A stretch of DNA of 64,000 bases, from the NCBI RefSeq assembly GCF_003144315.1, contig NZ_MPDK01000003.1:1-64000 (forward strand), written 5' to 3'. Both the position numbers and the translations under genes were made by a program. Positions 1 to 64,000 of this stretch are shown here, in pieces. Under the pieces are notes generated by a model. The model ran no database searches. It was given only the letters and a program-made list of their open reading frames with translations, and was not told the origin of the DNA. Origin of the DNA: Sulfoacidibacillus thermotolerans (GTDB lineage Bacteria > Bacillota > Bacilli > Alicyclobacillales > SLC66). Each line of letters starts with the position of its first letter. Positions within the stretch are counted from its first letter, which is position 1.

Positions 1-98
1 TGTGTTATCGGTTGGGTTTGTTTTTGTTGAGTGTGGGCGTATCACTCGGGTCTCATCCCTGCTAGTCGTGGGCAGCGGTAGAGTTGTATAAGAGACAG
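1..98. other. Sequencing-adaptor artefact at contig edge
   Basis: Bases 84-98 end in TGTATAAGAGACAG, the Tn5 mosaic-end core of Nextera adaptors. Bases 66-98 match the 33-base Nextera read-1 adaptor at 28 of 33 positions, by comparison with the adaptor as I remember it. Bases 1-65 look like low-quality read sequence with no coding signal. If translated, this stretch gives the familiar spurious start MYKRQ. Genomic sequence most likely begins at base 99. Confidence 0.9.
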
Positions 99-2612
99 CT
101 CCAAATGTGTCCTGGACTCTATGATCATCATTGTGGCATGGGGCGTCCAGGTGGATTTGTAGAACGTTTGTATGGAGGCACGTATATCGGCCATGTGATC
201 GAACATGTGACACTCGAACTATTGACACGAGTCGGTTATAGGGCGAACTTTGGGAAGACGAGAAATGCAGGTCGACCCGGACTGTATGATGTGGTGATTG
301 AATTTGAGACTGAGGAACCTGCGCGCTATTTGCTTGAAGAGGCGGTAAAGCTTGTTGATGCGTGTTGTAAAGGCCTTGATTTTCCGCTGCAGTCGGTTCT
401 AGAAGAAGCGCAGCGACTGCGCGGCATCTACGACTTAGGACCGAGTACAGCAGCGATTGTGGAGGCAGCACAGCGGCGTAACATCCCAGTACGGCGCATT
501 GCAGGAAGTTTGGTTCGTCTTGGAACGGGACGCTATCGGAAGTACGTTCAAGCGACGATGACGCATTCGACGTCAGGAATTGCAGTAGACATTGCGAGTG
601 ACAAAGCGTTGACAAAGCAGTTGTTACAGCAAGCGGGAATCCGCGTACCACGTGGTAGGGTAGTAAAGACGTTGGAAGAAGCACGGCACGCTTTTTCACA
701 ACTAAACACCACGGTTGTTGTCAAGCCATTTGACGGATGTCAAGGGCGTGGTGTGTCAACGCATATTGATACACTAGAACTGCTGGAAGATGCATTTGCA
801 TTTGCTGCATATGATTCTGCGCCCGTAATTATAGAGGAGTACGCGCCAGGTCGACAGTATCGTTTGCTTGTTGTGGGAGAACAATTCGTAGCGGCGGCAG
901 AGCGAATTCCAGCGCATGTGATGGGTGATGGAGAGCATACGATTCGAGAACTCATTGACTTAGTCAATGCACAACCAGAGCGTGGGGATGATCATGAGAA
1001 GCCTTTGACGAAAATTGCGGTGGATGAAGTCGTTCAACGTTTTTTGCACTTGCAAAAGCGCACACTTGATGAAATTCCGGCACGTGGAGAAATGGTGTTA
1101 TTACGTGATAGTGCGAACCTTAGCACAGGTGGAATTGCGGTGGATTGCACGGATCAAGTTCACCCTGTTTTCGCACAGATGGCGATCCGTGCTGCGCGAA
1201 CGATTGGTTTAGACGTATGTGGAGTAGATCTGATTGTCCCGGATATTCAAAATCCGCGCGATGCGGATCATGCAGTCATTATCGAGGTGAATGCAGCTCC
1301 TGGCATTCGCATGCATCACTATCCAAGTCAGGGTGCTGCGCGTGATGTGGGGGCAGCAATTTTAGAATCAATGTACCCAAAAGGTACGACTGCTCGTGTG
1401 CCAATCATCAGTATTACAGGGACAAATGGCAAAACGACTACAACGCGAATGATTCGCCACATTTTACGCTATGCTGGTTATCATGTCGGAATGACATCTA
1501 CAGAAGGTGTATATATCGGAGATGAACGAGTGCTATCAGGTGACACAACAGGTCCGCAAAGTGCCGAACTTGTTCTTTCAGATCCTACTGTAGATGTAGC
1601 AGTACTTGAAACCGCCCGCGGTGGCATCATACGTGGGGGTCTTGCTTATGACGTAGCAGATGTTGGCATTGTGACCAATGTGGCCATGGATCACATTGGT
1701 CAAGATGGGTTGCAAACGCTTGAAGATATTTTGCATGTGAAAGCATTAGTTGCTGAATGTGTGAAAAAGAGTGATGGAGCGGTAGTACTATCAGCGGATG
1801 ATCCAGAATTAGTAAAATTAGCGCAACGACTCAAAAGCAAGGTGATATTTGTCAGTACAGCGAGTTCCAACCCGATGATCACTCGTCATTTGGCTTGTGG
1901 TGGACAGGCGTATTATGTTCGCGAGGGGTGGATGATTGAAGCTGCTGGTGCATTGGAATGGAAAATTGCGCGCATTCAAGATTTTCCAATTACGTTACAG
2001 GGGACGGCTTTATTCCATGTCGCCAATGCATTGTGTGCAATTGCCGCGGCGCGCCATCTGAACATTTCAAGAAAGCAGTGTGCACTTGCTCTCACGCAGT
2101 TTCGCTCAGATCTTCACAATCCTGGCCGCATCAACATTTTTCGCATGCCTTCGGGGAGATACGTCATTTCTGATTATGGGCACAATCCCGATGGAGTGCG
2201 CGTAATAGGGGAAATGACGAGTCGTTTAATGGGCAAAAAAGTTCCTGCTGTCATTGGATTTCCAGGAGACCGTGACGATGCGGTTTTAGCGGAAGCAGCG
2301 CGTATGGCAGTAAAATATTTTGGGCCCTTAGTGGTGAAAGAGGATTTAGATACCCGCGGACGTGAGCGCGGAGAAGTGGCGGCACTTCTAGTTTCTGAGA
2401 TTCGCAAAGTTGCGCCAGAAATGCCTGTGCATGTAGAGTATGACGAACGCGAAGCGTTGCGAAAGATTCTTCAGCTCTATCCCGATGAACCACTTATACT
2501 CATGTTTCATGAGCACCTGCAAGGGATTCGAGACGTATTGTTAGAACAGGGTGGGCAGGAGGTCTATGCGCTTCCGGATTTAAAACCAGTTGCGGCAATC
2601 TCTGCGATGTAG
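99..2612 (+). CDS. cphA: Cyanophycin synthetase, 5' end missing
   Basis: Cyanophycin synthetase polymerises aspartate and arginine into the storage polymer cyanophycin, using ATP. The visible 837 residues start inside the N-terminal domain (PGLYDHHCG, GGFVERL, GHVIEHV). An ATP-grasp domain follows (VVVKPFDGCQGRG, EVNAAPGIRMH), then a Mur-ligase-like domain with the P-loop GTNGKTTTTR near residue 440 and a C-terminal ligase domain. Compared with cyanobacterial CphA, roughly 40-50 N-terminal residues are missing because adaptor sequence replaces them, so no start codon is annotated. No cyanophycinase gene is visible. A GC-rich hairpin without a clear T-run follows at about 2647-2667. Family assignment is firm; the substrate preference is inferred. 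Confidence 0.93.
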   Translation, partial: LQMCPGLYDHHCGMGRPGGFVERLYGGTYIGHVIEHVTLELLTRVGYRANFGKTRNAGRPGLYDVVIEFETEEPARYLLEEAVKLVDACCKGLDFPLQSVLEEAQRLRGIYDLGPSTAAIVEAAQRRNIPVRRIAGSLVRLGTGRYRKYVQATMTHSTSGIAVDIASDKALTKQLLQQAGIRVPRGRVVKTLEEARHAFSQLNTTVVVKPFDGCQGRGVSTHIDTLELLEDAFAFAAYDSAPVIIEEYAPGRQYRLLVVGEQFVAAAERIPAHVMGDGEHTIRELIDLVNAQPERGDDHEKPLTKIAVDEVVQRFLHLQKRTLDEIPARGEMVLLRDSANLSTGGIAVDCTDQVHPVFAQMAIRAARTIGLDVCGVDLIVPDIQNPRDADHAVIIEVNAAPGIRMHHYPSQGAARDVGAAILESMYPKGTTARVPIISITGTNGKTTTTRMIRHILRYAGYHVGMTSTEGVYIGDERVLSGDTTGPQSAELVLSDPTVDVAVLETARGGIIRGGLAYDVADVGIVTNVAMDHIGQDGLQTLEDILHVKALVAECVKKSDGAVVLSADDPELVKLAQRLKSKVIFVSTASSNPMITRHLACGGQAYYVREGWMIEAAGALEWKIARIQDFPITLQGTALFHVANALCAIAAARHLNISRKQCALALTQFRSDLHNPGRINIFRMPSGRYVISDYGHNPDGVRVIGEMTSRLMGKKVPAVIGFPGDRDDAVLAEAARMAVKYFGPLVVKEDLDTRGRERGEVAALLVSEIRKVAPEMPVHVEYDEREALRKILQLYPDEPLILMFHEHLQGIRDVLLEQGGQEVYALPDLKPVAAISAM

Positions 2613-2701
2613 TAGGTTAAACAGTGGTTTTGACTTGTATACAACGCCCTGCGGCCCACGCGGGGCATTTCATGTTATAGTATCTTAGGGGCGATTGTAC
2701 G

Positions 2702-3550
2702 ATGATATTTGAGAAGGCCCGCGCGAAAATCAATCTGACACTTGATGTTTTATATAAGCGTCCAGATGGGTATCACGAAGTTGAGATGGTCATGCAAACT
2801 GTGGATTTTTGTGACTATCTCTCACTTACTCCCCGGCAAGATCAGCAAATTGTGATTCGCTCCAGTGCGCCATATATACCGACGGATGAACGTAATTTAG
2901 CCTATAAGGCAGCTGAAGCGTTGAGAAATCACGTGGGGATTCGGCGTGGAGTCGAAATTGACATCGATAAGCGCATTCCCGTTGCGGCTGGATTAGCTGG
3001 GGGATCTGCTGACGCGGCCGCTGTGTTGCGTGGGTTGAATCACTTGTGGCAATTGCGATTAAATTTTGAGGAACTGAGTCGGATTGGTGAAGAAGTGGGC
3101 TCAGATGTACCTTTTTGCATTTATGGGGGGACAGCTGTCGTGCGCGGTCGCGGTGAGCGTGTTGAGCCAGTAGCGCTTCGTCCCGCTTTTTGGGTTGTTC
3201 TCGCGAAACCGCCAGTTGCAGTATCTACAGCGGAAATTTATCATGCTTTGGATGTTCAAGCGATTGCTCACCATCCACGCGCAAAAGAGATGATGGATGC
3301 GTTGCGAAGTGAAGACGTTGTAGCTGTTGCAAAGGCGGCGGGAAATGTGTTAGAGCCAGTCTGTTCAGCGCTTTATCCTGAAACGGCAAAAGTGAAAGAA
3401 CAACTGATTCGGCTGGGTTCACAAGTCACACTGATGTCTGGTAGCGGTCCAACGGTGTTTGGTTTGTTTGAGCGCGAACAACGTGCGCGGCGCGCTTATA
3501 ACACCATGCGCGCCACATTGAAAGAAGTATACTTGTGCCAAACTTGTTAA
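2702..3550 (+). CDS. ispE: 4-diphosphocytidyl-2-C-methyl-D-erythritol kinase
   Basis: IspE phosphorylates CDP-methylerythritol in the non-mevalonate isoprenoid pathway in the cytosol. The 282-residue length is normal. The N-terminal motif KARAKINLTLDV, the GHMP-kinase ATP loop PVAAGLAGGSADAAA (about residues 97-111) and the C-terminal GSGPTVFG motif are all present. It lies directly before purR, as in Bacillus subtilis. The ATG at 2702 has only a weak ribosome-binding site (GGGGCGATTGTAC). I found no convincing promoter in the 89 bases after cphA. Confidence 0.96.
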   Translation: MIFEKARAKINLTLDVLYKRPDGYHEVEMVMQTVDFCDYLSLTPRQDQQIVIRSSAPYIPTDERNLAYKAAEALRNHVGIRRGVEIDIDKRIPVAAGLAGGSADAAAVLRGLNHLWQLRLNFEELSRIGEEVGSDVPFCIYGGTAVVRGRGERVEPVALRPAFWVVLAKPPVAVSTAEIYHALDVQAIAHHPRAKEMMDALRSEDVVAVAKAAGNVLEPVCSALYPETAKVKEQLIRLGSQVTLMSGSGPTVFGLFEREQRARRAYNTMRATLKEVYLCQTC

Positions 3551-3573
3551 TTGAGATGAATTGTATCGAATGG

Positions 3574-3603
3574 TTGCGAGTGCTTTTGCCGGAGTGCTAT
3601 AGT
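3574..3603 (+). promoter_or_regulatory. SigA-type promoter of purR
   Basis: TTGCGA (3574-3579) and TATAGT (3598-3603) are separated by 18 bases, about 55 bases before the purR start. An 8-bp inverted repeat, TATCGAAT (3564-3571) and ATTCGATA (3606-3613), flanks the promoter and contains the CGAA core seen in PurBox sites. Autoregulation by PurR is therefore possible, although the arm spacing is wider than in classical PurBox pairs. Confidence 0.55.
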
Positions 3604-3657
3604 CGATTCGATATGTAGAAAGATGGCTTTATGAGAATGAACAGGGGGAGAGCGGAG

Positions 3658-4530
3658 ATGCGCAGAAGTGAAAGGATTGTGCGACTGACACGTACGCTCA
3701 TGAATCACCCCGGAGAACCACTTTCTCTGACCGAAATGGCAGATCAGCTAGAGGCAGCAAAGTCCTCTCTAAGTGAAGACTTAGCGATCATTCGTGATGT
3801 CATGGAAGAAGATGGGGAAGGAACCTTGCGGACGCAAATGGGAGCGTCAGGCGGAGTTCTTTTTGAAGTGGATGTCGCATGGACAAAAGCGAGAGAATTT
3901 CTGGAGCGAGCGATTTTACGGTTGAGTCAAGGCGATCGCATTTTGCCTGGTGGATATCTGTATATGAGTGATGTGTTAGCAGAGCCAGATGTCTTGCGTA
4001 TGGCAGGGAAGATGTTTGCGAAGATTTTTGCTCCTATGGCACCAGACCTTGTATTGACCGTTGAGACGAAAGGAATTCCACTGACGGTGATGACGGCGCA
4101 ATATCTTCATCGGCCATTTGTTGTCGCGCGCAGGGACCACCGTGTGACAGAAGGGTCTTCTGTGAGCGTTAATTACGTGTCTGGTTCAGATCGTCGGATT
4201 CAGACGATGTCTTTATCGAAGCGATCGATTAAGCAGGGAGCTCGCGTGCTCATTATCGATGATTTTATGAAAGCTGGAGGAACTGTGAAGGCAATGACGG
4301 GTTTGATGAGCGAATTTGATGCGGTGGTTGTGGGAACTGGAGTGTTTATGGAAACCGCAGAGCCGGAAGAAAAGCTCGTGTCAAACTATATTTCGCTTTT
4401 AACCTTGACTGAGGTTGATGAAAGTAGACATCGCGTCGTGATTCAACCGGGGAGTTATTTACTTGGAAATCCTGAACGACTTGTACCTACAGTCGACGAA
4501 AAACCGCGAGATCAAACAGAGTTCAAATAA
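3658..4530 (+). CDS. purR: Purine operon repressor PurR
   Basis: PurR represses purine synthesis genes and is released by PRPP. An N-terminal winged-helix region (RRSERIVRLTRTLMNHPGE) is followed by a phosphoribosyltransferase-like domain with the PRPP loop VLIIDDFMKAGGT, and LPGGY and KGIPL motifs typical of the family. An upstream in-frame ATG exists at 3631. I chose ATG 3658 because AGGGGGAGAG lies just before it and because the B. subtilis protein starts at the equivalent RRS residues. The product is 290 aa. It is followed by ridA and spoVG in the conserved order. Confidence 0.95.
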   Translation: MRRSERIVRLTRTLMNHPGEPLSLTEMADQLEAAKSSLSEDLAIIRDVMEEDGEGTLRTQMGASGGVLFEVDVAWTKAREFLERAILRLSQGDRILPGGYLYMSDVLAEPDVLRMAGKMFAKIFAPMAPDLVLTVETKGIPLTVMTAQYLHRPFVVARRDHRVTEGSSVSVNYVSGSDRRIQTMSLSKRSIKQGARVLIIDDFMKAGGTVKAMTGLMSEFDAVVVGTGVFMETAEPEEKLVSNYISLLTLTEVDESRHRVVIQPGSYLLGNPERLVPTVDEKPRDQTEFK

Positions 4531-4550
4531 TTTAAAAGGGGAAAGGTAAC

Positions 4551-4937
4551 ATGCAAAAGTTACAGGTGGTTCATTCTGATCAAGCACCGGCAGCGATTGG
4601 ACCTTATGCGCAGGCCATCAAGGTAGGCAATATGATCTACACTTCGGGGCAGATTCCTCTGACTGCAACTGGGGAACTTGTGCAAGGGGACGCTGCAGTT
4701 CAAACTCGCCAAGTGTTTGCAAATTTGCGTGCTGTCCTTGCAGCAGCAGGCTCTTCTTTAGATCGCGTCGTAAAAACGACGGTATTTGTGAGCGACTTAA
4801 ACGATTTTGGAGTTGTAAATGAGGTTTATGCAGAGGCATTCGGAACCCATCGGCCGGCTCGTTCAACGGTTCAAGTGGCACGTTTGCCGCGGGATGCTAA
4901 GGTGGAAATCGAGTTAATTGCCTTGGGCGAAGAATAG
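4551..4937 (+). CDS. ridA: RidA family 2-iminobutanoate/2-iminopropanoate deaminase
   Basis: RidA (YabJ) hydrolyses reactive enamine/imine intermediates released by PLP enzymes such as threonine dehydratase. The 128-residue length is normal for the trimeric family. The signature region [10 protein letters not shown], the conserved Arg in [13 protein letters not shown] and the terminal EIELIAL are visible. AAAAGGGGAAAGG precedes the ATG. It sits 20 bases after purR, an arrangement conserved in Bacilli, where YabJ is linked to purine regulation. Confidence 0.95.
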
Positions 4938-4982
4938 AAAAGTGAATGTCGTTGATAAATTCTAAACTTTTCGGTTGGTTAA

Positions 4983-5011
4983 GCAGGAATTAGACAAACC
5001 ATGTGGAATAA
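4983..5011 (+). promoter_or_regulatory. SigH promoter of spoVG
   Basis: AGGAATT (4985-4991), 11 bases, GTG, then GAATAA (5006-5011) fits the SigH consensus RnAGGAwWW-N11-12-RnnGAATWW at every defined position. It lies about 90 bases before spoVG, which is a classic SigH target in B. subtilis. Confidence 0.8.
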
Positions 5012-5103
5012 CTCTGTCAGATACAACGTGTGACGAAGCATCAGAGGGCGATATGTGCGTGCGCTGATCGGATGATTCACGAGAATTCTGCGGGGTGATA
5101 AGG

Positions 5104-5388
5104 ATGCAGATTACAGACGTAAGAGTACGTAGGGTTTCTGCGGAAGGAAGAATGAAGGCCATCGCTTCTATCACCTTTGACGATGAGTTTGTCATTCACG
5201 ACATCCGCGTCATCGATGGAAACGCGGGCATGTTTGTCGCAATGCCTAGCAAAAGGACGCCTGATGGAGATTTTCGGGATATTGCTCATCCGATCTCATC
5301 AGCTGTACGCCAACGAATTCAGGATGCTGTTTTAGATCAGTATTTTCGTTTAGAAGAACCGCATTCTGTAGCTGCTTCAGGCGATTGA
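5104..5388 (+). CDS. spoVG: Septation/sporulation regulator SpoVG
   Basis: SpoVG is a small RNA/DNA-binding regulator affecting asymmetric septation and many genes post-transcriptionally. The product is 94 aa. The core [22 protein letters not shown] and the motif [17 protein letters not shown] are almost identical to those of B. subtilis SpoVG. A GTG at 5095 is in frame, but the GGGGTGAT Shine-Dalgarno overlaps it, so ATG 5104 is the better start and matches the family N-terminus. The gene has its own SigH promoter and ends in a strong terminator, separating it from glmU. Confidence 0.96.
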
Positions 5389-5410
5389 GCAGTTGTTCCT
5401 AGAGGACGAA

Positions 5411-5450
5411 AAAAGCCGTTACTTCTGTTTAAAGAAGTGACGGTTTTTTT
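5411..5450 (+). terminator. Rho-independent terminator after spoVG
   Basis: CCGTTACTTC and GAAGTGACGG form a 10-bp stem with one G-T pair and an 8-base loop, followed by seven T residues. Confidence 0.9.
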
Positions 5451-5481
5451 GCCGTCTGTACTTACTCGCACAATCTGGCGA

Positions 5482-5511
5482 TTGAAAGCTTCTGTTGATT
5501 TCATGTATAGT
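5482..5511 (+). promoter_or_regulatory. SigA-type promoter of glmU
   Basis: TTGAAA (5482-5487) and TATAGT (5506-5511) have an 18-base spacer and lie just after the spoVG terminator, 50 bases before glmU. Confidence 0.65.
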
Positions 5512-5561
5512 GGATACGCATGAAGCGACGGGAGAGAGATTGATGACGGGAGGTTCACGTC

Positions 5562-6944
5562 ATGAAAAAAATTGGGGTAGTATTGGCGGCTGGACTCGGA
5601 AAGCGAATGAATTCAAAACGTCATAAAGTGGTTCACTCTGTATGTGGAAAACCTATGATTGCGCATATTGTTGAACAGATGGAGGCGGTCGGATTTGACC
5701 GCTTATTCGTTGTCGTAGGGCGACTAGAAGAACAGGTTCGTGAAGTATTGCAAGATCGAGTGACCTATGTACAACAACGAGAACAGTTGGGGACAGGCCA
5801 TGCGGTGCAACAGGTTGCTCCGTATCTTGATCCAGACAGCATCACTGTGGTGTTATACGGTGACTGCCCACTCTTGCGACATGAAGAAATTGAACGTCTA
5901 ATCGGTGAAGCAGAAACGTCACATGCTACAACCGTGTTGACGGCAAAAGTGGAAGATCCATACGCATATGGACGGATTATTCGCGATGAACAAGGCGATG
6001 TGGTCCGCATTGTTGAAGAGAAAGACGCGACAGATGATGAAAAAAAAGTGCAGGAAGTAAATAGCGGGATTTATGCCTTTCAAACGCCTGACTTACTCAT
6101 GGCACTTCGTGAATTGACTGCGAACAATGCACAAGGTGAGTATTTGTTGACGGATTGTATTCAACATATTCGTGCCCATCAGGGAACTGTGCGTCCGGTT
6201 GTCGTTTCTGATCCAGACGATATCGCTAATGTCAACGATCGCGTGCAGCTAGCTGCAGTTGAAGCGCGTATGCGACGAAGGCTGCTTTTGCGCCATATGC
6301 AAAATGGAGTGACCATCATAGACCCAGCGACAACGTATATAGGGGCTGATGTGTACATTGGCCGAGATACGACACTATTGCCAGGATGTATAGTGGAAGG
6401 AAACACCTATATAGGAGAAGACTGCATGATTGGACCTAATGTACGACTGGTCGACGCGAAGATAGCCGATGCCGTACACATTACGTCTTCGGTTATTCTG
6501 CAAAGTGAAGTGCAAGAGTCGGCTTCGATTGGTCCTTTTGCTTATATTCGACCAGGTAGTCAGATTGGTCCAGGTGTTAAAGTGGGAGATTTTGTGGAGA
6601 TAAAAAACTCGATTCTAGGGTCTGGGACAAAAGTAAGTCATTTGGCCTATGTTGGTGACAGTGAAATTGGCGAGCGTGTGAATGTGGGTTGTGGAGTTGT
6701 CACGGTCAATTACGATGGTTATCAGAAACACAAGACGATGATTGGCAATGACAGTTTCATTGGTTCCAATGTCAATTTGATTGCACCGCTCATGCTTGGT
6801 GAAGGAGTTTATGTAGCGACCGGGTCAACGATTACAGATGATCTTGCGCAAGATGATTTTGCGATTGCACGCGAGCGTCAGACGACGAAAAAAGGATATG
6901 CCAGAGGTTTGCGCATGAAGTTACAACAAAAGAGTGCAGATTAA
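5562..6944 (+). CDS. glmU: Bifunctional GlcN-1-P acetyltransferase / GlcNAc-1-P uridyltransferase
   Basis: GlmU acetylates glucosamine-1-phosphate and then makes UDP-GlcNAc, the precursor of peptidoglycan and teichoic acids. The N-terminal nucleotidyltransferase domain starts with [12 protein letters not shown] and contains GTGHAVQQ and YGDCPLL. From about residue 250 a left-handed beta-helix of hexapeptide repeats ([25 protein letters not shown]) leads to the acetyltransferase region [11 protein letters not shown]. The length of 460 aa is typical. GGGAGG precedes the start. The gene probably starts a unit with prs and pth. Confidence 0.97.
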
Positions 6945-6958
6945 GCAATGACAATTGG

Positions 6959-7918
6959 ATGGTGACAAGAGTGACAAATGGAGATTCAAAGTTAAAGCTG
7001 ATCACAGGGAATGCAAACCCCGAATTAGCGAAAGAAATTGCCGCAGAAATAGGCATTGACCTTGGACATTGTCAAATCACACGCTTTCGCGATGGGGAGG
7101 TGCAGGTAAAACTTGGAGAAAGTGTTCGCGGATATCAGGTATACGTCGTCCAACCGACTTCAGCGCCAGTGAATGAACACTTGATGGAATTGTTGATTAC
7201 GGTTGATGCACTAAAGCGAGCTTCCGCCCAGAGTATCAACGTAGTCATCCCTTATTATGGGTATGCCAGACAAGATCGTAAAGCCCGCGCGAGGGATCCA
7301 ATCACAGCGAAACTCATTGCCGATTTAATTCAAACAGCCGGTGTTTCACGTGTGATTTGTATGGACTTACACGCTGGACAAATCCAAGGATTTTTTAATG
7401 TTCCACTCGATCATTTGTTTGGCATGCCAATTTTAGCAGATTACTTTCTTGAGAAAAATTTGCAAGATATTGTCGTCGTTTCTCCTGATTTGGGTGGAGT
7501 GACACGTGCGCGTCAGTTTGCTGAGCGCTTGGGGGCGAATATTGCGATTATTGATAAGCGGCGCCCTGAGCCAAATGTTGCAGAAGTAATGAATATTATC
7601 GGCGATATTCGCGGGCGTACGGCGATTTTGATCGATGACATGATTGATACTGCAGGGACGATTACGCTCGGTGCAGAAGCGCTGCTTTCACATGGTGCCA
7701 AAGAAGTATACGCATGTTGTACACACGCTGTGCTTTCAGATCCTGCAATTGAGCGACTTGCAGCTTCGCCGATTAAAGAGGTAGTTGTGACAAATACGAT
7801 TGCACTTAAAGAAGAGAAAAAAATTGATAAACTGGTCGTGCTTTCTGTCGCTAAGATCATCGCGGAGGCAATTTTGCGCGTCCATGAAATGCGCTCGATT
7901 AGCGAACTTTTCGATTGA
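6959..7918 (+). CDS. prs: Ribose-phosphate pyrophosphokinase
   Basis: Prs makes PRPP from ribose-5-phosphate and ATP for nucleotide, histidine and tryptophan synthesis. Visible signatures are [10 protein letters not shown], SDxDGEV-like [32 protein letters not shown] and the PRPP loop [13 protein letters not shown]. The length of 319 aa is typical. The start is uncertain: ATG 6959 has a poor ribosome-binding site, and GTG codons at 6962 and 6971 are alternatives. It lies 14 bases after glmU. In B. subtilis a ctc gene (ribosomal protein L25 family) follows prs; here pth follows at once. Confidence 0.97.
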
Positions 7919-7929
7919 GGTGGAGCCAG

Positions 7930-8496
7930 TTGTCTAAATTGATTGTCGGCCTAGGCAACCCTGGGAAGGAATATGAAAAAACGAGGCATAATGTGGGGTT
8001 TATGGTGATTGATTCGCTTGCGCAATCACTAGGGATCGTGTCTGCAAAAGAAAAGTGGCGTTCACTGGTTGCTGAGAGTATGGTAGAAGGAGAACGCGTC
8101 TACTTAATGCGTCCACAAACATATATGAATGTAAGTGGTGAAGCGATCAGAGCGGCTGTGGATTATCTAAAGCTCGATCGTCTCAGTGAACAGTTGCTAG
8201 TCATTTACGATGATATGGATCTGCCAATAGGAAAAGTTCGTTTGCGCGAAAAGGGCAGTGCCGGTGGGCATAATGGTGTCAAATCAATCATTTGGCATCT
8301 TGGTACGGAGGAATTTCCGCGAATTCGCGTTGGGATCGGTCATCCTCCAGCGGATGTCGCGGTAGTCGATTACGTGTTATCTCGTTTTTCCAAAGTTGAA
8401 CATGCGCAAATCGCTTTAGCAGTTGAATACAGCGCGAAGGCGGCGCTTGCGTTTTGCAATACGCCTTTTCCGATCGTAATGAACGCGTTTAATTAA
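7930..8496 (+). CDS. pth: Peptidyl-tRNA hydrolase
   Basis: Pth recycles tRNA by cleaving peptidyl-tRNA released from stalled ribosomes. The family motifs KLIVGLGNPGKEYEKTRHNVGFM, RPQTYMNVSGEA and the catalytic-region DDMDLPIGKVRLR with GSAGGHNG are all present. I chose TTG 7930 because GAGGTGGAG lies 4 bases before it and the product then begins at the family's usual point; a TTG at 7915 would overlap prs. The product is 188 aa. This gene is also known as spoVC in B. subtilis. Confidence 0.96.
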   Translation: MSKLIVGLGNPGKEYEKTRHNVGFMVIDSLAQSLGIVSAKEKWRSLVAESMVEGERVYLMRPQTYMNVSGEAIRAAVDYLKLDRLSEQLLVIYDDMDLPIGKVRLREKGSAGGHNGVKSIIWHLGTEEFPRIRVGIGHPPADVAVVDYVLSRFSKVEHAQIALAVEYSAKAALAFCNTPFPIVMNAFN

Positions 8497-8516
8497 TGTG
8501 CGAACACCCCATAATA
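8487..8516 (+). promoter_or_regulatory. Possible SigF/SigG promoter of fin
   Basis: GTTTA (8487-8491), a 15-base gap, then CCCCATAATA (8507-8516) matches the forespore consensus GYWTA-N15-GGNNANAHTR in the -35 box and the 3' half of the -10 box, but lacks the GG. The gene is forespore-transcribed in B. subtilis, which supports the reading only indirectly. Confidence 0.35.
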
Positions 8517-8549
8517 CGGAGAGACGATGTAAATTGTGGGGTGTTCGCA
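8499..8549 (+). promoter_or_regulatory. Inverted repeat covering the fin ribosome-binding site
   Basis: TGCGAACACCCCA (8499-8511) and TGGGGTGTTCGCA (8537-8549) form a perfect 13-bp inverted repeat with a 25-base loop. The right arm contains the GGGGTG Shine-Dalgarno of fin and ends at the base before its GTG start. A transcript that includes both arms would hide the start site. No T-run follows, so it is not an ordinary terminator. Confidence 0.65.
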
Positions 8550-8783
8550 GTGAAAATGGTTTATTATTGTAAATACTGCAATTCGGTTCTCGGGCAAATT
8601 GAAGCCAATCCCTCGGAGTTAGATCATCTGGGCTTTTGGATTTTGACGCCTGAAGAGCGAGCCGATATCATAAGTGTGAATGAAGTTTTGCACACGGCGT
8701 ATGTCAAGACCGTGTGTGAGTACTGTGAAACGGCGCTGCGCGACAACCCTCAGTTGTTCTTGGCGCATACCCCGCTACAGTAA
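8550..8783 (+). CDS. fin: Anti-sigma-F factor Fin (YabK family)
   Basis: Fin binds SigF in the forespore and helps switch activity to SigG. The 77-residue product matches the family length (76 aa in B. subtilis). It has two zinc-binding-type pairs, YYCKYCN near the N-terminus and CEYCETAL near the C-terminus, and the conserved LGFWILTPEERADII segment. A longer reading from ATG 8496 exists, but GTG 8550 fits the family and has GGGGTG 6 bases upstream. It lies between pth and mfd, exactly as in B. subtilis. Confidence 0.9.
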   Translation: MKMVYYCKYCNSVLGQIEANPSELDHLGFWILTPEERADIISVNEVLHTAYVKTVCEYCETALRDNPQLFLAHTPLQ

Positions 8784-8878
8784 AGGTGGCTCAGTGAATT
8801 TGAATGGTTGGCGACGTTGGAAGTCCTCGATTGGACATAGAAAGTTGCGACAGAGTGTAAACCGATGCGTTGGATGAC

Positions 8879-8908
8879 AGGCCTTTTGCTTGATGCAAAG
8901 GCCTTTTT
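8879..8908 (+). terminator. Terminator before mfd
   Basis: AGGCCTTT (8879-8886) pairs with AAAGGCCT (8897-8904), with two further GC pairs after a one-base bulge and a 5-base loop, followed by five T residues. It lies between fin and mfd. Confidence 0.85.
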
Positions 8909-8949
8909 GGCGATACAGAGAGAGGTTTGTAGATCCGGGGTGAGGTAAT

Positions 8950-11900
8950 TTGCGGGAAATTGTACGATATTTCTCTACTATTGATGATATGGTTCAACTG
9001 CGAGAGCGGTTGAAGAAATCAGGCGCGCAACAAATTGTTGCGGGCCTTGCAGGGTCGGCGCGTCATTTGCTGTATGCGTCACTGGCAATGGCAGAAGATC
9101 CAATGGTCATTGTCACGCATTCTATGCAAACCGCCGAGGCGATCGTTACGGAATTGAGTGAGTGGCTAGGTGACTGGCCGATTTATCTATTTCCAGAGCG
9201 GGAATTGTCACACAGTGACCTGATTGCCTATAGTCCTGAACTTGCGGCGTTGCGAATGGAGGCACTTGTCGCTTTGCATCAAGGGCAGGCGAAGGTGGTT
9301 GTCACGACGATTCGCGGGCTGCGACAGTCGACCTTGCCTAAAGTAGCGCTTGCAAAACATGCACTTTCACTTGCGCGGGGGCAAGAATTTCCGCTGCAAG
9401 AAGTGGTTCGGAATTTAGGTACACTTGGTTATGAGCGGGCAGAGCTAGTAGATGCGCGAGGTCAATTCAGTGTTCGTGGGGGCATTGTCGATGTGTACCC
9501 GCTCTTTGGCTCAGCCTTGCGTTTTGAGTGGTTTGATGAGGAGATTGACTCGATTCGTTTATTTGATGTGGAGACGCAGCGTTCGAGCGATCAGATTGCA
9601 CAGACTACAATATGGCCGGCGCGCGAGATGATCGCAGACCATGAACAAATGGTACTCGTGGCAGATCGAGTGGAAGAGGAATTACATCGTCATTTATCTA
9701 AACTTCAGTCTCCTGACGTCGCGGAAAACTTACGCCGTCATGTGGGGAATGACATTTTGCGCTTGCGTGAAGGGATTCACTTTCCGGGCCTTGTGCGCTA
9801 TGTCAACCGTTTTTACCAGGATCATTATGTTTTTCAGGATTATATCGCGCACAATGCTCTGCTGGTTTATGATGAACCATCGCGGTTGCGCGAGACAATG
9901 GAGCGAGTGGCGCGCGAAGAAGCAGAATGGACGACCGCTGCACTTGAGCACGGAGAGATTTTGCCAGGGATGGTCGACGCTGTCCACGTAGAATCGATCT
10001 TTCATACAAATGCGCAGCGTCAGCTATTTGTCAATCTCTTTCCACGCCAAGTGGCAGGAGTCTCAGGAGCGCAGATCGCTAATTTTACAATGCGGACGAT
10101 GCAACCTTTTCATGGTCAGCTTCCAATGTTAAAGACTGAACTGAATCGTTTTCAAAAAACACATCAGCATATTGTTTTTCTCGCTGCCAATGAGGAGCGC
10201 GCGGATCGTTTACTGCGTGTATTAGAAGATTTTTCAATTGAAGTAGAGCGTCGCAGTCAATTTGACCCAATGGCGGAACGACCTATGCTTATTCTTGGAA
10301 GCTTATCGAGCGGCTTTGAATTACCGATGGCTCACCTGGTTGTGATCACTGAAAATGAGGTGTTTGTGAATCGCAAGAGAGCGCGTAAAATCCGTTCGGA
10401 TGCTTCTGAAGCGGCGCGCATTAAGAGCTATCAAGATTTACATGTTGGTGATTATGTTGTTCATGTGAGTCACGGAATTGGAAAGTACATGGGGATCGAA
10501 ACACTCGAAATCGGTGGGGTGCATCGCGATTATCTTCATTTGCGCTATGCAGGCAACGATAAGTTATATGTGCCGGTAGATCAGATCCACTTGATTCAAA
10601 AATATTTAGGCAGTGAAGAGAAAGAGCCTCGTGTCCATCACCTAGGCGGATCTGATTGGGTGCGTACCAAAAATAAAGTACAAAAGTCAGTACGCGATAT
10701 CGCGGAAGATTTGATTAAGTTATATGCAAAGAGAGAATCGACGCCAGGACATGCGTTTAAGCCAGATACGGAATGGCAACGTGACTTTGAGTCGATGTTC
10801 GCCTATGAGGAGACGCCAGATCAGTTGCGCGCAATTCAAGAAATTAAGCGTGATATGGAGCGATCGCGACCTATGGATCGCTTGTTGTGTGGGGATGTCG
10901 GATACGGAAAGACTGAGGTGGCAATTCGCGCTGCGTCGAAAGCGGTGTTTGATGGGAAACAGGTGGCTGTACTTGTGCCAACGACGATTTTGGCACAACA
11001 ACATTTTGAAACGTTTCGCGAGCGATTTGCAGGGTTTCCAGTTACGATTGAGGTGCTAAGTCGCTTTCGCTCAAAAGCAGAGAGCGCTAAAATAGTCGAA
11101 GGACTTGCCAATGGGACGATTGATATTGTGATTGGCACTCATCGACTATTGCAAAAAAACATTAAGTTTAAAGATCTCGGATTGTTAGTGGTTGATGAAG
11201 AACAGCGTTTTGGCGTTACACATAAAGAAAAACTCAAACAATTGCGCGCGAATGTCGACTGCTTAACTTTGACTGCAACACCTATTCCGCGCACACTTCA
11301 TATGTCGATGGTGGGCGTACGGGATCTGTCTGTCATCGAAACGCCACCTGAGAATCGTTTCCCCGTTCAGACGTATGTGGTAGAGTATAGTGATGGACTC
11401 CTGCGCGAGGCGATTGAACGAGAACTCGGGCGGGGAGGTCAGGTCTATGTTCTTTATAATCAAGTGAACAACATCCAAGCGATTGCTGATCGCGTGGTTC
11501 GCTTAGTACCTGAAGCACGAGTTGCGATTGGGCATGGACAAATGCCGGAAGATGAACTCGAGCGGGTCATGCTCGATTTTCTGCAAGGTGAAACGGATGT
11601 TCTCGTTTCTACGACGATCATTGAGACAGGGCTTGATATTCCCAATGTCAATACGTTGATTGTATTTCACGCGGATCGCATGGGGTTGTCGCAGTTATAT
11701 CAGTTGCGAGGACGGGTAGGGCGATCCAATCGCATTGCGTATGCGTATTTCACCTATCAACCTGATAAAGCGCTGTCCGAGGTTGCAGAAAAGCGACTTC
11801 AGGCAATTAAGGAATTCACTGAGCTTGGGAGTGGATTTAAAATTGCCATGCGCGATCTTGCCATCCGCGGGGCGGGGAATATACTTGGCGCAGAGCAGCA

Positions 11901-12480
11901 TGGTCATATTGGGTCTGTTGGCTTTGATATGTATACGGAAATGTTGGCGCAGGCTGTCCGCGAATTGCGTGGAGAGAAGGTCGAAGAAAAGGTTGATCCT
12001 ACAGTAGAAATTACAGTGGATGCATTTTTGCCTGATACTTACGTACCTGAACCGGCTCAGAAAGTGGAATTGTATAAAAAATTTGTTGCCTGTCGTACAC
12101 CTGAGGAAGTCGATGATCTGCGGGAAGAAATTGAAGATCGCTATGGGTCCTTACCGCTTCAAGTAGAGAATCTGGTTGCAGTCGCTCGAATTCGTGCGTA
12201 TGCAATTCGCTATGAACTCGTTTCAATCGTGAAAAAAGGAACCGATGTCCATATTTCTTTGTCTGCCAATGCTCCTCGTGGTTTGACTGGAGCAGCGGTA
12301 TATGAGCTCATTCAACTGTATCCAAAGCGCATGGGGATGCAATCAAATGATGGTCTCTACATTTTAGTCGTTGAAGGGCGTGGCATTAGCGATCAGGATT
12401 TACTGCAGATGATTTTGCGCATTTTAGAACAAATTGGGAAGTTGTTGAATAAACAGGAGGAATTACAAAATGTACAGTAA
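8950..12480 (+). CDS. mfd: Transcription-repair coupling factor
   Basis: Mfd is an ATP-dependent translocase that removes RNA polymerase stalled at DNA damage and recruits UvrA. At 1176 aa it is full length. It shows the UvrB-like N-terminal module, an RNA-polymerase-interacting domain near [17 protein letters not shown], and helicase motifs [22 protein letters not shown] and TATPIPRTL. The C-terminal TRCF domain is also present. The start is TTG 8950 behind GGGGTGAGG. The 3' end overlaps the following lipoprotein gene by 11 bases, suggesting translational coupling that is not seen in B. subtilis. Confidence 0.97.
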
Positions 12481-13414
12481 GAAAAACTCACGCGTTAAAC
12501 GCGTGTTGCTTGCCTTTACTTCTGCAGCATTTGTCGTAACACTGGCTGGGTGCGGGACACAAACATCTGGAGCAGCGCCTAGCGGTTCGACTGTTGTTGC
12601 CACATACAATGGGGGGACGGTTACGGCTTCCCAATTGGACAAGCAAGTGAAAATTGAGGAATTGACAAATCCGAAATTAAGTATTACAAATGCGATCAAA
12701 ACGCAAATTGTACAACAGTACGTGCTCTATTTTCGGTTGCTTGCACAAAAAGAAAAGCAAGCTGGCGTGAGCGTGCCACAAAGTCAAGTTGCACAGCAGT
12801 TATTAGCTGCCAAACAGTATTGGATTCAGTCGCAATACGGTGGATCGGCATCGGCATTTGATTCAAAAATGCAGCAATTGAATTTGACGGATGCAGATCT
12901 GGCGGAATTTATTAAGGCTGGACTCCTATTGGACAAGTATGCTGGAACACTTGTGAAAACAGTTCCGCTTTCTGAGCAACAGCAATACTACAATCAAAAT
13001 CTCGAACAATTCACGACGGTGACCGTTCGTCACATTCTGGTAAAATCATTGCCGCTCGCACAAAAGATTGCGACGGAATTGCGAAATGGTGGCAGTTGGG
13101 ATAAATTGGCTAAGGAATACTCGATCGATCCAGGATCGAAAAATGATGGGGGGCTCTACCAAAATCAGAGTCCGGCAAACTGGGTACCCTCCTTTGCTAA
13201 GCATGCAATGACGCAGCCGATCGGTGTGATTGGTGACCCGTTTAAATCGCGGTTTGGCTATCATGTGATGGAAGTGATCTCGCGAAAGACGGAACCGTTT
13301 AGTCAAGTGCAAGCTTCGATTTTACAGCAGTTAACCACTCAACAAGAGCAAAAATTACTGCCACCGCTTTTAACCGAGTTACAAAGCAAAGCAAATATCA
13401 AGGTCAACTTATAA
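12470..13414 (+). CDS. PrsA/SurA-like peptidyl-prolyl isomerase lipoprotein
   Basis: This is a probable extracytoplasmic foldase anchored to the membrane. A lipoprotein signal (KRVLLAFTSAAFVVTLAGC) ends in the lipobox LAGC, with the lipidated Cys near residue 28. A SurA-like N-terminal chaperone region follows, and then a parvulin domain (VRHILVKS, then GGLYQNQ and FGYHVMEV) at about residues 190-270. AACAGGAGGAATTAC precedes the ATG, and the gene overlaps mfd by 11 bases. In B. subtilis a related gene (yacD) lies near cysK instead. The parvulin fold is clear; substrate proteins are unknown. Confidence 0.9.
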   Translation: MYSKKNSRVKRVLLAFTSAAFVVTLAGCGTQTSGAAPSGSTVVATYNGGTVTASQLDKQVKIEELTNPKLSITNAIKTQIVQQYVLYFRLLAQKEKQAGVSVPQSQVAQQLLAAKQYWIQSQYGGSASAFDSKMQQLNLTDADLAEFIKAGLLLDKYAGTLVKTVPLSEQQQYYNQNLEQFTTVTVRHILVKSLPLAQKIATELRNGGSWDKLAKEYSIDPGSKNDGGLYQNQSPANWVPSFAKHAMTQPIGVIGDPFKSRFGYHVMEVISRKTEPFSQVQASILQQLTTQQEQKLLPPLLTELQSKANIKVNL

Positions 13415-13436
13415 ATAACTCGCTGTATGTACTTGA

Positions 13437-13475
13437 AATGGGACTCTGCCCAAGGAAGTTGCAGAGTCCCATTTT
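13437..13475 (+). terminator. Terminator after the foldase gene
   Basis: AATGGGACTCTGC and GCAGAGTCCCATT form a perfect 13-bp stem with an 11-base loop, followed by TTTT. Confidence 0.9.
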
Positions 13476-13578
13476 CCATTAAATAACGGCGATTTGTTTG
13501 GTAAATATCCACCGAATCGGACAAGATAAGGTCAGGCGTCAGAAGTAACCGTCTTAACAGAAAGTGAGGCGTGTCAAT

Positions 13579-14121
13579 GTGAAGGCCACGGGTATTGTGA
13601 GGAGGATTGACGACTTAGGAAGAGTTGTCATCCCAAAAGAAATTCGCAGGACGTTGCGGATTCGTGAGGGAGATCCATTAGAAATCTTTGTGGATCGAGA
13701 TGGGGAAGTGATTTTAAAGAAATATTCACCCATCGGCGAATTGGGCGAATTTGCTAAAGAATATGCGGAATCGCTCAATGAAACGCTTGGACATATCACC
13801 ATTATTACCGATCGCGATACAATTATCGCGACAGCAGGTCCCTCGAAGAAAGAGTATCTAGAAAAACCTGTGGGTCCTGATCTGGAAAAAGTCATGGAGG
13901 ATCGCAAGACGAGCGTGTCTACCACTTCTGGTGATATTCAAATTGTAAGGGATAAGTGGGAGCATGTCGGTTCTCGAGTTATTGTCCCCATTATTTATAA
14001 TGGCGATCCTATTGGCAGCATTGCATTGGTTGCCCGCGATGAAAACACAAAAATGGGCGAACTGGAACTCAAATTGGCCGAGACGGCAGCAGGATTCCTT
14101 TCAAAGCAAATGGATCAATAA
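13579..14121 (+). CDS. spoVT: Stage V sporulation transcription regulator SpoVT
   Basis: SpoVT tunes SigG-dependent genes in the forespore. The N-terminal AbrB-like DNA-binding domain KATGIVRRIDDLGRVVIPKE is followed by LRIREGDPLEIF and a C-terminal GAF-like domain (about residues 55-180). The 180-aa length matches B. subtilis. I chose GTG 13579, which is preceded by AAAGTGAGG and starts the conserved MKATG-type N-terminus, over GTG 13564. It is monocistronic, between two terminators. A SigG promoter is expected, but I could not identify one securely. Confidence 0.95.
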   Translation: MKATGIVRRIDDLGRVVIPKEIRRTLRIREGDPLEIFVDRDGEVILKKYSPIGELGEFAKEYAESLNETLGHITIITDRDTIIATAGPSKKEYLEKPVGPDLEKVMEDRKTSVSTTSGDIQIVRDKWEHVGSRVIVPIIYNGDPIGSIALVARDENTKMGELELKLAETAAGFLSKQMDQ

Positions 14122-14145
14122 TCGGGTACATTAGGACTCATAGAT

Positions 14146-14177
14146 AAGGGGCGCAATTTCTGTGCCCCTTGTTTGTT
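14146..14177 (+). terminator. Terminator after spoVT
   Basis: AAGGGGCGCA and TGTGCCCCTT form a 10-bp stem with one G-T pair and a 5-base loop, followed by the T-rich GTTTGTT. Confidence 0.8.
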
Positions 14178-14255
14178 ACTTTAAAACTCGTATAAGTCTC
14201 GTCCTGTCCCCGTATAATCGTCATATATCGGCACTTGGACAGGGGCGGATTTTTT

Positions 14256-15893
14256 GTGTCTTCAAGTAAAACGTTCTTGCGTGGAGCACTTGTATTAGGT
14301 ATTGCTGCGATGATCTCTAAACTACTTGGATCCGTGTATACGGTGCTTTTGCAAAATGTAATTGGAGATCGCGGAATGGGTCTCTATCAAATGGCGTACC
14401 CCATTTATGCCACTTTGCTGATCGTGTCCACAGCAGGATTCCCAGTGGCGGTTTCAAAATACGTAAGTGAGTTTACTGCTCTTGGTGACTTGTCTTCTGC
14501 AAAAAAGATTTATCGCGTATCTTTTTCTGTGTTGGCGGTAGTCGGATTTTTATGTGCGGCTGGACTTTATGCGTCTGCGGGATTTTTCGCGCGGATATCA
14601 GGCGATCCTAAGGCTGTTTATGCGATTCAAGCAATCGCGCCCGCGCTCTTTATCGTTCCTGCGATGAGTACTATGCGTGGCTATTTTCAAGGATGGCAGA
14701 TGATGAATCCGACCGCTGTCTCTCAAGTGGTAGAACAGTTGGTGCGTGTAGCGACTATCCTCATCGGAGCGTATGTTGTCTTGCACTATGGCTTTGGCGA
14801 TGCTGTGGCCGCCGCTGCCGCCGCTTTTGGGGCTGCGAGTGGTGGGGTGGCTGGTTTTTTTGTGATGGTGTACTATTTTTGGCGGTATCGAAATTTAGGG
14901 GAAGGAAAAAATGCATCAGTCTCTTTTCCCTCCTCACAGACACATACGCGGTTAGGAACTTTACAGATATTGCGTCGGCTTCTCTATTATGCGATTCCTG
15001 TGAGTTTAGGAGCTTTAGTCATTCCCCTAACGAGTAATGTAGATGCGTTAACAGTGACGAATTTACTCAAGGAACATGGCGTGTCTCAGGTGGCGGCGAC
15101 TCGTGATTTTGGTTTACTAGCAGGTCGCGCTTTCAAACTCATGATGTTGCCAGCTGCTCTGGCTAGCTCAATTGGGACGGCGCTGATGCCATCGGTTTCA
15201 CAGGCGAACGCCTTACAGCAAGCCAATGACACTTCGACGCGTATTCTACTTGGCATGCGTGTGGCGATTCTCTTTTCCTTACCCGCTGCCGCTGGTTTGT
15301 TCATTCTCGGAAAGCCGATCGATATTGCTCTATTTCGCGATGCAGCTGGGTATCATACCATTCAAATTCTTGGTGCTGCGACTTTTTTTAGTAGTATACA
15401 AATTGCTATGGCAGCAAGTTTACAAGGTCTTGGTGCCGTGTATATTCCCTTGCGGAGCTTATTGATTGGCACGCTCTTAAAAATTGCATTAAACTTTGTT
15501 TTAGTTCCGCGGTTTGGCATAGACGGAGCAGCGATGGCAACTACGGTGAGTTATACTGTAGCTGCTGGCATGAACTTTATGAGTTTGCGCAGACGCATCG
15601 GCCACTCGCTTGCTCTGCGTAAAATTCTTTGGAAACCAGCAGTGGCTACGTTTGTGATGGGGGCGTTTACATACGCTTCTTATCGGCAGTGGCAGCAACT
15701 TGCTCTTCACTTGCCGCCGCGCATTGATGCTTTCTTTGCAATGGCAATTGGTGTAGGCGTAGGGATAGGCGTATATGGAATGATGCTTGTGGTAGTAGGC
15801 TCTGTAACCGCTGCGGAATTGAGCGCTATGCCAAAAATCGGGATTCCACTTGTCCGTATTTTTCGCCGTTTTCGATTGCTGACTGAAGAGTAA
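14256..15893 (+). CDS. SpoVB/YabM-type polysaccharide biosynthesis (MOP) flippase
   Basis: This is an integral membrane protein of the MOP flippase superfamily, which includes lipid II flippases MurJ, SpoVB and YtgP. It has 545 aa and about 14 hydrophobic segments, beginning with FLRGALVLGIAAMISKLLGS. The position between spoVT and the mazG-type gene matches yabM of B. subtilis. GTG 14256 is chosen because AGGGGCGG lies 7 bases upstream; TTG 14235 would precede that site. A TATAAT at 14212-14217 may be a -10 box, without a clear -35. The exact lipid substrate cannot be read from sequence. Confidence 0.9.
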   Translation: MSSSKTFLRGALVLGIAAMISKLLGSVYTVLLQNVIGDRGMGLYQMAYPIYATLLIVSTAGFPVAVSKYVSEFTALGDLSSAKKIYRVSFSVLAVVGFLCAAGLYASAGFFARISGDPKAVYAIQAIAPALFIVPAMSTMRGYFQGWQMMNPTAVSQVVEQLVRVATILIGAYVVLHYGFGDAVAAAAAAFGAASGGVAGFFVMVYYFWRYRNLGEGKNASVSFPSSQTHTRLGTLQILRRLLYYAIPVSLGALVIPLTSNVDALTVTNLLKEHGVSQVAATRDFGLLAGRAFKLMMLPAALASSIGTALMPSVSQANALQQANDTSTRILLGMRVAILFSLPAAAGLFILGKPIDIALFRDAAGYHTIQILGAATFFSSIQIAMAASLQGLGAVYIPLRSLLIGTLLKIALNFVLVPRFGIDGAAMATTVSYTVAAGMNFMSLRRRIGHSLALRKILWKPAVATFVMGAFTYASYRQWQQLALHLPPRIDAFFAMAIGVGVGIGVYGMMLVVVGSVTAAELSAMPKIGIPLVRIFRRFRLLTEE

Positions 15894-15923
15894 ATCGTGG
15901 AATGAGGAACATGGGGGATTTTC

Positions 15924-17438
15924 ATGGGAGTAATCGAGATTGTGGGGCTAGGGCCGGGTTCAGTAGCAGGTCTCCCCTATGGTACATTGCAGCGGATGCA
16001 GTCAGGCCATCCCGTCTATTTGCGTACAGCGCGTCATCCAGTGGTCTCATTTTTGGATCAGCAGGGAGTTGTCTATGAAGCGCTGGATCGATTTTATGAG
16101 CAGTCAGAAACATTTGCCAAGGTCTATGAGTCGATGGCAGAGTATCTCTTTGCTCAGGCAACGGAAAAAAGTCATCTGATTTACGCAGTGCCTGGTCATC
16201 CTGCGATTGCAGAACGCACAGTGGGTCTTTTGGCGAAGTCGGCAGAGTCGTTAGGACATACCCTTCTTTACGGATCAGGGCATAGTTTTCTGGACGATGT
16301 GTTGTTGCGCCTTGGCATAGATCCGATCGAAGGCCTTCTCTTTATCGATGCGAGTGATGTTACTCCTTCGCGTCTAAATCCGCGAATGCACACGGTCATT
16401 GTACAGATGTACAACCAAGAAAAGGCTGCAGATGTCAAAATCGGTTTATCTGAAGTATACACGGATGAATATCTTGTTACGGTTGTTCGTGCTGTAGGGC
16501 TAGAAGATGAGCGAGTGCTCCAAATTCCGCTCTATGAGCTCGATCGTGTTTCGTTTATTGATCATTTGACAACGGTCTATGTTCCGCCTGTCACGGAGCA
16601 ACCAGAACGATTAGGGGAATGGTCAGTACTTCTAGAAATTGTAGAAAAACTTCGTTCACCAGAAGGTTGTCCTTGGGATATAGAACAAACACACGCGTCA
16701 TTAGTCCCCTATGTCTTGGAAGAAGCGTATGAAGTGGTCGATGCAATTCATAGAGAAGATATGGAGGACTTGGTAGGGGAATTAGGAGACTTGTTGTTAC
16801 AAGTCACTCTCCATAGTCAAATCGGTAGTGAAGAAGGGTATTTTAATGCGCGCGATGTTGTGCGTACGCTCTCAGAAAAGCTGATTCGGCGCCACCCTCA
16901 CGTCTTTGGTGAGAGTACTGCTGCTGATGTGAAAGCGGTCATGGCAAATTGGGAACGAATAAAGCAAGAAGAGAAGGCGCGAGCAGGTGAGGGTGAAAAA
17001 GAAGAAGACCTGTCTATTTTAGCGCGTGTTAAGCGAACACAACCTCCTTTACGAGAGAGTGTCAAGCTGCAACAAAAAGCTGCTGAAGTTGGTTTTGATT
17101 GGCCTGATGTTCAGGGGGCGCTAGATAAAGTTCACGAAGAACTCAATGAGTTACGGCAAACAGAGTCTCCTGCAGAGCAGGAAAATGAGTTAGGGGATCT
17201 ACTTTTTTCCGTCGTAAATGTTGCTAGACACTTAGGGATCGATCCGGAAAAAGCATTGCAATCTGCCAATGCAAAATTTCGCGACAGATTTTATGGCGTT
17301 GAACAGCAATTGCAAGCAAGAAAATGGTCATTTTCTGACGCAACCCTTGATATTCTCGAGGAATTTTGGCAAAATGCGAAAGAAAAGGTGTCGCTGCGGC
17401 AGGAGTTCCCTCATCCCTTCACGAATAGTGACCATTGA
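15924..17438 (+). CDS. mazG: Tetrapyrrole methylase-like / MazG pyrophosphohydrolase fusion (YabN)
   Basis: The N-terminal half (about residues 1-230) is a SAM-dependent tetrapyrrole-methylase-like domain ([29 protein letters not shown]). The C-terminal half is a MazG nucleotide pyrophosphohydrolase with [26 protein letters not shown] and a second MazG repeat ending in [16 protein letters not shown]. MazG enzymes hydrolyse noncanonical NTPs. The 504-aa length is typical of Firmicute YabN fusions. The product of the methylase half is unknown in the family. It is followed 32 bases later by hup. Confidence 0.94.
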
Positions 17439-17470
17439 AAATAACGCCTTTGAAAGGGGCATGTGGTTTC

Positions 17471-17743
17471 ATGAACAAGGTTGACCTCATCAATAAGGTC
17501 GTTGACAAAACGCAATTGCGGAAAAAAGATGTGGAAATTGCAATTAACGCCATGTTGGAGTCTATCTCGGAGGCGTTAGCAGAAGGGGACAAAGTACAAT
17601 TGATTGGCTTTGGCACTTTTGAGACGCGCAAACGAGCTGCTCGCAGTGGTCGCAATCCGCAAACGGGTGAAGTGATTTCCATTCCAGAGTCCCTTGTACC
17701 TGCCTTTAAACCAGGGAATAAACTCAAAGACGTGACAAAGTAA
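17471..17743 (+). CDS. hup: HU-type DNA-binding protein
   Basis: HU is a small histone-like protein that bends and compacts DNA. The 90-aa product has the family pattern [28 protein letters not shown], the arm [15 protein letters not shown] and the ending [14 protein letters not shown] 17471 is used, with AAAGGGGC upstream; the reading frame extends to an earlier ATG at 17435, but those residues are not in the family. Insertion of hup between yabN and yabO differs from B. subtilis, though it occurs in other Bacilli. Its stop touches the rqcP start. Confidence 0.96.
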
Positions 17744-18049
17744 ATGCGAGTGGATAAGTTTCTTAAGGTCTCGCGGCTCATTAAACGCAGGACCTTAGCT
17801 AAAGAAATATGTGATAGTGGACGTGTAGAAGTCAATGGTCGAGTAGCGAAGGCAGGAACAGAGGTGAATGTGGGCGATACGCTCGTCATCCGTTTTGGGC
17901 AACGCATCTTGACCGTTCGCATCGATCAGATTGTTGAACAAATCCGTAAAGAAAATGTTCTTGAATTGTATACCGTTTTGCAAGATGAAAAGCGCCGATC
18001 TTCACGGGAAGATTCTGACGAAGAGGACGAGGACGATCTAGATGACTAG
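17744..18049 (+). CDS. rqcP: S4-domain RNA-binding protein RqcP (YabO)
   Basis: RqcP (YabO) works with RqcH in ribosome quality control, adding C-terminal alanine tails to stalled nascent chains. The S4 fold is clear (MRVDKFLKVSRLIKRRTLAKEI, VNGRVAKAGTEV, VGDTLVIRFG). The start codon follows the hup stop with no gap. At 101 aa it is longer than the 86-aa B. subtilis protein because of a very acidic C-terminal tail (EDSDEEDEDDLDD). Its 3' end overlaps the upstream open frame of yabP, but not the chosen yabP start. Confidence 0.9.
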   Translation: MRVDKFLKVSRLIKRRTLAKEICDSGRVEVNGRVAKAGTEVNVGDTLVIRFGQRILTVRIDQIVEQIRKENVLELYTVLQDEKRRSSREDSDEEDEDDLDD

Positions 18050-18137
18050 ATCGTCCTTGTTCTATTTAGCGCACAAAAGCCATATGGTGTTGTATCAAGT
18101 GGTACAGGCTTTAACCTTTACGGGAGGTGGCAGCACC

Positions 18138-18434
18138 TTGCCAGACGAACGACAACGAAGAGAATTGGATAAGCATCAGATTTTGGTCATTAATCGCCAA
18201 TACGCAGAAGTCACAGGGGTTCTCAATATCGAATCGTTTGATGTGCGGGAATTTGTCTTGCAAACAACGAGTGGTATGCTGGCGATTCGCGGTGACAACT
18301 TGCACATTAAAGCGCTTAGTCTTGAGAATGGATTAGTGTCCATTGAAGGAGCCATCTTCGATTTTGTTTATTTTGATGAAGGGTTTAGTGCTGCGCACAA
18401 GGCTAAGGGTTTTTTAGGCAAAATCTTTAAATAA
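18138..18434 (+). CDS. yabP: Sporulation protein YabP
   Basis: YabP is a small mother-cell protein expressed under SigE in B. subtilis; its molecular role is unknown, and it occurs with YabQ. The product is 98 aa with the family core EVTGVLNIESFDVREFVLQT, GMLAIRGDNLHIK and GLVSIEGAIFDFVYFDE. TTG 18138 is chosen because GGGAGGTGG lies 7 bases upstream and the length then matches the family (about 100 aa). The open frame extends back to 18042, overlapping rqcP. Confidence 0.9.
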   Translation: MPDERQRRELDKHQILVINRQYAEVTGVLNIESFDVREFVLQTTSGMLAIRGDNLHIKALSLENGLVSIEGAIFDFVYFDEGFSAAHKAKGFLGKIFK

Positions 18435-18446
18435 CCGGGGATGAGT

Positions 18447-19073
18447 ATGGAACTTCAAGCTCAGTACGCCACTGCAATACTCATGAGCGCCGCAGGAGCG
18501 GCGCTTGGCGCAGTCTACGACATCTACCGCACTTGTATCAAAGAATGGCGCTTTCTGCGTATTTACTCAGCGCTCCTCGACTTTTTATTTTGGGTATTTG
18601 CGCTGATTTTTGTATTTACCCTACTGCTTGGCGCAAATGATGGGGATGTGCGGCTTGTGGTTTTTGTTTTACTAACTCTTGGATGGCTGATTTATTATAA
18701 AATTGCACATCCTCTTGTAGTGGCTAGTACACGTCTTGTCGTTCGCGTGGTCTATTCTATCGTGCGATTTATTTACCGCGTATTTGTCGCCGTTGTGGTG
18801 ATGCCCTTTGTCTATCTTTTTAAAATCCTGATTACGCTGCTTCGCTTTTTCGATCAAGGGCTGCGTATTCTTGAAGTGATCATTGTTTGGCCGCTGGGGA
18901 AACTAGGGATGGTACTGAGGCTTAGTTTCCGTGGATTGAAAAAAATTGTGCGGCCATGGTGGAGAAAAGGGAAGGATAAGGCAAGGTCATTGGCGAATAA
19001 ATATAAAAAACTCATCAGTAAATGGCTGCATGGAGCCACGTCGACTGATGAGGATGATGAAGACGAGACATAG
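18447..19073 (+). CDS. yabQ: Spore cortex biosynthesis protein YabQ
   Basis: YabQ is a membrane protein needed for spore cortex formation in B. subtilis. The product is 208 aa, with five or so hydrophobic segments and a basic, then acidic, C-terminal tail. The N-terminal motif QAQYATAILMSAAGAALGAVYDIYR matches the family in part. ATG 18447 has CCGGGG 6 bases upstream; ATG 18441 overlaps that site. It lies 12 bases after yabP and probably shares its transcript. Confidence 0.88.
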   Translation: MELQAQYATAILMSAAGAALGAVYDIYRTCIKEWRFLRIYSALLDFLFWVFALIFVFTLLLGANDGDVRLVVFVLLTLGWLIYYKIAHPLVVASTRLVVRVVYSIVRFIYRVFVAVVVMPFVYLFKILITLLRFFDQGLRILEVIIVWPLGKLGMVLRLSFRGLKKIVRPWWRKGKDKARSLANKYKKLISKWLHGATSTDEDDEDET

Positions 19074-19084
19074 GAGTAGTTGGT

Positions 19085-19423
19085 ATGGAACAAGGCGTTT
19101 CAACGAAAGTTGTGCACATGGAGAAGCAGCGTGTAAGACATAAGTTTCCCTTTAAACTGCGCCATGTGATTGTTCTTGCCTTTGTGGTCTGGGGAGCTTA
19201 TACTTACTTCTTCGTACAACGTCCGCTCTTGCTTCAGGAGGCGGCGATGAAAGCAAAAGTGACACAGCAAGTATACAGCGCCGATCAAGAATCTAAGCGG
19301 CTTACTGCGCAAATTCAGGCGTTGCATTCTTATCAGTACATCGCTCAGCTTGCAGAACGCAAGTATAACTTGATTCAACATGGCGACATTCTCTTTTCAA
19401 CCACTCCGCCTCCGACGAATTGA
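19085..19423 (+). CDS. divIC: Septum formation initiator DivIC
   Basis: DivIC is a bitopic divisome protein that forms a complex with FtsL and DivIB. It has a short basic cytoplasmic N-terminus, one membrane segment (HVIVLAFVVWGAYTYFFV, about residues 27-45) and a predicted coiled coil (AKVTQQVYSADQESKRLTAQ). It ends in the family's YIAQLAERKYNLIQHGDILF region. The length is 112 aa. AGGAG lies upstream; ATG 19118 is an alternative start. Position after yabQ matches B. subtilis. Confidence 0.93.
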   Translation: MEQGVSTKVVHMEKQRVRHKFPFKLRHVIVLAFVVWGAYTYFFVQRPLLLQEAAMKAKVTQQVYSADQESKRLTAQIQALHSYQYIAQLAERKYNLIQHGDILFSTTPPPTN

Positions 19424-19430
19424 GTTCTCC

Positions 19431-19460
19431 TTGACACATTTTTCAACGCTCCGCTATAAT
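19431..19460 (+). promoter_or_regulatory. SigA promoter of yabR
   Basis: TTGACA (19431-19436) and TATAAT (19455-19460) are exact consensus boxes with an 18-base spacer. They lie just after divIC and before the S1-domain gene. Confidence 0.85.
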
Positions 19461-19503
19461 CTGTAATATAGATGTGATGTAAAGAGGGGGCTCTTTCGCT
19501 TTT

Positions 19504-19902
19504 ATGTCGATTGAACTGGGCAGCAAATTGGAAGGTAAGGTGACAGGGATTACTCATTTTGGCGCCTTTGTATTATTGCCGGGTGGGGAAACTGGTCTCG
19601 TTCACATCTCAGAAATTGCGGATTCGTATGTGCGCGACATCAATGAACATTTGAAAGTCAACGATCCCGTGACGGTGAAAGTGATCAATGTTGACAATGG
19701 AAAGATCGGACTTTCTATTCGTCAAGCGATTGATAATCCTGCACCACAGCGGTCACATCGACCGCGTAACAATGAGCGCATGGGCGGTAGGCAGACTTTT
19801 GAAGATAAGATGTTGCGATTTATGAAAGACAGTGAAGACCGATTGCAAGCGCTTAAACGCAGCGAGTCAAAGCGTGGAGGTAGAGGCGGTCGGAGAAGTT
19901 AG
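19504..19902 (+). CDS. yabR: S1-domain RNA-binding protein YabR
   Basis: This is a small protein with one S1 RNA-binding domain (about residues 3-75), beginning LGSKLEGKVTGITHFGAFVLLPGGETGLVHISE and ending GKIGLSIRQAI. A basic, Gly/Arg-rich tail (SKRGGRGGRRS) follows. It resembles polynucleotide phosphorylase S1 domains and general stress protein 13. The GGGGG ribosome-binding sequence at 19486-19490 lies in the loop of a 6-bp hairpin (AAAGAG/CTCTTT, 19481-19496), about 14 bases before the ATG, which is unusually far. It has its own consensus promoter. Confidence 0.92.
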   Translation: MSIELGSKLEGKVTGITHFGAFVLLPGGETGLVHISEIADSYVRDINEHLKVNDPVTVKVINVDNGKIGLSIRQAIDNPAPQRSHRPRNNERMGGRQTFEDKMLRFMKDSEDRLQALKRSESKRGGRGGRRS

Positions 19903-19988
19903 TGCCCTAGAAGTGCTGAGTAACTGGCCCAGTTTGATGGACCTGCGAAAGAGCTTTAGGACTATATTCCATTTTATGTGATATTAGC

Positions 19989-20025
19989 ATGAAGAAGCGC
20001 CGACTAGTTATCGGCGCTTCTTCAT
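19989..20025. terminator. Bidirectional terminator between yabR and cmpA
   Basis: ATGAAGAAGCGCCGA (19989-20003) and TCGGCGCTTCTTCAT (20011-20025) form a perfect 15-bp stem with a 7-base loop between convergent genes. T-runs are weak on both sides, but the stem is strong. Confidence 0.75.
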
Positions 20026-20036
20026 ATTGCATTTGA

Positions 20037-20159
20037 TCAAGTAGGGTCATTCTGCGTGGTGCGCCGATATTTATAATACACACGGTTTAACATGAGCACA
20101 GAACGCTTATCTCCATCGCGAAACGCCCGCAGGAGTTGGTTTTTAAGCCAATTCGGCAT
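20037..20159 (-). CDS. cmpA: Cortex morphogenetic protein CmpA
   Basis: CmpA is a very short spore protein that targets SpoIVA for ClpXP degradation in cells with defective coats. The 40-residue product begins MPNWLKNQLLRAFRDGD and ends KYRRTTQNDPT, matching my memory of the B. subtilis MPNWL...KAF...Y(F)YRKK pattern. The open frame extends upstream to 20231 and would overlap the dCMP deaminase gene. ATG 20159 is preferred because AAGGGG lies about 9 bases upstream and the product then equals the family. It lies downstream of the deaminase on the same strand. Confidence 0.85.
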   Translation of the reverse strand: MPNWLKNQLLRAFRDGDKRSVLMLNRVYYKYRRTTQNDPT

Positions 20160-20193
20160 AATGAGCATCCCCTTGTGAAACATGGATACTTTA

Positions 20194-20634
20194 CTATACG
20201 CCGTGATCAGATAAATGCCCCAAGTGGACAAGGGTTACGTTGGCTTGTGCAAATAATTCAAGCGCATAGGGATCGACGTGGTACTCTTCCCCGTAAATCA
20301 CTTTTGCAATGCCCGCTTGAATGATCTGTTTTGTGCATTGTAAACAGGGGAAATGCGTGACGTAAAGCTCTGCACCACGTGTGCTAACGCCAAATTTCGC
20401 GCATTGCAAAATGGCGTTACTCTCTGCGTGCACAGTTCGGATGCAGTGACCATCAACTACTTTACAGCCGACGTCGAGACAGTGCACATCTCCAGAAACA
20501 CTGCCATTGTATCCAGAAGAAATGATTCGCTTCTCACGTACAATCATTGCACCTACTTGTTTGCGATTGCAAGTACTGCGCATCGCAACGAGCTTTGCCA
20601 TCTCCATAAAATACTCATCCCACGGTTTTCTCAT
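20194..20634 (-). CDS. Deoxycytidylate deaminase family protein (ComEB-like)
   Basis: This enzyme deaminates dCMP to dUMP for thymidylate synthesis. It is a zinc-dependent member of the cytidine deaminase fold. It has the catalytic HAE in RTVHAESNAI and the zinc-binding PCLQC, as well as the typical start KPWDEYFMEMAKLVAMRSTC. The length of 146 aa is normal. AAAGGGAGAG precedes the ATG. B. subtilis has comEB in the late competence operon; here the gene stands alone with cmpA between yabR and spoIIE. A competence role should not be assumed. Confidence 0.93.
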   Translation of the reverse strand: MRKPWDEYFMEMAKLVAMRSTCNRKQVGAMIVREKRIISSGYNGSVSGDVHCLDVGCKVVDGHCIRTVHAESNAILQCAKFGVSTRGAELYVTHFPCLQCTKQIIQAGIAKVIYGEEYHVDPYALELFAQANVTLVHLGHLSDHGV

Positions 20635-20794
20635 GAGCTCTCCCTTTACTTCGTAAATTCAATGAATGTCGATTCTTAGTATCCCTAAAAACGCGAAAGC
20701 TCGCAATGGGAAACTGTTATTCACGCGATTTCTGGCTTTTTCTTGCGAAACGATGGTCATTTTGTCGGTAAATTTATAGGTACGAAGAACAGGC

Positions 20795-20828
20795 TTTGAC
20801 AAACTTCGCTGCTCGGTCCATCTACAAT
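20795..20828 (+). promoter_or_regulatory. spoIIE-type promoter with 21-bp spacer
   Basis: TTGACA (20796-20801) and TACAAT (20823-20828) are good SigA boxes but are 21 bases apart instead of 17. This is the unusual spacing known for Spo0A-dependent SigA promoters of spoIIE (21) and spoIIG (22) in B. subtilis. TTTGACA (20795-20801) also matches the inverted Spo0A box TTCGACA at 6 of 7 positions. TGTCGAT (20667-20673), further upstream, matches TGTCGAA at 6 of 7. Confidence 0.75.
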
Positions 20829-20868
20829 AAAGCTATTCTATTATCCTATGACCGGGTGGTGCGAATTT

Positions 20869-23439
20869 ATGCATTCAAAGAGTAAACAAAAACGTCGGAT
20901 GGGATACGGACATCGTCCTTCCATTCATTTGGTGTCTGCAACGTCGGATTCGCGTTCGCATGGAATGCCTCCACAGGTTGATTTCTCACAATCAACACCC
21001 AGTTCATTTGGACAATTTCTGCTTCGGGCGAGGTATTTATTGCTTGCCCTTGTGGGGGGGTATTTGATGGGACGGGCGGTGATTCTCAATACGTTAACGC
21101 CATTTGCACTGGCTGGCTACGCAGTGTCTCTCCACATGCGCAAGGGGACTTCATGGTCTGTCGGGATCGGGTTGTTATTAGGTTCGTTATCTGCGATGTC
21201 GGCAGGGGCGAATCCCATCTTGCTTCTCGCGATGCTGGTAAGTTATCGCTTCCTGATGTACTTTTTCACACGCTGGGATCGAGTGGATGTTCATGCAATT
21301 CCGTTTCTCGTATTTGCAGTCGATGCGGGATTTCGCATTGGTTTTGTGTTGCCGACCTCTCATCTCGATCTATTCTCTGTTGGGATGGCAATTGTGGATG
21401 GAGTATTGGCATTCCTCTTGACTCTTATGTTCCTTCAACTCCCCCCTTTATTAACTGCTGCACGGGCAAAAAAACAGTGGCAGACTGATGAGGTAATCGG
21501 GCTAGTCATTTTACTGGCCTCATTGATGACCGGATTACAAGGAGTTGAAATTCATGGAATTTCATTGGAAGGGCTGTTTGCGCGTTATCTAGTGGTGCTT
21601 TTCGCGGCAGTAGGTGGAGCTGGCATTGGGGGTACTGTTGGAATTGTTACAGGGGTGATCCTTTCGCTTGGGACCTTAACCATGAGTCCCTTGATCGGAG
21701 TGCTTGGTTTCGCTGGTGTATTAGCAGGCTTGTTGCGTGAGGGCAAGCGATTTTTCAGTGGGGTAGGTTTTCTTGTTGGATCTGCTGTACTAGCGCTCTA
21801 TTCTGCACATCCAGCGCAAGCTTGGCAGAGTATATGGTTGTCTGCTTTCGCGGTCTTATTGTTTTATCTTACGCCAAAATCGTTATTTGCAGCTCTAGCT
21901 CGTGTTACACCTGGAACTGCCGATCATACGTTGCGTCAACAGGAGCATGTGCGTCGCATTAAGGCCATGATGACGAGTCGCATCGAGGAGGTGGCTACAG
22001 TTTTTTCAGAACTAGGCGCCTCTTTTGCAAGTGCGATTGAAACTCCCAAACATCTTGAGGATAAATCAGAACATGCCATTGAATTGAGCAAAAATGAAAT
22101 CTGCATGTCTTGTCGACGCTTTGAACGATGCTGGCAAAGGGAGCCTGATCACACGCTTGCCGAATTTAGAGAGGCACTGCAGCAGTTGGAGAAAGACGGT
22201 GATCTAAGTTTGCAAAATGTCCCGAAACCCTTTTATAGTCGCTGCATCAAACTAGATCGCATCTTACCGGCTTTAAAGCGCGCAGAGATCATGGCGGCCA
22301 GAGAACATGTACTGCTGCGTCAGGTGCGTGAAAGTAGGCAATTAGTAGCATCACAACTCGTTGGAGTCGGAGCGATTATGCGTGATTTAGCTCAAGAAAT
22401 TAAACGCGAAGAAGGGACGAGTCGCAAACAAGAAGCACAGATTATGGCGACATTAGAGAAGCTAGGACTAGAGGTACAAGGAGTAGATATTATCTCGTTG
22501 GAAGAAGGAAAGGTGGAGATTGAAGTCTTGCAGATGCACCCATCAGGACACGATGAGTGTGGAAAACTGATTGCACCCCTACTGTCTGAAGTACTCGGCG
22601 AGACGATTACAGTGAAAAAGACAGACCCTTCTCCTGATGGTTCTTATCAAGTTGTAACATTAGCTTCAGCCAAACGGTTTCAAGTCAGTTCTGGGTATGC
22701 CAGCGCAGCAAAAGATGGGACACTCCAGAGTGGAGATTTCTTTAATGTGGTCGACGTAGGCAACGGGCGTTTCGCGCTTGCTCTTAGTGATGGAATGGGC
22801 AATGGTGAGCGAGCGCATAGTGAATCAAGTGCAGCGGTATCTATCGTCCAGCAGGTGCTAAAAGCGGGTTTTGATGAAACTCTAGCGATTAAAACCGTGA
22901 ATTCGGCACTGCTCTTACGCACAGATCAAGAAATGTATGCCACCCTTGATTTAGCGATCGTAGATCTATTTACAGCGCAAACTGAATTCTTAAAAGTGGG
23001 TTCTGTGCCGAGCTATATCAAGCAGGGCAAACGTGTGCAGGTTCTACATGGGCAAAGCATTCCGATTGGAATTCTTACAGATATTGAGGTTCAAACGCAA
23101 CATGTGTCTCTCGCTGAGGGAGATATCGTGATTTTCATGTCGGATGGGGTAGTAGAGGCTGTCTCGCATTTACAAGATCCAGATGGATGGATTCAGAGAC
23201 AATTGGAACGTTTTGATTCTGAAGATCCGCAAATTGTGGCTGATCTCTTGTTAGAGTCGAGTGTTCGGGCGGCAGGAGGTGTGATTAAGGACGATATGAC
23301 TATTCTTTGTGCGAAAATTGAAAAATTTAGACCAGAATGGTCTACGATTCGTTTGCCAGATTTACCTACGATACGAAGTAAAAAGGATCGTAATCGACCA
23401 AAGTCTTCTGAACGACACCGACAACTCGTTCAGGTTTAG
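20869..23439 (+). CDS. spoIIE: Stage II sporulation protein E, PP2C-type phosphatase
   Basis: SpoIIE dephosphorylates SpoIIAA, activating SigF in the forespore, and interacts with FtsZ at the polar septum. About ten N-terminal membrane segments (residues about 45-330) are followed by a central regulatory region with a Cys-rich patch (CMSCRRFERCW). A C-terminal PP2C domain follows, with LSDGMGNGERAHSES and FMSDGVVEA. ATG 20869 is chosen since GGGTGGTG lies 8 bases before it; ATG 20848 has no ribosome-binding site. The product is 856 aa, similar to B. subtilis (827). Confidence 0.96.
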   Translation: MHSKSKQKRRMGYGHRPSIHLVSATSDSRSHGMPPQVDFSQSTPSSFGQFLLRARYLLLALVGGYLMGRAVILNTLTPFALAGYAVSLHMRKGTSWSVGIGLLLGSLSAMSAGANPILLLAMLVSYRFLMYFFTRWDRVDVHAIPFLVFAVDAGFRIGFVLPTSHLDLFSVGMAIVDGVLAFLLTLMFLQLPPLLTAARAKKQWQTDEVIGLVILLASLMTGLQGVEIHGISLEGLFARYLVVLFAAVGGAGIGGTVGIVTGVILSLGTLTMSPLIGVLGFAGVLAGLLREGKRFFSGVGFLVGSAVLALYSAHPAQAWQSIWLSAFAVLLFYLTPKSLFAALARVTPGTADHTLRQQEHVRRIKAMMTSRIEEVATVFSELGASFASAIETPKHLEDKSEHAIELSKNEICMSCRRFERCWQREPDHTLAEFREALQQLEKDGDLSLQNVPKPFYSRCIKLDRILPALKRAEIMAAREHVLLRQVRESRQLVASQLVGVGAIMRDLAQEIKREEGTSRKQEAQIMATLEKLGLEVQGVDIISLEEGKVEIEVLQMHPSGHDECGKLIAPLLSEVLGETITVKKTDPSPDGSYQVVTLASAKRFQVSSGYASAAKDGTLQSGDFFNVVDVGNGRFALALSDGMGNGERAHSESSAAVSIVQQVLKAGFDETLAIKTVNSALLLRTDQEMYATLDLAIVDLFTAQTEFLKVGSVPSYIKQGKRVQVLHGQSIPIGILTDIEVQTQHVSLAEGDIVIFMSDGVVEAVSHLQDPDGWIQRQLERFDSEDPQIVADLLLESSVRAAGGVIKDDMTILCAKIEKFRPEWSTIRLPDLPTIRSKKDRNRPKSSERHRQLVQV

Positions 23440-23450
23440 AGAATAGAGTT

Positions 23451-23491
23451 CTCGCAAAAAGGGAATACTAGCCGTTAACCCGTTTTGCGAG
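23451..23491 (+). promoter_or_regulatory. Inverted repeat overlapping the yabS ribosome-binding site
   Basis: CTCGCAAAAAGGG (23451-23463) and CCCGTTTTGCGAG (23479-23491) pair at 12 of 13 positions. The right arm runs into GAGGAG, the Shine-Dalgarno of yabS. There is no T-run. It could be a weak end for spoIIE or a translational control element. Confidence 0.5.
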
Positions 23492-23503
23492 GAGTGATCG
23501 CGC

Positions 23504-24250
23504 GTGTGGACAGAAGTTACGTTAAAGCAAATTTTACTTATTACAGATGGATGTTCTAATGTCGGTACGGATCCTGTCTATGTGGCGCAAACCGCTCGTG
23601 AACAGGGCGTCACAGTCAGCGTCATCGGCATTTTAGACGATGGTGCACTTGGTGAACAGGGGCAGCGAGAAGCAGAAAACATCGCACAGGCGGGAGGTGG
23701 GATGTGTCGAATTATTCGAGCGGCAGATTTATCGCACACGATGCAAATGGTGACACAACGGACGATGCAGTTGACCCTACAACAGGTTGTAAACAAAGAA
23801 TTGCGACAGATTATGGGTCAAGATCAAACGGCATTACCCCCTGACCTACGGACAAAAGTTGCGCGGATGGTTGAGACTGGTACTGAAGAGGTGGAACTCC
23901 AGATCGCCTTAGTTGTCGATGTCTCTGCGAGCATGACAAGTAAGATGGCCTCGGTCAGAGAAGCGATTCGCGATTTGGAATTTGGACTTGCTGCACGCGG
24001 AGGAAGTCATCGGCTTGTAGTAGTGACTTATCCTGGGGTGTCAGGGGAAGATGCGCAGATGCTTCGCATGGAGGGTGAGAGTGTTGCGGATGCGGTGGGT
24101 GCGATGCGAACAGCGGGGAACACGCCAACTGGTCCTGCACTGCAACTGGCTGTTCGTGCACTTCGCGAGTTATCAGGGAATACGTCTACAACGTCGGCGG
24201 TAAGAAAGGCTGATGATGAAGAAGGACGTATGCGCCACTATGTCGTTTAA
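23504..24250 (+). CDS. yabS: VWA-domain protein YabS
   Basis: YabS is a von Willebrand factor A-like protein of unknown function linked to spoIIE and the kinase yabT. The 248-aa product contains two VWA-like segments: KQILLITDGCSNVGTDP near the N-terminus, and a more complete MIDAS-like site at residues about 135-145 (LVVDVSASMTSKM) with a later TPTGPAL. GTG 23504 follows GAGGAGTGATC. The 3' end overlaps yabT by 38 bases, so the two are probably translated together. Confidence 0.88.
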   Translation: MWTEVTLKQILLITDGCSNVGTDPVYVAQTAREQGVTVSVIGILDDGALGEQGQREAENIAQAGGGMCRIIRAADLSHTMQMVTQRTMQLTLQQVVNKELRQIMGQDQTALPPDLRTKVARMVETGTEEVELQIALVVDVSASMTSKMASVREAIRDLEFGLAARGGSHRLVVVTYPGVSGEDAQMLRMEGESVADAVGAMRTAGNTPTGPALQLAVRALRELSGNTSTTSAVRKADDEEGRMRHYVV

Positions 24251-25223
24251 TTTGCGAACGCAAGCGGCCTTCCCCGATCTGGCACCAGGGATGACCTTGC
24301 ATGGTCAGTGGGGAGGCCGTACTTATCGCATCATTCGATTGCTTGGGAGCGGTGCGAACGGGAAAGTTTATCTGGTTTGGCGAGGGCAGGAACGAGTGGC
24401 TTTAAAGATTGGGGAAGACCCAACGTCACTTGCTTTAGAGTATGAGCATCTGCGAGAAGTGACCGAAAAAATCCGCGCGTCAGGCATTGTTCCTCAGCTT
24501 TTTGAGTTAGAAGATGTCTGCATAGGGGAACGAACTTATCCTGTTTTACTTATGGAATGGATTGACGGGGTGGATCTTACACAGTTTGTCTCGCAGCGTG
24601 GCGAGCAGTGGATTGTGGTCTGTCTATGGAAAATGTTGCGTCTCATCGCTGTTTTGCATCAGCAAGGCTATGCGTTTTGTGACGTAAAACCTGCTAATTT
24701 ACTATTCGATTGGCAAAGCGCAAGTCCACGATTGGTCGACTTTGGCGGAGTGACACCGATTGGTCAGGCAGTACGAGAATACACGGAGCTCTATGACCGC
24801 GCTTGGTGGGGCCGCGGTACGCGCAAGGCGGATGAAGCGTATGACGCATTTGCATGTGCGATGCTTGGGCTGCAGTTGGCCCACCCCATTGCGAAGGGAG
24901 AGTTGGATCGCTTGCAAAAGAAAAGTCCAGCAGAGCGCAGTGCCTTTTTAGATCAACAATTGCGAGGCCCATGGCGAAATGAAGGACTGCGGAGAGCACT
25001 CTATGAACCACTTCAAGGAGGAATGAAATTAGAATCACTCTATGTAGCTCTTTTACCACTCTTACATCGCACAAACCCAGATCATGCGAGTAAAGCACAG
25101 TTGCCGATGCGCCGCAAGCAGCGCCGACACCGCAAGTTTGACGCGACAGACTGGGGGTTGCTCATCTCTGTCATCGCATTTACGCTCGCTATGTGTACAT
25201 TGTGGTGGATTGGCACTTTATAA
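24213..25223 (+). CDS. yabT: Serine/threonine protein kinase YabT
   Basis: YabT is a DNA-activated Hanks-type kinase of the forespore that phosphorylates RecA in B. subtilis. The 336-aa protein has the glycine loop LLGSGANGKVYLV, the catalytic Lys in VALKIG and the catalytic loop FCDVKPANLLFD. The metal-binding DFGG and a basic stretch (MRRKQRRHRKF) before one C-terminal membrane segment (GLLISVIAFTLAMCTLWWIG) are also present. There is no extracellular PASTA region, as expected. The start is uncertain between ATG 24213 and ATG 24240. Confidence 0.9.
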   Translation: MMKKDVCATMSFNLRTQAAFPDLAPGMTLHGQWGGRTYRIIRLLGSGANGKVYLVWRGQERVALKIGEDPTSLALEYEHLREVTEKIRASGIVPQLFELEDVCIGERTYPVLLMEWIDGVDLTQFVSQRGEQWIVVCLWKMLRLIAVLHQQGYAFCDVKPANLLFDWQSASPRLVDFGGVTPIGQAVREYTELYDRAWWGRGTRKADEAYDAFACAMLGLQLAHPIAKGELDRLQKKSPAERSAFLDQQLRGPWRNEGLRRALYEPLQGGMKLESLYVALLPLLHRTNPDHASKAQLPMRRKQRRHRKFDATDWGLLISVIAFTLAMCTLWWIGTL

Positions 25224-25282
25224 TCTAGATCATTTATAATGGTCTGCATATGAAAGAGTCATCAGGGAGCGGGGGATGGGTC

Positions 25283-26047
25283 GTGGACGAAGAGCGCGTG
25301 CTCCGACTCTGTATGCAGACAGGGTTGCTCTTGTTGCGTTATGGGGGTGAAACATCGCGCGTAGAAGAGACGATGGCGCATATGGCGATGGGGGCGGGTG
25401 CGCCGCCTGATAGCGTGCAAAGTTTTGTAACCCCAACAGGAATTTTTATATCGATGACTACAGATAATGGAACACTAACCCATTTAACACGCGTAACAGG
25501 ACCGGCCACGATGAATTTGGAGAAAGTGACATTGCTTAATGATTTATCGCGCCGCTTACAACGTGGCAATTGTACGGTTGACGAGGCATTCGCAGAACTT
25601 GATCGAATTGAGCAGGCACCGTTTATCTATCCTCGCTGGATGCAAATGGTGGCTTCGGCGCTTTCAAGTGGAAGTTTTACTATCATTCTTGGAGGCGCTG
25701 GCTCCGACTTTCTGTGGGGGGCTGTAGGGGGGCTAATTGCTCAGGAGACGACACGCTGGCTGACGCGGTATGCGCCGCGGTTTTTTTCTGTTTTGCTCGC
25801 CTCGCTGCTTGGGGCCTTGCTTGCGGTTTTAAGTAGTGCAATTGGCTATACGCATGATGAAGGCGCCATAATTATAGGCGCCATCTTGCCGTTACTCCCA
25901 GGACTTGCAGTCACGAATGCGATTCGTGATTTGCTAGCGGGGGATCTTTTAGCTGGTGTTGCACGTGGCGCAGAAGCCTTATTTACTTCTGTCGCAATTG
26001 CCATTGCAGTAGCAGTCGCGATTGGAATTAGTCCGCGACTAACTTAA
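25283..26047 (+). CDS. Threonine/serine exporter ThrE-type, large half (DUF1212)
   Basis: This belongs to the YjjP/ThrE N-terminal family, which with a smaller partner exports threonine, serine or dicarboxylates. A cytoplasmic region of about 110 residues (GLLLLRYGGETSRVEETM, TPTGIFIS) is followed by about five membrane segments. I prefer GTG 25283, which has GGGGGATGG upstream, over ATG 25250, which lacks a ribosome-binding site; the product is then 254 aa. It is followed by the small half at 26086. The pair is inserted between yabT and tilS relative to B. subtilis. Confidence 0.85.
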   Translation: MDEERVLRLCMQTGLLLLRYGGETSRVEETMAHMAMGAGAPPDSVQSFVTPTGIFISMTTDNGTLTHLTRVTGPATMNLEKVTLLNDLSRRLQRGNCTVDEAFAELDRIEQAPFIYPRWMQMVASALSSGSFTIILGGAGSDFLWGAVGGLIAQETTRWLTRYAPRFFSVLLASLLGALLAVLSSAIGYTHDEGAIIIGAILPLLPGLAVTNAIRDLLAGDLLAGVARGAEALFTSVAIAIAVAVAIGISPRLT

Positions 26048-26085
26048 CTGTACATACCAGGAAAGATCCGGAGAGGGGGAAAGCG

Positions 26086-26514
26086 GTGAACGTTTTTTTA
26101 AGTATGGTTGCAACAGTTGCTTTTGCGGTCCTATACCAAATTCCGCGAAAGGCAATTCTTCCTGTGGGTTTGCTCGGCATCGTAGCTGAATTGTTTTTGA
26201 TTGCTGCCTCTGAGGAACATGTGGGACTTGTAGCCGTGAGTTTTGCAGCGAGCCTCACGATTTCATTGCTTGGGGAAGGCTTTGCTCGTACTTTGCGAAT
26301 GCCAGTTACAATTTTCTCAGTGCCAGGAATTATTGTACTCGTGCCAGGAATGAACGCCTATCAGACGATGAAAGATTTTGTGACACATCAATTTATGCAA
26401 GGGATTGCTATGGGTACAGAGACGGCGTTGATTGCGGGTGCAATTGCTTCGGGGCTCGTGATGGCGGGCGTCCTCGCTCGATCGGTATGGAGGCCACGCA
26501 AAAATGTCGATTGA
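26086..26514 (+). CDS. Threonine/serine exporter ThrE-type, small half (YjjB/DUF3815)
   Basis: This 142-aa membrane protein has four hydrophobic segments and the family pattern QIPRKAILPVGLLG and SVPGIIVLVPGMNAYQTM. It is the usual partner of the YjjP-like half encoded just upstream. GTG 26086 follows GGAGAGGGGGAAAGC. Its end overlaps tilS by 11 bases. Export of amino acids is inferred from the family; organic acids are an alternative cargo. Confidence 0.87.
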   Translation: MNVFLSMVATVAFAVLYQIPRKAILPVGLLGIVAELFLIAASEEHVGLVAVSFAASLTISLLGEGFARTLRMPVTIFSVPGIIVLVPGMNAYQTMKDFVTHQFMQGIAMGTETALIAGAIASGLVMAGVLARSVWRPRKNVD

Positions 26515-27901
26515 AGAAAAGGTGGCTGCTGTGCTTGCTCCATGGGTACACGTCGCAAAACAGGCGGATGTGGTGGTGCTCATTGGCGTGAGTGGCGGTG
26601 TAGATTCGATGGTGTTATTTGATGTATTAGAACACTTGCGTCACACACTTGTTTTTCGATTAGTGGCATGCCATGTACACCATGGCTTACGTGGGACAGA
26701 GGCTGATCGCGATGCACGCGCAGTCCAAAATTTTGCCTTGCAACGCCACGTGGAATTTCGGATGATGCATGTGGATGTGCTTCAGAATCGACTACCAGGT
26801 GAATCGGAAGAGATGGCAGCACGGCGCTTGCGTTATGAGGCACTGAAAAATGTGGCAGATGAGTATGAAAGCTGTATCCTGGTCACAGCGCATCATGCCA
26901 ATGATCAAGTAGAAACGATGTTAGATCGAATTTTGCGCGGGACAGGTCCGTCCGGATTGCGCGCAATGCGAGAAGTGCGGCCGATTGGTAGGCATATCTT
27001 AGTGCGCCCTTTGCTTACACTATATAAGAACGATCTAATACAGTATGCACGTACGCGCAATCTCCCTTTTGTCGAGGACTCTAGTAATGCAGATCTGCGG
27101 TATCGAAGAAACCGGATAAGAAGGGAACTTCTCCCGTATCTTCGCACATCCTTTAATCCCAAAGTTGATCATGCATTACTGCAATTAGGTCGGATTGTTG
27201 CAGACGAGGATCAGTATTTAACAGGCGTTGCACGCGAACATATGTTGGCATGCACTCGTCGGACACACGATGGCACTTTGATTGCACGAGAGGATCTCTT
27301 GCGATTACCCATCGCTTTACAACGGCGTGTCATTAAATTAGTATTAGAGGGTATAGATGAAAGTGTCACATGGCAATATGCGGAGATTGAGAACCTTCTC
27401 GAGTTGGTTCGAAGCGAAAAAACACGCCGTATGATGTTACCACACGACTGGATGGTATTTACCACAGTTGACTTTTTACATATTGGGCGATTTGCGTCCC
27501 GAGGTGATTCGGAAGAATTTCCATGGAACCCATTCCCGCTGGATTGGTCCTCTTTTTTTTCTTTCCTTCGGTTTCATTGGCAAGTTGAAGCGAAGGTGGT
27601 CAAGCGTCCGATCGCGTATCCAACGTCCCATTTTGAGGCTTTTTTTGCGCGGTCGCGGGAAGAGTGTTTTATTTTTCGCCCATGGCGAGTAGGGGATCGA
27701 ATTGAGCCACTTGGCATGAAAGGGAGTAAACTCGTGTCTGACCTTTTTACAGAAGGCAAAGTGGAGCGCGTTTTGCGACCTTACTACCCATTGCTAACCC
27801 TTGGGGATGAAATTTTATGGGTGCCAGGTTTATGCCGTAGTCGCAGCCATTTGGTGGATAGCAAGACGGAGTTTGTTCAACAGATTGTATTTCGCGTATA
27901 G
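26504..27901 (+). CDS. tilS: tRNA(Ile)-lysidine synthetase
   Basis: TilS attaches lysine to C34 of tRNA-Ile(CAU), so that it reads AUA and not AUG; it is essential. The N-terminal PP-loop SGGVDSMVLFD is followed by HHGLRGTEADRDA, EMAARRLRYE, TAHHANDQVET and the GPSGLRAM region. A C-terminal lysidine-synthetase domain (FRPWRVGDRIEPLGMKGSKLVSDLF) closes the protein. The length is 465 aa. The start overlaps the exporter gene. It precedes hpt and ftsH, the conserved order. Confidence 0.96.
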   Translation: MSIEEKVAAVLAPWVHVAKQADVVVLIGVSGGVDSMVLFDVLEHLRHTLVFRLVACHVHHGLRGTEADRDARAVQNFALQRHVEFRMMHVDVLQNRLPGESEEMAARRLRYEALKNVADEYESCILVTAHHANDQVETMLDRILRGTGPSGLRAMREVRPIGRHILVRPLLTLYKNDLIQYARTRNLPFVEDSSNADLRYRRNRIRRELLPYLRTSFNPKVDHALLQLGRIVADEDQYLTGVAREHMLACTRRTHDGTLIAREDLLRLPIALQRRVIKLVLEGIDESVTWQYAEIENLLELVRSEKTRRMMLPHDWMVFTTVDFLHIGRFASRGDSEEFPWNPFPLDWSSFFSFLRFHWQVEAKVVKRPIAYPTSHFEAFFARSREECFIFRPWRVGDRIEPLGMKGSKLVSDLFTEGKVERVLRPYYPLLTLGDEILWVPGLCRSRSHLVDSKTEFVQQIVFRV

Positions 27902-27957
27902 TGATCTTTCATTGCATTCAGATGTAGCGTATGGTAAGGAGTTAGGGAGGAAGGATA

Positions 27958-28506
27958 TTGAGGGAAGATCTTCAGGAGTTGCTATTTTCCGAAGAGCAGA
28001 TTCAAACACGGGTAAAGCAAATGGCAAAGCAAGTTGCGCGGGACTATCAAGAGAAGAATCCGGTTGTCGTATGCGTACTAAAGGGCGCTGTGCTGTTTAT
28101 GGCGGATTTGATCCGCTACATGGAGATCCCGTTAGAGACGGATTTTATCGCCATCTCAAGTTATGGGGCATCGACGAAGTCATCGGGCGTTGTGCGAATT
28201 CTAAAAGACTTGGATCGCCCAATTGAAGATCGCGATGTGCTGATCGTTGAAGACATTGTAGACAGCGGATTAACGCTCAGCTATTTGCGCGATTCGCTCT
28301 TGCGTCGAAATGCCCGGTCAGTGAAGATTGCAGCGGCTTTTGATAAGCCTGACGGTCGAACGGTGGATATAACACCGGACTATAGCGGCTTTACGGTACC
28401 TAACCGCTTTATTGTAGGATACGGGCTCGATTATGCGGAACGATACCGAAATCTCCCGTATGTGGGCGTATTAAAGCCTTCGGTCTATGAAAAGGAAAAG
28501 TGCTGA
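27958..28506 (+). CDS. hpt: Hypoxanthine phosphoribosyltransferase
   Basis: Hpt salvages hypoxanthine and guanine to IMP and GMP using PRPP. The 182-aa product shows VVCVLKGAVLFMADLIR, SSYGAST and the PRPP loop VLIVEDIVDSGLTL, with the C-terminal FIVGYGLDYAERYRNLPYVG. TTG 27958 follows a strong GGGAGGAAGG. It is located between tilS and ftsH. In B. subtilis and Listeria, HprT also interacts with FtsH regulation and transcription; nothing here shows that directly. Confidence 0.96.
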   Translation: MREDLQELLFSEEQIQTRVKQMAKQVARDYQEKNPVVVCVLKGAVLFMADLIRYMEIPLETDFIAISSYGASTKSSGVVRILKDLDRPIEDRDVLIVEDIVDSGLTLSYLRDSLLRRNARSVKIAAAFDKPDGRTVDITPDYSGFTVPNRFIVGYGLDYAERYRNLPYVGVLKPSVYEKEKC

Positions 28507-28607
28507 AGCAAAATTCGTGTCAGAGCTTTGACTGATGTGACATGTACGTGTTTTTTTGGCAGTGAGTATGTTACAATATTCCCGCCTTAACCGAGAGGAG
28601 GTTAGGA

Positions 28608-30491
28608 ATGAGACGCTTTTATCAAAGCGCAATCTTCTATGTGCTCATCCTGCTAGTCATTATTGGCGTTTTGCAATACATCATGTCGGGGACGCAGCAG
28701 AAGACACAATTGACGTGGAGTCAGTTTGTCTCAGATATGCAGAACCATGAAATACGCAGCCTGTATGTGACGGCGGATGGCGCCACGCTGCAGTTGGATG
28801 GCACGTTGACAGACAACACCCAGTTTACCTCTCGGGCGTTATATAGTGATCAAATCGTGTCGCAAATTAGCCAGTTGCCGAATGTGACGATTAGCGCGCC
28901 GCCAAAGGAATCTTCTTGGCTCAGTTTCTTAAGTACCATCGTTCCTTTTTTGTTAGTGTTCGTGTTGATTTTCTTCTTGTTTAACCAAGGTCAAGGCGGC
29001 GGAAACCGCGTGATGAACTTTGGCAAAAGTCGTGCGCGGCTTTACTCGGAAGAAAAGAAGCGCGTGACATTTAACGATGTGGCGGGTGCAGACGAAGAAA
29101 AGGCGGAACTTGTTGAAGTTGTCGACTTTTTGCGCGATCCGCGGAAATTCACAGCAGTTGGGGCACGCATTCCGAAGGGTGTATTGCTAGTTGGCCCTCC
29201 GGGAACAGGGAAAACACTATTGGCCCGTGCAGTAGCGGGTGAAGCTGGGGTGCCATTTTTTAGTATAAGTGGTTCTGATTTTGTGGAGATGTTTGTCGGC
29301 GTCGGCGCTTCGCGTGTGCGAGACTTATTTGAGACTGCGAAGAAAAACGCGCCTTGCATTATTTTTATTGATGAAATCGATGCCGTCGGACGTCAACGTG
29401 GAGCAGGACTCGGGGGCGGGCACGATGAGCGAGAACAGACACTCAATCAGTTGCTGGTTGAAATGGATGGTTTTGCAGGCAATGAAGGGATTATCATGAT
29501 TGCTGCGACAAACCGGCCAGATATTCTGGATCCTGCGCTGTTGCGGCCAGGGCGTTTTGATCGGCAAATTACGGTAGATCGACCTGATGTACGAGGGCGC
29601 GAACAGATTCTCAAAGTTCATGCGCGGAACAAACCGCTTGCAAAGGATGTCGCTCTAGATATAATTGCCAAAAGAACTCCTGGTTTTACTGGGGCGGATC
29701 TCGAAAACGTCTTGAATGAAGCGGCGTTGCTTACGGCTCGTAAAGACAAGACGGTGGTCGAGATGGTTGAAATTGACGAGGCGATTGATCGGGTGATTGC
29801 AGGACCTGAGAAGCGCAGCAAGGTGATCAGTGACAAAGAAAAACGTTTAGTGGCTTTTCACGAAAGTGGACACGCTGTGGCTGGGTATTTCTTGAAATCC
29901 GGCAATCAAGTTCATAAAGTTACGATTATACCTCGCGGCATGGCGGGTGGATATACAGTATCGCTGCCGAAGGAAGATCGCAGCTTCATGACACGTGAAG
30001 ACATTCTCGACCAAGTAGTCGAATTGCTCGGTGGGCGAGTTGCCGAAGAGATTGTTTTGGGAGAGATCAGCACAGGAGCATCGAATGATCTGGAACGCGT
30101 TACTGGCATTGTACGTCGGATGATTACTGAGTTTGGCATGAGTTCGAAACTTGGCCCTATGCAGTTTGGTCACCGCCAAGGTCAAGTCTTTCTAGGAAGA
30201 GACATTGCAACTGAGCAAAATTACAGCGATGCCATCGCATTTGAAATTGATCAAGAGATGCGGCGCGTGATTGACGAATGCTATGAGCGTACGCGGGCAC
30301 TGCTTACGGAGCATCGCGCACAGTTGGATCTCTTGGCGCAGACTCTGCTTGAGATGGAGACGCTTGATGGTGAGCAGATTCGCCAGTTGATGGAATATGG
30401 CCGCTTGGTAGAAGATGGAGAAGACGGAGGACCAAAAATCAAAATTGGCGGTCGGGGGTTTGGGGACGATCCTTCACCAAGTTTGTCTTAG
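28608..30491 (+). CDS. ftsH: ATP-dependent zinc metalloprotease FtsH
   Basis: FtsH is a membrane-anchored AAA+ protease that degrades misfolded membrane proteins and regulators such as Spo0E-type factors. Two membrane segments flank a short outer domain (residues about 5-25 and 100-125). The AAA module has [26 protein letters not shown] and the [20 protein letters not shown] stretch. The zinc site is HESGHA, with a third ligand in the later ASNDLERVT region. The length is 627 aa. GAGAGGAGG precedes the ATG. A TACAAT at 28572-28577 may be a -10 box, but no -35 box is obvious. Confidence 0.97.
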
Positions 30492-30516
30492 ATGTGAAGA
30501 GCTGTAAAACATCTAC

Positions 30517-30551
30517 TAGGTATACGGGATGATTTTCTTCCTGTATACCTA
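30517..30551 (+). terminator. Hairpin between ftsH and hslO
   Basis: TAGGTATACGGGA (30517-30529) and TCCTGTATACCTA (30539-30551) form a 13-bp stem with one G-T pair. No long T-run follows, so termination is plausible but not certain. Confidence 0.5.
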
Positions 30552-30599
30552 TCTCCATATTGTCAGACTTACTCAATGGAACAGATTTGAAAGGGTGAA

Positions 30600-31496
30600 A
30601 TGAAGGGCTTGTCAAATGTTCAGGATTATGTCATTGTAGCGACGGGCAGAGAAGGAAGAGTGCTCGCTTATGCAGCAGTTACACGCTCTCTTGTAGATGA
30701 ATTGCAGCGACGACATGATACTTGGCCGGTCGTGACAGCGGCACTTGGTCGTGTTGCAACGATGGGTGCATTATTTACGCCGACACTGAAACATGAACAT
30801 CATCAAGTTACGCTTCAGATTCAAGGCAATGGGCCAGCAGGTAAAATTGTAGTGGTCGCGACAGGGGAGGGGACTGTACGTGGATATGTTGAGCATCCAC
30901 ATATCGATCTGCCGCTTAACTCAGCGGGGAAGCTCGATGTAGGCGGGGCCGTAGGCCATGAAGGTGCCCTTTACGTTGTAAAGGATTTAGGGTTGCGTGA
31001 ACCTTATCGTGGTCATGTGCCGCTAGTCTCCGGGGAGATAGGGGAAGATTTCGCTTATTACTTTGCTGCATCAGAGCAAGTTCCTTCGGCTGTCGCTGTT
31101 GGAGTACTGGTTGCTCCAGATCTGTCTGTGTTAGCAGCAGGGGGATTTGTTATTCAAATGCTTCCTGAGGCGACTCCGAGTGACATTGCATATGTGGAGG
31201 AACAGGTTGCACAATTGCCGCAAGTTACTTCACTACTGCATGAGGGAGACAAGCCGGAAGATTTGTTGCGTCGTGTACTTGGCGATGACATGAAGGTACT
31301 TGCGCGTCGACCGCTTATTTTTGCTTGCACTTGTAGTAAAGAACGTTTAGGTCGAGTGTTGTTGTCGCTTGGGAAGCAAGAACTGACGGAGATTCTAGAA
31401 GAGCAAGGGCAGGCAGAACTGATTTGTCATTTTTGCAATGCGAAATACTTGTTCGATCACGAGGAACTCATGCATTTGCGCGATGAAGCAAAATAG
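30600..31496 (+). CDS. hslO: Hsp33 redox-regulated chaperonin
   Basis: Hsp33 is a cytosolic holdase activated by oxidation of a zinc-bound cysteine cluster. The 298-aa protein has the family N-terminus (VIVATGREGRVLAYAAVTR), GEDFAYYFAASEQVPSAVAVGV and the four zinc cysteines as CTC (about residue 244) and CHFC (about residue 276). Both pairs are intact. AAAGGGTG lies very close to the ATG. In B. subtilis coaX separates ftsH from hslO; here coaX is missing from this place. Confidence 0.95.
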   Translation: MKGLSNVQDYVIVATGREGRVLAYAAVTRSLVDELQRRHDTWPVVTAALGRVATMGALFTPTLKHEHHQVTLQIQGNGPAGKIVVVATGEGTVRGYVEHPHIDLPLNSAGKLDVGGAVGHEGALYVVKDLGLREPYRGHVPLVSGEIGEDFAYYFAASEQVPSAVAVGVLVAPDLSVLAAGGFVIQMLPEATPSDIAYVEEQVAQLPQVTSLLHEGDKPEDLLRRVLGDDMKVLARRPLIFACTCSKERLGRVLLSLGKQELTEILEEQGQAELICHFCNAKYLFDHEELMHLRDEAK

Positions 31497-31526
31497 GTAA
31501 TCAATCTATGCAAAGGGGGTTGTGGG

Positions 31527-32453
31527 ATGCGGGTGACAGAAGACATTCTAGAATTAATCGGCAATACTCCCATAGTAAAATTGCGGAATTTGGTAGATCA
31601 TTCATATGCTGATGTCTATGTGAAGTTAGAATGGTTTAACCCAGGGGGGAGTGTAAAGGATCGCGTGGCTCTCCACATGGTGGAAGCAGCAGAGCGAGAG
31701 GGTGTACTTAAACCTGGCATGGTAATCGTAGAACCGACTAGTGGAAATACAGGAATTGGATTGGCGCTTGTCGGAGCTGCCAAAGGGTATAAAGTGATGC
31801 TTGTCATGCCTGAGACGATGAGTGTTGAACGGCGCAGTTTATTGCGCGCATACGGGGCAGATTTGATCCTCACTCCTGGAATCGAAGGTATGCGCGGGGC
31901 AATTGCAAAAGCTGCAGAAATTGCAACGAGTGATCCCAAACAGTATTATATGCCGCAACAATTTGACAATCCAGCAAATGTTGCAGCACATCGAGAGACG
32001 ACAGCGAAAGAAATTGTCGCGCAGATGGAAGGGGAGCTAGATGCTTTCGTTGCCACAGTAGGCACTGGTGGGACATTGACGGGAGTGGGTGAGGTGTTGC
32101 GCGATCAAATACCCAATTGCAAACTGATTGCAGTTGAACCAGCGGGTTCTCCAGTGTTGTCAGGTGGGCAGGCTGGCCCCCATAAAATTCAGGGCATTGG
32201 TGCAGGGTTTGTACCTTCAATTTTAAATCGTGATCTCATCGATCAAATCCTCCAGGTTTCCGATGAGCAGGCGTTTGCAATGGCGAGGAGAATGGCGCGC
32301 GAGGAAGGACTGTTAGTCGGAATTAGTTCTGGAGCTGCCGTGAGTGCTGCGTTAAAAGTAGCAAAAGAGCTGGGTGAAGGGCATAAAGTGTTGACGATAT
32401 CTGCTTCAAACGGTGAACGCTATCTCAGCACACCGTTATTCCAAGAAGTGTGA
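31527..32453 (+). CDS. cysK: Cysteine synthase A
   Basis: CysK makes cysteine from O-acetylserine and sulfide with PLP. The PLP lysine lies in [12 protein letters not shown], the substrate loop is [12 protein letters not shown], and the phosphate-binding loop is [13 protein letters not shown]. The length of 308 aa is normal. AAAGGGGG precedes the start. It follows hslO, as in many Bacilli. In an organism with a sulfide-oxidation module, CysK may also be a sulfide sink, which is inference. Confidence 0.96.
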
Positions 32454-32469
32454 GTTGGTGATCGGGAAA

Positions 32470-33312
32470 ATGACGCAAGTTTTACAACGTAAAAAGCGAA
32501 TTCCTGAGGTTGATTCTGTTATTGCAAACCTTGGGAAACGAACACTTGTGATGGGAATTCTAAACGTAACCCCAGACTCATTTTCTGATGGTGGTAAGTA
32601 CAATCAGGTGGATCGAGGGTTAGCGCATGCTCATTCTATGGTTGAGTCGGGTGCAGATCTGATCGATGTGGGGGCTGAATCGACTCGTCCGGATCATTTA
32701 CCAGTATCGGCACAAGACGAGTGGGAGCGGCTAGATGCTTTACTTCCAGCTTTGCGTGCTGAGATCCCAATCCCACTCTCGATTGACACATATAAAGCTG
32801 AAGTGGCGTGGCGCGCAGTTGCATCTGGAGTAGATATCATCAATGACGTCTGGGGCGGAGTGTATGATCCCGAGATGTTTGACATCGTTGCCCAGACGGG
32901 CGTGCCGTATATCTTGATGCACAATACGATGGGATTACCACAAATTGAAGAGGATATCGTAGATGCGGTTTATCGATTTTTTACAGAACAAATGAATAAG
33001 GCAATCAAGGCAGGTGTAAAGAGACAACAGATCATTCTCGATCCGGGAGTAGGTTTTGGGAAAACTGTCCTGCAAAATCTACAACTGATCAATCGTTTAG
33101 ATGCATTTCTTTCTCTTGGTCAACCGCTTTTGATTGGGACATCAAGAAAGTCTGTCATTGGCTCAGTGTTGAATCTTCCGGTGAGTGAACGGATAGAAGG
33201 AACGGCTGCGACAGTTGCGATTGCAATTGCGCGCGGTGCTGATATCGTACGTGTGCACGACGTAAAAGAGATCGTGCGAGTAGTAAAAATGACAGATTCG
33301 ATGGTGCGCTAG
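32470..33312 (+). CDS. folP: Dihydropteroate synthase
   Basis: FolP joins p-aminobenzoate to the pterin pyrophosphate in folate synthesis. Signatures are VMGILNVTPDSFSDGGKY, DVGAESTRPD, IDTYKAEVA, LDPGVGFGKT and LIGTSRKS. ATG 32470 gives 280 aa and avoids overlap with cysK; the open frame extends back to 32413. The pabB-pabA-pabC genes that precede it in B. subtilis are absent here. Its stop is one base before the folK start. Confidence 0.96.
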   Translation: MTQVLQRKKRIPEVDSVIANLGKRTLVMGILNVTPDSFSDGGKYNQVDRGLAHAHSMVESGADLIDVGAESTRPDHLPVSAQDEWERLDALLPALRAEIPIPLSIDTYKAEVAWRAVASGVDIINDVWGGVYDPEMFDIVAQTGVPYILMHNTMGLPQIEEDIVDAVYRFFTEQMNKAIKAGVKRQQIILDPGVGFGKTVLQNLQLINRLDAFLSLGQPLLIGTSRKSVIGSVLNLPVSERIEGTAATVAIAIARGADIVRVHDVKEIVRVVKMTDSMVR

Positions 33313-33313
33313 A

Positions 33314-33841
33314 ATGGAGTCACACACTTGTTTTCTCTCGCTTGGGTCAAATCTTGGGGATCGAGCACTGCACTTACAAGCTGCTTACTGTGAACTCGCA
33401 CACATTGAACAGACGCAGATTGTAGCGCAATCGCGGATTTATGAAACGGACCCTGTGGATTTTACAGATCAAGCGCCGTTTTTTAATGCAGTCGTTATGT
33501 TAAAGTCATTCCTTGCACCGGAACAACTGCTTGCCGCTTGTTTAGAGATTGAACAGCGTTTGGGGCGTGTTAGAACGGTACGGTATGGACCGCGTGTCAT
33601 TGATCTAGATGTGCTGTTTTACGATGACTGGGTAATGAATCAGGAAAAACTTCAAGTCCCGCATGCGCGTCTGCACGAGCGGGCGTTTGTGCTTGTTCCG
33701 ATGATGGAGCTCGCTCCTTTGTGGCTACATCCAACTTTACAGCTCACAATCGCCCAATTATATGAACGCGTAGATGGAAAAGAGGGTGTGAGACTTTGTC
33801 CGAGCTATTTGCGAAGCGATTGCGCGCATACCGAAAGTTAA
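33314..33841 (+). CDS. folK: 2-amino-4-hydroxy-6-hydroxymethyldihydropteridine pyrophosphokinase
   Basis: FolK transfers pyrophosphate from ATP to hydroxymethyl-dihydropterin, just before FolP. The 175-aa product has FLSLGSNLGDRALHL, SRIYETDPVDF, QFNAVV-like FFNAVVML, and the signature RYGPRVIDLDVLFYDD. It starts 2 bases after folP. The folB gene (dihydroneopterin aldolase) usually found between them in Bacilli is not present. The 3' end overlaps the small HTH gene by 46 bases. Confidence 0.95.
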   Translation: MESHTCFLSLGSNLGDRALHLQAAYCELAHIEQTQIVAQSRIYETDPVDFTDQAPFFNAVVMLKSFLAPEQLLAACLEIEQRLGRVRTVRYGPRVIDLDVLFYDDWVMNQEKLQVPHARLHERAFVLVPMMELAPLWLHPTLQLTIAQLYERVDGKEGVRLCPSYLRSDCAHTES

Positions 33842-33996
33842 AGCAAATGACGCAAATCGAGTTTGCACATGCGCTGGGCGTATCAGTAGCAATTGTTGGC
33901 GGATTAGAGCGTGGGACGCGAACACCTGAGCCACAATTGATGAAGAAGATTGAAGAAATCTTGCAAGTCACAAGCTCAGACTTAGGATTAGAATAA
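33796..33996 (+). CDS. Small XRE-type HTH protein (YazB-like)
   Basis: This 66-aa protein consists of little more than one helix-turn-helix of the Cro/CI (XRE) type (LRAYRKLKQMTQIEFAHALGVS, VAIVGGLERGTRTPEP). It corresponds by position and size to yazB between folK and dusB in B. subtilis, whose function is unknown. TTG 33796 has GAGGGTG upstream and lies inside the folK 3' end. Confidence 0.88.
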   Translation: MSELFAKRLRAYRKLKQMTQIEFAHALGVSVAIVGGLERGTRTPEPQLMKKIEEILQVTSSDLGLE

Positions 33997-34043
33997 TTTA
34001 TTACATTATAGAAGAAATGAAATAGGTATGGAGGGATTGGCAT

Positions 34044-35033
34044 TTGGGTCAAGTGAAGATGGAAATTCCTGCCTTGTCAATTGGCCATGTACAAATTGAT
34101 CATCCGGTTGTACTGGCGCCGATGGCAGGTGTTTGTAATCCTCCTTTTCGTAAATTAGCAAAACGTCTTGGGGCGGGAATGGTCTGTGCGGAGATGGTAA
34201 GTGATAAAGCACTTGTACATCATAATGAGCGAACGAAGCACATGCTGCAAATCGTACCTGATGAACATCCCGTAAGTTTGCAAATTGTTGGTTACGATAA
34301 GGAAACCATGGTACAGGCTGCGGAGATGGTGGCCCAAGGAACCAATGCAGACATTATTGATATTAACATGGGGTGCCCGGTCTTGAAAATCTATAAAAAT
34401 GGCTCGGGTGCAGCACTTGCACGCAATCCAGAGTATGCAGCGGAGATTGTGGAGGCAGTTGTAAAACGCGTTGATCGACCAGTTACAGTAAAATTCAGAA
34501 AAGGGTGGGATGATGGCCATGTAAACGCGGTAGAGGTGGCCAAAGCAGTAGCGTCGGCTGGTGCGAAAGCTGTGACTGTACATGGACGAACGGCGCGACA
34601 GATGTATTCAGGAAAGGCAGATTGGTCAATTATTCGTGAGGTTAAGGAAGCTGTATCCATTCCAGTGATTGGCAATGGAGATGTTACTTCGCCTGAAGAT
34701 GCGCTCGAATTACTTCAACAAACAGGGTGCGATGGAGTAATGATCGGCCGAGGAGCACTTGGGAATCCGTGGATTTTCAAACAAGTGGTGCATTATCTTG
34801 AGACGGGTGAAGAGTTGCCACCTCCAAGTGTACGTGAACGGATGGAAATAGCAATTGAGCATCTCCACTTGCTCGTGGAAGAAAAGGGAGAGTATATTGG
34901 CGTTCGTGAAATGCGCAAACATGCGGGGTGGTATGTAAAGGGAATTCCGCATTCAGCGCAGCTGCGCGACTTGATCAATACGCAGGAAAGTGCAGTAGAG
35001 TTTGAGAAGCTACTTCGTTCTATCGAGGTCTAG
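34044..35033 (+). CDS. dusB: tRNA-dihydrouridine synthase B
   Basis: DusB reduces uridines to dihydrouridine in the D-loop of tRNA with FMN and NADPH. Signatures are [34 protein letters not shown] with the catalytic Cys, [21 protein letters not shown] and [12 protein letters not shown]. The length is 329 aa. TTG 34044 has GGAGGG 8 bases upstream. It is followed by a promoter for greA, so this probably ends the folate/dus unit. Confidence 0.95.
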
Positions 35034-35153
35034 AACGCATATTATACATGGGAAAGAGCAAACTACGGTGGCTGAATTTGGTGAGGGGATCTGATCTGAG
35101 GAAAAAGGTTTCTTCACTACAGCTTAGGCTTTCTTCATAATAGTAGGAATACG

Positions 35154-35182
35154 TTGACACTCGAAAAGGGATGCCCTATAAT
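35154..35182 (+). promoter_or_regulatory. SigA promoter of greA-lysS
   Basis: TTGACA (35154-35159) and TATAAT (35177-35182) are exact consensus boxes with a 17-base spacer. They imply an untranslated leader of roughly 110 bases before greA. Confidence 0.9.
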
Positions 35183-35216
35183 TACCGCAGATTCCGAGTC
35201 TACGGATTTGATGCGA

Positions 35217-35247
35217 CACTGTTGGGACATCTCCTGACAGTGCTTTT
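35217..35247 (+). terminator. Terminator-like hairpin in the greA leader
   Basis: CACTGT (35217-35222) pairs with ACAGTG (35237-35242), with an inner GGA/TCC pairing, followed by CTTTT. It lies between the promoter and the greA start, so some transcripts may end here. Confidence 0.45.
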
Positions 35248-35301
35248 GACCTAGTCTCTATAGAAGGTAGTTTGCGGACAGAGTTTAAAGGAGCGAATCA
35301 C

Positions 35302-35778
35302 ATGTCTGAAAAAGAAGTTCTCCTCACACCAGCTGGTCTGAAAAAGTTGGAGGAGGAATTAGAAAACCTAAAGTCTGTCAAGCGCCGAGAAGTTGCCGAG
35401 CGGATTAAAACCGCGATTGGCTATGGGGACATTAGCGAGAACTCTGAATACGAAGATGCTAAAAATGAACAAGCGTTTGTTGAAGGTCGCATTATCACAC
35501 TAGAAAAGATGTTGCGTAACGCCCGCATTATCAATGAAGAAGAAGTGGATACGGGTGTTGTTAGCATTGGATCGACGGTGCGCGTACGCGATGTTGAATT
35601 TAAGGACGAGATGGAATATTTGATTGTCGGTTCAGCTGAGTCTGATCCTTCGGATAATAAAATCTCCAATGAATCTCCAGTTGGCAGAGCATTATTAGGA
35701 AAATCTGTTGGATCAACGGTAGAAGTAAACGTTCCGGCAGGTACAATTCGATATGAAGTGTTAGAGATTAGAAAATAG
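35302..35778 (+). CDS. greA: Transcription elongation factor GreA
   Basis: GreA rescues backtracked RNA polymerase by stimulating transcript cleavage. The 158-aa length is exact for the family. The N-terminal coiled coil has [16 protein letters not shown] and the acidic tip region [20 protein letters not shown]; the C-terminal domain has [22 protein letters not shown] precedes ATG 35302; an in-frame ATG-like start at 35272 is rejected since those residues are not in the family. Confidence 0.96.
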
Positions 35779-35813
35779 GGAAGAATGCGCATCGCTTTAA
35801 GCGCAAGTTGTAA

Positions 35814-37343
<1,530 letters not shown>

Positions 37344-37348
37344 TCTTG

Positions 37349-37419
37349 ACTCGCCTCAATGGCTCGATGTGATGAATACGGATTGTGAGCCATCAGACAG
37401 AGCGAAAGTTGGGGCGAGT
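37349..37419 (+). other. Structured element after lysS
   Basis: ACTCGCCTCAA (37349-37359) pairs with TTGGGGCGAGT (37409-37419), and the adjacent TGGCTC (37360-37365) pairs with GAGCCA (37387-37392). This gives a 17-bp stem interrupted by a 16-base asymmetric bulge and closed by a 21-base loop. There is no T-run. It may be a 3' structure, processing site or small RNA; I do not recognise the family. Confidence 0.45.
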
Positions 37420-37469
37420 GTGAATTGTTTGATAAAAATCCCAGCTTTGAACTTTTATGACTTGAGGGC

Positions 37470-37498
37470 TTGCATTTTTTCATCGCACCCTATATAAT
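37470..37498 (+). promoter_or_regulatory. SigA promoter of the tRNA pair
   Basis: TTGCAT (37470-37475) and TATAAT (37493-37498) have a 17-base spacer and end 12 bases before tRNA-Gly. Confidence 0.8.
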
Positions 37499-37510
37499 AT
37501 AAAATGTCTT

Positions 37511-37585
37511 GCGGAAGTGGCTCAGGGGTAGAGCATCGCCTTGCCAAGGCGAGGGTCGCGGGTTCGAATCCCGTCTTCCGCTCCA
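37511..37585 (+). tRNA. tRNA-Gly (anticodon GCC)
   Basis: The cloverleaf is complete: acceptor GCGGAAG with CTTCCGC, anticodon stem GCCT/AAGGC region with loop TTGCCAA (anticodon GCC), T-arm CGGGTTCGAATCCCG, discriminator T and encoded CCA. It decodes GGC and GGU. Confidence 0.96.
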
Positions 37586-37604
37586 TAGTAAGAAGGAATA
37601 TCAT

Positions 37605-37689
<85 letters not shown>

Positions 37690-37702
37690 CTCAACTCTAT
37701 CG

Positions 37703-37742
37703 ATGGCAATTGGTGAATTGAAGTTCACCAATTGCCATTTTC
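37703..37742 (+). terminator. Terminator after the tRNA pair
   Basis: ATGGCAATTGGTGAA and TTCACCAATTGCCAT form a perfect 15-bp stem with a 6-base loop, followed by TTTT. Confidence 0.9.
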
Positions 37743-37804
37743 CATGAAAAACACGTGTGAACGTTTCGCTTTTAATACTGGATCAACGAATCGAGGTGTT
37801 CGTG

Positions 37805-38731
37805 ATGAGTGATCGTGAATTTTTAGAAAGCAAAACGAGAATTACTTTACAAGCAGAAGCAAATTTCTCTTTGAGTGCGCAAGAATTACAAGAACGACTG
37901 CAAAAAGATCAATATTTTGTAAGCGAAGAAGTTTGCAGAAAAATCGTTCATTATCTCTCGCAAAACAAGCCAATTGGCCTGCGTGGTGAACCGGGGGTTG
38001 GCAAGTCGGAGTTACCTGAACGCATGGCGCAATTGCTTCAAGCAGAGTTAATTGACATTGAATGCCATAGTGAGCTTGAGGCGACAGATATTGGTGTATC
38101 TTGGAACTCGTTTCGTCAACTCATGGATGCGCAGATCGTAAAGGTGGATTTTGAACCTTTTTCCTTGCCGTATTTAAATCAGACTCCATTGTTGCAAAGT
38201 CTTTTATCTACAAAGCCAGTTGTTGTTAGAGTGGATGAGGTGGACAAACTAAACGAAACTACCTCGAATTTCTTTTTGCGTTATCTTGATAAACGTGAAC
38301 TGATTGTGCATGACTTGGCTGCTGCTGAGAAATCCATTCGCCCGCATGCCCCGATTTATGTCTTTTTGACTAGCAATGACTATCGCGAACTCGATCCTGC
38401 TCTTATGCGGCGCATTGCTTGGATTCACTTGTCGTTTCCAAATGAAGATCAACTGACAGAAATTTTAACTGCAAAAACAGGCGCGCCATTGAAAATGGCA
38501 CGACGTGTAAGCTATCTCGTCCGCCGGTTGCGCGAGCTTTCTCTCATTAAGAAACCTTCAATTGGTGAAGCGATTGAGTGGACGAGGGCTTTGTTGTTGG
38601 AGAGTGATGGAAATCTGACGCTCGATGCGTTACATGTGACACTTGGTTTTGTGTTGAAATATCGAGAAGATGAGCGTAAGGGGTGGGAGGCGATGCAGTC
38701 ATGGTTTCTAGGCGAGCAGGCCGGCCTTTAA
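37805..38731 (+). CDS. MoxR-type AAA ATPase
   Basis: MoxR ATPases act as chaperones, usually with a VWA protein, to mature metal enzymes or complexes. The 308-aa protein has the Walker A GEPGVGKSELPERM, Walker B VVVRVDEVDKL, and sensor region FLTSNDYRELDPALMRRI. GAGGTG lies 6 bases before ATG 37805; the open frame extends back to 37757. The next gene, a CoxE-like VWA protein, overlaps its 3' end by 31 bases, which makes a MoxR-VWA pair. The client is not encoded next to them and is unknown. Confidence 0.88.
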   Translation: MSDREFLESKTRITLQAEANFSLSAQELQERLQKDQYFVSEEVCRKIVHYLSQNKPIGLRGEPGVGKSELPERMAQLLQAELIDIECHSELEATDIGVSWNSFRQLMDAQIVKVDFEPFSLPYLNQTPLLQSLLSTKPVVVRVDEVDKLNETTSNFFLRYLDKRELIVHDLAAAEKSIRPHAPIYVFLTSNDYRELDPALMRRIAWIHLSFPNEDQLTEILTAKTGAPLKMARRVSYLVRRLRELSLIKKPSIGEAIEWTRALLLESDGNLTLDALHVTLGFVLKYREDERKGWEAMQSWFLGEQAGL

Positions 38732-40119
38732 AGATTCGCAAAATATTTGATGATTGGAAACGACACCGTGTCTATAAGCGATCTTTGAATCGGCAAATCG
38801 ATGCCTGGATAGCTGCGCAAGTTCTTCGCGCACAAGATGGACAAGAAACTTCTGTGAAATTGCAGGCAAATGGAATGGAGGCACCTGCGTATCTCGCTTC
38901 GGAAGCCGCAGAACGTCAGAAAAGTGGTGTATTTTATAAATCTCATGAAGCGGGTGAAAACTGGGGCGGGGAGTATGTGAGTGATATAGATGCACCGGCA
39001 TCAAGTGAAGGTAAGGCGGCAAATATGAAGTCTGAAGAGTCTGTACGGAAATCCCCTGCTTCTTCGTTGGATGCTGAGCAAGCGTTCGTTTCAGAATCAT
39101 TGGAAACTGCGGAAATGCTGCATATCGAAAAGTGGTTTGAGGAGATGGGACGTGATTTTGAGCGGCAAGTGCTTAAACGGGATCAAATCATCCAAAACAC
39201 AGGGAGCACTCCTATAACGAAGGAGTTTGACGCTTTAAACCAGTCGACGCTCTCGATGCCGATCATGGAGCAAGGGCTTGATCAATTAAGTGAAACAGCG
39301 ATTGAAAATATCCGGCAACTGATGCTGCGTTATACATTGTCGTGGAAGCGCGATGAGGTGATGAAAATCGTCGGGGTGCAGCATAAGCAAAGGCATAAAG
39401 TAATCGATTCAAAACGAACGATTCGCAAATACTTAACTGCACCTTCTGGGATGATCACACGTTTTGCGTATCGTGAAAGTCGCTCAAAGATGCTACAGCG
39501 CGGATTACCGATGCAATTTTTAGTGATTGGTGATGTCTCTGGATCTATGGGGCGCTATGTGGGTGTTGCTCTTTATCTGCTCTCGAGTTTGCGCTCTCTT
39601 GCGCTTGTTGATAGCTATGTGTTCTCTGATGCGGTTACACATGCAAGCCCACTCTTAACCGCACAGACTTTTCGAGAACAATTTAACGAACTGAAAACGC
39701 ATGCAGTTTCATGGGAATATGGGACACGCTTAGGCACTGCACTAGAAACGATTCTTGAGCAAGCATCACTTACGAAACAGACGATGGTTGTGCTTTTTAC
39801 TGATGGGGGATTTAGTTTAGAACCGGATGAGTGGGGAAAAACGGTCGTGGGCATCCAGGATCTCTGCAAGCGAGTTCATCATTTGATCCTGGCGACACCC
39901 AACGATCATCTATATCGCGAGGGGTTAGCGTGTGCCGGGAAGTTATGGGATGTACAGGGAAATCCGCAGAAAGCCCCTGATAGAAAAGATCCAATTGAAC
40001 AAAAAATTGCGCGCTTTGGTTTGCTTGCGCGCTACAGTAAAGAGGTGGTTCTTTGTCAATCCCCCGCTGACGTTGTGATTTTGGTGCGACGTCTTATTCA
40101 ATCTGCACTGATGTCGTAA
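38701..40119 (+). CDS. VWA domain protein, CoxE-like
   Basis: This is the likely partner of the upstream MoxR ATPase. The first 200 or so residues are charged and variable. The C-terminal half is a CoxE-like von Willebrand A domain with the MIDAS motif VIGDVSGSMGRYVG and later VLFTDGGFSLEPDEWG. The product is 472 aa from ATG 38701; GTG 38683 is an alternative. In carbon-monoxide dehydrogenase clusters CoxD/CoxE help install the metal centre. No such enzyme is visible here, so the target is open. It ends 3 bases before a convergent gene. Confidence 0.85.
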   Translation: MVSRRAGRPLKIRKIFDDWKRHRVYKRSLNRQIDAWIAAQVLRAQDGQETSVKLQANGMEAPAYLASEAAERQKSGVFYKSHEAGENWGGEYVSDIDAPASSEGKAANMKSEESVRKSPASSLDAEQAFVSESLETAEMLHIEKWFEEMGRDFERQVLKRDQIIQNTGSTPITKEFDALNQSTLSMPIMEQGLDQLSETAIENIRQLMLRYTLSWKRDEVMKIVGVQHKQRHKVIDSKRTIRKYLTAPSGMITRFAYRESRSKMLQRGLPMQFLVIGDVSGSMGRYVGVALYLLSSLRSLALVDSYVFSDAVTHASPLLTAQTFREQFNELKTHAVSWEYGTRLGTALETILEQASLTKQTMVVLFTDGGFSLEPDEWGKTVVGIQDLCKRVHHLILATPNDHLYREGLACAGKLWDVQGNPQKAPDRKDPIEQKIARFGLLARYSKEVVLCQSPADVVILVRRLIQSALMS

Positions 40120-40122
40120 AGC

Positions 40123-40524
40123 TTACTGAATGGCCATTTCAAACCAATTAAGCAGAGCATCTTCGAGTTTTTGCTCAATACTGTGTGCATCAAAATCTTG
40201 TGCATAGACTTCGGTCGGTGTCATTTGCGGATCTTTCATCACTAATAATTGGACATGTTGACCTAGTGCAAGGCAGTGTAAAGCAAGTATATGGTGATTC
40301 ACAAAGAGTAATGCGCCTGAAAGAGTCGCGCTTTCTGGGTGAAATACTTTGATGCGCGCATCAGCGTTCGCAAAATCTTGAATCACGTGCGCAACGACTG
40401 CATTCACTTTGTGTAAGGTTTCGTCGGACAGGCTCCAATATTCATAAGCTGTCGAATCTAGTTCAGACTTCTTTTGGGCATTTTTAGTTGCCGCATTTTG
40501 TACTTTTTCAGCGATTGCGTTCAT
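40123..40524 (-). CDS. Hypothetical protein, 133 aa
   Basis: I do not recognise this soluble protein. It starts MNAIAEKVQNAATKNAQKKSE; the middle has a possible alpha/beta pattern (VIQDFANADARIKVFHP, HHILALHCLALGQHVQLLVM), and there is no signal peptide or membrane segment. GGTGATC lies before the ATG. It lies downstream of the SatP-like gene on the same strand and converges with the VWA gene with only 3 bases between stops. Confidence 0.7.
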   Translation of the reverse strand: MNAIAEKVQNAATKNAQKKSELDSTAYEYWSLSDETLHKVNAVVAHVIQDFANADARIKVFHPESATLSGALLFVNHHILALHCLALGQHVQLLVMKDPQMTPTEVYAQDFDAHSIEQKLEDALLNWFEMAIQ

Positions 40525-40606
40525 TTGATCACCATTTTCTTTATCTCAGTTGGAATATCCCCCTCTTTGCGTAAAAATATACGTCCCTATTCATCCTTTA
40601 CGCGAG

Positions 40607-40634
40607 AATCCAGGAGTCGCACGTCTCCTGGATT
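40607..40634 (-). terminator. Hairpin after the SatP-like gene
   Basis: AATCCAGGAG (40607-40616) and CTCCTGGATT (40625-40634) form a perfect 10-bp stem with an 8-base loop. It follows the SatP-like gene on the minus strand, but no T-run is present, so this is a possible terminator only. Confidence 0.45.
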
Positions 40635-40642
40635 TGAATGGA

Positions 40643-41224
40643 TTATCTTGGTTTTAAAATGCTGCTACCAACAGGGACCACGACGCGATTCGCGTTCGTG
40701 TTCACGATCCCGGCAAAGGAAGTATATAAGGCTAATATGCCAGTGAGTAAACCAGTCCATCCACCAATAGAGGGGCTAGAACCACTGAAATTAGCGATTG
40801 CGAGTAAAAAGAACGTAATAGTAAGAAAAAGAAAAACGAGAAATAACGCACGGTTAAGATACAAGGTTCCGATAAACATGTATAGTGTGAAGATGCCCCA
40901 CATGAGTAAAAACATCCCGACACCTGCACCAGTAGCGGATCCGAGGCTTGATATATGTGTAACTAAAAGATAAAAGGCGATCCAAAAGGCACCGTATGAC
41001 GTGAAGGCTGTTGCACCAAAAGTGTTGCCTTTGCGAAATTCCCACATACCTGCTAGAAGTTGCGAGGTGCCGCCATATGTCAAAGCGAGAGGCAGCACAA
41101 CACCAATATCTGCTCCGGGTAAGAGACCGGCGTTGATCGAACTTAAGACGCAAGTTGTAAGTCCGAATCCGGCTAATCCTAGAGGACCTGGATCGGCGAT
41201 GGCATCAGGTTTCTTTTCACTCAT
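40643..41224 (-). CDS. GPR1/FUN34/SatP family acetate-type transporter
   Basis: This 193-aa membrane protein has six hydrophobic segments and the family features GPLGLAGFGLTTCVLSSINAG near the N-terminus, LALTYGGTSQLLAGMWEFRKGNTFGATAFTSYG-like core and a conserved aromatic cluster. SatP-type proteins import or export acetate and succinate with protons. GGAG precedes the ATG. In an acid-living cell, weak-acid export would be useful, but this is inference. Confidence 0.88.
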   Translation of the reverse strand: MSEKKPDAIADPGPLGLAGFGLTTCVLSSINAGLLPGADIGVVLPLALTYGGTSQLLAGMWEFRKGNTFGATAFTSYGAFWIAFYLLVTHISSLGSATGAGVGMFLLMWGIFTLYMFIGTLYLNRALFLVFLFLTITFFLLAIANFSGSSPSIGGWTGLLTGILALYTSFAGIVNTNANRVVVPVGSSILKPR

Positions 41225-41276
41225 AGAGTCAGCTCCGTTCTTATAGAATTCTTATTTGTATCCGTTTACATCAAGA

Positions 41277-41305
41277 ACAATAATGTAATCTTGGAAAGTT
41301 GTCAA
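41277..41305 (-). promoter_or_regulatory. SigA-type promoter of the SatP-like gene
   Basis: On the minus strand TTGACA (41305-41300) and TATTGT (41282-41277) have a 17-base spacer, about 55 bases before the gene. Confidence 0.6.
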
Positions 41306-41312
41306 TAGTAAT

Positions 41313-42806
41313 TCAATTATGATCTTTTGGTGTGGAAAGTAGTTTCCAAAGAATGCGTAGTAATAAAATAGCCCCAAACGCAGCGATCAGTAAAAGAAGG
41401 CTAGATCGTAATGGATGAAGAGAGAAATTTAACCAATGCATGATGATTGGACTTGCTTGAATTAAATTGCTAAGGACAGAGAGAGGCAACAAAATAAATG
41501 AAATATACGTAACGAGTTGCGTTTTTTTTGCCTCTTGACGCAATTCGCGTTCTTTTGTTTCTAGTTCGCGCTCTTTGGCGACCTGTTCTAAGTATCCATC
41601 GATGTCATGCACTTCTTCTTTCAACTCGTTATACATCTGTACAATGTGAAAAGCGCGTTGCCAACGTCTGTATAATTGATCGCGTTCTTCGCTAAAAGAT
41701 GCTTGGCTAAAGTAACAGCGTGCAGTAAAGTCGTAGATTTGCTCTCGTAGCTGGCGCAACTGTTTCGCGTGATCAGGCACAGTAGATGCTTCTGCCGCCT
41801 TCATCGCATAGCGTAAAATGCTCATGCGTTGATGAAGTGCGAGCAACATCATATAGAAATAGTTTGTGCGAAAAGATTGCATTGCAGCGGAGTTACGACC
41901 TCTAAAATGCTGCACATTTGTATCATAAGCAAGGACAAATCCACCTTCGAGTGACTGTGTGTGGATGACATTATGATAGGGCATGTAGTTGTATTGAGAA
42001 TCTTCAAATGTTTGTCTGGCAAAGCGACTGCCGTTATTTGACGGAAGTGTTTTGCGTAGGACAATCAAATGTGAAAGAGCAAATTCTCGAAAACTAGCAT
42101 CCCATTTATTGGGCTCTTCAGAAGAAAGGGATTCCGTGCGGCGTAACAACAAGGCACCATAGATAGGCAAAAATGTGTCGCACATGGGTTGCCAACAACC
42201 TGTACCAAGTCGTTCTGCCAGTGGTGATAAGAGGTGGTGAATCCACTCCCGCATCGTGCCAGGTTGACCACACATGAGTGGGAGCAAGGCGCCACTCGAA
42301 CAAACGGATGAGAGATCGTATTTTGGATGGCGTTGGCGCATCGGTTTACAACGAGCAAGTGAAGCCAAGTCAGCGTTGATATTTTCAATCCATTCTACGG
42401 AAATCTCGTCGGCTCGGGACCAGTTAGGGGCGATCTCAATTGTGAGAAATCCTACACCATTGAAAAACAGGTACAATTCGATCGAACTCATTTGGAAGCC
42501 AGGGCTTGACGCTTCCATACTCGTTGTTTGCATATCGTCAAATAGCGGCAAAATGTCCTCATGAATTCGAAAGCGGCGCTGATTTTGCGGTAATCGCATA
42601 TATCGCTTTACGTAAGGCAACATGTTGTCTAGCTCTGAAGTTTGAAATTGGCATTCAACCCATAATGGGATTTTGTGTTCTTCATCAGGAAAAGGAATGA
42701 AAAAGCGAGCGATTTTTTCGGCTGCTTGTTCAAATGTGAAGTCTTCATCAAAATCAATCCAAAAAGGGTATACGAATTTGGTAAACGTGTCTTGTACGGT
42801 CCACAC
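41313..42806 (-). CDS. Unknown protein with CorA-like architecture
   Basis: I do not recognise a named family. The 497-aa protein has a large soluble N-terminal part (about residues 1-330) and a long charged helix (EELKEEVHDIDGYLEQVAKE and following, about 375-425). Two C-terminal membrane segments follow, near residues 430-455 (ISFILLPLSVLSNLIQA) and 465-490 (LLLLIAAFGAILLLRILW). This order matches CorA/ZntB metal transporters, where the first segment has an IPLTFIAG-like sequence followed by GMN. The GMN motif is absent. The start is GTG with AAAGGGG upstream. Divergent CorA-like channel or membrane sensor are both possible. Confidence 0.75.
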   Translation of the reverse strand: MWTVQDTFTKFVYPFWIDFDEDFTFEQAAEKIARFFIPFPDEEHKIPLWVECQFQTSELDNMLPYVKRYMRLPQNQRRFRIHEDILPLFDDMQTTSMEASSPGFQMSSIELYLFFNGVGFLTIEIAPNWSRADEISVEWIENINADLASLARCKPMRQRHPKYDLSSVCSSGALLPLMCGQPGTMREWIHHLLSPLAERLGTGCWQPMCDTFLPIYGALLLRRTESLSSEEPNKWDASFREFALSHLIVLRKTLPSNNGSRFARQTFEDSQYNYMPYHNVIHTQSLEGGFVLAYDTNVQHFRGRNSAAMQSFRTNYFYMMLLALHQRMSILRYAMKAAEASTVPDHAKQLRQLREQIYDFTARCYFSQASFSEERDQLYRRWQRAFHIVQMYNELKEEVHDIDGYLEQVAKERELETKERELRQEAKKTQLVTYISFILLPLSVLSNLIQASPIIMHWLNFSLHPLRSSLLLLIAAFGAILLLRILWKLLSTPKDHN

Positions 42807-42881
42807 TTCCGTATGCCCCTTTCGCTAGTCTCTATAGATTCAATACTTTAGCTTACCGTGAAAAGGCAAGCTTAACAAGAG

Positions 42882-42915
42882 GCTTATCCTTGGCAATGGC
42901 TTGTCCTTGGCACTG
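42882..42915 (+). repeat. Tandem 17-bp direct repeat upstream of sqr
   Basis: GCTTATCCTTGGCAATG (42882-42898) and GCTTGTCCTTGGCACTG (42899-42915) are adjacent and agree at 15 of 17 positions. They lie just upstream of the dyad at 42927 and may be a second regulatory site. Confidence 0.55.
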
Positions 42916-42926
42916 ACAGTTGAAGG

Positions 42927-42941
42927 TAGGGTTTTTCCCGA
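42927..42941. promoter_or_regulatory. TAGGG-N5-CCCGA dyad upstream of sqr
   Basis: The 15 bases TAGGGTTTTTCCCGA lie 149 bases before the sqr start. The same dyad occurs at 49925, 49941 and 52122, next to cydAB, a NarL-type two-component system and tauE. It is a candidate operator for that regulator. Confidence 0.6.
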
Positions 42942-43089
42942 TAGAAAAGCTTTTCATAAGCGCTATGATAATTTAGCAGGAAGCGATGAAACTCCCGATC
43001 CCATAGCGTTGAGATGTGTTGCCATACAATTTGGTAACCTGAGGAGGCTCGTCGCTTGGATAAAGCGCAACGAGAGGAAGGGAATGTGA

Positions 43090-44289
43090 ATGGGTCAAGA
43101 CAGGCACTACACGGTCGTTATCGTCGGTGGTGGGAGCGGCGGTATTTCAGTGGCTTCTCGCCTAGTTCGCGCAGCGAAATCGCTCCGCCACCGCGTTTTA
43201 GTCATTGATCCGGCGGATAAGCACTATTATCAACCGCTGTGGACACTCGTAGGTGGCGGGGCTGCACCCAAAGAAGTAACTGAACGCGCGGAAGCGTCGG
43301 TGATCCCAGAGGGTGTACAGTGGTTACAAGATGCGGTAACTGAATTTTTTCCACAAGACAACTATTTAGTAACAAAAGGCGGCAGTAAGGTTCATTATGA
43401 CTACCTTGTTGTAGCGGCAGGTATTCAAATTAATTGGGATGAAATCAAAGGATTGAAAGACGCCATCGGCAAAGATGGTGTATGTAGTAATTATTCTTAT
43501 GATTATGTTGAAAGCACGTGGGAAAGCATTCGCAATTTTAAAGGCGGCAGAGCTATTTTCACCTACCCGAATACCCCGATCAAGTGCGGAGGGGCTCCAC
43601 AAAAAATCATGTATTTGGCTGAAGAGCATTTTCAAAAAGCGGGTGTTCGCGATCAAGCAGAGATTGTCTTTGCTTCTGCTGGAGCGAGCATTTTCTCTGT
43701 CAAAAAGTATGCAGATGTACTAGATAAAGTGATTGAGCGAAAAGGAATTAAGACGGCCTATAAACGAAATCTCATTGAAATTCGTGCTGATAAAAAAGAA
43801 GCGGTCTTTGAAAACCTCGACACGAAACAACAGGAAGTCATGAAGTACGATATGATTCATGTGGTTCCACCAATGAGTGCGCCAGCGTTTATTAAAAACA
43901 GTCCACTTGCAGATGCAAACGGGTGGGTAGACGTTGATAAACACACACTGCAGCATAAAAAATACCCGAATGTATTTGGTTTAGGAGATAGTTCGAATCT
44001 GCCCACTTCAAAGACGGGAGCAGCTATTCGCAAGCAAGCGCCGACAGTGGAAAAGAATTTGCTAGCACTTATGCGTAACCAACCTCTTCTTAAAAAATAC
44101 AACGGATATACCTCTTGCCCGCTGGTTACAGGTTATGGCAGCTTGGTGCTCGCTGAATTCGACTATGACCTCTGTCCGATGGAGACATTTCCGTTTGATC
44201 AGGGGGTCGAGCGATTTAGTATGTACGTTTTGAAAAAAGAGCTTCTGCCGATTGTGTACTGGGATGGCATGTTAAAAGGCCTGATGTAA
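43090..44289 (+). CDS. sqr: Sulfide:quinone oxidoreductase
   Basis: SQR oxidises sulfide to persulfide or polysulfide at the membrane and passes electrons to quinone. The FAD motif VVIVGGGSGGISVASRL starts at residue 9. Three cysteines fit the family's redox residues: C132, C166 (PIKCGGAPQK) and C343 (YTSCPLVTGYG). The second FAD motif VFGLGDSSNLPTSKT is present. The length is 399 aa. GAGAGGAAGG precedes ATG 43090. The gene heads a unit with a DUF1641 protein and a persulfide-dioxygenase-type protein. It carries the shared dyad upstream. Confidence 0.93.
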   Translation: MGQDRHYTVVIVGGGSGGISVASRLVRAAKSLRHRVLVIDPADKHYYQPLWTLVGGGAAPKEVTERAEASVIPEGVQWLQDAVTEFFPQDNYLVTKGGSKVHYDYLVVAAGIQINWDEIKGLKDAIGKDGVCSNYSYDYVESTWESIRNFKGGRAIFTYPNTPIKCGGAPQKIMYLAEEHFQKAGVRDQAEIVFASAGASIFSVKKYADVLDKVIERKGIKTAYKRNLIEIRADKKEAVFENLDTKQQEVMKYDMIHVVPPMSAPAFIKNSPLADANGWVDVDKHTLQHKKYPNVFGLGDSSNLPTSKTGAAIRKQAPTVEKNLLALMRNQPLLKKYNGYTSCPLVTGYGSLVLAEFDYDLCPMETFPFDQGVERFSMYVLKKELLPIVYWDGMLKGLM

Positions 44290-44352
44290 ACTTTTCCTTT
44301 GCAAAACTTCAGGTCGATCGTGCAAATTCATGGGGGAAAGCGGGGACAGAGT

Positions 44353-45000
44353 ATGGAAGATGTGCAAACAGGGACGACTTCAGCGGTTGACGATGCGCTC
44401 CTTCTCACCCTCTCTGATGCTGATGTTCAAGAATCATTAGTTGCGGCACTGCAAAAGTTGCCAAAATTAATGGAGTTACTGGATACGGCAGAACGTTCTT
44501 TAGAATTTGTTCAAGCTGTGTTACAGGATAAAGAGAGTATGAAGGGATTACTCGCAGGACTTGATGAAGAGCTTGGCGGGGTCAACATCGACAAGTCAAC
44601 AGTAATTGGACTTGTCACACTGATCGACAAACTTCCTAAATTGGTGAGGTTTGTATCCCTCTTCGAGCAAGTCGCTGATATTACAGAGGCGATCGTTACA
44701 GACCAGGAGTCGCTCGCACAAATCACAAGCAGCGTCGCACAGTGGACAGATCCCGTCCGCTCGAAGGTACAGGATGGGATGTCGATTGTAAATGAAGCGA
44801 AACAACGAGCGGCTAAAGATCGTACAACTGTTTCGCTGTTTGGAGCATTAAAATTATTGAAAGATCCAACCGTGCAACGCGGTTTGCGATTTGTCAATGC
44901 AGCACTCGCTGTGATTAACGAACGCAATCGTGACAGTGGATCTCGTCCTGCACAAATGCGTGCGACGGCAAACACAAATGGAGTTACATTTAATTCTTAA
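44353..45000 (+). CDS. DUF1641 family protein
   Basis: The 215-aa protein is mostly helical and belongs to the DUF1641 family, often encoded beside sulfide:quinone oxidoreductases and formate-dehydrogenase-like genes. The family segments KLPKLMELLDTAERSLEFVQ and FGALKLLKDPTVQRGLRFVN are visible. There is no membrane segment or cysteine motif. ATG 44353 is preferred, with GCGGGGAC upstream; the frame is open back to 44299. Its job is unknown. An accessory role to SQR is suggested by its position between sqr and the dioxygenase gene. Confidence 0.85.
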   Translation: MEDVQTGTTSAVDDALLLTLSDADVQESLVAALQKLPKLMELLDTAERSLEFVQAVLQDKESMKGLLAGLDEELGGVNIDKSTVIGLVTLIDKLPKLVRFVSLFEQVADITEAIVTDQESLAQITSSVAQWTDPVRSKVQDGMSIVNEAKQRAAKDRTTVSLFGALKLLKDPTVQRGLRFVNAALAVINERNRDSGSRPAQMRATANTNGVTFNS

Positions 45001-45015
45001 TGGAGGGAAAAGCGG

Positions 45016-46437
45016 ATGTTATTACGTTACTTTTACGATGAGAAATTAGCGCAAGCTTCTTATTTGGTGGGTTGCCAAGCGACAGGCGAAGCAATTGTGA
45101 TAGACCCTGCACGAGATGTGACTCCTTACTTAGAGGCGGCTAAAAAAGAAGGGGTAAAGATTGTTGCAGCGACAGAAACGCATATTCATGCAGACTTTAC
45201 TTCCGGTGCCCGCGAACTTGGCGTAGTCCATGGGGCAACGCTGTACCTTTCCGATGAAGGCGGACCAGAATGGCGACATCATTATCTGGATGAAGTCAAT
45301 CATGTGTTGATAAAAGATGGCGATCGGTTTAAAATCGGGAATCTTTATTTTCAAGTTATGCATACGCCTGGGCATACGCCAGAAAGCGTATCGTTTTTGC
45401 TCGAGGATCACGGAGGAAATCAGCAACGTGGGGCCATGGGGATCTTTTCTGGCGACTTTGTTTTTGTCGGCGATGTAGGGCGGCCTGATTTACTTGAAAA
45501 AGCAGTTGGCGTGAGAGGCTCTTCAGAAGCTGGGGCTCGTCAGATGTTTCAATCGCTGCAGCGGTTTAAGGAACTGCCGGATTATCTGCAGTTGTGGCCA
45601 GCGCACGGTGCAGGGAGTGCATGCGGGAAGGCGCTTGGCGCGATTCCGTCGAGTACAGTTGGCTATGAAAAGCAGTTTAACTGGGCACTTGCACATACCA
45701 ATGAAGATGAGTTTGTCGCAGCGCTTTTGGCAGGACAACCGGAGCCGCCAGCGTATTTTGCGATGATGAAAAAGTTTAATGTAGAAGGTCCGGCGTTGCT
45801 GCGAGATGCGATGGTGCCAAAAGAAATGCCGGCGGGTGAATTGACAGCTCTGATTGAATCTGGGGCACTTGTGATTGATACGCGACCGGCGGCAGAGTTT
45901 CGCAAAGGGCACGTGCCAGGTACGATTAACATTCCGCATAACAAATCTTTTGTCAATTGGGCAGGATGGCTGATTGATTACAATCAACCCGTGTATTTAG
46001 TCACCGATCGCAATCAAGTGGAGCAAGTCTTGCATGATCTCCATTCGATAGGCATTGATCAGGTTCCAGGATTCTTTGATTTAGAAGCAGTTGCTTACCT
46101 GGAGAAAGAGGGCGTGGAACTTCATACTTATGAAGAGACAACCCCTTCTGACATTGCAGAAAAGGTATTGGCGGGCGAAGTGCTGGTGATTGATGTGCGC
46201 AATCAAGCGGAGTGGGACGAAGGCCATATCCCAGGGGCGCAACACATCATGCTTGGGAAATTAAGCAGCCGTTTGCACGAGATTCCGCGCGATCAAGAGA
46301 TTGTATTGCAATGCCAGTCGGGAGCGCGCTCGGCGATTGCGACCAGTATTTTACGGGCCAATGGATTTACGCAAATTCGCAATCTAGCGGGTGGATTTTC
46401 ACAGTGGCATAAAGATGGGTTGGTTGTTGAAAACTAG
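45016..46437 (+). CDS. Metallo-beta-lactamase/rhodanese protein, persulfide dioxygenase type
   Basis: The N-terminal metallo-beta-lactamase domain has THIHADF (H56, H58, D60), MHTPGHTPESV and FSGDFVFVGDVGRPDL, as in ETHE1-like persulfide dioxygenases, which convert persulfide to sulfite. Two rhodanese domains follow. The first (about residues 270-370) lacks a catalytic Cys (YLVTDRNQ), and the second (about 385-470) has CQSGARSA, an active-site loop. The length is 473 aa. GGAGGG precedes the start, 15 bases after the DUF1641 gene. The dioxygenase reaction is inferred from the family and the sqr neighbour. Confidence 0.88.
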   Translation: MLLRYFYDEKLAQASYLVGCQATGEAIVIDPARDVTPYLEAAKKEGVKIVAATETHIHADFTSGARELGVVHGATLYLSDEGGPEWRHHYLDEVNHVLIKDGDRFKIGNLYFQVMHTPGHTPESVSFLLEDHGGNQQRGAMGIFSGDFVFVGDVGRPDLLEKAVGVRGSSEAGARQMFQSLQRFKELPDYLQLWPAHGAGSACGKALGAIPSSTVGYEKQFNWALAHTNEDEFVAALLAGQPEPPAYFAMMKKFNVEGPALLRDAMVPKEMPAGELTALIESGALVIDTRPAAEFRKGHVPGTINIPHNKSFVNWAGWLIDYNQPVYLVTDRNQVEQVLHDLHSIGIDQVPGFFDLEAVAYLEKEGVELHTYEETTPSDIAEKVLAGEVLVIDVRNQAEWDEGHIPGAQHIMLGKLSSRLHEIPRDQEIVLQCQSGARSAIATSILRANGFTQIRNLAGGFSQWHKDGLVVEN

Positions 46438-46474
46438 GAGGAAATGTGCGCGTTTGAGATGAAGGAAAGCAAGT

Positions 46475-46536
46475 GGCTGGCAGCGAATCAGCTCGATCAA
46501 GGGAGACCTTGTATGGGCTGTGCTGCCAGCCTATTT
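46475..46536 (+). terminator. Long hairpin ending the sqr unit
   Basis: GGCTGGCAGC (46475-46484) and GCTGCCAGCC (46522-46531) form a perfect 10-bp stem around a 37-base loop, followed by TATTTT. The loop is longer than usual for a terminator. Confidence 0.55.
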
Positions 46537-46543
46537 TGTCGGG

Positions 46544-47221
46544 TTAGGCTTCTTTGATGCGAGGAGTTAGCAGCAAATAGCCGCCAAAAGTTACACACCA
46601 TCCTACGACCATCGTCCACCAGAATAAGCTTGGCATACCTAATCGAGCTGCAGTCCCAGCGGCAGAAATAATTGCAATTCCGATTGCCAGCGTGAGATTG
46701 CCAAATAAAAAACGTGCTCTTTTGCGCCGTCGCAGAGTTGAGTAGACAGACCATAAAGCGACTAGAAAAACGGCAAGCGCCCCCAAAGAGTTCATAAGGA
46801 TGAGAAAAGGTAACCATAGGCCTGGCTGAATTACATAAATTCCAGGCCCACCGTGAATCGTCGCTAAGGCGTTCCATGAAATGGGCGCTTGCAATAAAAG
46901 CACGCTTCCGATCAGTCCGATCACCGCGAGTAATGCCGCAACAGAGTTCACTGTGCGCCTGCGCCAAACGAGTCCAAGACTACCTAACCCCATCAGTGAG
47001 GGCATCCATAATCCACCAAGCAGATAATAAGTGCGAAACCATGCTCCACTGTGCGGATGTGAAGCAATGCTGATACAGTAGGCCAAAGCAGCTCCAAATG
47101 AGAAGAGTAAAGAGATTAACCAAAATTGCTCGCTTACTTTATGTGAATGGATCCATTTACGCCAGACGGAAATCGCAAAAATAAGGGATAAAAGTGCTAC
47201 AAATGCAGGAGCAATGATCAT
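46544..47221 (-). CDS. Unknown seven-segment membrane protein
   Basis: The 225-aa protein has about seven hydrophobic segments and a GGPGIYVIQPGLWLPFLI loop, but I cannot name its family. There are no obvious catalytic or metal motifs besides scattered His and Arg residues. GAAAGGATC precedes the ATG. It stands alone on the minus strand, convergent with the sqr unit and downstream of the cydAB terminator, so it is probably transcribed separately. Confidence 0.75.
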   Translation of the reverse strand: MIIAPAFVALLSLIFAISVWRKWIHSHKVSEQFWLISLLFSFGAALAYCISIASHPHSGAWFRTYYLLGGLWMPSLMGLGSLGLVWRRRTVNSVAALLAVIGLIGSVLLLQAPISWNALATIHGGPGIYVIQPGLWLPFLILMNSLGALAVFLVALWSVYSTLRRRKRARFLFGNLTLAIGIAIISAAGTAARLGMPSLFWWTMVVGWCVTFGGYLLLTPRIKEA

Positions 47222-47330
47222 GAGTACGAGATCCTTTCTGATTTTACATCGCTGATCATTTGATTATATAACAATCAAAAAATGAAGAGCAAAATGTACG
47301 TATTAAACATTCTGGAATTTTGAATCGCAG

Positions 47331-47349
47331 AAAAAGGCGCAAGAGCGCC
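47331..47349 (-). terminator. Terminator of cydAB
   Basis: On the minus strand GGCGC-TCTT-GCGCC is followed by five T residues. The stem is short but GC-rich, and it lies about 85 bases after the cydB stop. Confidence 0.8.
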
Positions 47350-47434
47350 ATCCGATCTGACTGAGGATCACGCGTCCTCTTGTACGATTTGGAGGCACTA
47401 CTTGCGCAACTTGTAAAGCTTTCCTGAGCAAATG

Positions 47435-48487
47435 TTAATGAGGCTCACTTGTATGTGTAGCAACGTATTTTGCATCGATGATAAAAAGTCGTCGAAACCA
47501 AAGCAGTGCAGGCGTCATCACCAGCAACCCAACGATTAAAACAAGTAAAGTGGCACGAAACATAGAAGAGTTTGAAGCTGCTTTCGTAAATGTGAGATAC
47601 GGGTACAGAATATAAGGTGCATGGCTTAGTGCATACCCAAACTGTGCTGTCACAATCTGCCCAATTGTAAGTAGGAGGATCCAAAGTGAAGTTCTATTTG
47701 CTTTTGGTTTCCGCCGGCGAAACAGTAAAAGACTATAGCTGATAATGAAGGCTGCAAGGGACAGTGCCATCGCCACGCGCCATAATAGACTGATACTACT
47801 CGGAGCAAGAAGTGAAAGTCCGTCTGGGGTTGGCGTTGAAAAAGCAAAAATACCTAAAACAAGGCTGATTGGTCCAGTCCATAGTGCTCCTTTGCGAAAG
47901 CGTTGGTAGGCAGTCCCCAGTCCGCCTAAGTCAGCATAACGGGCGAGAAAGAGGGCCGATAAATAGAGAGAGAGAAAGATTCCAAACGCCATAAAAAGAT
48001 AAACAACGGGACTTGTGAAAAAAGCACCTATCAAAAGTTGATAATTTGCATTCACATGCGTGATATATCCGCCTTGCGATAGGGGCAGTAAACTGATAAA
48101 GACACCAGGCAGTAAAAGTCCAGTTATGCCTGCGATATAGATGGTTTGTTTGCGAAATCGTTCAGATGCGTAACCAAATTGCAAATATCCACCGCGCAAG
48201 GCAAGTAAAATGAGCAAAAGTGTTGCAGGTAAGGCAAGAACGGTGCCATAAGCGAGTGCTGCTTGTGGAAATAACCCAACAAGTGCGACAGGAATCACGA
48301 CTAAAAAGGAGTTGATTAATTCCCATGTTGGGGAAACATAGGTTAAGGCAACTGACTCAGCGCGCCAATTGCCGCGCAAGTGAAAATGCCAGCGCCAATA
48401 ACTAGATCCAAAATCAATTGCGCCGAAAATTGAATAGACAAAGACGAGGAGCCAAATAAATGCTGCACCTGTAGCGCTTAGGTTCAT
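47435..48487 (-). CDS. cydB: Cytochrome bd-type quinol oxidase subunit II
   Basis: CydB is the partner subunit of the bd oxidase and has no haem ligands of its own in most members. The 350-aa protein has eight or nine hydrophobic segments. The N-terminus (FIWLLVFVYSIFGAIDFGSSYWRW) resembles the family's Y-DGFDLG region in a diverged form. Its ATG overlaps the cydA stop by 4 bases (ATGA), so both are translated together. It belongs to the diverged bd group seen in Bacilli rather than to E. coli-like CydB. Confidence 0.85.
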   Translation of the reverse strand: MNLSATGAAFIWLLVFVYSIFGAIDFGSSYWRWHFHLRGNWRAESVALTYVSPTWELINSFLVVIPVALVGLFPQAALAYGTVLALPATLLLILLALRGGYLQFGYASERFRKQTIYIAGITGLLLPGVFISLLPLSQGGYITHVNANYQLLIGAFFTSPVVYLFMAFGIFLSLYLSALFLARYADLGGLGTAYQRFRKGALWTGPISLVLGIFAFSTPTPDGLSLLAPSSISLLWRVAMALSLAAFIISYSLLLFRRRKPKANRTSLWILLLTIGQIVTAQFGYALSHAPYILYPYLTFTKAASNSSMFRATLLVLIVGLLVMTPALLWFRRLFIIDAKYVATHTSEPH

Positions 48488-49854
48488 GCGATTACCCCCG
48501 AAGAATCCGTTTTGGTCCCAGTAATATCCGCAGTATCATCATCTTCACGAAGTGGATGATTCTTGAAATAATGGCGCAAAGCCCACACTGTGGCGATCAG
48601 CAATACAGTAAAGAGCACCATGAAACCGCCAAACATAAGCCCTACGTCAGGTGTTGTCGTAACCGCTTGGGCTACGGTCATCAATCCATAAATGATCCAC
48701 GGTTGGCGCGCTTCTTCTGCAAAGATCCAGCCATCTTCAATGGCGAGCATCGAAAGAATGCCAGTTATAAAAATGGTCCAGAGTAACCAACGCGGAGTTT
48801 CTTTTGTCCGAGCTTTAAAGCGATACAAGAAATAGACAAAAGCGACGGCAATTGCAAAAGTACCGATGCCAACCATCGTGTCAAACATGAGGTGAACAGG
48901 AATTAAAGGAGGCCAAGTCCACTTTGGAAACGTATCAAGGCCACGCACGGTACCATCAAAGTGGAATGTTGCCAGCCAACTTAACAGTCCTGGGACGGGA
49001 ATGCCTCCGACAATTTTTTGTTGAGCGGTGTTTACGATTCCGCCAATGACTAGGGGTGCATACCGTGTTGTGTGAAATAGACCTTCCGCTGCAGCCAGTT
49101 TTTCGGGTTGGTAGACTGCAAGCATTTTCCCTGCAGCATCACCTAAAAAGGCTGTGCAAACTGCTGCGATCCCGCCAACTGCCACAGTGAGAGTCAAGTT
49201 TTGTTTATGGTAGCGCCGTTCAAACTCAGATAAATGTGGCTTTAGCAGATTTTTTGCAGCGACTGCGGCAAAAACGAAAGCAACTGCCATATAGGCGGAT
49301 GCGAGAACATGAGCAAGTTCAGTGGGCATAGAAGGATTGAACATCGCCGCCCAGGGATTTGCATTTTCCACTTGTCCATTTGCCCAGGTAAGACCTGTTG
49401 GTGTATTCATAAAGGCGTTCACATCTGTAACTAGGAGTGCTGAGAGTCCTGATCCGATAGAAACAAAAAGCGAGCTAAAAATGCGCGCTTTTTCACTTAA
49501 TCGGTCACCGCCATAGACATAGATCGCGAGGAAAAGCGATTCCATCATAAAGGCGAATACTTCGAGTTCAAAAGGAAGATTAATAATTTGGCCCACGACT
49601 TCCATAAATTTCGGCCATAAAACGGATAGCATTACAGCGACAGTAGTGCCTGTCACAATACCTACCCCGACTAGTAAAATCGCTACGCGCGTCAATCGTT
49701 TGGCAAACACACGATAGAGTGGATTCTGCGTGCGAAAACTCATGATTTCCGCTAAGAAAATGAGAAAAGGCGTTCCCACCCCGAGTGTTGCATACGTGAT
49801 ATGATATCCTAACGTAATGCCAAACAACGCGCGCGCCATTACTTCTTCTGACAT
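48484..49854 (-). CDS. cydA: Cytochrome bd-type quinol oxidase subunit I
   Basis: CydA binds the haems and oxidises quinol, reducing oxygen to water. Haem-ligand candidates are the His in FGITLGYHITYATLG near residue 18, the His in LAHVLASAYMAV (about 190), and a Met in a later helix. The quinol-site motif is GWIFAEEARQPWIIYG, similar to GRQPW. At 456 aa the quinol loop is short. GGAGG precedes the ATG. Bd oxidases tolerate sulfide better than haem-copper oxidases, which fits the sqr neighbourhood. Two dyads lie 71-101 bases upstream. Confidence 0.92.
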   Translation of the reverse strand: MSEEVMARALFGITLGYHITYATLGVGTPFLIFLAEIMSFRTQNPLYRVFAKRLTRVAILLVGVGIVTGTTVAVMLSVLWPKFMEVVGQIINLPFELEVFAFMMESLFLAIYVYGGDRLSEKARIFSSLFVSIGSGLSALLVTDVNAFMNTPTGLTWANGQVENANPWAAMFNPSMPTELAHVLASAYMAVAFVFAAVAAKNLLKPHLSEFERRYHKQNLTLTVAVGGIAAVCTAFLGDAAGKMLAVYQPEKLAAAEGLFHTTRYAPLVIGGIVNTAQQKIVGGIPVPGLLSWLATFHFDGTVRGLDTFPKWTWPPLIPVHLMFDTMVGIGTFAIAVAFVYFLYRFKARTKETPRWLLWTIFITGILSMLAIEDGWIFAEEARQPWIIYGLMTVAQAVTTTPDVGLMFGGFMVLFTVLLIATVWALRHYFKNHPLREDDDTADITGTKTDSSGVIA

Positions 49855-49924
49855 GCTTGGTGACCTCCTTGTAAAAACAATATCATGGCGTTTTCATCTT
49901 ACATTCGCAGAGATTAGGGAGGGG

Positions 49925-49955
49925 TCGGGTAAAACCCGATTAGGGGAAAACCCTT
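49925..49955. promoter_or_regulatory. Two GGG-N5-CCC dyads between cydA and the kinase gene
   Basis: TCGGGTAAAACCCGA (49925-49939) and TAGGGGAAAACCCTT (49941-49955) have centres 16 bases apart. They match the sites at 42927 and 52122. The intergenic region (49855-50148) serves both the minus-strand cydAB and the plus-strand two-component system. I saw no convincing paired -35/-10 boxes for either; a TACAAT at 50064-50069 with TTGCCA at 50039-50044 has a 19-base spacer. Confidence 0.65.
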
Positions 49956-50148
49956 GTTTTCGAGTTTGTCATGTTTCCTCTACACTTAAGACGAATACAC
50001 GACAAGGTGATTTCCTGATATTTCCGTTCGTCACGGATTTGCCAAGTATACATGAGTTTTAGGTACAATACATGAACGCTTTCTTGAATATTTCATGAAC
50101 AGTTCTAAAGCGCTGTGCGGTTTGAAATCTTTGTGACGAGGTGAGATC

Positions 50149-51258
50149 GTGGGCATTGAGAAAGTTCGTTTGCCACGAAGAGTAATCCGGTTACGCAGCA
50201 CAGCTTTCAGCTGTAATTCACAGCGATTAAAGGAATATCTGCGGTTGCGGCAATTATTTTTTATGCTTAGTGACGGCATTATTGTCATGGATCCACAACG
50301 CACGATCGTTTTTGTTAATCCGGCGGCTGTGCGTCTTACGGGGTGGCAAATCGGGGATAAAGTACCTTATTGCCTGTTTTGTCAAAATCGCAAAGTTGCA
50401 TCAGGGGATGAACGCTGCTTGCTCGCTGCAGATCCGACGCGCCATTATTTTGAATCTGAAATGCCGACAAAGATGGGGCGACCTGTTCCTGTTGGCATGA
50501 GTAGAACTTTTTTAACTGCAGAGGAAGGTGCGTTTCGTCGCGATATGGTGATTACCGTTCGGGATGTAACGGTTGAGCGGCAGGAAGAAGAGCTTGAACT
50601 TAGTCGTCGACTTACGCATCACACGCTAAAAGTACAAGAAGAAGAGCGAAAGCGCTTATCTCAAGAATTGCACGATGGGATTTCTCAGACACTTTATGGA
50701 ATTAGCCTTGGAATGGAACATTTACAGCGACACATTAAAGATCAGATTTTATCAGATAAATTAAACCATCTACAGGATCGACTGCGTTCTTGTATGCAAG
50801 AGGTTAGAGTATTATCGCGCAGCCTGTATCCGGCAGTGCTCTACGATATTGGCTTATTAGCTGCACTGCGCTCTCTCGCAGATGAGTTGACCACGGAACA
50901 GTGTCAGGTGCAATTTGCGACAGATTTAACGGAAGAGGATGGGATTAGTGCGGCAGTGGCTGTGCAGGTCTATCGGATCGCGCAAGAGGCTATCCGCAAT
51001 GCTTTGCAGCATAGTCATGCAAGTTATGTGAGCACCGTGTTGCTTGGTTCGGATGAAGAGGGTGATTGGTTATTGCAGATTGAAGATGATGGCAGTGGAT
51101 TTACGTTAACAGATGGCGAGACAGGAAATTCTGGCTACGGCTTACGCAATATGCAAGAGCGTGCACGTGCCATTGCAGGGTCGTTTGAATTAAAGACGGC
51201 TTTGCGGCAGGGGACGACGATTCGCATTAAGTTTCCCAAAAGCGGGGTAAGGGAGTGA
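50149..51258 (+). CDS. PAS-domain sensor histidine kinase (NarL-system type)
   Basis: This 369-aa kinase lacks membrane segments and is probably cytosolic. A PAS domain (about residues 35-140) includes SDGIIVMDPQRTIVFVNPAA and three close cysteines, C75, C78 and C90 (YCLFC, then ERC). The HisKA_3 dimerisation region has the phosphorylated His in QELHDGISQTLYGIS (H175), followed by a HATPase domain with EAIRNALQHS and DDGSGFT. The cysteines suggest an iron-sulfur, zinc or persulfide sensor, comparable with NreB-like kinases; this is inference. The stop overlaps the next reading frame region, so the pair is coupled. Confidence 0.9.
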   Translation: MGIEKVRLPRRVIRLRSTAFSCNSQRLKEYLRLRQLFFMLSDGIIVMDPQRTIVFVNPAAVRLTGWQIGDKVPYCLFCQNRKVASGDERCLLAADPTRHYFESEMPTKMGRPVPVGMSRTFLTAEEGAFRRDMVITVRDVTVERQEEELELSRRLTHHTLKVQEEERKRLSQELHDGISQTLYGISLGMEHLQRHIKDQILSDKLNHLQDRLRSCMQEVRVLSRSLYPAVLYDIGLLAALRSLADELTTEQCQVQFATDLTEEDGISAAVAVQVYRIAQEAIRNALQHSHASYVSTVLLGSDEEGDWLLQIEDDGSGFTLTDGETGNSGYGLRNMQERARAIAGSFELKTALRQGTTIRIKFPKSGVRE

Positions 51259-51263
51259 GAGAG

Positions 51264-51926
51264 ATGAAAGAGATCCGCATTATTTTGGTGGATGATCATG
51301 CGTTAGTTAGACAAGGAGTGCGGACACTGCTCGAGGAAGAGCCTGGATTTCACGTAGTGGCGGAAGCGGAGACAGGTGATGATGCAATTCCGCTCGCCGT
51401 GCGCGAACAACCTGATGTCATGTTGCTAGATGTTCACATGCCACGTGGAGTAGATGGTGTGACGGCTGCGCGCAGAATTAAAGAAGCTGTGCCTAGTACG
51501 CGGATCTTCATGCTCACGATGTTTGACGATGAGGTGCATTTGGAGCGAATGTTGCTTGCGGGTGTAGATGGGATCTTATTTAAACACGATTCGAGTCAAG
51601 AGATTATCAGCGCGATTCGCTCAGGAAAAGGGGTGCCGTATCTGCCACCGCGAATTCGCCCAGAAGTGCGACAGAGGCTTTTAGACCTGTTAAAGGCGCC
51701 GGCAAAATCCCAAGGAGTGACTGTACTCACTCCGCGCGAAACAGAAATATTAGCTTTTATTGCGCAAGGGTATACAAATCGCGAAATTGCGGAGCGGTTA
51801 CACATCAGTGTAAAGACGGTAGAAGCTCATCGCGCACGCATTGTCGAGCGCATTGGGGCAGAATCGCGAGTGGATCTGATTCAGTACGCACTTCAGCACG
51901 GATTGATCGCTAAGCCGATCCAGTGA
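51264..51926 (+). CDS. NarL/FixJ-type response regulator
   Basis: The receiver domain has the phosphorylated Asp in PDVMLLDVHMP (D56), acidic residues VDD near the N-terminus, and a Lys in ILFKHDSSQ. The C-terminal LuxR-type HTH is TPRETEILAFIAQGYTNREI, with HISVKTVEAHRARI as recognition region. The product is 220 aa. ATG 51264 has GGGAG 8 bases upstream; GTG 51255 is an alternative. It pairs with the upstream kinase and is the most likely protein to bind the GGG-N5-CCC dyads nearby. Confidence 0.92.
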   Translation: MKEIRIILVDDHALVRQGVRTLLEEEPGFHVVAEAETGDDAIPLAVREQPDVMLLDVHMPRGVDGVTAARRIKEAVPSTRIFMLTMFDDEVHLERMLLAGVDGILFKHDSSQEIISAIRSGKGVPYLPPRIRPEVRQRLLDLLKAPAKSQGVTVLTPRETEILAFIAQGYTNREIAERLHISVKTVEAHRARIVERIGAESRVDLIQYALQHGLIAKPIQ

Positions 51927-52121
51927 ATAGGTCATAACAAGCAACTGCATGAGTTAAAAAAGTATGAACTTCGTCTGGTCTAAGTACATCGATGTAGCTC
52001 AAACCTCTTCTTGTATGCTATTATACCCCCTATGGTAATTTGTTTGCCAGGTGTCTTTGCGCTTCTATTTTTTGTAAATCTCATGAACGAATTGGCACAA
52101 CTTCCTATCAAGCATAACGGG

Positions 52122-52136
52122 TAGGGAAATACCCGA
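52122..52136. promoter_or_regulatory. TAGGG-N5-CCCGA dyad upstream of tauE
   Basis: TAGGGAAATACCCGA is the fourth copy of the dyad and is also inside a slightly longer palindrome, CGGGTA-N6-TACCCG (52118-52135). It lies in the 452-base gap 51927-52378, which otherwise holds a possible 29-codon gene and no clear SigA promoter. Confidence 0.6.
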
Positions 52137-52176
52137 TCAAAAATTGCAACAGAGAACGCTACGATAGGGAGGAACA

Positions 52177-52266
52177 ATGAATTTTGGAGATGGAGGAACA
52201 ACCGGACAAAGCGACTGCAGTTTGCAGTTTCGCATCGAGGGGGAAATCTGGATGAAGCGCAACTAA
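52177..52266 (+). CDS. Possible 29-aa small protein or leader peptide
   Basis: ATG 52177 follows GGGAGG at a 4-base distance and opens a 29-codon frame starting MNFGDGGTTGQSDCSLQF and ending in KRN. It lies 40 bases after the dyad and 112 bases before tauE. There is no recognised family. The strong ribosome-binding site is the only support. A leader peptide or chance frame are both possible. Confidence 0.35.
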   Translation: MNFGDGGTTGQSDCSLQFRIEGEIWMKRN

Positions 52267-52378
52267 TCGTGTGAAACGGTTCGTAAAAGCGCAATCTAGA
52301 CACACAGGATTTCACGGCGACAAGCGATTTTTAATTTTTATCAATTGGTTTAGGGTACATGAAAGAGGGGGAAGAGCG

Positions 52379-53179
52379 ATGTCGATGGATTTGACACCCT
52401 TGCAGGTTGTGCTCGCTATCCTCTCAGGTGGCGTAGTGGGCTTCGCATTAGGGCTAATTGGCGGGGGCGGATCTATTCTTGCCGTTCCTTTGTTATTATA
52501 CGTCGTGGGTTTACACAATGCTCACTTGGTGATTGGAACTACCGCACTGGCGGTTGCTGTAAACGCTTATCTGAATTTAATACCACACGCACGTGTGGGA
52601 AATGTTCGCTGGAAAGCGGCGATTGCGTTTGCGATTCCAGGTGCGATTGGTGCTTATATCGGATCAACGCTTGGAAAGGATATGGATGGGAAAGCACTTT
52701 TGTTTTTGTTTGCAATTTTAATGTTGGTAGTTGCTGTCTTGATGCTTAAACCAAAGAAAAATACTGATTCCAGCGACATAGAACAGCAGATTCAGGTTAA
52801 AATGGGAAAAGTGATTCCCGCTGGGCTCATTGTTGGGATTGTCTCTGGATTCTTTGGAATCGGTGGTGGATTCCTGATTGTTCCTGGACTTTTGTTTTCA
52901 ACAGGAATGCCGATGATCTGGGCGATCGGCAGTTCTTTGTTTTCAGTTGGCACGTTTGGATTGACGACGGCAGTAAACTATGCGATGAGTGGGCTTGTTG
53001 ATTGGCTTGTCGTACTTGAATATGTCGGCGGCGGTATCGTCGGGGGCGTTCTTGGCGCGATGCTTGCCACGCGCTTAAGCAAAAGTAAACGTTTATTGAA
53101 TTACGTGTTTTCGTCGATCATCATCGTCGTTGCAATTTACATGTTGTATGTGAATTTTAGCGCATTCCATCATCTATAA
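52379..53179 (+). CDS. TauE/SafE family exporter
   Basis: TauE/SafE proteins export sulfite, sulfoacetate or related sulfur compounds. The 266-aa protein has about eight hydrophobic segments and the family's glycine-rich entries GFALGLIGGGGSILAVP and GFFGIGGGFLIVPGL, one in each half. ATG 52379 follows AAAGAGGGGGAAG; the frame is open back to 52271. Since the persulfide dioxygenase reaction would make sulfite, sulfite export is the likely role here, supported by the shared dyad upstream. Confidence 0.88.
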   Translation: MSMDLTPLQVVLAILSGGVVGFALGLIGGGGSILAVPLLLYVVGLHNAHLVIGTTALAVAVNAYLNLIPHARVGNVRWKAAIAFAIPGAIGAYIGSTLGKDMDGKALLFLFAILMLVVAVLMLKPKKNTDSSDIEQQIQVKMGKVIPAGLIVGIVSGFFGIGGGFLIVPGLLFSTGMPMIWAIGSSLFSVGTFGLTTAVNYAMSGLVDWLVVLEYVGGGIVGGVLGAMLATRLSKSKRLLNYVFSSIIIVVAIYMLYVNFSAFHHL

Positions 53180-53237
53180 ACTCTCTGGTAGGAAAAGGGT
53201 TGCGCGATTGCGATGCGCGGGGAAAGGGGGGATCTAG

Positions 53238-54296
53238 ATGAATATCTTTTTTGAACGGGACTGGTCACAGTTAACGGCTTTCACTGCTTGCGCAGGGTGA
53301 GCAGCAAAACTAGGTCCGGGGGACCTCGCAGCGATAATGGAACCACTTTTGCAGTCCCAGCGAGTCGATGAGCGGTTGTTAATCGGACTTGATCGACCGG
53401 ATGATGCGGCGGTTTATCAAGTGCATGAAGACCTTGCGCTCGTTTTTACGGCAGACTTTATCACGCCAGTTGTTGATGACGCATATACGTATGGAGCGAT
53501 TGCGGCGATCAATTCGCTAAGTGATGTTTATGCGATGGGCGGGCGGCCGGTCCTCGCATTAAACCTTGTAGGGTTCCCCAAAGACATGCCAAAGCAAATC
53601 GCAACTGAAATTATGCGTGGCGGTTTTGAGCGTGTACAAGAAGCGGGTGCGCTCGTTGTGGGAGGCCATACGGTTGAAGATGAGGAGCCAAAATTCGGGC
53701 TTGCAGTCGTTGGATTTGTTCATCCAAAGCATATTTTGCGTAAAGGGGCAGCTATGCCGGGTGATGTGATTTTATTGACCAAGTCGATTGGTACAGGGCT
53801 TTTAGCGAAGTGTGGTAAGCATGCGGTGATTGCAAAAGAGCATCTGGAGACTGCCTCGCGCAGTATGAGTAAAAGCAATCGCGTCGCTTCAGAAATAGCT
53901 GTACGACATGGTGTGCTAGCTGCCACAGATGTGACGGGTTTTGCATTACTCGGACATTTGATGGAAATGGCGACACTTGCCCAAGTGGGAATTGAACTTT
54001 CCTACAAATCCATCCCCATATTACCAGGTGCATTGGCGCAAGCGCGTGATGGAAGCTATTGGCCGACAAAGACATGGGAAAACATGGAGCATTTTGGTGA
54101 GTCTATCGAGTTTGCCTCCTCTTTAGCAGCATATCAACAGAGTTTGCTTTTTTCACCAGAAACTTCTGGGGGACTCATCTTAACGGTGCCGTCAGAAAAA
54201 GTAGATGCGATCATGGCAGATTTTAAAGCACAGGGAGAATCTGCACAGGTGATTGGACGTGTAGTCAGTGGGCGCGGGTTTGTCGTTACAGAATGA
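53238..54296 (+). CDS. selD: Selenide water dikinase with selenocysteine (in-frame UGA)
   Basis: SelD makes selenophosphate from selenide and ATP for selenocysteine and selenouridine synthesis. Reading from ATG 53238 (AAAGGGGGG 6 bases upstream), the N-terminus is MNIFFERDWSQL, and then TACAG-Sec-AAKLGPGDL, where the UGA at 53298-53300 is codon 21. This matches the family motif SACAG-C/U-AAK exactly, including the catalytic Lys. The rest (FTADFITPVVDD, SDVYAMGGRP, VVGGHTVED, GFALLGHLMEM) is typical. The product is 352 aa. Starting after the UGA (ATG 53337) would remove the active site. Confidence 0.93.
53298..53326 (+). promoter_or_regulatory. Selenocysteine codon and SECIS-like hairpin of selD
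   Basis: The UGA at 53298-53300 is followed 11 bases later by AGGTCC-GGG-GGACCT (53312-53326), a 6-bp stem whose loop starts with G, 18 bases after the UGA. Distance and loop fit bacterial SECIS rules. Confidence 0.75.
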
Positions 54297-54320
54297 GTTT
54301 TAAAAGGATCATAGGAAGAG

Positions 54321-54362
54321 AAAATCGCGGGAGATCAGTGACAATCTGATCTCCCGCGATTT
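54321..54362. terminator. Bidirectional terminator between selD and the glutaredoxin gene
   Basis: AAATCGCGGGAGATCAG (54322-54338) and CTGATCTCCCGCGATTT (54346-54362) form a perfect 17-bp stem with a 7-base loop between convergent genes. The minus-strand side has a TTTT run. Confidence 0.9.
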
Positions 54363-54364
54363 AG

Positions 54365-54604
54365 TTAGGATCTTTTTAGCGCATCAGTATAAGCGCGCTC
54401 ATCAAATCCGACGAGGATTTGCTCATGAATGACAGTCACAGGGACGGTCATTGCATCTGTCAATTGCCTCATTTCTTGTCGGTACTTGTTGTTAAAAAGA
54501 ATGTTGCGCTCCTCAAAGGGGACTCCTTTCGCCGAAAGGAACCGTTTTGCACGGGCGCAGTGTGGTCACAGAGGAACCACATACATAATGACTGCATCCA
54601 TCAT
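54365..54604 (-). CDS. Glutaredoxin-like selenoprotein (Sec-P-H-C, in-frame UGA)
   Basis: The 79-residue product reads MMDAVIMYVVPL-Sec-PHCARAKRFL and continues SAKGVPFEERNI, then TVPVTVI and ILVGFDERAYTDAL. This is a glutaredoxin/NrdH-like thiol-redox protein in which the usual CPYC is Sec-P-H-C. The UGA is at 54568-54566. The cis-Pro motif TVPV and the GFD motif are both intact. The ATG overlaps the stop of the upstream class II aldolase gene (TAATG), so translation is coupled. It ends just before the shared terminator with selD. The likely role is reduction of disulfides or peroxide/persulfide; the partner is unknown. Confidence 0.87.
54524..54540 (-). promoter_or_regulatory. SECIS-like hairpin of the glutaredoxin gene
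   Basis: On the minus strand TCCTTTC-GGC-GAAAGGA is a perfect 7-bp stem with a GGC loop; the loop G is 33 bases after the UGA (54568-54566). This is within the bacterial SECIS range. A weaker 3-bp hairpin, CCG-TGCAAAA-CGG, lies nearer the UGA. Confidence 0.65.
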
Positions 54605-55281
54605 TAAGCCATCACTTTCTCAGCAAATTGGCGCATGCGTTCCACAACTTGCGCAAAGGCTGCATCTGGCAACGGTTTTTCGCCACCGATCAAGCGCGCA
54701 TTGAGGATTAACTCTGCTGCTTCATCCAGTGTAGTCACTATTTGTGCAGTGTCAAGGGGTGTTTTCCCGAAAGCAAGTAAACCGTGATTGGCTAACATCA
54801 AGGCTGGGAGATGCGGATGAGATTTTACGATTTCAATAATTCCGCCGACTGACTCAGCGGATCCGCGTGGTGCCCATGGAACGACAGGAATCGGTTCGGT
54901 AATACCAAATCGTAACAGGGGTTCATAAACAACAGGGATCGGTTGGTGTGCAATCGCAAAGGTTGTGACATGTGGCGCATGATTGTGAATCACACCGCCT
55001 ACAGACGGGCGTTCTCGATAGACAGCCGCATGCATTTCAATCACTTCTGCGAGGACTGGCTCTACATGGCCTTCGACAACGGTTCCGTCAAGATTGACAA
55101 TCGCAAAGTCCTCTTTTTCTAATTTGGCAATACTGCCGCCACGCGTAATAACCATCTGATCTTCGCCAAGTCGAGCAGAAAGGTTGGCGTGTTCCCCTTT
55201 AAACATCACACCAGCTTGAAATAATTTGTGAGCGACTTGGACAAGCTCTTCGCGCAATTGATCAGCTGTTTGCTTCCTCAT
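54604..55281 (-). CDS. Class II aldolase/adducin family protein
   Basis: The family includes fuculose-phosphate aldolase, ribulose-phosphate epimerase and methylthioribulose-phosphate dehydratase; all bind zinc by three His. The 225-aa protein has the pairs VIHNHAPHV and MLANHGLLAFG as ligands and a catalytic-type Glu in LAEVIEMHAA. ATG 55281 has AGGAGG 9 bases upstream; TTG 55287 is too close to it. The exact substrate cannot be assigned. A methionine-salvage role is possible in a sulfur-rich neighbourhood, but no other salvage gene is present. Confidence 0.85.
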   Translation of the reverse strand: MRKQTADQLREELVQVAHKLFQAGVMFKGEHANLSARLGEDQMVITRGGSIAKLEKEDFAIVNLDGTVVEGHVEPVLAEVIEMHAAVYRERPSVGGVIHNHAPHVTTFAIAHQPIPVVYEPLLRFGITEPIPVVPWAPRGSAESVGGIIEIVKSHPHLPALMLANHGLLAFGKTPLDTAQIVTTLDEAAELILNARLIGGEKPLPDAAFAQVVERMRQFAEKVMA

Positions 55282-55306
55282 TTGCAATGTCCTCCTTTAG
55301 AGTGAG

Positions 55307-55666
55307 TTACATAATGATAGGGGTAAACCCTTGTTTGATATACTCTGCGATACTTGGATGACCATTGATTGCGTGGAGCGCTGTGATTCCAGACTGCAAT
55401 ACAGGGTCAGCAACGCCCATTGCGGTCGTGCAATATTCACAAACGCCAGTAATGACTCCTGCTTCTTTTAGTTGTTGGTACAATTTGTGAGTTGGACGAT
55501 CAGTGTTTGTGATAAATCCTGCAAGCGATTTTACGCCAGCACCGTCAAAGATCATTTGTACTTGAATGCCAGCGTCATGCAGTTCTTTTCCATACATGAG
55601 TGCGTGCGCAGCTTTTGCACCTTCTGTGTCAGAGGCGTGAACGATAATGATAAATTTTTGATTCAA
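55307..55666 (-). CDS. DsrE-like sulfur-relay family protein
   Basis: DsrE/TusD-like proteins carry sulfur on a cysteine. The 119-aa product has KFIIIVHASDTEGAKAAHAL near the N-terminus, IQVQMIFDGAGVKSL in the middle and a CEYC pair (about residue 80) in VITGVCEYCTTAMG. TTG 55666 is preferred because AAAGGATGAG lies just upstream, whereas the ATG at 55675 overlaps that site; the frame is open back to 55735. It lies 25 bases before the aldolase gene on the same strand, so the DsrE-like, aldolase and glutaredoxin genes may form one unit. Confidence 0.82.
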   Translation of the reverse strand: MNQKFIIIVHASDTEGAKAAHALMYGKELHDAGIQVQMIFDGAGVKSLAGFITNTDRPTHKLYQQLKEAGVITGVCEYCTTAMGVADPVLQSGITALHAINGHPSIAEYIKQGFTPIIM

Positions 55667-55899
55667 AATTCTCATCCTTTCGTAGATCATGATGATAAAA
55701 TCATTGTACTGATAATAACAGTATATGTCAAGCAAGATTCCGAGAACTCATTTACAGTATGAAGGATTCGATACAAACTATCCAGGAAGAGATTTTCTGG
55801 AAAACTATTTTTTTCAGGAGGAAAATATCAGCAAAATAGCGAATAAAACGAATCAGAGAAGAAGCATGGCTTTTTTAAAATAGGAAAAGGGGTGTTGAT

Positions 55900-57915
55900 T
55901 TGAAAAGTCAAAAAAAGTCTAGTGTTGTCTTGCTGAGTCTGCTGTTTACTTTGCTTACTGCGCCAGTAGCAATGGCGCAATCCACTGTGCCTTCTCAGTC
56001 ATCGCAACCTATGCTTGTAGCGCTCGGTGATTCCATCACCTTTGGATATAACCTTGGCAATAATAAAGCACCTTCTAAAGAAGCGTTCCCGTATTTAATA
56101 GGAAAAGCAAAAGGGTATCGTGTCACTGACCTAGGAGTACCGGGGTTTACATCCGAAGATCTGCTCAAAGCATTAAATTCTCCACAGTATACAAAACAGA
56201 TTCAAAAAGCGAGTGTGATTACACTCGATATTGGCAGCAATGACATTTTACAGCCAGCCATCAAGGATGGATTACTTACTACAGGTAATTCTAATGGATC
56301 ACTTACAATTGCACAAAAAATTCAATTTGCAAATGCAATTACATTGTTTGGGCAAAATCTTCATTCGATTCTTTTGAGAATTCATTCGTTGAATCCACAT
56401 GCACGGTTGGTCTTGTATAACATTTATGATCCGATCCCGCTTGCTTTGCACCCGTTGCGTAGGACGAGTGAAAAACTAATTCAAGCAGAAAATGTAGTGA
56501 TCAGCGCAGAAGCTAAACAAGAGGGAATTTCTGTAGCAAATGCGTATCAGGCGTTCAATTTGCATTTGGCGACGTATGTAAAGCCTGGCCATGTACATCC
56601 GACTCTTGCTGGCCAAGAGGAACTCGCAAACTTAGGCTTAACAATCTTATCAAGGCCTATTCCGGTTCCAGATTATCAAGACAAGGTGAATTTCGTCTTT
56701 GATTTTCTAGCGTTGCTAGGAGAAAGTCCTGATGCTACAGGACACTCCCCATTTAAAGATGTTCCTACGCATTCTTACTTTTGGGGATATGTGCATAAAG
56801 CCTTAGATCTGCACTTGCTTTCCCCACAATCAGCCACAATCTTTGGAGCTGCTTCCGATGTGACGCGCAGTGAAGCGGCTGACATCGCGGTGCGTTTTCT
56901 TCACATCCATCTGCAAAAAGGTGAAAGTGCATTGACGTGGGCGAATCGCACTGGATTATTTGCGGATTTAGGCGATTTACCAGATATGACCTTGCGCGAT
57001 GAAGTATTTTTTACGGGCAGAGTCGCTGCTCTTGAAACGCACACAGAACAAGTTTTGCCTGCTACTTGGCATATGACAACAGCTGCGGCAGATATCTTGC
57101 GCGAAGCCCTGGCCAAGAGTTCAACGGCTCCCTATATGCAAATGAATGCAAGTTTGATTTTAAAGTTTGGCGTTACATTGACCCAAGCAGGAAAACAGGA
57201 TCAAGCGATACAAAGTGTCGTACAGGATATGCAGAATCTTGTTCACATGAACATTCAAACGGAAAAAGGATTTGTGGATGGGAAAAAAGCACTCCATGTC
57301 GTGGTTACGGTGCTTCCAAGTGCTCCTGCTGATTCAACGGCCATGCCTGCGATCAATCAAGTGGAAGAGTATCTAATAAATGGAAAACTGTATTTAAACG
57401 CAGGCTCTGGGTGGGAAGTTGTTCCTGGATTGCAGAACATGCAGAAATTACTATCCGAACAAATGGGGGGCGCAGCGTTTGCGACGGGAATGCTCAAAGA
57501 TATGAACGCGTTGCAGATTGCAGATGGCTATCAATTTGCTGGAAGTTTAAATACAAAACAGCTAGATCAAATGCTAAAAGGTATTCTGTCAACTTTTCCC
57601 TTCCAAGTTGATCAAACAGGAGGAGCATCTTCCTCTGCAACAGAACAATGGCTGTCTACAGTATTGAAAGATATGGAGACGCGGATTGTATTTACAGTTT
57701 TAAAAACTTCAGATGGATTTGAAATGCGTGCGCAGCAGATGCATGCAACAATGCGCTTGCCAGTAGCTAGTTTGCTCGCATTAGGTGGTCAAAATACAAG
57801 TGCAAAGGCGGAATTAGAAAAAGATATTCAAGATTTTACAATCGATGAGCATCTTACCGCTGCAATGACTTACAACCGTACTCCGATAATGGTACCGAGT
57901 CAGTTCACAGCATAA
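55900..57915 (+). CDS. Secreted SGNH/GDSL hydrolase-like protein with SLH-like region
   Basis: A signal peptide (SSVVLLSLLFTLLTAPVAMA) precedes an SGNH domain with the nucleophile in ALGDSITFGYN (S45), the LDIGSNDIL block and a C-terminal HVHPTLAG. The usual D-x-x-H pair appears as G-H-V-H, so the catalytic Asp seems missing. Residues about 275-400 resemble S-layer-homology repeats (FKDVPTHSYFWGYVHKALDL, VTRSEAADIAVRFL). The last 270 residues match no family I can name. The product is 671 aa. TTG 55900 follows AAAAGGGGTG. An acyl-ester hydrolase at the cell surface is the likely class. Confidence 0.85.
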   Translation: MKSQKKSSVVLLSLLFTLLTAPVAMAQSTVPSQSSQPMLVALGDSITFGYNLGNNKAPSKEAFPYLIGKAKGYRVTDLGVPGFTSEDLLKALNSPQYTKQIQKASVITLDIGSNDILQPAIKDGLLTTGNSNGSLTIAQKIQFANAITLFGQNLHSILLRIHSLNPHARLVLYNIYDPIPLALHPLRRTSEKLIQAENVVISAEAKQEGISVANAYQAFNLHLATYVKPGHVHPTLAGQEELANLGLTILSRPIPVPDYQDKVNFVFDFLALLGESPDATGHSPFKDVPTHSYFWGYVHKALDLHLLSPQSATIFGAASDVTRSEAADIAVRFLHIHLQKGESALTWANRTGLFADLGDLPDMTLRDEVFFTGRVAALETHTEQVLPATWHMTTAAADILREALAKSSTAPYMQMNASLILKFGVTLTQAGKQDQAIQSVVQDMQNLVHMNIQTEKGFVDGKKALHVVVTVLPSAPADSTAMPAINQVEEYLINGKLYLNAGSGWEVVPGLQNMQKLLSEQMGGAAFATGMLKDMNALQIADGYQFAGSLNTKQLDQMLKGILSTFPFQVDQTGGASSSATEQWLSTVLKDMETRIVFTVLKTSDGFEMRAQQMHATMRLPVASLLALGGQNTSAKAELEKDIQDFTIDEHLTAAMTYNRTPIMVPSQFTA

Positions 57916-57944
57916 GGGTAGGAGGTCTGGAAGCTAGAAATGAT

Positions 57945-57986
57945 GAAGAAGGCAAATCGTCGATTTCTCGGCAATTTGCCTTCTTC
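57945..57986 (+). terminator. Terminator after the SGNH gene
   Basis: GAAGAAGGCAAAT (57945-57957) and ATTTGCCTTCTTC (57974-57986) form a perfect 13-bp stem with a 16-base loop. The downstream sequence is only moderately T-rich. Confidence 0.75.
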
Positions 57987-58043
57987 ACATTGTATAACAT
58001 TTTTTTGTTAAAACATGATATGATTTGTGAAGAAGAAAAGAGG

Positions 58044-58057
58044 TGAATACGTATTCA
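58044..58057. promoter_or_regulatory. 14-bp palindrome over the deoR-type start
   Basis: TGAATACGTATTCA is a perfect palindrome. It overlaps the Shine-Dalgarno AAAAGAGGTGA and the presumed ATT start of the regulator gene. It is a candidate autoregulatory operator. Confidence 0.6.
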
Positions 58058-58865
58058 TCCGAAGCAAAGGCAGGACGCCTTATTACTATTAATCGCGAAA
58101 CATGGTTTCTTGTCTGTTCGAGAGTTAGCTGAACAGCTTCAGGTTTCTGAAATGACAATCCGACGAGATTTGCGTGTGCTTGAAGAGAAAGGTCTTGTAG
58201 ATTCCGTGACAGGCGGCGTTGAAGTATCGCGCAGTGCAAATGAACCCTCTTTTCATGCGAAGCGCTTATTACAGCAGGCGGAAAAATGGGCGATTGCCAA
58301 AGCTGCGTTGAAATGGATTGAACCCAATATGACCGTCGGGTTTTCTGCAGGGACGACGACGTGGATGTTAGCCAATCGGATGACCGGGTTTCGCGACCTT
58401 ACATTTGTCACAAATTCTACGAATATTGCGCTTGAGTTAAGTCAGCGTGGGTGGTCAAATATCATTTTGTCAGGCGGATATTTTCGCACACCTTCTGACG
58501 CTTTAGTGGGCCCGCTGGCAGAGCGATCATTGCGCATGTTGCATGTGGATGTACTCTTTCTAGGGGTGCATGGTCTTGATGTCGGACAAGGACTCACGAC
58601 GCCGAATCTCTCTGAAGCAGCAGTTGATCGACTTTTTATGGAGCGGGCAAGTAAAGTGATCGTCTTGTGCGATCACACGAAATGGGGGATAAGGGCGCTT
58701 GCGCACATCGCAAATCTGGATGAGGTGGACTTGGTGATTACTGATGATGGGGTGAGTTCTCACGCAGTGCGGGCGCTTTCTGACCACGGGATTGAGGTCG
58801 TAATCGCACCATGTGAAGAACTGCCTAAGGCAATGAAGTTTTCGGAAGAAAGAAGAGATCGGTGA
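58053..58865 (+). CDS. DeoR-family regulator of the galactose operon, probable ATT start
   Basis: The regulator has an N-terminal DeoR helix-turn-helix (SVRELAEQLQVSEMTIRRDL) and a sugar-phosphate-sensing domain (VGFSAGTTTWMLANRM, SGGYFRTPSDALVGPLAERSL). The first canonical start in frame is TTG 58110, but this would cut the first DNA-binding helix. Upstream codons 58053-58109 encode HPKQRQDALLLLIAKHGFL, which fits the family, and AAAAGAGGTGA lies 6 bases before ATT 58053. I therefore extend the gene to ATT (270 aa). A one-base sequencing error is the alternative. Its stop overlaps the galT ATG. Confidence 0.82.
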   Translation: MHPKQRQDALLLLIAKHGFLSVRELAEQLQVSEMTIRRDLRVLEEKGLVDSVTGGVEVSRSANEPSFHAKRLLQQAEKWAIAKAALKWIEPNMTVGFSAGTTTWMLANRMTGFRDLTFVTNSTNIALELSQRGWSNIILSGGYFRTPSDALVGPLAERSLRMLHVDVLFLGVHGLDVGQGLTTPNLSEAAVDRLFMERASKVIVLCDHTKWGIRALAHIANLDEVDLVITDDGVSSHAVRALSDHGIEVVIAPCEELPKAMKFSEERRDR

Positions 58866-59854
58866 TGACAGAACTGCGTTACAATCCTTTGTTGCAAGAC
58901 TGGACGATGGTAGCTGCAAATCGGCAAAATCGGCCGAATTTACCTCTGGACTTTTGCCCGTTTTGTCCTGGTTCCGGGAAAGTACCGGAAAATTATGAGG
59001 TCTATATCTATGAGAATGATTTTCCGACACTGTCTCCTCATCCTGCAGAACCTGATGATGTGTCGACCGGGCTCTATAAAACAGCGCCAGCTTACGGGAA
59101 GTGTGAAGTGGTCTTGTATTCACAGGATCACGAAGCATCGATTTCCAAATTAAAGGTTACCCAGATCCGCAAAGTCGTCGATGCATGGACGGAGCGATTT
59201 GTTGAACTAGCGAAAGATCCGCTTCATCAATATGTGTTAATTTTCGAAAACCGCGGCCGTGAAGTAGGGGTGACAATGCCACACCCGCATGGGCAAATTT
59301 ATGCGTATCCGTATGTTCCTTTAAAACTGGCGACGGAGTTAAATGCGACAAAGGTGCATTACGAACAGCATGGGGAGTGTTTACTCTGTGCGATGAATCG
59401 AGAAGAACAGACATTTGCAGGGCGAATGATTCTTGAAACCGATTATTTTACAAGTTATATTCCATTTTTCACAGATTATCCTTATGGTGTTTTTATTGTG
59501 AGTAAAGCTCATAAAACGGCACTGCCGGATTTTACGACTGCAGAACGCAATGATCTCGCACTCATTTTAAAGCGCGTCACGGCAGGAATGGACGCTCTAT
59601 ATCTGCGTGATTTTCCTTATATGATGGTTTTGCATCAGCGCCCTGTAAATGGTGCGGATGTGGAGTTGCATTATCATTTCCATATTGAGTTTTATCCCCC
59701 CCTTCGATCAGAAGACAAATTAAAATATCTCGCTTCCTCAGAAACGGGTGCATGGGCGCCTTGCAATCCGACTGCTGTTGAAGAAACGGCAGCCATCTTA
59801 CGGAGTGCCGTAGCGAGAGCGACGAATGAGAAAGGGGAGATGCGCGATGAGTGA
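58865..59854 (+). CDS. galT: Galactose-1-phosphate uridylyltransferase
   Basis: GalT exchanges UMP between UDP-glucose and galactose-1-phosphate in the Leloir pathway. The 329-aa protein has the nucleophile His motif TMPHPHGQIYAYPY, the zinc pair FCPFCPGSG and a second pair CLLCAM, and FENRGREVG. ATG 58865 overlaps the upstream stop (TGATG), indicating translational coupling. The downstream galK overlaps by 8 bases. Confidence 0.95.
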   Translation: MTELRYNPLLQDWTMVAANRQNRPNLPLDFCPFCPGSGKVPENYEVYIYENDFPTLSPHPAEPDDVSTGLYKTAPAYGKCEVVLYSQDHEASISKLKVTQIRKVVDAWTERFVELAKDPLHQYVLIFENRGREVGVTMPHPHGQIYAYPYVPLKLATELNATKVHYEQHGECLLCAMNREEQTFAGRMILETDYFTSYIPFFTDYPYGVFIVSKAHKTALPDFTTAERNDLALILKRVTAGMDALYLRDFPYMMVLHQRPVNGADVELHYHFHIEFYPPLRSEDKLKYLASSETGAWAPCNPTAVEETAAILRSAVARATNEKGEMRDE

Positions 59855-61049
59855 TTCGTTGCTCTTGCAAGCATTAGAGTCGTTTCTTGCATTCTCTCCT
59901 GGACCGCAAGAGGAAGTGCGTGTGTTTTTTGCACCTGGACGCGTAAATCTAATCGGCGAACATCTCGATTACAATGGTGGATATGTTCTTCCGGCTGCAT
60001 TGACGCAAGGGATCTGGTTGTTTGTGCGACCGCGCAGGGACAACCATGCGCGTTTTCGCTCACTGCATTATGAGCGCGCGGTGGATGTGCGGCTCTCGCA
60101 ACTGACTTATGATCGCCGCGATGATTTTGCGAATTATCCAAAGGGCGTGTTATGGGCGTTTGCTGAAAAAGGATTGACGATACAAGGAGGCGATTATTTC
60201 TTTGCTGGGAATTTGCCTAGTCAAGCAGGGCTATCGAGTTCAGCAGCTCTAGAAATGGTCACTGCTTTCGCTGTCAATAAGCTGGTTGGGGACCCACTTT
60301 CTCTTACCCAGTTAGCGTTACTTGCACAGTCAGCGGAGAATCGTTTTGTCGGAGTAAATTGTGGCATTATGGATCAATTTGCTGTTGGACTTGGCAAGTC
60401 TGGTCATGCGTTGCTTTTGCAAACTGCATCGTTGCAGTATGAACACATTCCTTTTTTGGCTGAAGGGATCCAAATTGTGATCACAAATACCAACAAGCGT
60501 CGAGAATTGACAGATTCTAAATACAATGAGCGCCGTAAGCAGTGTGACGAGCTGTTAAAACAGGTGCAACAAGTTGAACCTTATGTGCGCGGGTTGGCGG
60601 ATGTGACTGAAGCGATGTGGGAAACGATAGCGCCTCGTTTGCATGATGCGATTCTAGTCAAACGCGGTCGCCATGTGGTTTTGGAAAATGCGCGAGTAAT
60701 TGCTGCAGCCGCAGCATTGCGCAATAAAAACCTGCCGTTGTTTGGTTCCCTGATGAACGCTTCTCACGAGTCGCTGCGCGAAGATTATGAAGTAACTGGG
60801 CGCGAATTAGATGCACTTGCGACGGCTGCTTGGGAAGCTCCTGGTTGTATTGGTTCACGTATGACAGGAGCAGGATTTGGCGGTTGTACGGTAAGTTTAG
60901 TGGAAACAGGAGCTGTTGACACGTTTCAACGGGCTGTTCACGAATCGTATTTGCAATCGGTAGGACTTGAACCAAGCTTTTATGTGAGTGACTTTGGCGA
61001 TGGAGTGCGTGAAGTGACAGAGGAGGTATTTGCCCTATGGCAGTGTTAG
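59847..61049 (+). CDS. galK: Galactokinase
   Basis: GalK phosphorylates galactose at C1. The 400-aa product has the galactokinase signature APGRVNLIGEHLDYNGGYVLP, the GHMP loop LPSQAGLSSSAALEM, and the C-terminal GSRMTGAGFGGC. ATG 59847 has AAAGGGGAG upstream; ATG 59826 lies before that site. It overlaps galT by 8 bases and galE by 13. Confidence 0.96.
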   Translation: MSDSLLLQALESFLAFSPGPQEEVRVFFAPGRVNLIGEHLDYNGGYVLPAALTQGIWLFVRPRRDNHARFRSLHYERAVDVRLSQLTYDRRDDFANYPKGVLWAFAEKGLTIQGGDYFFAGNLPSQAGLSSSAALEMVTAFAVNKLVGDPLSLTQLALLAQSAENRFVGVNCGIMDQFAVGLGKSGHALLLQTASLQYEHIPFLAEGIQIVITNTNKRRELTDSKYNERRKQCDELLKQVQQVEPYVRGLADVTEAMWETIAPRLHDAILVKRGRHVVLENARVIAAAAALRNKNLPLFGSLMNASHESLREDYEVTGRELDALATAAWEAPGCIGSRMTGAGFGGCTVSLVETGAVDTFQRAVHESYLQSVGLEPSFYVSDFGDGVREVTEEVFALWQC

Positions 61050-62023
61050 TAACGGGAGGAGCAGGGTATATTGGCAGTCATACAGTTGCTGAGTTAAATG
61101 AACACGGGTTTGAGGTTATTGTTCTTGATCATCTATTAAACGGACATCGTCAGGCGCTTTTTGGAACCACCTTGTATGAGGGAGACATCGCAGATCACAA
61201 GTTGATTGCTGAAATAATTAAAAAGCATGCCATTGATACAGTTGTGCATTTTGCGGCAATGTCTTTGGTAGGAGAAAGTGTGCAAAAACCGTTGGATTAC
61301 TATGAAGCAAATGTTTGTAAGACCCGCGCTTTACTTCAGACATTGGCTGAACTCGGTGTGCAGCGGTTTGTGTTTTCTTCTACAGCAGCAGTGTATGGGG
61401 AGCCGGTACAGGTGCCGATTAGTGAGCAGCATCAAACGTCTCCCACAAACCCTTACGGAGATACAAAACTTTCTATCGAACACATGCTTCGTTGGTGCTA
61501 TAACGCGTATGGAATGCATTCAATTAGTTTGCGCTATTTTAATGCTGCAGGCGCGCATCTCACTTTGCCAATTGGTGAAGACCATCGCCCAGAAACGCAT
61601 CTGATTCCACTTGTTGTGCAGGCTGCATTGGGTCAGCGTGAACATGTGACAGTGTTTGGAGAGGATTACGAGACGAGAGATGGTACTTGTGTACGCGATT
61701 ACGTCCACGTTATGGACTTAGCGTCCGCCCATCGGTTGGCTGTAGAACGGCTAAGACATCAACAAGGAGTTGACGTATTTAACTTAGGCAATGGCAAAGG
61801 CTTTTCGGTCAAAGAAGTAATCGATGTGGTCAGTCGAGTAACAGGGAGAACGGTGCCAACAATCTATGGTGCCCGTCGAGCAGGTGACCCTGCTGTTTTG
61901 GTGGCATCTTCTGCCAAAGCAAAAGAACAACTAAACTGGGTTTTGCGGCACAGCGATCTTGAAACCATTGTATCTTCCGCTGTGAATTGGCATTCTCGTC
62001 ATCCCGGGGGATTTAACGAATGA
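61037..62023 (+). CDS. galE: UDP-glucose 4-epimerase
   Basis: GalE interconverts UDP-galactose and UDP-glucose and holds NAD tightly. The 328-aa protein has the Rossmann motif VTGGAGYIGSHTVAEL, the catalytic Ser region FSSTAAVYGE, the YxxxK pair in NPYGDTKLS and the RYFNAAGA motif. GAGGAGG precedes the ATG inside galK. The stop overlaps the next gene's ATG, so the four genes from galT are tightly coupled. Confidence 0.96.
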   Translation: MAVLVTGGAGYIGSHTVAELNEHGFEVIVLDHLLNGHRQALFGTTLYEGDIADHKLIAEIIKKHAIDTVVHFAAMSLVGESVQKPLDYYEANVCKTRALLQTLAELGVQRFVFSSTAAVYGEPVQVPISEQHQTSPTNPYGDTKLSIEHMLRWCYNAYGMHSISLRYFNAAGAHLTLPIGEDHRPETHLIPLVVQAALGQREHVTVFGEDYETRDGTCVRDYVHVMDLASAHRLAVERLRHQQGVDVFNLGNGKGFSVKEVIDVVSRVTGRTVPTIYGARRAGDPAVLVASSAKAKEQLNWVLRHSDLETIVSSAVNWHSRHPGGFNE

Positions 62024-63156
62024 ATCGAAATGAGAAAGAGGACGTGGTAGATCTCTATGGGGATCGAGCGCACACGGCCGTTTTGCACAGACGTGTGGCG
62101 CAATTGTTAGAAGAATACGCTTTAGATGCGATCGTATTGCAAACGCGCGCAAATTTTTCCTGGCTAACAGGGGGGCGTGATAATCACATCGTCAATGCGT
62201 CAGAGACGGGTGTGGCGTCACTTGTCGTTTTCCCCGATCGCATCGTCTGTGTAACGACAAGTATGGAAGAACGGAGGATCAGAGAAGAAGAGATCGGTGC
62301 ACTTGACATTGAAATCATTTCTGGAGATTGGACTGTAGGTATTCAACCTCTCTATGAGCGCCTGTTCAAAGGTAAAAAAATCGGTGCAGACACTTTATTG
62401 GCAGGTACTACAGATGTCACTGCGCCATTGGCACGCGCAAGGCGCCCTTTCACTGCGTTGCAAATCAAACAGTACCGTGCGGTTAGTCAATTGGCTGTGC
62501 AAGTTTTAGAAGAAACAGGAAAATCGCTTTTACCAGGTATGCAAGAACACGCCATTGCAGCGCGAATATCTGCAAATGTGATGGCCTTGGGTGCGTCTCC
62601 GATTGTGACACTTGTTGCGACTGATGATCGCATCTTGCGTTATCGCCATCCCATTCCAACTGTACAGGTACTTCAACGCGATGCAATGCTTGTCTTGTGT
62701 GCGCAAAAATATGGACTTGTCGCAAATGTAACACGTTTTGTGCATGTTGGCCGCATTGCTCCTGAATTGCGTGACCGCCAAGAGCGATGCACGATGATCG
62801 ACGTAAAAATGAATGCTGCTACACGGCCTGGTGTACGTGTTGGTGATGTCGTTGCCACAGGTCTAAAAGCTTATGCAGAGGCTGGTTATCCAGATGATTG
62901 GAAGCTTTTGCATCAAGGGGGCCCCACTGGGTATTTCTCTCGTGAATATTTTGCGACCCTTGACTCTGACGATGTGATTCAAGAGGGCGAGGCATATGCT
63001 TGGAACCCAGCTCTTGCAGGATTTAAATCCGAAGACACGTTACTTGTCGGCGCGTATCACAATGAGTTTCTCACGCACAGCGGGAATTGGGTTTACCAAT
63101 CCATTTCATACAACGGAGAGGTGTTTCAACGTCCGATCATCTTGGAAGTTGAATGA
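62020..63156 (+). CDS. M24-family (creatinase-like) protein lacking metal ligands
   Basis: The 378-aa protein has the two-domain layout of aminopeptidase P/creatinase: an N-terminal creatinase-like domain (residues about 20-150) with NFSWLTGGRDN and a pita-bread domain. Of the five metal ligands expected in M24 peptidases, the two Asp appear as Cys and Asn (LVLCAQKYGLVANVTR), and the first Glu appears as Asn (AYAWNPALAGF). The His in LLHQGGPTGY and the Glu in FKSEDT remain. A metal-free hydrolase like creatinase, or a pseudoenzyme, is therefore likely. It is translationally coupled to galE (ATGA overlap), so it may act on a galactose-related compound, which is speculation. Confidence 0.82.
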   Translation: MNRNEKEDVVDLYGDRAHTAVLHRRVAQLLEEYALDAIVLQTRANFSWLTGGRDNHIVNASETGVASLVVFPDRIVCVTTSMEERRIREEEIGALDIEIISGDWTVGIQPLYERLFKGKKIGADTLLAGTTDVTAPLARARRPFTALQIKQYRAVSQLAVQVLEETGKSLLPGMQEHAIAARISANVMALGASPIVTLVATDDRILRYRHPIPTVQVLQRDAMLVLCAQKYGLVANVTRFVHVGRIAPELRDRQERCTMIDVKMNAATRPGVRVGDVVATGLKAYAEAGYPDDWKLLHQGGPTGYFSREYFATLDSDDVIQEGEAYAWNPALAGFKSEDTLLVGAYHNEFLTHSGNWVYQSISYNGEVFQRPIILEVE

Positions 63157-63190
63157 AAGAGGGAAGGGTAAAACTGGATACGCGATTTCT

Positions 63191-63218
63191 TTGATATCTA
63201 GTAAAGTATAATTATAAT
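63191..63218 (+). promoter_or_regulatory. Possible SigA promoter before the last gene
   Basis: TTGATA (63191-63196) and TATAAT (63213-63218) have a 16-base spacer; a second TATAAT lies at 63207-63212. The gene starts about 90 bases further on. Confidence 0.5.
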
Positions 63219-63304
63219 AAAATCATAGACTCAGCATGTTGCGTGTCCAGCTTACATACAATGCGGCATTGGAGTATTTCAGCTAGGTGCACGGTGGGGG
63301 TTTT

Positions 63305-64000
63305 ATGATGAAGCGAAAATGGCTGACCTATTTCATTGTCGTTGGTGCAACTCTTGGTTCTGCGGTATTCATCACGGCGGCATTTGCTTCGTCTAATGCG
63401 CGCGCAAAACAGTGGATGACGACAGGAGACATGATGACAGAAATCACGTCACTTGCGGCTCCTCATTACGCTTTTGAGACCGCGTCGAATAAAATGTGGG
63501 ATGCGATCATGTTTGATCGTGACAATGGCTGGCTCCACACTCTTTCGGCGCTCAATTCGTATACACTGAGCGTCTCGCAACCGTTTACGCGCAAAGAAGC
63601 CGCTGCATTAGTCGTCGCGATGTTTGGAATCAAGTTGTCTCCTAAATCAACGCCACTCGCGTTTGCAAAGCAGGCCGGATGGTTTCGCACGATGTCGGCA
63701 GGCCCGTATTTTACCATACAGTCAGCTCAGGCATTTATGCAAAATGTCATGAACTATGTACTGCAAAATAAGCTTACTCCTCATTTTAGCGCAGTTGGTT
63801 TTGCGGATTTACACCATGCATCGCTGTCTACTCAAGGAGGTTTTATGGCGGCTTTGCAAAGTGAAGTTGGACGTGTTTTGCAAACTCCTTTTGTGCCATC
63901 CACATGGTGGAGGGGCTGTGTCGTCAAACCTACACAAAACGTAACTGCACAACAAGTGGCACAATGGATTCACAGATTTGCTCTGCATACGCAATTTCCT
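63305..64000 (+). CDS. Secreted protein with SLH-like segments, 3' end cut by window
   Basis: An uninterrupted frame of 232 codons runs from ATG 63305 to the window end. A signal peptide (KRKWLTYFIVVGATLGSAVF, ending near FASSNARA) is followed by segments resembling S-layer-homology repeats (PFTRKEAAALVVAMFGI, VTAQQVAQWIHRFAL). This recalls the SGNH protein encoded at 55900. GGTGGGGG precedes ATG 63305 by 4 bases and ATG 63308 by 7, so 63308 may be the true start. Function is unknown; a cell-wall-associated location is likely. Confidence 0.75.
   Translation, partial: MMKRKWLTYFIVVGATLGSAVFITAAFASSNARAKQWMTTGDMMTEITSLAAPHYAFETASNKMWDAIMFDRDNGWLHTLSALNSYTLSVSQPFTRKEAAALVVAMFGIKLSPKSTPLAFAKQAGWFRTMSAGPYFTIQSAQAFMQNVMNYVLQNKLTPHFSAVGFADLHHASLSTQGGFMAALQSEVGRVLQTPFVPSTWWRGCVVKPTQNVTAQQVAQWIHRFALHTQFP

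Follow-up and report, generated by a model that had tools for sequence, protein, structure and literature searches.

Glutaredoxins are marked by a C/U-x-x-C/S active site and a cis-Pro TVP motif. The closest known protein to the one described here is glutaredoxin 1 (Grx1) of Clostridium oremlandii, which, judging from the entry titles, is the 'cGrx1' of PDB entries 7c10 and 7c12; it has the same fold and the same pairing of a selenocysteine (Sec) at position 13 with a cysteine at position 16. PMC4479559 gives these residues as U13 and C16 (U13C/C16S numbering) and reports that Grx reduces MsrA in that organism. Sec-containing glutaredoxins of Geobacter sulfurreducens and Alkaliphilus metalliredigenes are listed in a table of PMC1794560 and a review table of PMC13188914, and the U/CXXC/S active-site pattern is also given in the latter. 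Seleno-glutaredoxins are thus already known as a protein type, with UxxC forms in both tables, and the likeness of the Geobacter and Alkaliphilus proteins to ours is one of class (UxxC). For bacterial SECIS (bSECIS) elements, PMC13188914 sets limits of 3–9 nt for the loop and 4–16 bp for the stem, with a G in the first two loop positions, a UGA-to-loop spacing of 16–37 nt, and an MFE of at most −7.5 kcal/mol.

Here we describe a glutaredoxin locus of Sulfoacidibacillus thermotolerans that lies in the window, a stretch of 64,000 nucleotides at the start of contig NZ_MPDK01000003.1. Its product differs from C. oremlandii Grx1 in the signature around the Sec residue, which here is VPLUPxC. Our literature search found no paper on a seleno-glutaredoxin from the order of this organism or from Desulfosporosinus, subscription papers being mostly beyond its reach.

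A glutaredoxin frame interrupted by UGA

The minus-strand frame at 54365–54604, here called grx, is predicted from the frame itself, its Pfam match and its orthologues to encode a 79-residue seleno-glutaredoxin with Sec13 and Cys16. Read from 54604 to 54365, it translates as MMDAVIMYVVPLUPHCARAKRFLSAKGVPFEERNILFNNKYRQEMRQLTDAMTVPVTVIHEQILVGFDERAYTDALKRS followed by a stop codon; within VPL-U-PHC the C/U-x-x-C/S active site takes the form UPHC. The UGA at 54566–54568 (minus strand) is the only TGA of the frame and occupies the position of the first active-site Cys, as the UGA/Cys pair in homologues also indicates; the preliminary description had placed it there, and its observation that TVPV (containing the cis-Pro TVP) and GFD are intact downstream is borne out by the full translation. 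The ATG of grx shares one base with the stop codon of the upstream gene (TAATG), and a second in-frame ATG is present at 54601.

The product matches Pfam Glutaredoxin (PF00462) over residues 5–62 with an E-value of 5.8e-18 and 65.3 bits against a cut-off of 22.9. In a scan of NCBIfam no selenoprotein or glutaredoxin model scores it above its cut-off; the two that score best, for this product as for five further VPL-type members, are TIGR02196 (YruB-family glutaredoxin-like; 70.9 bits for grx, below the curated 88.55) and NF041212 (Uxx-star; 55.3 bits, below the curated 66). An AlphaFold2 model built from 6 sequences has a pLDDT of 88.2, and its best PDB match by Foldseek is cGrx1 (7c10), with a TM score of 0.83 and 40% identity over 72 columns; the fold matches of the model are of the thioredoxin type.

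Selenocysteine machinery and the UGA and Cys forms

The genome is a draft of 2.87 Mb in 135 contigs and is 99.86% complete. It contains the full set of SelA (585 bits, cut-off 268), SelB (368 bits, cut-off 242), SelD and tRNA-Sec expected for a bacterial selenoprotein; the tRNA-Sec model has 18 matches, a single one of which exceeds the Rfam cut-off (65 bits versus 47), and ARAGORN calls the same locus SeC with anticodon tca. The preliminary description had proposed a search for selA, selB and tRNA-Sec and had named the absence of the last two as evidence against a selenoprotein, an absence that is not the case here. SelD is encoded twice, and both selD genes carry a single in-frame TGA, located at the active site. 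One is convergent with grx at 53238–54296 on the plus strand (TIGR00476, 342 bits), and had been noted before as a neighbour, although its own active-site UGA at 53298–53300 (ACAGUAAKLGP) was missed. Because this UGA extends the frame, selD probably starts at 53238 rather than at 53337 as in the ORF list; it ends at a UGA that is used as an ordinary stop. It carries a SECIS-type hairpin (AGGTCC-GGG-GGACCT, 53312–53326, plus strand) whose loop lies 17 nt downstream of the UGA. The form GGTCC-GGN-GGACC at this spacing is present at 27 of the 36 distinct selD sites in the genomes compared, and for 23 of these 27 the minimum-energy fold computed over 45 nt contains the hairpin; the remaining 9 sites, among them the second selD of this genome, deviate from this form. 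The second selD (G000:C24:39787–40713) is of the usual GUGCK type, and the window selD is of a CAGUAAK type with a Cys three residues before the Sec and none after it; the 36 sites divide into 25 GCK, 6 AAK and 5 ACK.

All three glutaredoxin-profile matches in this genome contain one TGA, located at the active site. The two besides grx are L057 (G000:C48:126202–126414, minus strand) and L111 (7634–7873 of G000:C103), with active sites UGKC and UQKC and SECIS-type hairpins approximately 22–23 and 19–20 nt after the UGA, respectively.

We searched 61 genomes of the window's order, its own included, and found a match at an E-value of 0.001 or better in 29 and a close orthologue (at least 70 bits) in 19. 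Sixteen of these 19 have UGA and three (G049, G052 and G053) have Cys at exactly codon 13, so that the comparison of homologues proposed earlier yields both members of the pair. SelB is above its cut-off in 29 of the 61 genomes, in 16/16 of those with the UGA form and in 2/3 of those with the Cys form; the sole close orthologue from a genome with no SelB match (G052) has Cys. A second order, that of G184 (73 genomes), gives 32 matches in 29 genomes, and the 29 rows read comprise 17 UGA and 12 Cys forms; one further row (G338, UGA) was read and two lacking the locus were left out. Records with the UGA form include WH4.bin32 and SKS1.bin126 (both 'Bacillota bacterium') and three Desulfosporosinus records, and an Alicyclobacillus mengziensis record has the Cys form. 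In the orthologues read, the in-frame UGA stands against Cys codons only.

Among 18 UGA orthologues compared over codons 29–66, with the decayed copy L109 and L108 (a repeat of L098) dropped, pairwise differences at codon positions 1, 2 and 3 are 0.364, 0.215 and 0.634. Because of this pattern we conclude that the predicted protein downstream of the UGA is under purifying selection and that the frame is translated past the UGA. Among the relatives, L042, L043 and L044 have Cys glutaredoxin-like domains that run into a longer frame (448–459 and 431 aa), and the continuation in L042 resembles thioredoxin reductase by eye.

We consider it highly improbable that grx is a pseudogene truncated at the UGA, or a Cys glutaredoxin gene with a miscalled base: the genome is indeed a draft of many contigs, and one of the 16 UGA copies, L109 (G031:C64:4008–4226), contains an in-frame TAG as well as the TGA and looks decayed, but the same UGA is present in 16/19 orthologues of the order and 17/29 rows of another, and both protein-type constraint after the UGA and constraint on an RNA hairpin (see below) argue against it. 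Fifteen further genomes of the order share the UGA, as do members of a second order, which makes a sequencing error in particular very unlikely. Nor do we give more credence to the insertion of another residue such as Trp or Cys, whether through a variant tRNA or through near-cognate read-through, which would likewise keep the downstream frame under selection; against it are the Sec machinery in this genome, the exclusive pairing of UGA with Cys codons, the presence of SelB in every genome with the UGA form, the SECIS-type hairpin, and the use of UGA as an ordinary stop, as in the neighbouring selD.

We therefore read the UGA at codon 13 as very probably specifying Sec, and predict that the product incorporates selenium. 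With little doubt, and from sequence comparisons, we propose that grx encodes a glutaredoxin-fold selenoprotein in which SelB and tRNA-Sec would decode UGA13 under the direction of a stem-loop within the coding sequence whose GGN loop lies 32 nt downstream of the UGA. The hidden selenoprotein of the preliminary description is thus supported by the machinery, by the Cys and Sec homologues and by a SECIS-type hairpin under selection.

The SECIS-type hairpin and a difference in register

The hairpin is located at 54523–54541 on the minus strand and has the form TTCCTTTC-GGC-GAAAGGAG, with 7 bp plus a U-G pair. Its 7-bp core (TCCTTTC-GGC-GAAAGGA, 54540–54524) has a stem that starts 25 nt and a loop that starts 32 nt after the UGA; a 7-bp hairpin with a G-rich loop had been reported 33 bases after the UGA, a distance that fits the loop but not the stem. 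The loop (GGC), loop G, stem (7 bp) and spacing (32 nt) are within the bSECIS limits of PMC13188914, and the bare hairpin, folding at −7.1 to −7.3 kcal/mol, is just short of the −7.5 given there. The 57-nt stretch from the UGA folds at −13.1 kcal/mol, and in several orthologues (e.g. L096, L023, L050 and L051) the minimum-energy fold of this stretch does not include the hairpin. Two features distinguish grx from the bSECIS model: its spacing of 32 nt compares with approximately 16–23 nt (by eye) in the four other Sec genes of this genome, and a second hairpin is present in the spacer.

Codon usage is frozen precisely where the hairpin is encoded. In 36 columns of the 18 UGA rows, 14 rows or more agree on a degenerate amino acid, and four of these columns use a single codon, namely codons 22, 23, 24 and 26 (F22 TTC in 18/18, L23 CTT in 18/18, S24 TCG in 16/16 and K26 AAA in 17/17), whereas none of the 32 other comparable columns does so; the remaining two rows have Ala GCG at codon 24. 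These four codons build TTCCTTTC-GGN-GAAAGGA. For covariation we used 30 distinct UGA rows, the 8-pair hairpin and 500 shuffles. In this set 92.5% of cells are paired, compared with 42.5–75.8% when the hairpin is slid by 1–3 columns, and double-change cells number 13, where shuffling gives 3.9 on average and reaches 13 in 0/500 cases, although most of the double changes stem from one group of four related genomes. Pairs changed on both sides (3 versus 2.1) and further pair types (7 versus 6.1) are each reached by 145/500 shuffles. In G490, G491, G457 and G458 a rebuilt stem, TTCTTCGA/TCGAGGAA, is located at the same place and encodes other amino acids; these genomes being related, it may reflect one event.

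All five core pairs are kept in 35/37 Sec rows versus 8/15 Cys rows, counts that include repeats of one record and related species; with each hairpin sequence taken once, the numbers are 17/18 versus 6/13 (Fisher p 0.004). The alignments thus indicate selection on the RNA itself to keep the SECIS-type hairpin. One Cys form, L186 (G487), can still form the whole hairpin, as would be expected of a recent Sec-to-Cys change.

The second hairpin (CCGT-GCAAA-ACGG, 54542–54554, minus strand) is small, starts 11 nt after the UGA and covaries within the VPL group; its role is conjectural. It is quite unlikely that this mini-hairpin, with its loop 15 nt after the UGA, is the functional SECIS and that the frozen hairpin serves something else. 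In its favour are its closeness to the UGA, a loop with G at its start (30/30 rows at column 19), and covariation: 17 double-change cells versus 5.1 in shuffles, a number reached in 0/500, and 8 further pair types versus 5.3, reached by 2/500. But just 78.3% of its cells pair, its basal pair is broken in 11/30 rows, pairs changed on both sides (3 versus 1.9) are reached by 79/500 shuffles, and its codons are not frozen; moreover, RNAalifold on the 30 rows predicts the downstream hairpin and no other, and the GGN loop of the 27/36 selD sites is the loop type of the downstream hairpin. We retain the downstream hairpin as the candidate SECIS.

A second group of seleno-glutaredoxins provides a comparison. 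In a sample of 398 genomes of the phylum, 49 matched at an E-value of 1e-15, and we read 29 loci besides the window. Other Bacillota contain a TPT-U-PxC group, for which we used 18 Sec and 5 Cys rows; it belongs to the same fold family and has the same U/C position as the VPL-type grx. In its 18 Sec rows, just one codon occurs in 3 of the 23 conserved degenerate columns (V19 GTG, E21 GAG and L23 CTT), and K20 is AAA in 17/18; the corresponding hairpin, GTGAAAG-AGTTT-CTTTC, has its loop 22–23 nt after the UGA. Its SECIS register is therefore 9–10 nt off that of the VPL group, with the shared CTT arm paired to the opposite side. At the locus L125 (G184) a VPL-type site is followed 974 bases later by a second UPYC reading with a TPT-type hairpin. 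The tree of 24 Grx rows, in which 3 of 21 inner branches are well supported, does not resolve how many times Sec and Cys were exchanged, or whether the TPT group stands to the VPL group as sister or as ancestor.

We tentatively suggest, as a real possibility that falls somewhat short of our favour, that the SECIS changes register within a conserved coding sequence by swapping partners and that the VPL mini-hairpin makes for a two-hairpin bacterial SECIS. The codon-23 CTT arm would pair upstream with GTG-AAA-GAG in the TPT group or downstream with NNN-AAA-GGN in the VPL group, and the mini-hairpin may bring the VPL SECIS back to approximately 17 nt, as in the selD of the same genome. The register difference between the VPL and TPT groups and the covarying small hairpin in the longer spacer appear to be new.

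Gene neighbourhood and predicted function

Directly upstream of grx is a class II aldolase/adducin-type gene (54604–55287, minus strand; ATG at 55281, with the start as in the ORF list), and a DsrE/DsrF-like gene of uncertain start (55307–55666, minus strand) heads the same-strand run. A promoter-like site at 55731–55703 (minus strand) matches at 11 of 12 positions, in a scan that gave 6 sites in this region versus 4.5 in shuffles. Between the convergent grx and selD genes an inverted repeat (AAATCGCGGGAGATCAG/CTGATCTCCCGCGATTT, 54322–54362), found by eye, is read as a putative terminator common to both; it is absent from the list of a terminator-like scan. An Rfam scan of 53000–56000 at E-values up to 10 found no family describing a SECIS, as the only matches are two weak snoRNA-like ones (24.2 and 16.3 bits against gathering scores of 54 and 60). 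Adjacency of grx and selD is not general: among 36 loci compared, grx adjoins a selD of the window type only in G002 and the window, and in G001 grx lies elsewhere.

We commit to the prediction that the product is a Sec-based disulfide/persulfide reductase. Judging from the fold, the active site and the relatives, the Sec13 selenolate would attack a partner protein at a disulfide, sulfenate or persulfide, after which the mixed bond would be resolved by Cys16, as in UxxC and CxxC glutaredoxins. Electrons would presumably come from bacillithiol or an enzyme like thioredoxin reductase, and not from glutathione; bacillithiol is a likely low-molecular thiol, because BshA is present in the genome (528 bits). 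At a related locus, L104 (5262–7994), a seleno-glutaredoxin is found near a rhodanese, a rhodanese/metallo-beta-lactamase protein and an FAD protein resembling thioredoxin reductase.

Two more specific roles can be weighed. It is unlikely that the protein is chiefly an electron donor to methionine sulfoxide reductase in the manner of C. oremlandii Grx1, although that protein has the closest structure and, according to PMC4479559, MsrA is reduced by Grx in that species. There is one MsrA in this genome, but its gene is on another contig (C114) and has no in-frame stop, and a search of this genome for a Sec-MsrA partner found none, so that the pairing of Sec-Grx with Sec-MsrA is absent here, a further difference from C. 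oremlandii. Somewhat doubtful, and a weak lead, is a role in sulfur or persulfide traffic, with a sulfur-trafficking protein as the possible substrate. Genes found within 3 kb are DsrE (the window, L093 and L099), rhodanese (L054, L099, L104 and L109), CcdA-like plus TlpA-like genes (L105 and L106) and, at L102, a class V aminotransferase resembling cysteine desulfurases, and 9/21 near segments are matched versus 7/60 control segments, a count biased by the choice of queries from the near segments. Against this, 12 of the 21 near segments have no such neighbours, and G001 has the DsrE-aldolase-selD run without grx. Our prediction of a Sec-based reductase stands apart from the choice of substrate.

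A standard gene caller would stop after 12 codons of grx, so that a redox protein would be overlooked, and with it some of the selenium use in this lineage. Related genomes supply both UGA and Cys orthologues (37 and 15 rows), accompanied by two SECIS registers, so that natural sequences can test the spacing tolerance of SelB and the movement of SECIS elements. It is the difference in register that deserves attention, the read-through signal lying further downstream here than in related genes.
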